From IMG/VR virus record IMGVR_UViG_3300045118_000332, positions 1 through 23,592 of that record: a DNA stretch of 23,592 bases. One strand, given 5' to 3'. A program made the position numbers and the translations under genes. The notes under the pieces were generated by a model, which saw only the letters and a program-made list of their open reading frames with translations, was not told the origin of the DNA and did not search any database. This stretch comes from a virus. This document shows positions 1-23,592 of the stretch, piece by piece. The first letter of the stretch is position 1, and each line of letters opens with the position of its first letter.

Positions 1-461
1 GCCCAGTCCACATGATTTCTGTTTATAATATCCTTCCAGTCGAACTTTATGGGATTTACATGGGATAAACTTATCCTGCACCAAGTCAGTTTATCGATAT
101 TTTTAATGTCATGCAGCTTTATCCCGTTCGTAACCAGCCCTATCTTAATTCCCAAATCGCTTATAAAGTCTATAATGGCTTCTATGTCTGGGTGCAGAAG
201 GGGTTCTCCTCCACCTGTTATTGTTACCGACTGCCCCCCAAGAGAGGAGAAATCTGTCATCTTGTTAACCAAGTTATCAAAGGTTAACATAGCGTTTTTA
301 TCCCTGTCCTTGCAGGAACAGAAGGCACAGTTCAGGTTGCATTTGTTCGTAAGGTTCAGCTGAAGATGTGTCGGCTTTATCTTCCCGTTCTCCAGCCAAT
401 CCTTGTTGAAGAACAACTTTATCGGCACGGCACTTGCTGAATGATAACTTAACTTGTCCAT
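1..461 (-). CDS. Radical SAM enzyme, N-terminal part (runs off left edge)
   Basis: Read on the minus strand from ATG at 461 with an AAGGA Shine-Dalgarno just upstream; about 153 codons are present and the frame is open to the window edge. The signature iron-sulfur motif KCNLNCAFC (Cys41, Cys45, Cys48, CX3CX2C, with an extra Cys50) binds the 4Fe-4S cluster that cleaves S-adenosylmethionine. It is followed by TGGGEPLLHPDI (about residues 85-96), the SAM-binding GGGEP motif, and by LVTNG, a usual beta-strand of the family. The enzyme class is therefore clear, but the substrate is not: the part seen resembles MoaA/SPASM-type enzymes more than QueE, and any C-terminal SPASM cluster would lie outside the window. 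It is the last gene seen in the virion operon, after two small genes downstream of the fibre gene. A modification of a virion or host peptide, a nucleotide or DNA are all possible. Confidence 0.85.
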   Translation of the reverse strand, partial: MDKLSYHSASAVPIKLFFNKDWLENGKIKPTHLQLNLTNKCNLNCAFCSCKDRDKNAMLTFDNLVNKMTDFSSLGGQSVTITGGGEPLLHPDIEAIIDFISDLGIKIGLVTNGIKLHDIKNIDKLTWCRISLSHVNPIKFDWKDIINRNHVDW

Positions 462-488
462 CAGTAAATATCCTTCACGACCCAAACT

Positions 489-728
489 TCATGGTATTCT
501 TGTAGGGACTATCCCCATTTTCTCCATAATTTTAGCCTGGTTTATCAGCACAAAATCCTGCCTTATCTTTATAATATTAACAGAGTCATATAAAGTCTTA
601 ATCTCTACTTTTGTAGCGTAAGTCAGTTGGACATAAATTACTATACCCACCACGACGGATACTACCGACAGGATATTCGCCAAACTGAATAACTTTGCTG
701 TTGTAATGTCTTTAATATGTTCTACCAT
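489..728 (-). CDS. Small single-span membrane protein, possible holin-like
   Basis: A 79-residue protein with a clear Shine-Dalgarno (AAAGGAAAA) before its ATG. Residues about 13-35 are hydrophobic (LFSLANILSVVSVVVGIVIY) and form one probable membrane helix. The rest is a polar, probably helical tail with Lys and Ile-rich heptad-like spacing. It lies between a 60-residue protein and the radical SAM gene, downstream of the fibre gene, where phages often keep lysis genes. A holin or antiholin role is possible from size and position only. No family was recognised. Confidence 0.6.
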   Translation of the reverse strand: MVEHIKDITTAKLFSLANILSVVSVVVGIVIYVQLTYATKVEIKTLYDSVNIIKIRQDFVLINQAKIMEKMGIVPTRIP

Positions 729-740
729 TTTACTTTTCCT

Positions 741-923
741 TTATTCAGTGACAATAGCATCATAAGACGATATAAGTGCGTCGACTTCCGCCTCTCTTTC
801 CACATTGGGATTAAACTGAAAATTACTCTTTTCAGCCATCAAATTCCTTATGTCGTATGTTGTTTCATTTCCGCTTTCATCTACTGACTTAAAAAGATAA
901 TCATTTATCTTAATATATTCCAT
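741..923 (-). CDS. Small acidic hypothetical protein
   Basis: A 60-residue acidic protein with a strong AAGGAGG site upstream of ATG. The N-terminal half (MEYIKINDYLFKSVDESG) looks like short beta strands and the C-terminal half (REAEVDALISSYDAIV) a helix. It starts 9 bases after the fibre gene stop, so it is probably translated from the same message. Proteins of this type downstream of phage fibres are sometimes assembly helpers, but nothing in this sequence proves that. No family was recognised. Confidence 0.6.
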   Translation of the reverse strand: MEYIKINDYLFKSVDESGNETTYDIRNLMAEKSNFQFNPNVEREAEVDALISSYDAIVTE

Positions 924-932
924 GTTTCCTCC

Positions 933-3900
933 TTATGCTATAAGACCTAATTCTTGCAAGCGGTCAATAATAGCACTTATTGCTGTTCTGGCTTCAGCGT
1001 CTTGAGTTGCTCCTCCACTTGGGTCTGATACCGTTGCTGGCTGGTCAACAGGAGTGGCATTATAGAAACCAAGCAATTGGTTCGTAGCAGTTCCTATTTT
1101 AGTTCCTGTAGATGTTGATAAGGCAATATTTTTACCACCAATAAATGTAAGGTCTCCAGTTGTAGCTGCTATTCTGAAACTTTCTGTATTATTTATCCCG
1201 AAAAGCATACCATAATTGGCAGCATTTTTTATGATAGAATCACCTATAACAGCACCAACAAGACCTCCATCAGCTGTTCCCGCTACTGTCGTAGTTAAAT
1301 ATTGCGTTGTTCCAAGAAATTGGGTTATTGCAGGAGAGTAACTTCCACTTACACCCTCGATACGCATCCCTCCACCATTTGTAGCGGTTGTAATATGCAA
1401 ATTTGTAGCAGGGTATGTGGTAGCACTAATTCCGATAGCAATATTCCCGTCAAATCTAACGTTGCCTGCATCTATCCACTGTGCCCATGCTCTCGTTAGT
1501 GTCATATTCGTTCCGTTAGCGGGAGCATTAGCGATATACACAGTTGCAGCATCAGTTGTCGTTACACTCGCATTTGTAGCTGCTAATGTGGGCTGCTGAT
1601 AATTATTAAATCCAAAAGATGCGGCTGTTCCTGAAGCTGCAGTAGCATTATCCGTATAAGTTCTTGCTACCTGATTAAACCATCCGACAGAAGTCCCAGA
1701 AGCCCCAGCAGTGCCTGTTCCTGCGTCCATTACAATCTCGGATGGGTTAAGTTGAATCATTGGCTTAACTTGTGTTACACCAGTAGCAGTTACTGTGCCA
1801 GTGAATTTATTCGATGACCTATCTCTTACGATTGTCGTCTTTGAAGGGTCAGCATTTTCAATATCTGGAACACACATCGCACCAATCTCATATAATTCAA
1901 GCGAGTCAAAGTTCAATGTAAGACTATCGCAATTCGTGCTTCTTCCAAAATAGAACGATGTACTACCAGCTGTAAACTCAACAATATATTGTGTCCAACT
2001 TGTAGATGTAAAAGGAACAGAAGTAGAACCTGTCGTTGAGCCTGTTGAAAATATTGGAGAATTGGCTATTGAAGAAACCTTTGCCCAAAAAACTGCCCTA
2101 TATTTCTTCCCAACAGTCAACACTGCTTGCGAAACATAACACTGGCTATTGCTTGCATCTTGCACAAACTTACAAGAATTAGCACCACTTTGAAAATCTA
2201 CACTGTCCTGTGAAATAGCAGATGTTCCAGCAGTTGTTTCTGACCAATTAGCAAAAACATCCGCTCCACCACCACCAGCAGTCTCAAATCCACCGTTTAA
2301 TGTTGGAGTAGATGAAGAAATAATCGGAGTCATTAACCCCCACTGGTCTGCAAAAGAAATACCTCGCTCTCTTAGAGTTCTGACTTCCGCCTGAGTCAAA
2401 GCACGATTAAATAACGTTGCTAAATAAATTCTATCATTATAAATTTGAGTAGTGCTTGCTGTGCCAATAATTGCATTTGTAGAAGTTACTGAACCTGCCC
2501 AAGTAGGAGGTGTCCCAGAAGTTGAATCTACATTGGTTTGAAGAATCCCATTAACATAAATACTCATACTTGGAGTTGTTGCATTTCTAACAAAAGCAAC
2601 ATCTACAATCTTTCCGCCATAATTAGATACAAAATTTTGAACATATGCTATCGTGGCATCAGACGTTGTAGCACCGTATAATCGGACATATAAACTTCCC
2701 CCTGAAGTAATAAGCGTTTCTAATCCATAATTCGCCACTGTTGTAGTAGTAGATGAAGATAATCCCATTATACCTATTGATGCAGAAGGACTACTCGTAG
2801 GAACTGCGATTCTTTCAAAGATAGTAAAATCTGAAGTCCCTATATTTTGATTCATAGTATGATATATTCTTGTATTTGCAGTAACCCCATCAAAATACAA
2901 TGCTCCTGCCCAAGACTTATTAGCAAGTATAGAATTTAATCCAGAACCGTCAACAGTAACATCGCTATTTCTCGTTCCACTACCTAAATCCTCAAATGTT
3001 TGATAACCATCATAAGTAATTGTCCCTGTGGTTGTTCCGTTGACTAATGTGCAGTTCCTAATTTGTGCAAAACCTGTAGAAGTTACTGCCACATCACATA
3101 GACTGCCGTTAAATACGCAGTTTTCTGCATAGGCTAATGCATCCCCAGCCTGCGACCATAAGCCATAAGATGTCGTGGAAGTCGTTGAGATTCCAGTAGA
3201 ATTGTAAAGGTTCATTATTGAATCGCTACTTGATGAATTATCTGAGTCATAAATAGCCGCAGAAGTAGTAGCACCACTGACGGTTGATTTCAATTCATAG
3301 ACATTCAGTGTTGTATTCGCCTCAGCGGTTGCGGCATTTACCATATATAATCCATAAGAGTTTGTAGAATTAGAAATGGTTATGGTAACATTTCTTATCT
3401 CACCGCCTGCGTCAAGATACGCAATACCCCAGTTATTCGTTGCTGCCCCAGACATTGTAATTGCCACATTCCATACACGGCATCCAGAGAATATAGTTCC
3501 ACCAACGGCATTAAATCTTATGCCGTGATTTGTTCCACCAGCCCCAGAGTGAGTAATAGATAAATTGGCTATTCTTACATTGTCCGCTGTAATATCAAAC
3601 ATATTTATACCATTAGTAGCACAAGTAACCGTGGTTTGTCCTACACCCTGCCCAACTATATTTACTGCCTGAGTTATATCAATATCATCTGTGACTGTAT
3701 AAGTTCCAGCCGCAAGGATAAGAGTATCTCCTGCTGTGGCTGCCGCAGCATAAGTTTCTATGTTCCCGCCAATAGGAACATAGGTAACATTTCCTGAATT
3801 CCAGTCTATTTTCTCCGTTGTCCCATCACCAATAGAAACATCTCCCGTAGATGACAAGGTAGTTCCAGTAATGGCAGCTGGAGTAGTTGCTCCTACGGTA

Positions 3901-4205
3901 GTTCCATTTATCGTGCCTCCAGTTATTGTTACATTTGAAAAATCCACATTTGTTTCGATTATGTCCCAATTTGCTCCAACTGTAGCATGGTCTCCTGCGG
4001 CTGTTACCGTTTTTGCAATAATGGCATCTCCAGCAACAACATTTGGCCCAGATGCTCCTCCTATCTTGCCCGCAACAGAAACTATATACATATCGCCCCC
4101 AACGGCTGCTGGATAATTAGGATTAGCAGAGCAATTTATTACACCTTTATATCCTATCGGCAAACCTCCTCCGAGCGTGAGCGTACTCGAACGTGTAACA
4201 ACCAT
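933..4205 (-). CDS. Large phage fibre/adhesin with beta-helix, LamG-like and CBM-like regions
   Basis: A 1090-residue virion protein, probably the receptor-binding fibre or spike. In order: an N-terminal region (1-145) with GGTINGTTVGATTPAAITG, typical of environmental phage fibres; a right-handed beta-helix stretch (about 147-410) beginning with a GDTLILAAGTYTV turn as in pectate-lyase-like proteins; a concanavalin/LamG-like region (about 425-620) with ALYFDG, SIYVNG and LATLFNRALTQAEVRTL; a carbohydrate-binding-like jelly roll (about 640-770) with NGGFETAGG, ANW and YRAVFWAKV; and a beta-rich stalk ending in GTKIGTATNQLLGFY and a C-terminal helix EARTAISAIIDRLQELGLI, a common trimerising end. 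Composition is strongly Thr/Ser/Ala/Gly. The SD is TAAGGAGGG before ATG. Domain limits are estimated by eye. Enzymatic activity of the beta-helix is not shown. Confidence 0.85.
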   Translation of the reverse strand: MVVTRSSTLTLGGGLPIGYKGVINCSANPNYPAAVGGDMYIVSVAGKIGGASGPNVVAGDAIIAKTVTAAGDHATVGANWDIIETNVDFSNVTITGGTINGTTVGATTPAAITGTTLSSTGDVSIGDGTTEKIDWNSGNVTYVPIGGNIETYAAAATAGDTLILAAGTYTVTDDIDITQAVNIVGQGVGQTTVTCATNGINMFDITADNVRIANLSITHSGAGGTNHGIRFNAVGGTIFSGCRVWNVAITMSGAATNNWGIAYLDAGGEIRNVTITISNSTNSYGLYMVNAATAEANTTLNVYELKSTVSGATTSAAIYDSDNSSSSDSIMNLYNSTGISTTSTTSYGLWSQAGDALAYAENCVFNGSLCDVAVTSTGFAQIRNCTLVNGTTTGTITYDGYQTFEDLGSGTRNSDVTVDGSGLNSILANKSWAGALYFDGVTANTRIYHTMNQNIGTSDFTIFERIAVPTSSPSASIGIMGLSSSTTTTVANYGLETLITSGGSLYVRLYGATTSDATIAYVQNFVSNYGGKIVDVAFVRNATTPSMSIYVNGILQTNVDSTSGTPPTWAGSVTSTNAIIGTASTTQIYNDRIYLATLFNRALTQAEVRTLRERGISFADQWGLMTPIISSSTPTLNGGFETAGGGGADVFANWSETTAGTSAISQDSVDFQSGANSCKFVQDASNSQCYVSQAVLTVGKKYRAVFWAKVSSIANSPIFSTGSTTGSTSVPFTSTSWTQYIVEFTAGSTSFYFGRSTNCDSLTLNFDSLELYEIGAMCVPDIENADPSKTTIVRDRSSNKFTGTVTATGVTQVKPMIQLNPSEIVMDAGTGTAGASGTSVGWFNQVARTYTDNATAASGTAASFGFNNYQQPTLAATNASVTTTDAATVYIANAPANGTNMTLTRAWAQWIDAGNVRFDGNIAIGISATTYPATNLHITTATNGGGMRIEGVSGSYSPAITQFLGTTQYLTTTVAGTADGGLVGAVIGDSIIKNAANYGMLFGINNTESFRIAATTGDLTFIGGKNIALSTSTGTKIGTATNQLLGFYNATPVDQPATVSDPSGGATQDAEARTAISAIIDRLQELGLIA

Positions 4206-4218
4206 TTTATATCCCTCC

Positions 4219-4587
4219 TTATCTGCTTCTTGCTATTATCAAAGACAAAGCATTTGTAGCATTAGTAGTGAGCCTTTTTACTCTCATTCTTGTAAAGGAA
4301 CATGGAGTGTCTATAATCCATGCCCCCGCTGCTGTTGCGGTAGCAGAACCAGTTAATGCCGTAGTAACATCAGTCCATGAAGCAGAACTTGCGGCAGTGG
4401 TTGATGGGTTTGTTGTCGCTTCAAGAGATAGTGTGGTAGCGGTCACAGTAGGGAACGCTATTGTCACATATCTCCAGTCTTCTATATTCATATTGAAATA
4501 TGTATATGAAGTAACAGCATTGCCCAAATCACCTTCCGCAACTGTTACGGATATTACACCAGAATCTCCGCCTATTTTTTCTAACAT
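4219..4587 (-). CDS. Small beta-rich putative virion protein
   Basis: A 122-residue protein rich in Thr, Ala and Ser, with alternating beta-strand-like segments (RYVTIAFPTVTATTLSLEATT, residues about 38-58) and a basic end. It has a good GGAGGGTGG site before ATG and stops 13 bases before the fibre gene start. Composition and position fit a small virion or fibre-base protein, for example a head fibre, decoration or tail accessory protein. The central segment resembles the beta-sandwich of small binding modules that compare a measured value with a reference, but this is a loose impression. No family was recognised with confidence. Confidence 0.6.
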   Translation of the reverse strand: MLEKIGGDSGVISVTVAEGDLGNAVTSYTYFNMNIEDWRYVTIAFPTVTATTLSLEATTNPSTTAASSASWTDVTTALTGSATATAAGAWIIDTPCSFTRMRVKRLTTNATNALSLIIARSR

Positions 4588-4602
4588 TTTCCACCCTCCT
4601 TT

Positions 4603-4686
4603 TTAATTTTCTTTAATTTTCGCTATAATGTCCGAAGCAGGGGCAACCGTAAATAGCATTATCATCCCAGCCAAAAATCGTTTCAT
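4603..4686 (-). CDS. 27-residue hydrophobic micro-protein
   Basis: ATG at 4686 is preceded by AAGGAGGTAAAT, one of the best ribosome sites in the operon. The product has a basic start (MKRF), a hydrophobic core of about 13 residues (LAGMIMLFTVAPA) and a short charged end. It looks like a truncated signal peptide or a very small membrane peptide. Its SD lies inside the end of the upstream zinc-motif gene, whose stop is 3 bases upstream of this ATG, so the two are probably translationally coupled. Function unknown. It could be only a leader, but the ribosome site argues for translation. Confidence 0.45.
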   Translation of the reverse strand: MKRFLAGMIMLFTVAPASDIIAKIKEN

Positions 4687-4688
4687 AT

Positions 4689-4847
4689 TTACCTCCTTGC
4701 TCCTGGTTCATCTTTACAAGTGGTTCTGTGGACTAACTTACCCCTTTGATATACCATTTCAAGTCTGCGACCTGTTAGTCCGCAGACCGCACATTCATAT
4801 TTTTGCCCAAGGAACCTCCCATCTTTAGTTGGCCCTCTACGTACCAT
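4689..4847 (-). CDS. Small zinc-motif protein
   Basis: A 52-residue basic protein starting at ATG 4847 with GGAG seven bases upstream. It has YECAVCG (CxxC, Cys19 and Cys22) followed later by a His and Cys (LVHRTTCK), a layout expected of a small zinc-binding fold with CxxC...H...C ligands. The surrounding residues are rich in Arg and Lys, which suggests nucleic acid contact. It lies between the 40-residue exported protein and the 27-residue micro-protein. No family was recognised; zinc binding is inferred from the motif only. Confidence 0.55.
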   Translation of the reverse strand: MVRRGPTKDGRFLGQKYECAVCGLTGRRLEMVYQRGKLVHRTTCKDEPGARR

Positions 4848-4878
4848 AACAACACTCCATAAAACACCAAAACTTATT

Positions 4879-4906
4879 GGGCGGAGAGCCTGGTGCTTAT
4901 CCGCCC
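4879..4906 (-). terminator. Stem-loop after the exported 40-residue gene
   Basis: A hairpin with a 7-base perfect outer stem (GGGCGGA/TCCGCCC) and an inner AGC/GCT pairing. On the minus strand it follows the stop at 4913 closely and is trailed by AATAAGTTTTGG, which has no long U-tract. It may be a weak or partial terminator, or an mRNA 3'-end stabiliser or processing site between the capsid part and the fibre part of the operon. Confidence 0.4.
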
Positions 4907-4912
4907 TTTAAG

Positions 4913-5035
4913 TTACTGCGTGATAATAACATTCACAGTTCCATCGACCGTATCGAAGTTGGTTGTTCCAGCAAAAGCCGCAGAGAACATAAAAGCCAAC
5001 ATCAAAAACCCCACCCCGATATTTCTAAAGTTCAT
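4913..5035 (-). CDS. 40-residue protein with signal peptide
   Basis: ATG at 5035 is preceded by AAGGAGGTGAAAAG, a near-ideal ribosome site. The product has a classic Sec signal: MNFRN, a hydrophobic core GVGFLMLAFMFSAAF, then AFA, a signal peptidase I-type cleavage site (about residues 22-24). The mature part would be only about 16 residues (GTTNFDTVDGTVNVII...). It follows the capsid gene directly. An exported peptide this short is unusual in a virion operon; a role at the host envelope, or a small membrane-retained peptide, is possible. No family was recognised. Confidence 0.6.
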   Translation of the reverse strand: MNFRNIGVGFLMLAFMFSAAFAGTTNFDTVDGTVNVIITQ

Positions 5036-5056
5036 CTTTTCACCTCCTTAACCAAA

Positions 5057-5080
5057 TGTCAGTTTTTGTAGGAACTGACA
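5057..5080 (-). terminator. Stem-loop just downstream of the capsid stop
   Basis: A perfect 8-base stem (TGTCAGTT/AACTGACA) with an 8-base loop, starting 11 bases after the capsid stop codon at 5092 on the minus strand. It is followed by TTTGG rather than a long U-tract. Such a hairpin could act as a partial terminator or protect the 3' end of the abundant capsid message while letting some readthrough into the small genes. It ends a few bases before the Shine-Dalgarno of the next gene. Confidence 0.45.
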
Positions 5081-5091
5081 AACCCTATGAG

Positions 5092-6702
5092 CTATGCTCC
5101 TGTCGTTCCGAAAATCCCCATTGGGTCATCATATCCAGCAGAAGCCCTGCCTGATATTTTTACCTTTGCATCACCTGTATCGCTCGATGTTACCGTATTG
5201 CTGTTTATGCAATACTTCTCATAGTTACCTATGAGGACAGACTATATCTTCCCTTACGGGCCGGGAGCTCTTGCGACGGATTATTATTGGGATTCACCGT
5301 CATAGTCGTTACACCTTCCGTAGAACCTTTGCCCTCTACGGCTCGGCTCGGTATTGTCCTTTTAGGATGTCCACCGAATTCCCCCAGTATTTTTTTGCTG
5401 TGCCCTCTGCTATTTAACTTTTTAATCTCATTGTAATATTCCCTATATTGCTTATTCCTAATAACCACTTCGAGCTTTCTTATTTCGTGTTCAGGATACC
5501 AGTTAATAGACTCTCTACTTTTCAGAAAATCTAAAACTATCTCGGCTTGTCTTCTTTTCACCTTTAGATAGGGTAAAATATTCTCAAGAACTTCTATGGT
5601 GTCCTGTCTTTTATTAGACGACCAGCAATAGGAAATTTGAGATTGAAAATAACGAGGCTGATAGACTATAATACTTCCACCAAAAGTTCCCTTAATCCAG
5701 TAAATTAAATCTTTACATGAATTGGCAACTTTCAAATTATGGCGATAATAATAGGAATGACTTCGTCTTCTTCTATCTGTATTTCGATAAATACCCATAG
5801 TCCCTTCACCATCAATTATGCCAGCCAAATATATATAATCTTCAGTTTTTGCTAAAAACACAACCGACTCCTTGTTTCAAAAAGTCATCATCTGCTTCCA
5901 TCTTTGGCCTTAATCTTTCAAACAGAATAAGACCGTGATAGTCGCACTGGACAAACCATGCGTCAGTATCCGTCAAATAATGGTTCACGACATATTTCAG
6001 GTCGAGGTCAAGCAACGGGTTTTTATCGTTGTTCGCTGTTCCCGATTTAAGTTGTGACTCCAATATGACAGATGCGTTCCACCTGTTGGCCGGGGCTATG
6101 ATAAGGGTCTTCGGTATCAATGCTATATTGATACTGTTGGACTCTGTCGCCGTTTCCGCCAAAGTCAACATGGTCTCTAAACTGGTAGGAGTGAGGTCTG
6201 CATCCGTAGCCGCCCTATTGCTCCATGTTCCGCCAGAAGCCCAAGGATGGTTGGTTGCGAATAAAGCTACCCCATCAGTTCCAGATAATCCGCCGCCAGC
6301 ATAAGAAGCCGTAAAACCGTTGTTGAGAACGTTTGCTGCCAGAACTTCCCACCTTTGTTTTATAGACCTTGCGAGTGCTGTTCCGAGTTTTGATTTAAAC
6401 ACACTATACAGGTCATCATCGTATGCTTCCCTCGAAATCCTTGCACCTATCGCAAAAGTCTTATGCGTGAAGGTGGTATCGTATCCCTGCGTCAAATCGC
6501 TATAGGATACTGGAGCTCCTTCATTCTTCTCTGTCGCAGCACCTACTCCTTCAATGGTTGTCGCTTTCTCATACTGTCTGTTCGATGTTTTCACGTTGAA
6601 TATCTTTGAATATTCATCTGGATATTGCTTATAGGCAAGAGCTATAACATCAAATAGCCCTGGGGCCATTAAATCAGCAAATCCAGCTCTAAGCATCGTC
6701 AT
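5092..6702 (-). CDS. Major capsid protein, gene split by a group I intron
   Basis: Exon 1 is 6702 down to about 5863 (280 codons, ATG with GGGAGGTGA upstream). The product matches the phage capsid family with TPTSLETML, PKTLIIAPANRW, SGTANNDKNPL, VNHYLTDTDAWFVQCDYHGLILFERLRP. In the raw reading exon 1 runs into the intron and stops after 286 codons, lacking the family's usual end. That end is found at about 5217-5092: KYCINSN, then TGDAKVKISGRASAGYDDP, MGIFGTTGA and a stop, matching the usual C-terminal (D-A-K-x-K...R-x-S-x-G-x-x-D-P-x-G-I-x-G) strand. Joined, the protein is about 321 residues. The proposed junction is GGT|AAG (5863 to 5217); GGT|TAT (5863 to 5214) is also in frame. The protein forms the HK97-fold shell. 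It follows the scaffold and decoration genes as expected. Confidence 0.85.
5218..5862 (-). other. Group I self-splicing intron in the capsid gene
   Basis: The catalytic core is readable on the minus strand. P4 is TTCGGT (at 5373-5378) with ACCGAG (5347-5352), enclosing a P5 hairpin TCCT/AGGA. P6a is a perfect 7-base hairpin (CCGTAGA/TCTACGG, 5318-5341). P7 pairs GACTA (5302-5306) with TAGTC (5240-5244) in the conserved GAAGATATAGTC element. P9 is CTCATAG-GTAA-CTATGAG (5218-5235), capped by a GNRA-type tetraloop. A candidate P1 pairs exon end GTCGGT (5863-5868) with GCTGGC (5820-5825), ending in the needed U.G at the splice site. The six bases after the P9 G (AAGTAT) can pair with TATATTT next to the guide (P10). 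The flanking exons rejoin in frame. Exact ends are by eye: the 3' end could be 5218 or 5215, and the 5' end is less sure than the core. Confidence 0.82.
5229..5861 (-). CDS. LAGLIDADG homing endonuclease encoded by the capsid intron
   Basis: A 210-residue reading frame with one LAGLIDADG motif (YLAGIIDGEG, residues 11-20, acidic Asp17) and the family's later helix (ILPYLKVKRRQAEIVLDFL, about 95-113). A single motif suggests it acts as a homodimer that cuts intronless capsid alleles and spreads the intron. The start is GTG at 5861, with AAGGAG six bases upstream; that ribosome site lies in the capsid exon, so only unspliced RNA carries site plus gene. The frame differs from the capsid frame. 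From about residue 160 the protein is simply a translation of the intron core (TIPSRAVEGKG...), so the functional protein probably ends before that or tolerates a tail. Not an intein: no splicing blocks flank the motif. Confidence 0.85.
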   Translation of the reverse strand: MFLAKTEDYIYLAGIIDGEGTMGIYRNTDRRRRSHSYYYRHNLKVANSCKDLIYWIKGTFGGSIIVYQPRYFQSQISYCWSSNKRQDTIEVLENILPYLKVKRRQAEIVLDFLKSRESINWYPEHEIRKLEVVIRNKQYREYYNEIKKLNSRGHSKKILGEFGGHPKRTIPSRAVEGKGSTEGVTTMTVNPNNNPSQELPARKGRYSLSS

Positions 6703-6723
6703 TTATAGTCACCTCCCTTTTTA

Positions 6724-7230
6724 TTACGCTAACGTTCCGTAAGCATGGGAAGCCAGATTGAATTTTACATATTTCATCTGGTTCGTCCCTACAGCCGAGT
6801 CTACACCTGTCGTCGGGTCTTTTGCACATTCTCCGATAACCTTGAACACATCATAAGTAGAACCCGAAGAGTTCACATACTGTGCTCCAGTTGTCCCCGT
6901 TAAATCAAAGCAGGCAGCCGAAGACCTTGTGGTGTAGCAGTCTGCCAAAGCACCTGTTGACACCATAGCCTCGAATATCATATTTGGGTCATCCCAAACA
7001 TAAATCGGGTCTCCTGCTGTTGAAGAAGTGCACGAACTTGCTGCAACTCCCAAATAAAGTCCTGCCGCACTGTTTGATGCTCCGACAGAAACTCTTCCTG
7101 CCGAATCAAGGATAACAACATCCCCTATCGCTATTGTCTGCGAAGCGGTTAGCGGGTATTTTCTTGGGTTCGGGTCAAGACCATTACCTTTCATTACTGG
7201 CTTAAAGCCATATCTCGTCGCATTTGCCAT
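6724..7230 (-). CDS. Probable capsid decoration/head protein
   Basis: A 168-residue Ala/Ser/Thr/Gly-rich protein with strand-type segments and a central GDVVILDSAGRVSVG (about 36-50), LYLGVAASS and GDPIYVWDDPNMIFEA (about 73-88). This pattern of short beta segments with a 'value, default, quality' type layout is common in phage head decoration or stabilisation proteins encoded immediately upstream of the capsid. It sits 21 bases before the capsid start and has AAGGAAGGTGA before its ATG. The role is inferred from composition and gene order; no specific family is claimed. Confidence 0.6.
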   Translation of the reverse strand: MANATRYGFKPVMKGNGLDPNPRKYPLTASQTIAIGDVVILDSAGRVSVGASNSAAGLYLGVAASSCTSSTAGDPIYVWDDPNMIFEAMVSTGALADCYTTRSSAACFDLTGTTGAQYVNSSGSTYDVFKVIGECAKDPTTGVDSAVGTNQMKYVKFNLASHAYGTLA

Positions 7231-7245
7231 TTGTTTTCACCTTCC

Positions 7246-7770
7246 TTACGATAATGCTTTTATTCCGTCTTTTCTAATCCTACCTATCGTCTCCCTATCA
7301 GCTTCATCCATCTTGCGGTCTCTACTTTTAACACGTTCCTGAAGTTCCTTCCTTGCCGCCTCGACCGTCTCTATTCTTGCACAACAGAGAATAAGGTCTT
7401 TATAAGTGAAAAAGTTCTCACTTTGAGTATGGTCTATCAAGACTTTTACTTCAGAAAAATCTGGGTGGTCTTTAGGTAACGTATGCCATATTCCGCTTCT
7501 GTTTGAAGCCATCCTATTCTTTGCACACCATCTATAACCGTATCGCGGGTTCTTGTTATAGACTATAAGCGGGTCGATTCTTCCTGCGGCTGGTTCGATT
7601 TCGAGGAATGGTTTTTGTCCCTCAATCTTTTCTTCGACCTTATCCGCAGTATCTTCAACGTTTGTTCCCTCGTTAACAGTCGGTTCTTCTGTTTCAGCTT
7701 CAACAGGAATTGGTAGTCCTTCACCTTGAATTTCATCTTCATTTTCTATTGCTACTTTCTTGGGGTTCAT
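7246..7770 (-). CDS. Acidic virion-operon protein of unknown function
   Basis: A 174-residue protein. Residues 1-55 are acidic and low complexity (many Glu), so probably disordered. The middle (NKNPRYGYRWCAKNRMASN, about 73-91, then GIWHTLPKDHPDF) is compact with conserved-looking aromatic and Cys residues. The end is a charged helix (TVEAARKELQERVKSRDRK). Its ATG overlaps the scaffold stop by four bases (ATGA), so the two are translationally coupled. The acidic arm and neighbours suggest a head-assembly or structural helper. No family was recognised. Confidence 0.6.
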   Translation of the reverse strand: MNPKKVAIENEDEIQGEGLPIPVEAETEEPTVNEGTNVEDTADKVEEKIEGQKPFLEIEPAAGRIDPLIVYNKNPRYGYRWCAKNRMASNRSGIWHTLPKDHPDFSEVKVLIDHTQSENFFTYKDLILCCARIETVEAARKELQERVKSRDRKMDEADRETIGRIRKDGIKALS

Positions 7771-8660
7771 AGATAAAAACCGTTCCTTTCCTTAGCCTGC
7801 TTAATAATATTATTTATGCGGCTAAAATCTTCGGGATTGTAACCTTCCCTCATAAGTCTTTCTTTCAATTCAGGAGTTATCTCACTTTGAGGTTCCTGCA
7901 TCTGTTGGGCTACTGAAGGTGTTGCTGCCGAAGCACTGGCTGTTTTGTTAAGCATATTTTGAGCCTCCGTTCGTATTTTCCCCTCTATTTCAGGGAAATT
8001 CTGTTTAAAGACTCTCGACTCAGCCAGCTCCATAACGACCCTTAATTGATTTGGGTCGTATGCGTTAAGGCTTTTATTTGCGGCTAATATCTTCTGAGCC
8101 TCCTTAAAAACTACATTTTCGGTATCATAGGAACCATCCTGTTTTACCAAATACGGGAAGTCCTGCTTTATCTTGTTTTCTGTGGTGCTCATGGCATTTG
8201 TATAATCTGTATATCGCCTGAACTCATCAAAAGCCTCTCTCTTTGCTGTTTCTTTTGACAACATAGTAAGCTGATATAAAGCATTTTTATCCCCAGCATT
8301 TGCTGCATCAACTAAAGATGCCATCACTTCTTCCTGTGATTTTTGCTGTTGGGCAGGCTGTCTGTAACCTGTTATATTCATCCCTTCGTCAATATCTACG
8401 TATGGCAGAGCTTGTTCGACGAACTTTCTTAGGGTAGATTCAGCCTTATCCCTGTCCGACTGGTAACGCCTCATCTTATCCTCCATAGCCTGTATGTCAG
8501 CTACAGGAGCAGCAGCTGGAGGGGTCTCTGGTTTTGCTTGCTGCCCAAGACTAAGTTCAGTCTGAATACCTGCCGCTGGCTGCGCAGAAGGCTGTGAAGG
8601 CGTTCCTGCCGCAGCTGCCGCTGGTTGTCCAGATGATGTTTCAGTTGCTAATTCTGGCAT
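7767..8660 (-). CDS. Probable scaffolding protein
   Basis: A 297-residue protein with an Ala/Pro/Gln-rich, disordered N-terminus (about 1-50), a charged helical segment (MEDKMRRYQSDRDKAESTLRKFVEQAL, about 57-83) and long helical regions, ending in a basic-helical tail (LKERLMREGYNPEDFSRINNIIKQAKER). This low-complexity arm plus coiled-coil plus short C-terminal capsid-binding helix is the usual design of phage scaffolding proteins, which template the procapsid and then leave. It lies between portal and capsid, the standard place. AAGGAAAG precedes ATG. No protease gene was seen nearby. Assignment is from architecture and order. Confidence 0.65.
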   Translation of the reverse strand: MPELATETSSGQPAAAAAGTPSQPSAQPAAGIQTELSLGQQAKPETPPAAAPVADIQAMEDKMRRYQSDRDKAESTLRKFVEQALPYVDIDEGMNITGYRQPAQQQKSQEEVMASLVDAANAGDKNALYQLTMLSKETAKREAFDEFRRYTDYTNAMSTTENKIKQDFPYLVKQDGSYDTENVVFKEAQKILAANKSLNAYDPNQLRVVMELAESRVFKQNFPEIEGKIRTEAQNMLNKTASASAATPSVAQQMQEPQSEITPELKERLMREGYNPEDFSRINNIIKQAKERNGFYL

Positions 8661-8680
8661 ATAACTTTCCTTTCTTAAAA

Positions 8681-8908
8681 TTAAACCAACTCGCTCCCTG
8701 TTTCGCCTCCTTTCATTTCTTCTATCTTGTCATAGAACAGTTCTATACCAGCCAATTTCCCTTGAAGTCTTACGGCTTCAAATACGGAAGACGGCTTTGT
8801 ATAATCAATAAGAGCAAACTGCTCTATAATATCTTTTCTCTCTTGCTCCAAACTTTTATCAAGCTCAACGAACTCATCCATATTGACAAACTCATACATA
8901 TTCATCAT
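8681..8908 (-). CDS. Small helical protein between portal and scaffold
   Basis: A 75-residue acidic protein, mostly helix by pattern (ELDKSLEQERKDIIEQFALI, then VFEAVRLQGKLAGIELFYDKIEEM). Its ATG overlaps the portal stop by four bases (ATGATGA) with GAGGGG just upstream, so it is coupled to portal translation. A further ATG lies at codon 2. Short helical proteins in this position are often head-assembly accessories, but no family was recognised. Confidence 0.6.
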   Translation of the reverse strand: MMNMYEFVNMDEFVELDKSLEQERKDIIEQFALIDYTKPSSVFEAVRLQGKLAGIELFYDKIEEMKGGETGSELV

Positions 8909-10833
8909 ATTCCCCTCGAAGGACGATTCATTATCCTTTTCGTTTCTCTTCTCATGTCAGGCGGTCTATTTCCCATAATCGGTGCTTGTGGGCCAGAAGG
9001 TCTCATAGGCGGCCCTGGAGGGCCTGGTGGCGGCCCGCCTGGCCCCATCATAGGAGGTGGCGGAGGAAGCATTTGCCACCAGTCTTCTGGTCTTGTCTTA
9101 CCAAAGGATAATAGTATCTCGTTTAATGCTTTCTGGAAGTTAAACTTTACTGGTATCCCTTGAGGATTTGTCATCGGGAGTTGAGAGTATTTTGCCATCA
9201 GGTCTAATAACTGCATATTCTGGTTCCTGGTGATTATCTCATTATCTACATGGGAAGAACCTAATACCTCAACATTTATGCCGTCCGTATATATTTCCGA
9301 TGGAAGAACTTCTATAAATTGCTCAACCTGCGGCTGAATACCAGGAAGACCTTCTATTGCTACATACCACGGCTTCTGTCTATTTAGAACCATTAACTCA
9401 TAGCACCTCTTGAAATACTCCTGTATTAAACCTAAATCTACCCTCCTTAGTATTATCTTCACCGATTTCATAGACTCTTTAAGCATCGCAGCCGCCTCTG
9501 TTGCGGACGGGTTCGGAGCTATCTTTTCGCCAGCCAGCGTTCCTCTTAAACGGGTGCTTCTCGCGATTTCTGACTCAATTCTATCAAGTAGGTTCTGGGC
9601 GGCTGCGACATATTCAACAGGTGGTCTTACGAACTGAACCACCTCTGATAATGGTCTATCTACCCCTTTTACTTCTATCACTCCATTGGGTCGTATCTTA
9701 AGTTGCTCCATCTTCTTGATATACTTCGTATTGGCAACTACCATACAATATAGACCGAACGTATTAGCGTCTAATGACTGATTTCTCCTTGTGTTGAATT
9801 CTATGGCGAGCTGTTCTACTATCTGGCAGATACCTATTCCGTAAGAAGATTTTGTCTTTGGAATGAACGGAACTATTAAATACGGCACAGCTCTATATGG
9901 TGTGGGCTGTATCCTGATAACCTCTCTCTCATTGGCTATTGTAATTATGCAGAGAACCGATTTATCTACATACTCATCTGGAACACCACAGTCTTTAGTA
10001 AAGGTTATCGGAATATGGTGTGCTTCCCATAGACACACTTCTTTGTCAAGGTCTAACGCTTCTCTTTCTTTCTGTTCTATATTTTCCGACGGATAACTTG
10101 TAGTTTTAGCTTTCTCAAGATTACCGTATAACCCGAATAATCTTGCCTGCTTCTCTATTACAGACCACGAAGTATCAACCTTCTCTATTACCCATGTAAC
10201 TTTATCTGGCCTGAAATAGAGATTTCTTATATCAGAATGTTTAAATACAGGCCTATCTTCAACTACTACTTCCTGGGACATAACCTTCTGCGGAGGCATC
10301 GGAAGAGGCATACCGTTAATATCTATACTTCTCGGTGTTTCCTTGACAGATAAAGTAGGAAGTTCATCAAGGTTCATCGTAACTTTGGCCGAGAAAGTCC
10401 CAAGTTTAACGCCTTCCCTTATCGTTTGCTCGAATTCTTCGTAAAAATTAGTATCTTTAGCGTTCTTCCAGAGAACTAACTTTATTTTTTCTGCTACATC
10501 TGCTGGTATAATCTTATTCCCTGGAACAGATTTAATCTTTATAGGGGGTTCTACGCTGAAGGTGGCATCTACTATCTGTGCAGTCCAGTCCTCTACGGAG
10601 TTCCATACCTGAGTAGTATTTACACGGGAAAGAGTTTCTTTTGTCTGATTTACGGTAGAAGAAGAATACATCTCCTCCCAAGTTTTGAATTTCTCGCATC
10701 TTGAGGTATGGTCATTCTTTACGGAATCCATTCTTGAGACTACCGCTTCATAAGCTAACTTTCTGATATGGTCATTAGACAAATCAAACGTTCCGAACTT
10801 TATCGGCTCAGAAATTACCTGTAGTTCTTCCAT
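8905..10833 (-). CDS. Portal protein
   Basis: A 642-residue protein following terL by 9 bases, with AAGGGGG before ATG. It has the layout of podovirus/siphovirus portal proteins: an N-terminal helical wing, a middle with RPVFKHSDIRNLYFRPDK (about 210-227), KSSYGIGICQIVEQLAIEFNTRRNQSLDANTFG (about 335-367), a helical stem-type segment (VAAAQNLLDRIESEIARSTRLRGTLAG, about 425-451), and ATEAAAMLKESMKS. It forms the dodecameric DNA entry ring. The C-terminal about 60 residues are an unusual proline/glycine/methionine run (LPPPPPMMGPGGPPPGPPG) followed by Arg-rich RRETKRIMNRPSRGI, probably disordered and positively charged. The family is inferred from order, length and portal-type motifs. Confidence 0.82.
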   Translation of the reverse strand: MEELQVISEPIKFGTFDLSNDHIRKLAYEAVVSRMDSVKNDHTSRCEKFKTWEEMYSSSTVNQTKETLSRVNTTQVWNSVEDWTAQIVDATFSVEPPIKIKSVPGNKIIPADVAEKIKLVLWKNAKDTNFYEEFEQTIREGVKLGTFSAKVTMNLDELPTLSVKETPRSIDINGMPLPMPPQKVMSQEVVVEDRPVFKHSDIRNLYFRPDKVTWVIEKVDTSWSVIEKQARLFGLYGNLEKAKTTSYPSENIEQKEREALDLDKEVCLWEAHHIPITFTKDCGVPDEYVDKSVLCIITIANEREVIRIQPTPYRAVPYLIVPFIPKTKSSYGIGICQIVEQLAIEFNTRRNQSLDANTFGLYCMVVANTKYIKKMEQLKIRPNGVIEVKGVDRPLSEVVQFVRPPVEYVAAAQNLLDRIESEIARSTRLRGTLAGEKIAPNPSATEAAAMLKESMKSVKIILRRVDLGLIQEYFKRCYELMVLNRQKPWYVAIEGLPGIQPQVEQFIEVLPSEIYTDGINVEVLGSSHVDNEIITRNQNMQLLDLMAKYSQLPMTNPQGIPVKFNFQKALNEILLSFGKTRPEDWWQMLPPPPPMMGPGGPPPGPPGPPMRPSGPQAPIMGNRPPDMRRETKRIMNRPSRGI

Positions 10834-10842
10834 ACTGCCCCC

Positions 10843-13299
10843 TTAATTAAAAACAGGATACCCCGTCATACCATCAAGCCTCATCTCAAATATTTCTAAA
10901 GAGTCGTCATCGTCTTCTTTTATCTGTCTTCCTTTTATTTCCTCAAAATCTGGGTCAACCGATAGAAAAGAAGCCATCACGAAAGCATCAGCCCTGTCTG
11001 GTGAAGGCAGTCCTCTTTTCTTCATGTCCTCTTTAGGTTCTAATGTCATCTTCCCTGTCTGCGTCTGGAACTTATACTTTCTCGAAGCAAGCTGGCTTAT
11101 CAATGTATCATCCTCATACACCCTTATCTTGCCCTGCTCTATATATCCGCAAACTTTAAAATATGCCTCAGTGCCCAGGTTATGGAATATTCCTTCCGTT
11201 GCTTTACCGCCAAATTTAAATGGCATTAGTTCAAACTTGTATCCCTGGGCATTGAGGATGGGTAACTGCTCCTCCAAATGGTCTATTATGCCAGCACCCA
11301 TAGCACCTTCATCTATCACAACATAATCTGGCTTGAGTTTCTTGATGAGATTTATAATCCTGCCTTGTGTTTCCGTAGTGGCTTTACCAGATACTCCTTC
11401 GCTCAAAACCACCGCCCCTCCATTCATAAACACAAAAGCAGTCTCATCAGCCCCAAATCTTGCGGGGTCGACACCTAACACCCTCCAACCATTTGCAGGT
11501 TCCGCTTTAATGGCTTCTCTTAAAGCAGATACCGATATTAGACTATTAACCGATTGTTTAGGAAATTGTCCGAGAACCCTGGCCTCGAATAATGGCGAGC
11601 CCTTCCCCCATTTCTCTTCCTTCTCCTTAACCCAGCGATATGTGACCATGCCTGGGATAAGCTCTTTCCTACCTTTAACATTAGGGGAGTCATAACAGCT
11701 AAACATGAATTTGCAGAAATTTTTATCCTGAAATGAATCATAAAACTTTCCCTCCGCACTCAACGGGTTCCCAGCTAAATATAACTTCGAGTTCTCCGTA
11801 ACAAGCAGAGAGTCAACCTCTTCATATATCACATCTTCTATTGCCTGGGCTTCCGTCATCAGCACAAGAACATTCTTCGCGTGAAACCCCTGAAACTTAC
11901 CTACTGACTGATTGGTCTCTTTTGTGGTAAATCCTATCGCATACCAATTCTCTCCCACCTGCAACTCGTTGTTAAGCATTCTTCCACCCAAAGGAACTTT
12001 AGAATTCGCCCACAACTTCGATATTTCCCCCCAGATAACCTTTTGGACTTGGCGTTCTGAATTGCCCGACCAATGATAAACTCCTTTTCTTCTCACAAGA
12101 ACAACGCCGCTCGGAACAGTCACACAATAAACATAATCATCATAAGGCTGTCTATACCAGTAGGATTTTACACTATAGGGATGTTTTTTAGCATCTTTTA
12201 AGAATGAAACTATATTTTCAGTGCAAGGCCTACTATTTATTATTCTTCCATCTTGTAAGATTGCTGAACGGGACTTTAATTCCCTTGAACTCAAATTTGT
12301 AACATATCCCGCCTTTAATCCTATCTCCTGTAAATCATCAGCCATTTCCTTGTCATCATAGAATCTTATCCTGTCTGTTTCTCCAAAACTGCCATCTCCA
12401 TACATAAATCCTTTAATAAAAGCTCGAAGTTTATTCTTCTTGGCGTTCTTTATGAACTGCGGTATTTTCTTGTGCCCTTCAAATATAAAGTTATCGTAGA
12501 ACCATTTACTTATTTCCTTGCTGTAAATCGTTAAATTATATGCACCATCTTTACGGTCGTATTTACTTATAGGCTTCCCATATACCTTAAGAAGATTTTC
12601 CGCATAATCCACATAATGGGATTGCGTCAAACTTACATCGCATCTCCTGTGATTCCCGCCATATCTTACATAACCATCGGCAAACCAGAAACCCCATAGC
12701 TCGTAATGCTTCTCGGTAAAATCATCATCGTCTCCATTCCATACAACTTCTCTCGAAAATCTTTCCGTTGTAAGGCCAAATAACTTTAAAGCTTCTGTCT
12801 TGCGGAAATTTAAGCCAAAAAGATTTTTAGTGTAGCATTTGTGGTTAGGAGTTACCAAAAAATCTACATCCCTCGATTTATAGCCTATCATTTCTCCATT
12901 CACTTTATATTTATGAAATTCGAGGGGCTTTATGAATTTAAGCTCCCCATTCATCAAACTGGCAACCTTCTCGTTCCCCTGTAATCCTTTCAATAGCTTC
13001 CACCCATTCTCTGTCAGTATTTCCGTTTCCTTGTCGAAGCACGGGGCAGTAGTTATCACGATAGAGCCAGGGAACGAGTAAAGAAACCATAGCACTACGA
13101 CTGCACCCAGGAAATCCTTCCCCATCGCATGGCCTGAACTTATCGTTATCTTGTCGTGTTCTACAAGACTGCGAAGTATCTCCTCCTGGCCACTCCATAA
13201 GCTTACACCTAAAATGTTTTTTGCCCACCACACTGGGTCTTTTTGAGCCCTGCAAAATACTTCCAACTCCTCTCCGTCTGTAAGGTCTCTTATATCCAC
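10843..13299 (-). CDS. terL: Terminase large subunit precursor with intein
   Basis: An 818-residue precursor; removing the intein (87-413) leaves a 491-residue terminase. ATPase motifs: Walker A SSGHAMGKD (54-62), the adenine-side motif VITTAP|SERQ split by the intein, and Walker B NVLVLMTEAQA (476-486) with catalytic Glu483. Nuclease (RNase H-like) acidic residues are at Asp611 (VLGVDPARFGADE), Asp663 (YVVIDEGAMG) and Asp768 (PSPDRADAF). The protein cuts concatemeric DNA and drives it through the portal. Start is GTG at 13299 with AAAAGGG upstream, 3 bases after the preceding stop. The Walker A Lys is followed by Asp rather than Thr/Ser, as I recall for a GHxxGKD subgroup of terminases, so it is not a defect in itself. 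Splicing is needed for function since the intein interrupts the ATPase core. Confidence 0.9.
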   Translation of the reverse strand: MDIRDLTDGEELEVFCRAQKDPVWWAKNILGVSLWSGQEEILRSLVEHDKITISSGHAMGKDFLGAVVVLWFLYSFPGSIVITTAPCFDKETEILTENGWKLLKGLQGNEKVASLMNGELKFIKPLEFHKYKVNGEMIGYKSRDVDFLVTPNHKCYTKNLFGLNFRKTEALKLFGLTTERFSREVVWNGDDDDFTEKHYELWGFWFADGYVRYGGNHRRCDVSLTQSHYVDYAENLLKVYGKPISKYDRKDGAYNLTIYSKEISKWFYDNFIFEGHKKIPQFIKNAKKNKLRAFIKGFMYGDGSFGETDRIRFYDDKEMADDLQEIGLKAGYVTNLSSRELKSRSAILQDGRIINSRPCTENIVSFLKDAKKHPYSVKSYWYRQPYDDYVYCVTVPSGVVLVRRKGVYHWSGNSERQVQKVIWGEISKLWANSKVPLGGRMLNNELQVGENWYAIGFTTKETNQSVGKFQGFHAKNVLVLMTEAQAIEDVIYEEVDSLLVTENSKLYLAGNPLSAEGKFYDSFQDKNFCKFMFSCYDSPNVKGRKELIPGMVTYRWVKEKEEKWGKGSPLFEARVLGQFPKQSVNSLISVSALREAIKAEPANGWRVLGVDPARFGADETAFVFMNGGAVVLSEGVSGKATTETQGRIINLIKKLKPDYVVIDEGAMGAGIIDHLEEQLPILNAQGYKFELMPFKFGGKATEGIFHNLGTEAYFKVCGYIEQGKIRVYEDDTLISQLASRKYKFQTQTGKMTLEPKEDMKKRGLPSPDRADAFVMASFLSVDPDFEEIKGRQIKEDDDDSLEIFEMRLDGMTGYPVFN
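12061..13041 (-). mobile_element. Intein with LAGLIDADG endonuclease inside terL
   Basis: Residues 87-413 of the precursor (327 aa). Block A is CFDKETEILTENGW, starting with the nucleophile Cys87. Block B is FLVTPNHKCY (147-156) with the TxxH-type His. The endonuclease has two dodecapeptide motifs, LWGFWFADGY (about 200-209) and LRAFIKGFMYGDGSFG (291-306). Block F is DDYVYCVTVPSGVVLVRR (387-404) and the end is GVYHWSGN|S, with Asn413 and Ser414 as the +1 extein nucleophile. The penultimate residue is Gly, not the usual His; the His is four residues upstream of the terminal Asn. The insertion site, TTAP^S, is a conserved ATPase-motif position. Boundaries were placed so the flanking terminase sequence rejoins as VITTAPSERQV. 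Confidence 0.9.
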
Positions 13300-13302
13300 T
13301 TG

Positions 13303-13527
13303 TTACCCTTTTCTTTTTTCACTAAATGCGATTGCTAATGCCTGAGCCCTTTTCTTTACGTGTTCCCCTGAACCACTCCTTAATGTTCCCCTTTTATACT
13401 CTCTCATTACCGCCTCGAACTTTCCTTCTGGCGGTAGACTCTTCCTCTTCTCTGCTCCAGCACCTAATACGTCCCTGTGCTTCATAGCCTGACGTATCGC
13501 GTTCTCCAGCCTCTTAGTCCCGCTCAT
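13303..13527 (-). CDS. Small basic protein, DUF6496-like
   Basis: A 74-residue basic protein. The second half, FEAVMREYKRGTLRSGSGEHVKKRAQALAIAFSEKRK, resembles the short DUF6496-type pattern (K-V-M-x-E-F-K-x-G-T-L-x-S-G-S-G-x-x-V...Q-A-I-A-I-A-L-S-E) found in many phages. The function of that family is not known. Its ATG overlaps the previous stop (ATGA), and it is followed 3 bases later by terL. Position suggests a packaging or DNA-end accessory role, but this is not demonstrated. Confidence 0.65.
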   Translation of the reverse strand: MSGTKRLENAIRQAMKHRDVLGAGAEKRKSLPPEGKFEAVMREYKRGTLRSGSGEHVKKRAQALAIAFSEKRKG

Positions 13528-13658
13528 CTTTCCCTCTTAGGCTTCCAGTTTGTCACCCTTTGAAGCGTCCCATAGACATACGCGTCGCGTCTTTTTCCCT
13601 TCAATCCCTTCTTCTTTGCCTGTGCTACAAGCTCTCTCTCGAACTTTACGGGACTCAT
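13524..13658 (-). CDS. 44-residue basic protein between terS and terL
   Basis: The start chosen is ATG 13658, which overlaps the small terminase stop by four bases (ATATGAG). A longer reading to 13745 would run across the end of the terminase gene in another frame. The product (MSPVKFERELVAQAKKKGLKGKRRDAYVYGTLQRV...) is a helix with Lys/Arg-rich middle and the 'AYVYGTL' pattern seen in small phage proteins of unknown role. It is translationally coupled on both sides (ATGA at each end). No function is claimed. Confidence 0.6.
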   Translation of the reverse strand: MSPVKFERELVAQAKKKGLKGKRRDAYVYGTLQRVTNWKPKRER

Positions 13659-14116
13659 ATCGTCACCGCTTCCGCATCCATCTCTATCACCTTTGGCGGT
13701 TTCTTCAACTTCTGGCTGGTGGCCCTCTTTACTAACCCCAGCCAACTATTCCCTTCTACCTCTACTTTAGCCTTATCCGTCCATCCCAATACATTCTTCG
13801 CCACGAACATCCCGAATAACGGATGATACCTGCCCTTCAAACCGTTATTAACTATCATCTTCTCCCTGTAAAGCTTACATCTCTCCCACGCTTCCTTTAA
13901 TCTCCCGTATGTCGCATAACTCTTATTCGATACCCAATACCTGAATTGCTCTGGAGTTATGCCCTCTTTGTCCAAAAAATCTATTATGTGGGGCAATTCG
14001 TTAGCTACTTCCTTCCCGTCCTTCTCCTTAAAACTGTCAACTTTGAAATGTTTCAACAGCTTCGGGGCTATATCTTCCCCGTAAGCCCTGCCTACCGAAC
14101 CCTTTGGCCTGCCCAT
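13655..14116 (-). CDS. terS: Terminase small subunit
   Basis: 153 residues from ATG 14116, chosen over an upstream in-frame start because AAAAGGGGGGAAGAA lies directly before it and MGRPKGSVGR is a usual first stretch for this family. The middle (DKEGITPEQFRYWVSNKSYATYGRLKEAWERC, about 49-80) is a helix-turn-helix-like DNA-binding segment, and RYHPLFGMFVAKNVLGWTDKAKVE (about 96-119) matches the conserved 'AKN-x-x-GWxDK' motif of gp3-like DNA-packaging proteins. The protein recognises the packaging site and hands DNA to TerL. It is the first gene of the leftward operon, about 66 bases downstream of the promoter. Confidence 0.82.
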   Translation of the reverse strand: MGRPKGSVGRAYGEDIAPKLLKHFKVDSFKEKDGKEVANELPHIIDFLDKEGITPEQFRYWVSNKSYATYGRLKEAWERCKLYREKMIVNNGLKGRYHPLFGMFVAKNVLGWTDKAKVEVEGNSWLGLVKRATSQKLKKPPKVIEMDAEAVTI

Positions 14117-14182
14117 TTCTTCCCCCCTTTTATCGTATATATGGATTTTTTCCCTAATTTTAACCAAATATCATATTTACCT

Positions 14183-14212
14183 ATTCTATCCGCTTAATAC
14201 CCTTTTTGTCAA
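14183..14212 (-). promoter_or_regulatory. Sigma70-type promoter for the virion operon
   Basis: On the minus strand: TTGACA (14212-14207), an 18-base spacer, then TAGAAT (14188-14183). The -35 is perfect and the -10 has five of six consensus bases. It faces the terS gene, with the start expected about 60 bases upstream of its ATG. No equally good match was found elsewhere in the leader. If phage late genes use the host holoenzyme, this would drive the whole leftward block. Confidence 0.6.
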
Positions 14213-14537
14213 ATTTACCCCTCTCGCGTTTTTCCCTTACTTAAGCCAATTTTATACTACTTTCGTATATACTGGAGTATAACCTTTTAGCGGCCTATAG
14301 AGCTGTTTATAAATTTTTCCCAAAACTTTTTTCCCAAAATTCTTCACCTACCCCTCTTTTTTCCCTATCTTATGCCAAATTCTTATGTTCCACGTGCCCC
14401 CTTTTTCGCCGAATCTACCTTCTTAGATTGTTATCTGAATTGTTATGTGAGATGCCCCTTTTGTTTTATTATATCCCTGAGGTGTATATTACCTAAAACA
14501 TACCGCTCGCAGGGAAACACCCCTCTGATATATATTA

Positions 14538-14566
14538 TTGTTAACATTCGGGCTCTGCGGTATATA
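14538..14566 (+). promoter_or_regulatory. Possible rightward early promoter
   Basis: TTGTTA, 17 bases, TATATA. Each hexamer matches four of six consensus bases, and the spacing is ideal. It overlaps the palindrome GTATATATAC at 14560-14569, an arrangement expected if a repressor covers the -10. A-T rich sequence throughout this stretch makes chance matches likely, so this is a candidate only. Confidence 0.3.
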
Positions 14567-14883
14567 TACTGCTGTTAGCGGAGATGTAATACAGCTCACT
14601 CGGAAGGTTGCGATATATAGCGTGAATACGTGTAGATATATATACGCAATTAGAGTAGAAATATCTGGGCAAAAATTATAAGGGGGCAGAATATAGTGCT
14701 GGAGATATTTCAAAGATTTAGCAAGATAATACATGGCGGATGGGGGCTGATATATAAGACGCTCTTATGGCGGGATTTTTTCGGTTTTGTCAAGTGCTAA
14801 ATTCCGCACCATTAAGCCAAATTGCTATATATATCTGTGGGGGTTTTTGGTCGTGTTATGCTTGTTTTTGGAGGGCAACCGCT

Positions 14884-15273
14884 ATGGATTACAAGACAAG
14901 ACGCTACCGGCGGAAATTCAAGAAATCCCGACGCATTCGTGCGTTTCGTGAAGCACTCGACCGCACGGACATATATATCAGGGTAGTTCGTGAGTGCCTT
15001 GATATATTAAAAGGGGCGGTTAAGTGGTCTTGCTACGATATATTTGAACGGTTAAGGGTTGAAAGCGATATATACCGTGAGGCGATGTTGGAATATATCG
15101 ACCGTCATAAGGGCCATTATACTGTTAAATCTGCGATACATTTCGCGCACCTTGAGGCACGCTGGAAATTAGGGCAAACACGCCAAATACTCGACGAATT
15201 CGGCAGGGAAACTGATATCAATAACAATAATGACATCAATGAAGATGATGACATCAATGACAATGATATATAG
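14884..15273 (+). CDS. Early protein with basic head and repeated acidic tail
   Basis: The start chosen is ATG 14884, with GGAGGG eight bases upstream; a longer frame from 14767 lacks a ribosome site. The 129-residue product begins with a very basic stretch (KTRRYRRKFKKSRRIRAFR, about 4-22), followed by a helical region (REALDRTDIYIRVVRECLDIL and YIDRHKGHYTVKSAIHFAHLEARWKLG). It ends in an Asp/Asn/Ile tail of three hexapeptide repeats (DINNNN, DINEDD, DINDND). Basic head plus acidic tail suggests nucleic acid binding with a charged flexible end. It is the first rightward gene. No family was recognised. Confidence 0.65.
   Translation: MDYKTRRYRRKFKKSRRIRAFREALDRTDIYIRVVRECLDILKGAVKWSCYDIFERLRVESDIYREAMLEYIDRHKGHYTVKSAIHFAHLEARWKLGQTRQILDEFGRETDINNNNDINEDDDINDNDI
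15214..15267 (+). repeat. Tandem 18-base repeat (3 units) in the early gene
   Basis: Three adjacent imperfect 18-base units at 15214, 15232 and 15250, each starting GA(T/C)ATCAAT. They encode the Asp-Ile-Asn acidic tail. In-frame expansion or loss of a unit would change tail length without shifting the frame. Confidence 0.8.
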
Positions 15274-15300
15274 CAAGTTTTCTATCGTTGGCTTGCTTTT
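15272..15300 (+). terminator. Weak intrinsic terminator candidate
   Basis: A six-base stem AGCAAG/CTTGCT (15272-15277 and 15292-15297) with a 14-base loop, immediately after the stop of the first early gene and trailed by TTTT. The stem is short and AT-rich at its base, so termination would be partial at best. Confidence 0.35.
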
Positions 15301-15323
15301 GGCGGTTGAAAGGGGTGATAAAC

Positions 15324-15470
15324 ATGACACGCCTTCAAATGCTGAAATTGATAGCACGCTCCAATGGTGCTACAAGCGTTTTCTGGACTATCTTCAGACA
15401 ATATAAAAAGCTTATCAATGTTCCAACAGAAGTTATAGCGGACATTGTAAAAGTTTACAAGTTAGCGTAA
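15324..15470 (+). CDS. 48-residue basic early protein
   Basis: The start chosen is ATG 15324 with GAAAGGGGTGATAAAC upstream, rather than the longer frame from 15288. The product (MTRLQMLKLIARSNGATSVFWTIF... then VPTEVIADIVKVYKLA) is hydrophobic-basic with two probable helices. It could be a small regulator or inhibitor of a host protein, as early phage genes of this size often are, but no family was recognised. Confidence 0.5.
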   Translation: MTRLQMLKLIARSNGATSVFWTIFRQYKKLINVPTEVIADIVKVYKLA

Positions 15471-15483
15471 TAGCTAACACTCG

Positions 15484-15507
15484 ATACAGCCCGAAACAGG
15501 GCTGTAT
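15484..15507 (+). promoter_or_regulatory. Perfect stem-loop just before a ribosome site
   Basis: Nine perfect base pairs (ATACAGCCC/GGGCTGTAT) closed by a six-base loop GAAACA. The stem ends right at GGAGGG, the ribosome site of the gene starting at 15520. There is no U-tract, so it is not a classical terminator. It may be a protein-binding translational operator or an mRNA-stabilising 5' hairpin. Confidence 0.55.
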
Positions 15508-15519
15508 GGAGGGTATAAC

Positions 15520-15747
15520 ATGCCAAAGGTATGGTGTAGGCGTATCCCTGCAAAAAAGTGGGATACTGATAAAAAAGGGACGCTAATATATAACCCCGAT
15601 GTTAAGCAAGGTTCTAAAACAAGCGTCCCGATAAATAACCCACGCGGTAAAAAGCTATTAACTTCTACCGCAGGATATTACACAAGTTATATATCAAGCG
15701 GTATCGAAATGTTATTTTACGGCTCACGATATAGACCCTGTTACTGA
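15520..15747 (+). CDS. Small basic hypothetical protein
   Basis: 75 residues, ATG with GGAGGGTATAAC directly upstream, right after the stem-loop. The sequence (MPKVWCRRIPAKKWDTDKKGTLIYNPDV... TSVPINNPRGKKLL) is basic, with beta-like segments and a C-terminal Tyr-rich stretch. It does not contain a metal-binding Cys pattern. No family was recognised. Tight coupling to a strong 5' hairpin hints at regulated expression. Confidence 0.5.
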   Translation: MPKVWCRRIPAKKWDTDKKGTLIYNPDVKQGSKTSVPINNPRGKKLLTSTAGYYTSYISSGIEMLFYGSRYRPCY

Positions 15748-15859
15748 ACAGGTATGAGCATCAGACCTTGAAGATGCACGATATACTAAAATATCGTTAA
15801 AAGTGCCTATAATGCACGATAATAGCGTGTAATAGCATTATACGAAAGGGGGTGATATA
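15748..15859 (+). promoter_or_regulatory. Short intergenic stretch with dyads
   Basis: The stretch has two copies of ATGCACGATA (15773 and 15812), a dyad CGATAT/ATATCG (15779-15796) and an outer dyad ATAATGC/GCATTAT near 15809-15841. It also has TATAAT at 15808-15813, but no good -35 element. Nested dyads in front of a gene could be an operator; a promoter is not proven. Confidence 0.35.
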
Positions 15860-16072
15860 ATGTCAAAAGCATACGAGGTATCGGAATATATCAATAGTAA
15901 AGGCGAAAAACATCCGATATTAAAGATAGGGGTAAATGATAAAGGTTTCGCTAAAATTCAGTTTGGTATAGAAAAAGCAAAGGCACTACTTGAAGCTCCA
16001 AATTTAATTGACGAAATTAAGAATTTCGTTGCCCACGCACTTGAAACGGCGGCGTTAAAATATAGGGTATAA
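15860..16072 (+). CDS. Small hypothetical protein preceding the origin
   Basis: 70 residues, ATG with AAAGGGGGTGATATA upstream. The fold looks like two or three beta strands (EVSEYINSKGEKHPILKIGVNDKGFAKIQFG) followed by helices (IEKAKALLEAPNLIDEIKNFVAHALE). A strong terminator follows. No family was recognised; the size and beta-then-helix pattern are common in small single-stranded DNA or protein-binding phage products, but this is only a resemblance. Confidence 0.6.
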   Translation: MSKAYEVSEYINSKGEKHPILKIGVNDKGFAKIQFGIEKAKALLEAPNLIDEIKNFVAHALETAALKYRV

Positions 16073-16084
16073 TCCCTATAAAAT

Positions 16085-16134
16085 AAGGCAGGGAATATTA
16101 TTATAATATATCTCTGCCTTTTTTATTATTTAAG
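16085..16134 (+). terminator. Intrinsic terminator
   Basis: AAGGCAG pairs with CTGCCTT (16085-16091 and 16124-16130) over a long AT-rich inner stem, followed by TTTT (a run of six T including the stem). It lies just after the stop at 16072 and before the origin-like region, so it would separate transcription of the small genes from the origin. Confidence 0.75.
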
Positions 16135-16284
16135 ATACCTTCTTAAATACTATTCTTCTAAATATATAAAATAGTAGTAGTAGAGGATGTGGATAACCTC
16201 TATTTTAGTAGATTTTTCGCATAAATATACCAAATAGTCCTGTTGATAACCTGTGGATAAGTTGTGGATAACTTGTGGACGATA
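16131..16284. other. Probable replication origin: DnaA boxes, TAG triplets, AT-rich DNA
   Basis: Reading left to right: an AT-rich stretch (16131-16171); four TAG triplets (16172-16183); a 4-base spacer AGGA; a consensus DnaA box TGTGGATAA (16188-16196); then four boxes at 16241 (TGTTGATAA), 16252 (TGTGGATAA), 16263 (TGTGGATAA) and 16274 (TGTGGACGA, degenerate). The last four start exactly 11 bases apart in one orientation, which puts them on one helical face. On the other strand the order is box, short spacer, CTACTACTACTA, AT-rich, matching the DnaA-box, DnaA-trio and unwinding element layout described for B. subtilis oriC. Host DnaA loading onto phage DNA is therefore a reasonable inference; a DnaA-controlled promoter is the alternative. 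Confidence 0.7.
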
Positions 16285-16299
16285 AAGGAGGTGATAGTA

Positions 16300-16464
16300 A
16301 TGGTATCCGCCGAGTGGTTGAAGGAAGTAGCAAAACAAGTAGAAAACATTGAAAAAGAGATAAAAAAAGCCGTATATTCTATGCCGATTATTGCGGAAGG
16401 TATGGCTAAACAGATGAATTTACTAAATCTTGATGAAATGAGGAAGATAAGACCAGCAGTATAA
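16300..16464 (+). CDS. 54-residue helical protein after the origin
   Basis: ATG 16300 with AAAGGAGGTGATAGTA upstream; the longer frame from 16264 runs through the DnaA-box repeats and is rejected. The sequence (WLKEVAKQVENIEKEIKKAVYSM... MAKQMNLLNLDEMRKIRPAV) is an amphipathic helix with alternating Lys/Glu, likely a coiled coil. Its ribosome site begins within a few bases of the last repeat. No family was recognised. Confidence 0.55.
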   Translation: MVSAEWLKEVAKQVENIEKEIKKAVYSMPIIAEGMAKQMNLLNLDEMRKIRPAV

Positions 16465-16498
16465 TTGGCATAAATACACCAAAAAAGAGGTGATATGT

Positions 16499-16555
16499 AT
16501 GTCAGAACAGTGGGAAGATATGGTTATGTGGGGCTGGGACGAACTTCTCTATTGA
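16499..16555 (+). CDS. 18-residue micro-ORF
   Basis: MSEQWEDMVMWGWDELLY, ATG 16499 with AAGAGGTGATATGT upstream. Very acidic and Trp-rich. Its stop is 16 bases before the next start. It may be a real micro-protein, a leader peptide controlling the next gene, or accidental; only the ribosome site supports it. Confidence 0.35.
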   Translation: MSEQWEDMVMWGWDELLY

Positions 16556-16571
16556 AAGGGGAGGTGGAAAT

Positions 16572-16727
16572 GTGAAAATAAAGTTCGGCTCGTATATAAG
16601 CAAGGATTTCTGGCAATTTTCTATCGGAATAACATTGTGGAAGGGCGTGTGTTATTGCCATGAATGGTGTTTTACACTCGATTTAGGTTTTTGTTATGTA
16701 GAAGTATATAAAGATAAGTTAAAGTAG
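16572..16727 (+). CDS. 51-residue Cys/aromatic-rich small protein
   Basis: GTG 16572 with GGGGAGGTGGAAAT upstream. The product (KFGSYISKDFWQFSIGITLWKGVCYCHEWCFTLDLGFCYVEVY...) is rich in Phe, Trp and Tyr with four Cys, and may be a small beta sheet or a hydrophobic membrane-associated peptide. A function is not evident. Short aromatic-rich proteins of this type occur in early regions of many phages. Confidence 0.55.
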   Translation: MKIKFGSYISKDFWQFSIGITLWKGVCYCHEWCFTLDLGFCYVEVYKDKLK

Positions 16728-16757
16728 CAAAAATAAAAAGGAAAGGAGGTGAGATAA

Positions 16758-17015
16758 ATGACAGGAACCACACGGAAAGAGAATGATGAGAATTTGAAAA
16801 AAAGCGTATCGAATATCTGCGATAGTAAAGGTTCATACGTATTCGCTGGGGAGATTATGGAGGAGGGAAAAGGGGTAGGCATACAAGTAATATCTTCCTG
16901 CTCAAGAGGTTTTATAATGGATTTAATAATGAACCTCACTGAACATATCGGCATGAAACTTTCTCCAAAAGATTTATTGGGAATGTTAAAAGATAGTAAG
17001 CCGATGAGCTGGTAA
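16758..17015 (+). CDS. Small hypothetical protein
   Basis: 85 residues, ATG with AAAGGAGGTGAGATAA upstream. N-terminal part polar (TTRKENDENLKKSVSNICDSKG), middle with strand-type YVFAGEIMEEGKGVGIQVISS (about 27-47) and C-terminal helices (FIMDLIMNLTEHIGMKLSPKDLLGML). The middle and end resemble a small alpha/beta unit. No family was recognised. Confidence 0.6.
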   Translation: MTGTTRKENDENLKKSVSNICDSKGSYVFAGEIMEEGKGVGIQVISSCSRGFIMDLIMNLTEHIGMKLSPKDLLGMLKDSKPMSW

Positions 17016-17021
17016 ATCTGA

Positions 17022-17047
17022 AATTCACCAAAGAAGGGAGGTGAATT
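17022..17047 (+). promoter_or_regulatory. Stem-loop that covers the ribosome site of the next gene
   Basis: AATTCACC (17022-17029) pairs perfectly with GGTGAATT (17040-17047) over a 10-base loop AAAGAAGGGA. The right arm ends directly at ATG 17048, so the Shine-Dalgarno (GGGAGGTGA) lies partly in the loop and partly in the stem. Translation would be limited when folded. Confidence 0.55.
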
Positions 17048-17365
17048 ATGTCAGCAACAGATAAAATGGACAAGATTATCGAGAATATAAGAAAACTCGA
17101 CATACCAGAAGAAGAAAAAGATAACCTCGAAAACGACCTCATAGATTATGAGCAAGAAAAGTGGAAATTAAAAGAGAATGGAATGGTTGTGACAAATTTT
17201 CATGACTTGATGATTATGATGCAGAGGGGTAGTTTTTCAGCGTTAAGGAGCTATACCGTCAGAGTTGTTGAAATAGGCAAAAGAGTGTTTGTCGATATGT
17301 GCTGGTCTGACCCAAACAGTTTCACGAGAGAATATAATATCTATGTAAATAAGGAAGGGGGGTGA
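17048..17365 (+). CDS. Hypothetical protein with hairpin-hidden start
   Basis: 105 residues. N-terminal half is a charged helix (MDKIIENIRKLDIPEEEKDNLENDLIDYEQEKWKL), and the C-terminal half shows beta strands (SYTVRVVEIGKRVFVDMCWSDPNSFTREYNIYV). ATG 17048 has GGGAGGTGAATT but the site is inside an 8-base-pair hairpin. No family was recognised. It may belong to the same small accessory set as its neighbours. Confidence 0.6.
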   Translation: MSATDKMDKIIENIRKLDIPEEEKDNLENDLIDYEQEKWKLKENGMVVTNFHDLMIMMQRGSFSALRSYTVRVVEIGKRVFVDMCWSDPNSFTREYNIYVNKEGG

Positions 17366-17372
17366 TTAGCAC

Positions 17373-17552
17373 ATGTCACGAGAAGAAGCAAAAATCGCTT
17401 TAATGGGAATGTCTGGTCTCGACTCAAAAACGGTAGAGGGTATAATGGTAATCTTTGACAGGGTAGTTTTTCCTCGTATATCAGATATGGAAAGAAAAAT
17501 AGAGTCGCTCTCAAAACCTTCAATATTTAATGTTGTGACCCCGCAAAACTAA
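17373..17552 (+). CDS. 59-residue hypothetical protein
   Basis: ATG 17373 with GGGGGGTGATTAGCAC upstream. The product (MSREEAKIALMGMSGLDSKTVEGIMVIFDRVVFPRISDMERKIESLSK...) is mostly helix, with a Met-rich centre. It sits between the 105-residue protein and the CobS-like ATPase, with 32 bases to the latter. No family was recognised. Confidence 0.55.
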   Translation: MSREEAKIALMGMSGLDSKTVEGIMVIFDRVVFPRISDMERKIESLSKPSIFNVVTPQN

Positions 17553-17584
17553 TAGATAAAAATAAGCACGAAAGGGGGTGAGAA

Positions 17585-18670
17585 ATGAAATACACTTATA
17601 GCGTAGAGAGAACACCCACAGGGCTGGTTGTGTATGCAGAAAATAAGCGTAGTAACGCAAATCACAGCATAACGCTATCTGATACCAAAGAAAAAACCAT
17701 TGAGAGTGCTATCGAGAAAATAAATGACACTCTGCCGAGCGACAGAACAATATATCCGAAAGATGTTTTGTCTGCTATTAAAAAGTTTCAAGAAATAGAG
17801 GAGTGTAATAAAAAACTCGGTAAGATGATGAAAGAAAAGAGTAGAGCATCTATTCTGCCAGATATAATAAATGGGTATTATGTGCCACAAGATAAGGCAC
17901 GACAGATATTGTCGGCAATAAAGCGTGGGCGGAATGTGCTTATAGTGGGGCCCGCTGGTTGCGGTAAATCGAGATTAGTGCAAGAGTTGGCAAAGCATGA
18001 GAATAAAACACTCGATAGGGTAAATTTTAATGGTGGAACTACTGACGCTTCGCTACTCGGAGAAAAAGGACTTAAACAGGAAGACGGCACTATCACATAT
18101 TTTGAATATGGTGTTCTTCCAAAAGCCATGAAGGAAGGACATTGGCTACTACTCGATGAATTTGATTGCATACAGCCAGAATATTTAATCACTATGCAGG
18201 GGATTTTCGAGGGTAATGGAACACCTCTTGTCCTTATGGAAAATGGCGGAGAAAAGATATATCCTCATCCAGATTTCCGAATTATCGCCACCTCAAATAC
18301 GGTGGGAAGGGGTGATAGGGGTGGTTATCACGGAACTAATATGCTGAATATAGCAACCCTCGACAGGTGGGGTATCGTTAAAATGGGCTATAACAAGACA
18401 GCCGAAAAATCTCTGCTGATGACTATACTTGATAATGAATTTCTTGTTGATAAAATGTTGCAGTTATCCGACAGGATAAGGGACTCAATTAAAGAAGAAG
18501 TCCTGCCAGATTTTGTGTTCAGTACAAGACGGCTCATACATTGGGCTGAAAGCATTAAGAGTGAACTGATAACATTCAAAGAGGCACTTGAGTTAGAAAT
18601 TCTTGGACGGCTAACATCGGAAGAAGGTTCTATAATAAACGAGTTCGTAAGGGACACCTTTGGTATATAA
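17585..18670 (+). CDS. CobS-like (MoxR-type) AAA+ ATPase
   Basis: 361 residues, ATG with AAAGGGGGTGAGAA upstream. Residues about 1-95 form an N-terminal domain (first part beta, then a helical linker). The AAA+ module has Walker A GPAGCGKS (122-129), Walker B WLLLDEFD (187-194), a sensor-1 type RIIATSN (232-238) and a downstream Arg (LDRWG, Arg261) at the arginine-finger position. The insertion FEYGVLPKAMKEGHW and IFEGNG are typical of MoxR/CobS proteins, which work with a VWA-domain partner; the next two genes encode such a partner split in two. In cobalamin synthesis the CobS-CobT pair drives CobN, but no CobN is present here, so the substrate is unknown. Confidence 0.85.
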   Translation: MKYTYSVERTPTGLVVYAENKRSNANHSITLSDTKEKTIESAIEKINDTLPSDRTIYPKDVLSAIKKFQEIEECNKKLGKMMKEKSRASILPDIINGYYVPQDKARQILSAIKRGRNVLIVGPAGCGKSRLVQELAKHENKTLDRVNFNGGTTDASLLGEKGLKQEDGTITYFEYGVLPKAMKEGHWLLLDEFDCIQPEYLITMQGIFEGNGTPLVLMENGGEKIYPHPDFRIIATSNTVGRGDRGGYHGTNMLNIATLDRWGIVKMGYNKTAEKSLLMTILDNEFLVDKMLQLSDRIRDSIKEEVLPDFVFSTRRLIHWAESIKSELITFKEALELEILGRLTSEEGSIINEFVRDTFGI

Positions 18671-18701
18671 AATTATCTCGCCCTGAAAGGAGGTGATTAT
18701 A

Positions 18702-19433
18702 GTGTGGTCTGAATACTGCAAGACCTTCGGTGAAAAGGAAAAGATAAGGGTTGTTATCTCCGCAAGGATTAGAACTCCTTCGGTAAATCTTGCAAAAAGA
18801 ACTATATATTGTCCTGATAGCGATATTCCAGAGATGCAGGCAATATTAGGTGCTATGATAAAGCACGAAATAGCTCACATTCTTTATACTAAAGGAGAGA
18901 GGGAGTCGCAAGTTCAAAATGCTTTAGAGGATATTAGGGTTAACAGAAAGCTCGGCAGTAAATATCTTGGTATAGCACAAGAATTCGAGAAGGTTTATGG
19001 TGATATATGGGGAAGATTATTTATCGAGTTAAAGAGTCTACACGAATTTCCCTTGAACGATAGGAATTTGGCACTACTATTCAGTTCATATATTATGCTG
19101 GATGATGTATCCCTCGCGTCACTATTTCCACGAAAAGCACAAGACATATTTAAGGAAAATTGTGAGCGACTTCTCCGCAAATTCTATCAATGCAAGAATA
19201 CCGAAGATATAAAAAAACTCTCTGAAGAAATCCTTAAATTATTTGAAATTGAACCAGAAAAAGATGGGGAAGGAAAAGGGAGGGAGGAAACAGAGATGAT
19301 AGATATATCGCTTGACAAGGAAATTGAGTCAAGACAAGAAGAATTAAAAAAAGATGATAGAGATACAGTTTATGACTTTAGTCCAAAATTCAAGATAATA
19401 AGGGGGTTCGCTGATGTCTTATCACCCGAATAA
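18702..19433 (+). CDS. CobT-like N-terminal half with HEIAH motif
   Basis: 243 residues from GTG 18702, with AAAGGAGGTGATTATA upstream; a start at GTG 18693 would lie inside that site. The key motif is KHEIAHILYT (HExxH at 55-59), followed by NALEDIRVNRKLG (73-85), where a Glu or Asp could serve as third metal ligand. This order (HExxH then N-x-LED-x-R) matches the front half of CobT-like proteins, where it is joined to a VWA domain. The C-terminal part (about 170-243) is charged and acidic (EPEKDGEGKGREE...), like the CobT linker. Protease activity has not been shown for these proteins in general. The stop overlaps the VWA gene by 20 bases. Confidence 0.75.
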   Translation: MWSEYCKTFGEKEKIRVVISARIRTPSVNLAKRTIYCPDSDIPEMQAILGAMIKHEIAHILYTKGERESQVQNALEDIRVNRKLGSKYLGIAQEFEKVYGDIWGRLFIELKSLHEFPLNDRNLALLFSSYIMLDDVSLASLFPRKAQDIFKENCERLLRKFYQCKNTEDIKKLSEEILKLFEIEPEKDGEGKGREETEMIDISLDKEIESRQEELKKDDRDTVYDFSPKFKIIRGFADVLSPE

Positions 19434-20157
19434 AAACCCTGCAATAATCAACAGGTTAAGGCAAATATTAAAGAATTACTTTGTCGAGAAGTCCAGAGAT
19501 AGAACTTTAATGCTTATGAAGAAGGGTAAATTATGCAGTAAATACCTTTTCCGTGCAGAACTTGAGAAAAAAGCACGGGTATTTAAGAAGAAGTTTTTAA
19601 CTGATAAAAATAAAGTTGATGTATGTATAGCGATAGATTTTTCTGGAAGTATGGGCGGTGGCCATAAATGGGAAACCGCCATAGATTTAGGGTTTCAGCT
19701 TTATCATGCACTAAAAGATATTGAGGACATAAACTTTATGATGTTTGGCTTTACAGCATGGAAGAAAAATATTATTCATTATATGTTAAAAGATTTTGGC
19801 GAAAAATTATGTGCTGATTACGGGAAAACTTGTCGCCTTCTCGAAAACAACGATTACGAAAGTTTGAGGTGGGCGTGGAAAAAACTCAAGGAACAACCGA
19901 ATAAAAAGAAAATTTTATTTACTATCTCCGACGGTACGCCTGTCCATCCTCCGAATGGGAGCGTTGCTTTGTTCGAGGAAACACAGAAGATAATAAAAGC
20001 TATTAAGAATAGCGGAGTGAAGGTTATATCCTTCTTCATTGGCAAGGACTCAAGTTGTCACGAAAAATTGTATGAGGAAACTTCTATCCCTGTCACAACA
20101 GGAAATCTTGAGATAAGTTTTATTAGTGAGATGATTAAGGTATTGAAATCCAAATAG
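19414..20157 (+). CDS. VWA-domain protein, CobT-like C-terminal half
   Basis: 247 residues, ATG 19414 with AAGGGGGTTCGCTG upstream, so it is a separate gene and not a fusion. Residues about 29-66 (RDRTLMLMKKGKL...ELEKKARVFKKKF) look like the basic pre-VWA segment of CobT. The VWA fold carries the metal site AIDFSGSMGGG (DxSxS: Asp75, Ser77, Ser79) and FTISDGTPV (Asp173), with GVKVISFFIG near the end (about 207-216). The protein is expected to bind the AAA+ CobS-like partner through this site. Overlap with the HEIAH gene implies coupled translation and equal dosage. Confidence 0.85.
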   Translation: MSYHPNKNPAIINRLRQILKNYFVEKSRDRTLMLMKKGKLCSKYLFRAELEKKARVFKKKFLTDKNKVDVCIAIDFSGSMGGGHKWETAIDLGFQLYHALKDIEDINFMMFGFTAWKKNIIHYMLKDFGEKLCADYGKTCRLLENNDYESLRWAWKKLKEQPNKKKILFTISDGTPVHPPNGSVALFEETQKIIKAIKNSGVKVISFFIGKDSSCHEKLYEETSIPVTTGNLEISFISEMIKVLKSK

Positions 20158-20173
20158 AAAGGAGGTGAGTATA

Positions 20174-20395
20174 ATGGGAAGAAGAAGAAAGTGGAGTGAA
20201 AGTTCAAGGCGTCGGTTTTTTGCTCGTCTTAACAAGGCAAGAAGGTTGGGCTTCAGAGGTAGAACGGGCGAGTTGCTTTCGCAATTAAAGAGTTATGAGG
20301 TGAAAAATGGAATGGTGCTTCCTGCAAAGGAGAAATTCAGTTTCACTAAAAAATATAACTTTTGTCCAAATTGCGGTTGTGCATTAAGCACTTGA
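20174..20395 (+). CDS. Basic protein with a C-terminal CxxC
   Basis: 73 residues from ATG 20174 with AAAGGAGGTGAGTATA upstream; the GTG at 20165 is rejected as it lies inside that site. The first half is very basic (GRRRKWSESSRRRFFARLNKARRLG) and the end has FCPNCGCALST, half of a zinc ribbon. With only one CxxC (plus an extra Cys), zinc binding would need a partner or dimer. A nucleic acid binder is likely, but no family was recognised. Confidence 0.6.
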   Translation: MGRRRKWSESSRRRFFARLNKARRLGFRGRTGELLSQLKSYEVKNGMVLPAKEKFSFTKKYNFCPNCGCALST

Positions 20396-20420
20396 CAAAA
20401 TGACGAGATAAGTATATACT
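20392..20420 (+). promoter_or_regulatory. Sigma70-type promoter inside the early block
   Basis: TTGACA (20392-20397), 17 bases, TATACT (20415-20420). The -35 is perfect, the -10 has five of six bases and the spacer is ideal. The start of transcription would fall near 20427, about 12 bases before the next gene's GTG. It overlaps the last codons of the preceding gene, so it may give independent expression of the downstream nuclease, GroES-like and RecA genes. Confidence 0.75.
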
Positions 20421-20438
20421 TTGTTAGGGGGTGAAGAA

Positions 20439-20813
20439 GTGGATGACCTTATAATCCTAAACGATGAACTCGATAAACTTGATGGAGAGATAGCACAACA
20501 GAGAGAAGTTGTGGAGTTGGCTTTGGAGAACAGAGAGTTTGCCTCGCTAAATGCCACGATAAGTAAGGAGAAGGAGTTCTTGTCCGCGAAATATAGCACA
20601 GCATCTCCTTTATCTTCAGCACCAAAAGTCACGGACTCCGTGTGTAAATCTGAAGCGGTGGTTAGAAGTGAGGACGCATTGAAGAAGGAGTTAGAAGCTG
20701 ACGGAAAGTTTAGGCGTGAAAAGATTAAACTCGATAATCTAATAGATAGAAGGGACTCCCTAAAAGAGAAGTTGTCTAATATACGAGCTACGATTAAGGT
20801 ATTTGGGGGGTGA
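20439..20813 (+). CDS. Coiled-coil protein
   Basis: 124 residues from GTG 20439 with GGGGGTGAAGAA upstream; a start at TTG 20421 would put the site inside the gene. Nearly the whole protein is helix with heptads: LDKLDGEIAQQREVVELALENREF and then DGKFRREKIKLDNLIDRRDSLKEKLSNIRATI. A Ser/Pro/Val break (STASPLSSAPKVTDSV) separates the two. Two-arm coiled coils can be scaffolds or clamps for other proteins. It is the first gene after the internal promoter. No family was recognised. Confidence 0.6.
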   Translation: MDDLIILNDELDKLDGEIAQQREVVELALENREFASLNATISKEKEFLSAKYSTASPLSSAPKVTDSVCKSEAVVRSEDALKKELEADGKFRREKIKLDNLIDRRDSLKEKLSNIRATIKVFGG

Positions 20814-20818
20814 TGAAC

Positions 20819-21079
20819 TTGAAAGCAAAACAGAAATATATGTTAAGTGTAGTTGAAGAAGCAATTATGAACCCTGACCTTGCAGGATACAGGGGCGGAA
20901 GAATAGAAGTAATTGAAGGCGATAGTCCTTACTCCAGATATGAGGGAAGGTTTCTGTTGCCAGAAGAAATATATGAGAAGTTTAGGGAAGCACTCGACTT
21001 TTACGAAGGGGATAAACGGATATATATAAAAATGGATTACCCAGATGAAGTAGCAAAGGAGGTGAAAAAGGGTGACTAA
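20819..21079 (+). CDS. Small acidic hypothetical protein
   Basis: 86 residues from TTG 20819, chosen because GGGGGGTGATGAAC stands in front at the spacing used by neighbouring genes; ATG 20813 is only three bases after the GG run. The product has an N-terminal helix, a RIEVIEGDSPYSRYEGRFLLP beta stretch, a helix (EEIYEKFREALDFYEG) and KRIYIKMDYPDE. It is read eight bases into the nuclease gene. No family was recognised. Confidence 0.55.
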   Translation: MKAKQKYMLSVVEEAIMNPDLAGYRGGRIEVIEGDSPYSRYEGRFLLPEEIYEKFREALDFYEGDKRIYIKMDYPDEVAKEVKKGD

Positions 21080-21854
21080 TTTCTTGGACGATTTAGACGC
21101 GGCTCTTATTAAGCGGAACAACGAGGAAGAAGAAAAAGAAACGGCACACTATCCTTCGTCTGCTTCTATAAGAGATAAAGAGGGTAATGTTCACGGTGAG
21201 TGTATGAGGAAAAGTTTCTATAAAAAGATGAAGTTCAAACCCTCTGACCCCCTTACACCGACAGCTCTATATCCGATAGTATTCGGACATATACTACATA
21301 AAGGGTTGCAGGATATTTATAGTAAGCAAGTTCCTTGTGAAGTTGAGAAGTCGGCTGTTATGGTTGACCCCTTATTAAAGTATCCTATAAAGGGCAGGAT
21401 AGATATACTAAAAGGTTCTTGCGGGATAGAGATTAAAACAGTATATGGGCGTGGTGTTCCAGAAATTAAAGAACGACCAAAGATGGAGCATATATTACAA
21501 GCGATATGCTATTGTAAGATTTTTGGCTTAACTACCGTAGAAATTGTATATATAGCAAGGGATAATTTCAACAGATGTGTTCACTATTTACTAAATGATG
21601 ACGGCATCTATTTTCTTAATGGAGAGCTTGTGCCTGCGGGCTTTGGTGAGATACGAGATAGGTGGATAGCACTTGAAATAAAGATGAGGGACAACGTTAT
21701 ACCAGATAGAGATTACTCTTGGTGCGGAGAATGTGATAAAAAGACGAGAAGCAAGTGTAAAAATAAATGTTCGTGGCAGTGCCTCTACTGTGAATATAGA
21801 AGTTTTTGCTGGAACAAAGCCATAAAAGATGAAGGAGGTGATGCTGATGGATAA
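21072..21854 (+). CDS. Cas4/RecB-type PD-(D/E)XK nuclease with Cys cluster
   Basis: 260 residues from GTG 21072 with AAAGGAGGTGAAAAAG upstream. Core motifs: GECMRKSFY (Cys44), FGHILHKGLQ (His73), IKGRIDIL (Asp111), GIEIKTVYG (Glu120, Lys122) and HILQAICYC (Gln143, Tyr147). These give the PD-(D/E)XK active site. The C-terminus has Cys218, 221, 229, 233, 237, 240 and 246. One Cys upstream of the core (Cys44) plus three at the C-terminus is the Cas4/AddB-type arrangement for a 4Fe-4S cluster; seven C-terminal Cys is more than needed, so an additional metal site is possible. Likely a DNA exonuclease for recombination or replication. No CRISPR array is present in the window. Confidence 0.8.
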   Translation: MTNFLDDLDAALIKRNNEEEEKETAHYPSSASIRDKEGNVHGECMRKSFYKKMKFKPSDPLTPTALYPIVFGHILHKGLQDIYSKQVPCEVEKSAVMVDPLLKYPIKGRIDILKGSCGIEIKTVYGRGVPEIKERPKMEHILQAICYCKIFGLTTVEIVYIARDNFNRCVHYLLNDDGIYFLNGELVPAGFGEIRDRWIALEIKMRDNVIPDRDYSWCGECDKKTRSKCKNKCSWQCLYCEYRSFCWNKAIKDEGGDADG

Positions 21855-22044
21855 CGTTTTAACAGGGGTTATAATTACTGCTATGGATGAGTTCGGGGTA
21901 GATATTACAAAGTGGAGTTTCCAGAAAAAGGTGGACTTTATAGGATTACTGACAGATTATCTCAAGCGGGAAATAGAACTTGAACGAGAAGATTTGAAGA
22001 AATATGCTGAAATTGCGGGAATTAAAACCGAAGAAGGGTTATAA
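21847..22044 (+). CDS. 65-residue helical protein
   Basis: ATG 21847 with GAAGGAGGTGATGCTG upstream, inside the end of the nuclease gene. The product is helical and charged (DFIGLLTDYLKREIELEREDLKKYAEIAGI), with a Trp-rich centre (DITKWSFQKKV). The C-terminal part overlaps the next gene's start by 41 bases. No family was recognised. Confidence 0.5.
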   Translation: MDNVLTGVIITAMDEFGVDITKWSFQKKVDFIGLLTDYLKREIELEREDLKKYAEIAGIKTEEGL

Positions 22045-22294
22045 CTTTATCCTTACTAACGATGAGGAAATAACTCCATCGGGTATATATATTGCTATTG
22101 GAGGCAATTCTCCGTATGTCAGGAATATATATAAGCCGATAGGAAGGGTGGTTGAGGGGCAGTATAAGGGGCAGGAGGTGGTATTCAACAGGCAGATGTC
22201 CTCTCCTATAATGCTATTAGACGCTCAAAATCGCCCCGTAGAGGCACTTTCCGTCGAGGATAGGGATGTTATAGCCATCTTGGAAAGGGTATAG
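22004..22294 (+). CDS. GroES-like co-chaperonin
   Basis: 96 residues from ATG 22004. The order of elements matches Cpn10: an N-terminal strand (KPKKGYNFILTNDEE), a loop (ITPSGIYIAIGGN), YKPIGRVVEGQYKGQEVVF (about 43-61; the expected Gly-Arg-Val-Val and Gly-x-x-V-V-F pattern) and the closing strand (EALSVEDRDVIAILERV). GroES-type proteins form a seven-membered lid for GroEL; phage versions such as T4 gp31 let host GroEL fold the phage capsid. The mobile-loop region here is short and atypical, so binding to GroEL is not certain. The start is not strongly supported and could be further downstream. Confidence 0.65.
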   Translation: MLKLRELKPKKGYNFILTNDEEITPSGIYIAIGGNSPYVRNIYKPIGRVVEGQYKGQEVVFNRQMSSPIMLLDAQNRPVEALSVEDRDVIAILERV

Positions 22295-22295
22295 T

Positions 22296-22649
22296 ATGGT
22301 GAATTCAAGAGGCAAAGGTAAAAGGGGTGAGTTGGAATTCGCTAAATTGGTGAATAAAGTATTCGGGTTCACTAAAGAAGAAGGGGTAAGGAGAACCCCT
22401 TTATCGGGGGGTATGGGGTTTAAGGGTGACCTTATACAATTAAAGGGTGAGCTTGAGAAATATCATTGGGAAGTTAAGAACCAGAAGAATGTTTATCTGT
22501 GGACTTGGATGGAGCAAGCGGAAAGGGACTGTCCTTTAGATAAAATACCTGTTCTTGCTATAAAGAAACCTAACGACGGTAAGTTCTATATACTGATGAA
22601 CGCGGAAGAAGTTTTGGGGATGATTAAATGCAGGCAACAGGATACCTGA
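22296..22649 (+). CDS. PD-(D/E)XK nuclease, Hjc/resolvase-like
   Basis: 117 residues. Motifs: NSRGKGKRGELEFAKLV (Glu12), RRTPLSGGMGFKGDLI (Asp45) and HWEVKNQKNVYLW (Glu59-Val-Lys61), then WMEQAE (Gln74) and PVLAIKKPNDGKFYILM. This is the E...D...ExK plus Q pattern of Holliday-junction resolvase (Hjc)-like nucleases. It would act on branched DNA during phage recombination and packaging. It sits just before the RecA-type gene region. Family rank beyond the fold is not claimed. Confidence 0.75.
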   Translation: MVNSRGKGKRGELEFAKLVNKVFGFTKEEGVRRTPLSGGMGFKGDLIQLKGELEKYHWEVKNQKNVYLWTWMEQAERDCPLDKIPVLAIKKPNDGKFYILMNAEEVLGMIKCRQQDT

Positions 22650-22711
22650 TGTATTTTACGGTGGTTTGGATGGCGATGATATTTATGACCATTATGGGTA
22701 GAAGAAAATGA
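22628..22711 (+). CDS. 27-residue membrane micro-protein
   Basis: ATG 22628, with GGGG eight bases upstream. Product: QATGYLMYFTVVWMAMIFMTIM, then a basic GRRK end, a single membrane helix with positive-inside end. It overlaps the resolvase end by 22 bases and its stop overlaps the next ATG (ATGA), so it is tightly packed in the operon. Its size makes chance possible, but the tight coupling on both sides supports it. Confidence 0.4.
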   Translation: MQATGYLMYFTVVWMAMIFMTIMGRRK

Positions 22712-22896
22712 TAAGTATAACGATAATAGTTAAGAACGAAAACGATATGCCAGAAGATTTTGACGAGGAAATTGCAGAACTCCTGGCAAGTATGGGATTA
22801 AAGGGAACAATAGATAATGGGAGGACGATGGTATCAACAGACTTCGGCGAGGAAGTGTCACCTATGCAGGGGGACATTTGGCTTAAAGACTTATAG
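22708..22896 (+). CDS. 62-residue acidic hypothetical protein
   Basis: ATG 22708 overlaps the micro-protein stop. Product: ISITIIVKNENDMPEDFDEEIAELLASMGLKG, a strand then acidic helix, then a TMVSTDFGEEV end. A competing frame with zinc-type Cys pairs starts inside it at 22817 (see findings). The start is coupled (ATGA) with only a weak ribosome site. No family was recognised. Confidence 0.45.
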   Translation: MISITIIVKNENDMPEDFDEEIAELLASMGLKGTIDNGRTMVSTDFGEEVSPMQGDIWLKDL

Positions 22897-22952
22897 GGAC
22901 ACTAACCTCAATGAATACTGTTCAAAACTTTGCCTTGAAAGGGGGGATAAAC

Positions 22953-23138
22953 TTGGAACCACTCGACCTATTAGACCAGAAAAAGATACAGATGGTAAAT
23001 TACTCGCTCGAACAAATGAGGTTGCATATACAAATACAGGAAATAGAAAAGAAGAAGATGGCTATAATAGAGGAAATAAATAAAGCGGAGGGAATTGTCG
23101 ATGAACCGAAAGTTGGGGAATACAGATTACCGATGTAA
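22953..23138 (+). CDS. Small coiled-coil protein
   Basis: 61 residues from TTG 22953, with AAAGGGGGGATAAAC upstream; ATG 22911 is not preceded by a site. The product (DLLDQKKIQMVNYSLEQMRLHIQIQEIEKKKMAIIEEINKAE) is one long charged helix with heptads. It overlaps the next gene's start at 23101. No family was recognised. Confidence 0.5.
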   Translation: MEPLDLLDQKKIQMVNYSLEQMRLHIQIQEIEKKKMAIIEEINKAEGIVDEPKVGEYRLPM

Positions 23139-23292
23139 CGTTAAGCGTCGGCTTATTCCCTTTGATGAAGCAACGGAAAAATATCTACTGGAGATGGCTG
23201 AGTTCTATGGTATGAAATATGTGGATGTGATACGTCTTGCTTTAGTCCACTATTACCTGAGCCATTTTAAGAAAAGTGGAACAAGAACTTAA
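23101..23292 (+). CDS. Ribbon-helix-helix-like protein
   Basis: 63 residues from ATG 23101, with GGAGGG eight bases upstream. CNVKRRLIPFDEATEKYLLEMAEFYGMKYVDVIRLALVHYYL shows a short strand (about 15-20), a helix and a second helix, as in CopG/Arc-type DNA-binding proteins. If so it would dimerise and bind a palindromic operator. The operators could be the AT-rich dyads in the control regions, but this is not shown. Its end overlaps the recombinase start. Confidence 0.55.
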   Translation: MNRKLGNTDYRCNVKRRLIPFDEATEKYLLEMAEFYGMKYVDVIRLALVHYYLSHFKKSGTRT

Positions 23293-23592
23293 AGAGGCAC
23301 TCCGACAGATAGAACTATTGGGGTCTGGCATTGTTATCAAGCCAGAGCCGATAGAGTATATCCCCTCTGGATTTAAGACATTGAACAAAGTGCTTGGAGG
23401 GGGATACCCTATGGGCAGAATAGTGGAGATGTATGGCAACGAGTCTGGCGGGAAAACAACTCTTGCCCTAAATGCTATGGCTGAGGCACAGAAGATGGGG
23501 CTAAATGTCTGCTTCATAGATGCGGAACACTCCTATTCAAAGAACTACTCGGCTACACAGGGGATAGACAATAAGAGTTTAATACTTCTGTC
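23276..23592 (+). CDS. RecA-family recombinase, N-terminal part (runs off right edge)
   Basis: About 105 codons from GTG 23276 to the edge. It reads EYIPSGFKTLNKVLGGGYPMGRIVEMYGNESGGKTTLALN, with Walker A GNESGGKTT (54-62), close to RecA GPESSGKTT, and Walker B NVCFIDAEHSY (77-87), close to RecA AFIDAEHAL. Phage RecA/UvsX proteins catalyse strand exchange in recombination-dependent replication. The start overlaps the preceding gene by 17 bases and has no strong ribosome site, so coupling is likely; ATT at 23264 is another candidate. The C-terminal half lies outside the window. Confidence 0.88.
   Translation, partial: MEQELKEALRQIELLGSGIVIKPEPIEYIPSGFKTLNKVLGGGYPMGRIVEMYGNESGGKTTLALNAMAEAQKMGLNVCFIDAEHSYSKNYSATQGIDNKSLILL

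Follow-up and report, generated by a model that had tools for sequence, protein, structure and literature searches.

A likely DnaA-dependent replication origin with the unwinding layout of bacterial oriC in a phage genome fragment

Genomic context

The window analyzed here is a complete linear virus record of 23,592 bases, which represents an incomplete phage genome. Its left arm, on the − strand, encodes the terminase large subunit, an SU10-type portal and the major head protein, while the right arm, on the + strand, contains short ORFs together with genes for a CobS-like AAA ATPase and its VWA partner and for two nucleases, one Cas4/RecB-like and the other RusA-like. The terminase large subunit gene (10843-13299) contains an in-frame LAGLIDADG intein-like insert at roughly residues 90-410. 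Between 17585 and 20157, the CobS-like AAA ATPase is followed by a peptidase-like ORF and the VWA-domain protein. This module, whose function in phages is unclear, is related through its AAA part to proteins from cyanophages and from large staphylococcal phages.

Close relatives were sought through the AAA protein and the portal, and none were found. Relatives identified by capsid alignment share 44% identity or less, and an alignment of the terminase with the named capsid relatives was dropped as poor (18-23% identity).

Organization of the intergenic element

The element under study occupies a 227-base intergenic gap (16073-16299) between ORFs 15860-16072 and 16300-16464, the second longest among the gaps listed for the right arm. 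Its features are collected in Table 1.

Table 1. Features in and around the intergenic element of the 23,592-base window
Feature	Position	Strand	Basis
Hairpin ending in a T run	16078-16126		Strand folding, whole-region z -3.3
AT-rich stretch, 84% AT, proposed DNA unwinding element	16127-16171		Composition
Four DnaA-trio motifs, TAGTAGTAGTAG (TAG x4 on +, i.e. 3'-GAT-5')	16172-16183	+	Sequence; consensus from PMC8287927, PMC6669920
4-base spacer, AGGA (TCCT on −)	16184-16187		Sequence
Trio-adjoining DnaA box, perfect TGTGGATAA (TTATCCACA on −)	16188-16196	+	Sequence match
44-base spacer between trio-proximal box and distal boxes	16197-16240		Sequence
Distal DnaA box 1, TGTTGATAA, 1 mismatch	16241-16249	+	Sequence match
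Distal DnaA box 2, perfect TGTGGATAA	16252-16260	+	Sequence match
Distal DnaA box 3, perfect TGTGGATAA	16263-16271	+	Sequence match
Weak fourth repeat, TGTGGACGA, 2 mismatches, doubtful box	16274-16282	+	Sequence
Short ORF (54 aa) adjoining the boxes on the right, with a strong ribosome-binding site	16300-16464	+	ORF list

The hairpin is predicted from folding and sequence to be the terminator of the short upstream ORF, a likely assignment; it is absent from the listing of a consensus terminator scan. The AT-rich stretch ranks within the 15 most AT-rich of the 23,548 45-base intervals in the record. All boxes lie on the + strand and point in one direction, and the last four repeats are spaced by exactly 11 bases. 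The record holds three perfect DnaA boxes, all of them inside the element and none elsewhere. The whole element is about 160 bases long and lacks reverse-oriented boxes. A family search with the short ORF to its right gave no match.

A first-pass annotation, made without database searches, had proposed much of this layout, and its coordinates for the triplets and boxes held. The separate consensus box that it placed at 16188, beside four TAG triplets (16172-16183), is confirmed and is a perfect match. Its four repeats 11 bases apart in one orientation held in spacing and only partly as boxes, the fourth (16274) being weak. The AT-rich stretch it mentioned also held, and can now be positioned precisely, beyond the triplets as seen from the box, as the order of a bacterial basal unwinding system (BUS) requires.

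The arrangement is beyond what chance produces, as shown by simulation. Among 600 first-order Markov simulated sequences of 23.6 kb each, none contained three boxes at 11-base steps (0/600) and none contained (TAG)4 beside a box (0/600). The maximum number of same-direction boxes per 100 bases in the simulations was three, reached once, versus four in the real element. The number of (TAG)4-N0-16-box arrangements expected by chance is 2e-7 to 2e-6. On a trio-box score, the window reached 13 and the runner-up 6 in 0.97 Mb comprising 80 capsid-relative loci, five named-phage records and the record itself.

Correspondence with the bacterial basal unwinding system

Programmatic identification of a BUS requires a DnaA box, a spacer of up to 16 bases and at least three trios (PMC8287927), and the phage element satisfies each of these criteria. 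The trio-adjoining box at 16188 is perfect where up to two mismatches are allowed, and the box-trio spacer of 4 bases falls within the limit of 16. The requirement for three or more consecutive trios with a middle A and the consensus 3'-GAT-5', read away from the box, is met by the four TAG triplets, whose orientation is the same as that of the trios in bacterial records. The likeness to the order of the B. subtilis oriC, also claimed in the first pass, therefore held: order and orientation match the BUS (PMC8287927, PMC6669920), and the bacterial box register is matched in addition.

This register was derived from a scan of bacterial genomes for the pattern trio-box-gap-box, which returned at least 116 records, 80 of which were analyzed. 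The scan fixed the gap at 30-60 bases, and distance classes beyond that range are invisible to it. Most of the 80 records carry a DnaA-type motif within the fetched stretch, and the nearest boxes lie 4 and/or 12-13 bases from the last TAG. The first distal box lies at 55-57 bases in 30 records and at 64-69 bases in 44, which together account for 74/80, with almost none between. The trio-to-distal-box distance is thus quantised in these records, which span several phyla, into classes about one helical turn apart.

In the phage element, the boxes lie 4, 57, 68 and 79 bases from the last TAG. These distances meet the criterion of box geometry as in bacterial records of the same architecture, and therefore the register is shared and not the parts alone. 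That the phage element has both the bacterial parts and the measured register is shown from sequence. The register agrees with work in B. subtilis (PMC6669920), where the orientation of the box next to the trios matters and the distal box is subject to helical phasing. The phage element has a single proximal box, versus the tandem pair that is the commonest bacterial state. One criterion is not met, namely that of a chromosomal oriC located beside dnaA: the record carries terminase, portal and capsid genes and has no DnaA match.

Recurrence among viral contigs

A database of 2.9 million viral contigs was scanned for the same design. A strict scan, for a box preceded by three TAG, gave 73 stretches versus 31 in the reverse order, and at least four boxes within 300 bases were present in 29/73 right-order versus 0/31 wrong-order matches. 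A relaxed scan (trio-box-gap-box) found 29 stretches versus 2 for a pattern with the trio on the wrong side and 1 for a second scrambled pattern. The origin regions are mostly unlike in sequence, with one set of three near-copies among the 33 compared. The bacterial register is matched by the distal boxes of 19/31 non-duplicate phage cases (binomial p about 1e-7).

A terminase was found in 17/36 carrier records, and the four carriers fetched whole encode portal, capsid, endolysin, tail or recombination genes. The carriers are real tailed phages, several of them plainly so. In each of the four whole carriers, the element is the sole dense cluster of DnaA boxes; unlike an operator, it has no constant direction with respect to the genes from one carrier to another. 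The same design is present in dozens of other metagenomic phages, and this recurrence suggests that some phages borrow the host initiator to copy their DNA.

The element is absent from the capsid relatives of the window (80 viral loci and five named-phage records), some of which encode their own replisome organizer or DnaB plus a polymerase. Dulem virus 39, one gene of which is related to a carrier (L016), encodes a replisome organizer, and no BUS was found in the 47.8 kb of it examined.

Replication genes in carrier phages

Checking the ORFs against protein families revealed no initiator, helicase or polymerase gene in the 23.6-kb fragment, and no dnaA match was found in the record. The DnaA ATPase domain was found in 0/48 viral records, the present one included. 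DNA polymerase A is likewise missing from all 48 carriers, versus 10/44 control viral records (Fisher p 3e-4); among records shorter than 65 kb, the counts are 0/46 versus 5/34 (p 0.01). The controls are chance matches of the scans rather than a matched random sample, and some are perhaps mutually related. Of the 33 families in a 45.6-kb carrier (G024), 25 were listed, and none of these is a polymerase, helicase or initiator. An apparent scarcity of DnaB in carriers was dropped as a candidate feature, the counts (3/36 versus 6/44 controls over the cut-off) showing no clear difference. A phage-plasmid lifestyle was also considered and found no support, with no ParA-type match over the cut-off and no integrase (0/36) in the carrier records.

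One carrier (G035) encodes a stand-alone protein of ~76 aa with the DnaA DNA-binding domain (PF08299, E 7.5e-18); the gene lies 98-328 bases to the right of the trio-box element, with terminase-like genes nearby. It is possible that this small protein competes for, or marks, DnaA boxes.

The first-pass annotation had also stated that no phage initiator gene is seen and that this fits use of host DnaA, and had proposed, as a third point, checking for a GC-skew shift at 16.1-16.3 kb in the complete genome. The first statement holds for the sequenced part only; the record is a linear fragment, and a phage initiator may therefore lie outside it. The second is supported as a reading, but DnaA use and origin activity are inferred and not shown. 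On the third, the skew of the fragment switches at about 14.5-14.9 kb, where gene direction changes, and not at 16.2 kb, and therefore provides no independent mark of the element. As skew tracks gene direction, it was rejected as an origin marker.

A proposed DnaA-dependent phage origin

We propose that the element is a DnaA-dependent phage replication origin with the BUS layout of oriC. We consider this likely (probability about 0.73). The motifs, their order, orientation and register, and their recurrence are shown; origin activity, DnaA binding and unwinding are inferred, and the host is unassigned. In the proposed mechanism, host DnaA-ATP would bind the box at 16188 together with the distal array; the boxes are present in the sequence and their occupancy is inferred. 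The distal complex may then support the proximal complex, as inferred from the separated box group of B. subtilis incC. Starting at the proximal box, a DnaA filament would extend along one strand over its four 3'-GAT-5' triplets and pull open the adjoining AT-rich stretch, a step for which the motifs and register are shown and the unwinding is inferred. Finally, a host helicase, or a phage helicase encoded beyond the fragment, would be loaded at the opened stretch.

The main uncertainty is whether DnaA acts alone or with an added phage protein encoded outside the fragment. Counting against an origin are the absence of the element from the capsid relatives, some of which have replisome genes of their own, and the presence of only one proximal box. 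A bolder reading is that there is a scattered class of tailed phages with a complete oriC-type DnaA origin and no initiator of their own, in which the host initiator and helicase loader start replication and whose plan was acquired or evolved many times. We regard this extension as about as likely as not.

Alternative explanations

The element could instead be a DnaA decoy, whose boxes titrate host DnaA and thereby stop or desynchronise initiation on the host chromosome, in the manner of datA and without origin activity. Named phages do carry DnaA-box arrays without three-trio runs, for which a decoy or other role is plausible. A decoy, however, would need no trios, AT-rich neighbor or fixed trio-box spacing, whereas many phages preserve the trio order and the register, and we consider this explanation unlikely. 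Also improbable is an assisted origin, in which the main work falls to a phage initiator encoded outside the fragment, or to an unrecognized small protein within it, with DnaA in a helping role like the one it has at the P1 plasmid origin and at iteron plasmids. In its favor are the incompleteness of the record, the capsid relatives with a replisome organizer or DnaB plus polymerase, and the precedent of plasmid origins where DnaA assists a plasmid Rep protein (PMC10797057). Against it, the surroundings of the boxes contain no iteron array of direct repeats, and nothing initiator-like turned up in the ORFs checked or among the families listed for G024 (25 of 33). The criterion for an iteron/Rep origin is accordingly not met, with no iteron family around the element and no Rep-like gene in the fragment, the genome being incomplete.

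Two further explanations are much weaker. Transcriptional control, in which host DnaA would repress or activate the short ORF at 16300 along with the operon that follows, gains some support from the position of the array, which ends 17 bases ahead of a start codon that has a strong ribosome-binding site. A promoter scan, however, listed no promoter-like site inside the array, other carriers have the cluster in either direction with respect to their genes, and trios are not known to have a role in operators; we regard this as very unlikely. Equally remote is the possibility that the element has no function in the phage, being either a bacterial or plasmid origin fragment acquired not long ago or an artifact of contig misassembly. 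The oriC-like sequence and the capsid relatives lacking the element would be consistent with such an event, but the element is flanked by short phage-like ORFs, terminase, portal and capsid genes lie on the same contig with no dnaA match, and many other phage contigs carry the element amid dissimilar surrounding sequence.

Novelty and implications

DnaA-trio origins are already known as a kind. No description of a BUS in a phage was found in the open-license literature searched (DnaA-trio with bacteriophage, and oriC-like phage origins, with selected matches opened), so that use of this design as a phage origin with the oriC register is likely new, with the caveat that origin activity is inferred. 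Well-studied phages, lambda among them, supply an initiator of their own, and DnaA has no more than a helping role at plasmids. If the DnaA-dependent reading is correct, a recurring phage origin with the full code of trios, boxes and spacing would indicate that the oriC unwinding code is portable, and phage copying would be tied to host DnaA activity. The carriers would also provide a natural library of minimal DnaA origins, some only ~160 bases long, in which the importance of individual distances could be tested. Because DNA polymerase A is missing from all 48 carriers, their dependence on host machinery is open to direct test.

Comparison with known systems

DnaA boxes also occur in named phages in other arrangements. 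A BLAST search of the array against named phages led to stretches that, where opened, held arrays without three-trio runs. DnaA-box-like repeats without such a run were observed in the early region of the T7-like Escherichia phage nasanit (L224 1501-1603) and in the predicted terminal repeat of Klebsiella phage Sugarland (L230 1508-1664). These T7-like and Sugarlandvirus arrays resemble the present element in their same-direction boxes, ~11-12 bases apart in nasanit, and differ from it in having no run of three or more TAG trios beside a box in the stretches checked. These arrays show that DnaA boxes also occur in phages in settings that are perhaps not origins. Matches to Listeria phage LM 4-11-1 and to a fecal 'Bacteriophage sp.' lay in sequence that looks like oriC; these were rejected as candidates, since both may be bacterial contigs filed as phage. 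The matching stretches of the phage-filed records OR846725.1 (L226) and MT835545.1 (L227) resemble bacterial oriC, a sign of possible bacterial contigs in the phage collection.

Iteron plasmid and P1 plasmid origins (PMC10797057) are likewise extrachromosomal and place DnaA boxes beside an AT-rich region. There, a replicon-encoded Rep binds iterons and DnaA only assists, whereas the phage element shows neither iterons nor Rep. The lambda ori (PMC3985674, PMC3640518, PMC10797057) is a phage origin whose replication involves host proteins; unlike the present fragment, lambda encodes the initiator O, which binds four iterons, and the helicase recruiter P.

Two parallels are bacterial. In the C. 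difficile oriC2 (PMC7561715), the trio strand CTACTACTATTACTACTA, comparable to CTACTACTACTA in the phage, lies beside boxes and an unwinding element; that origin differs in being chromosomal and bipartite, with a second box cluster across dnaA. Compared with bacterial BUSs, the phage element sits in a phage genome with no dnaA gene nearby and is compact, with its one proximal box, ~160 bases in all and boxes in one orientation only. With the BUS of B. subtilis incC (PMC6669920, PMC8287927), it shares the box orientation, the 4-base spacer, the TAG trios, the AT-rich flank, and same-direction distal boxes ~11 bases apart in a register of 57 and 68 bases.
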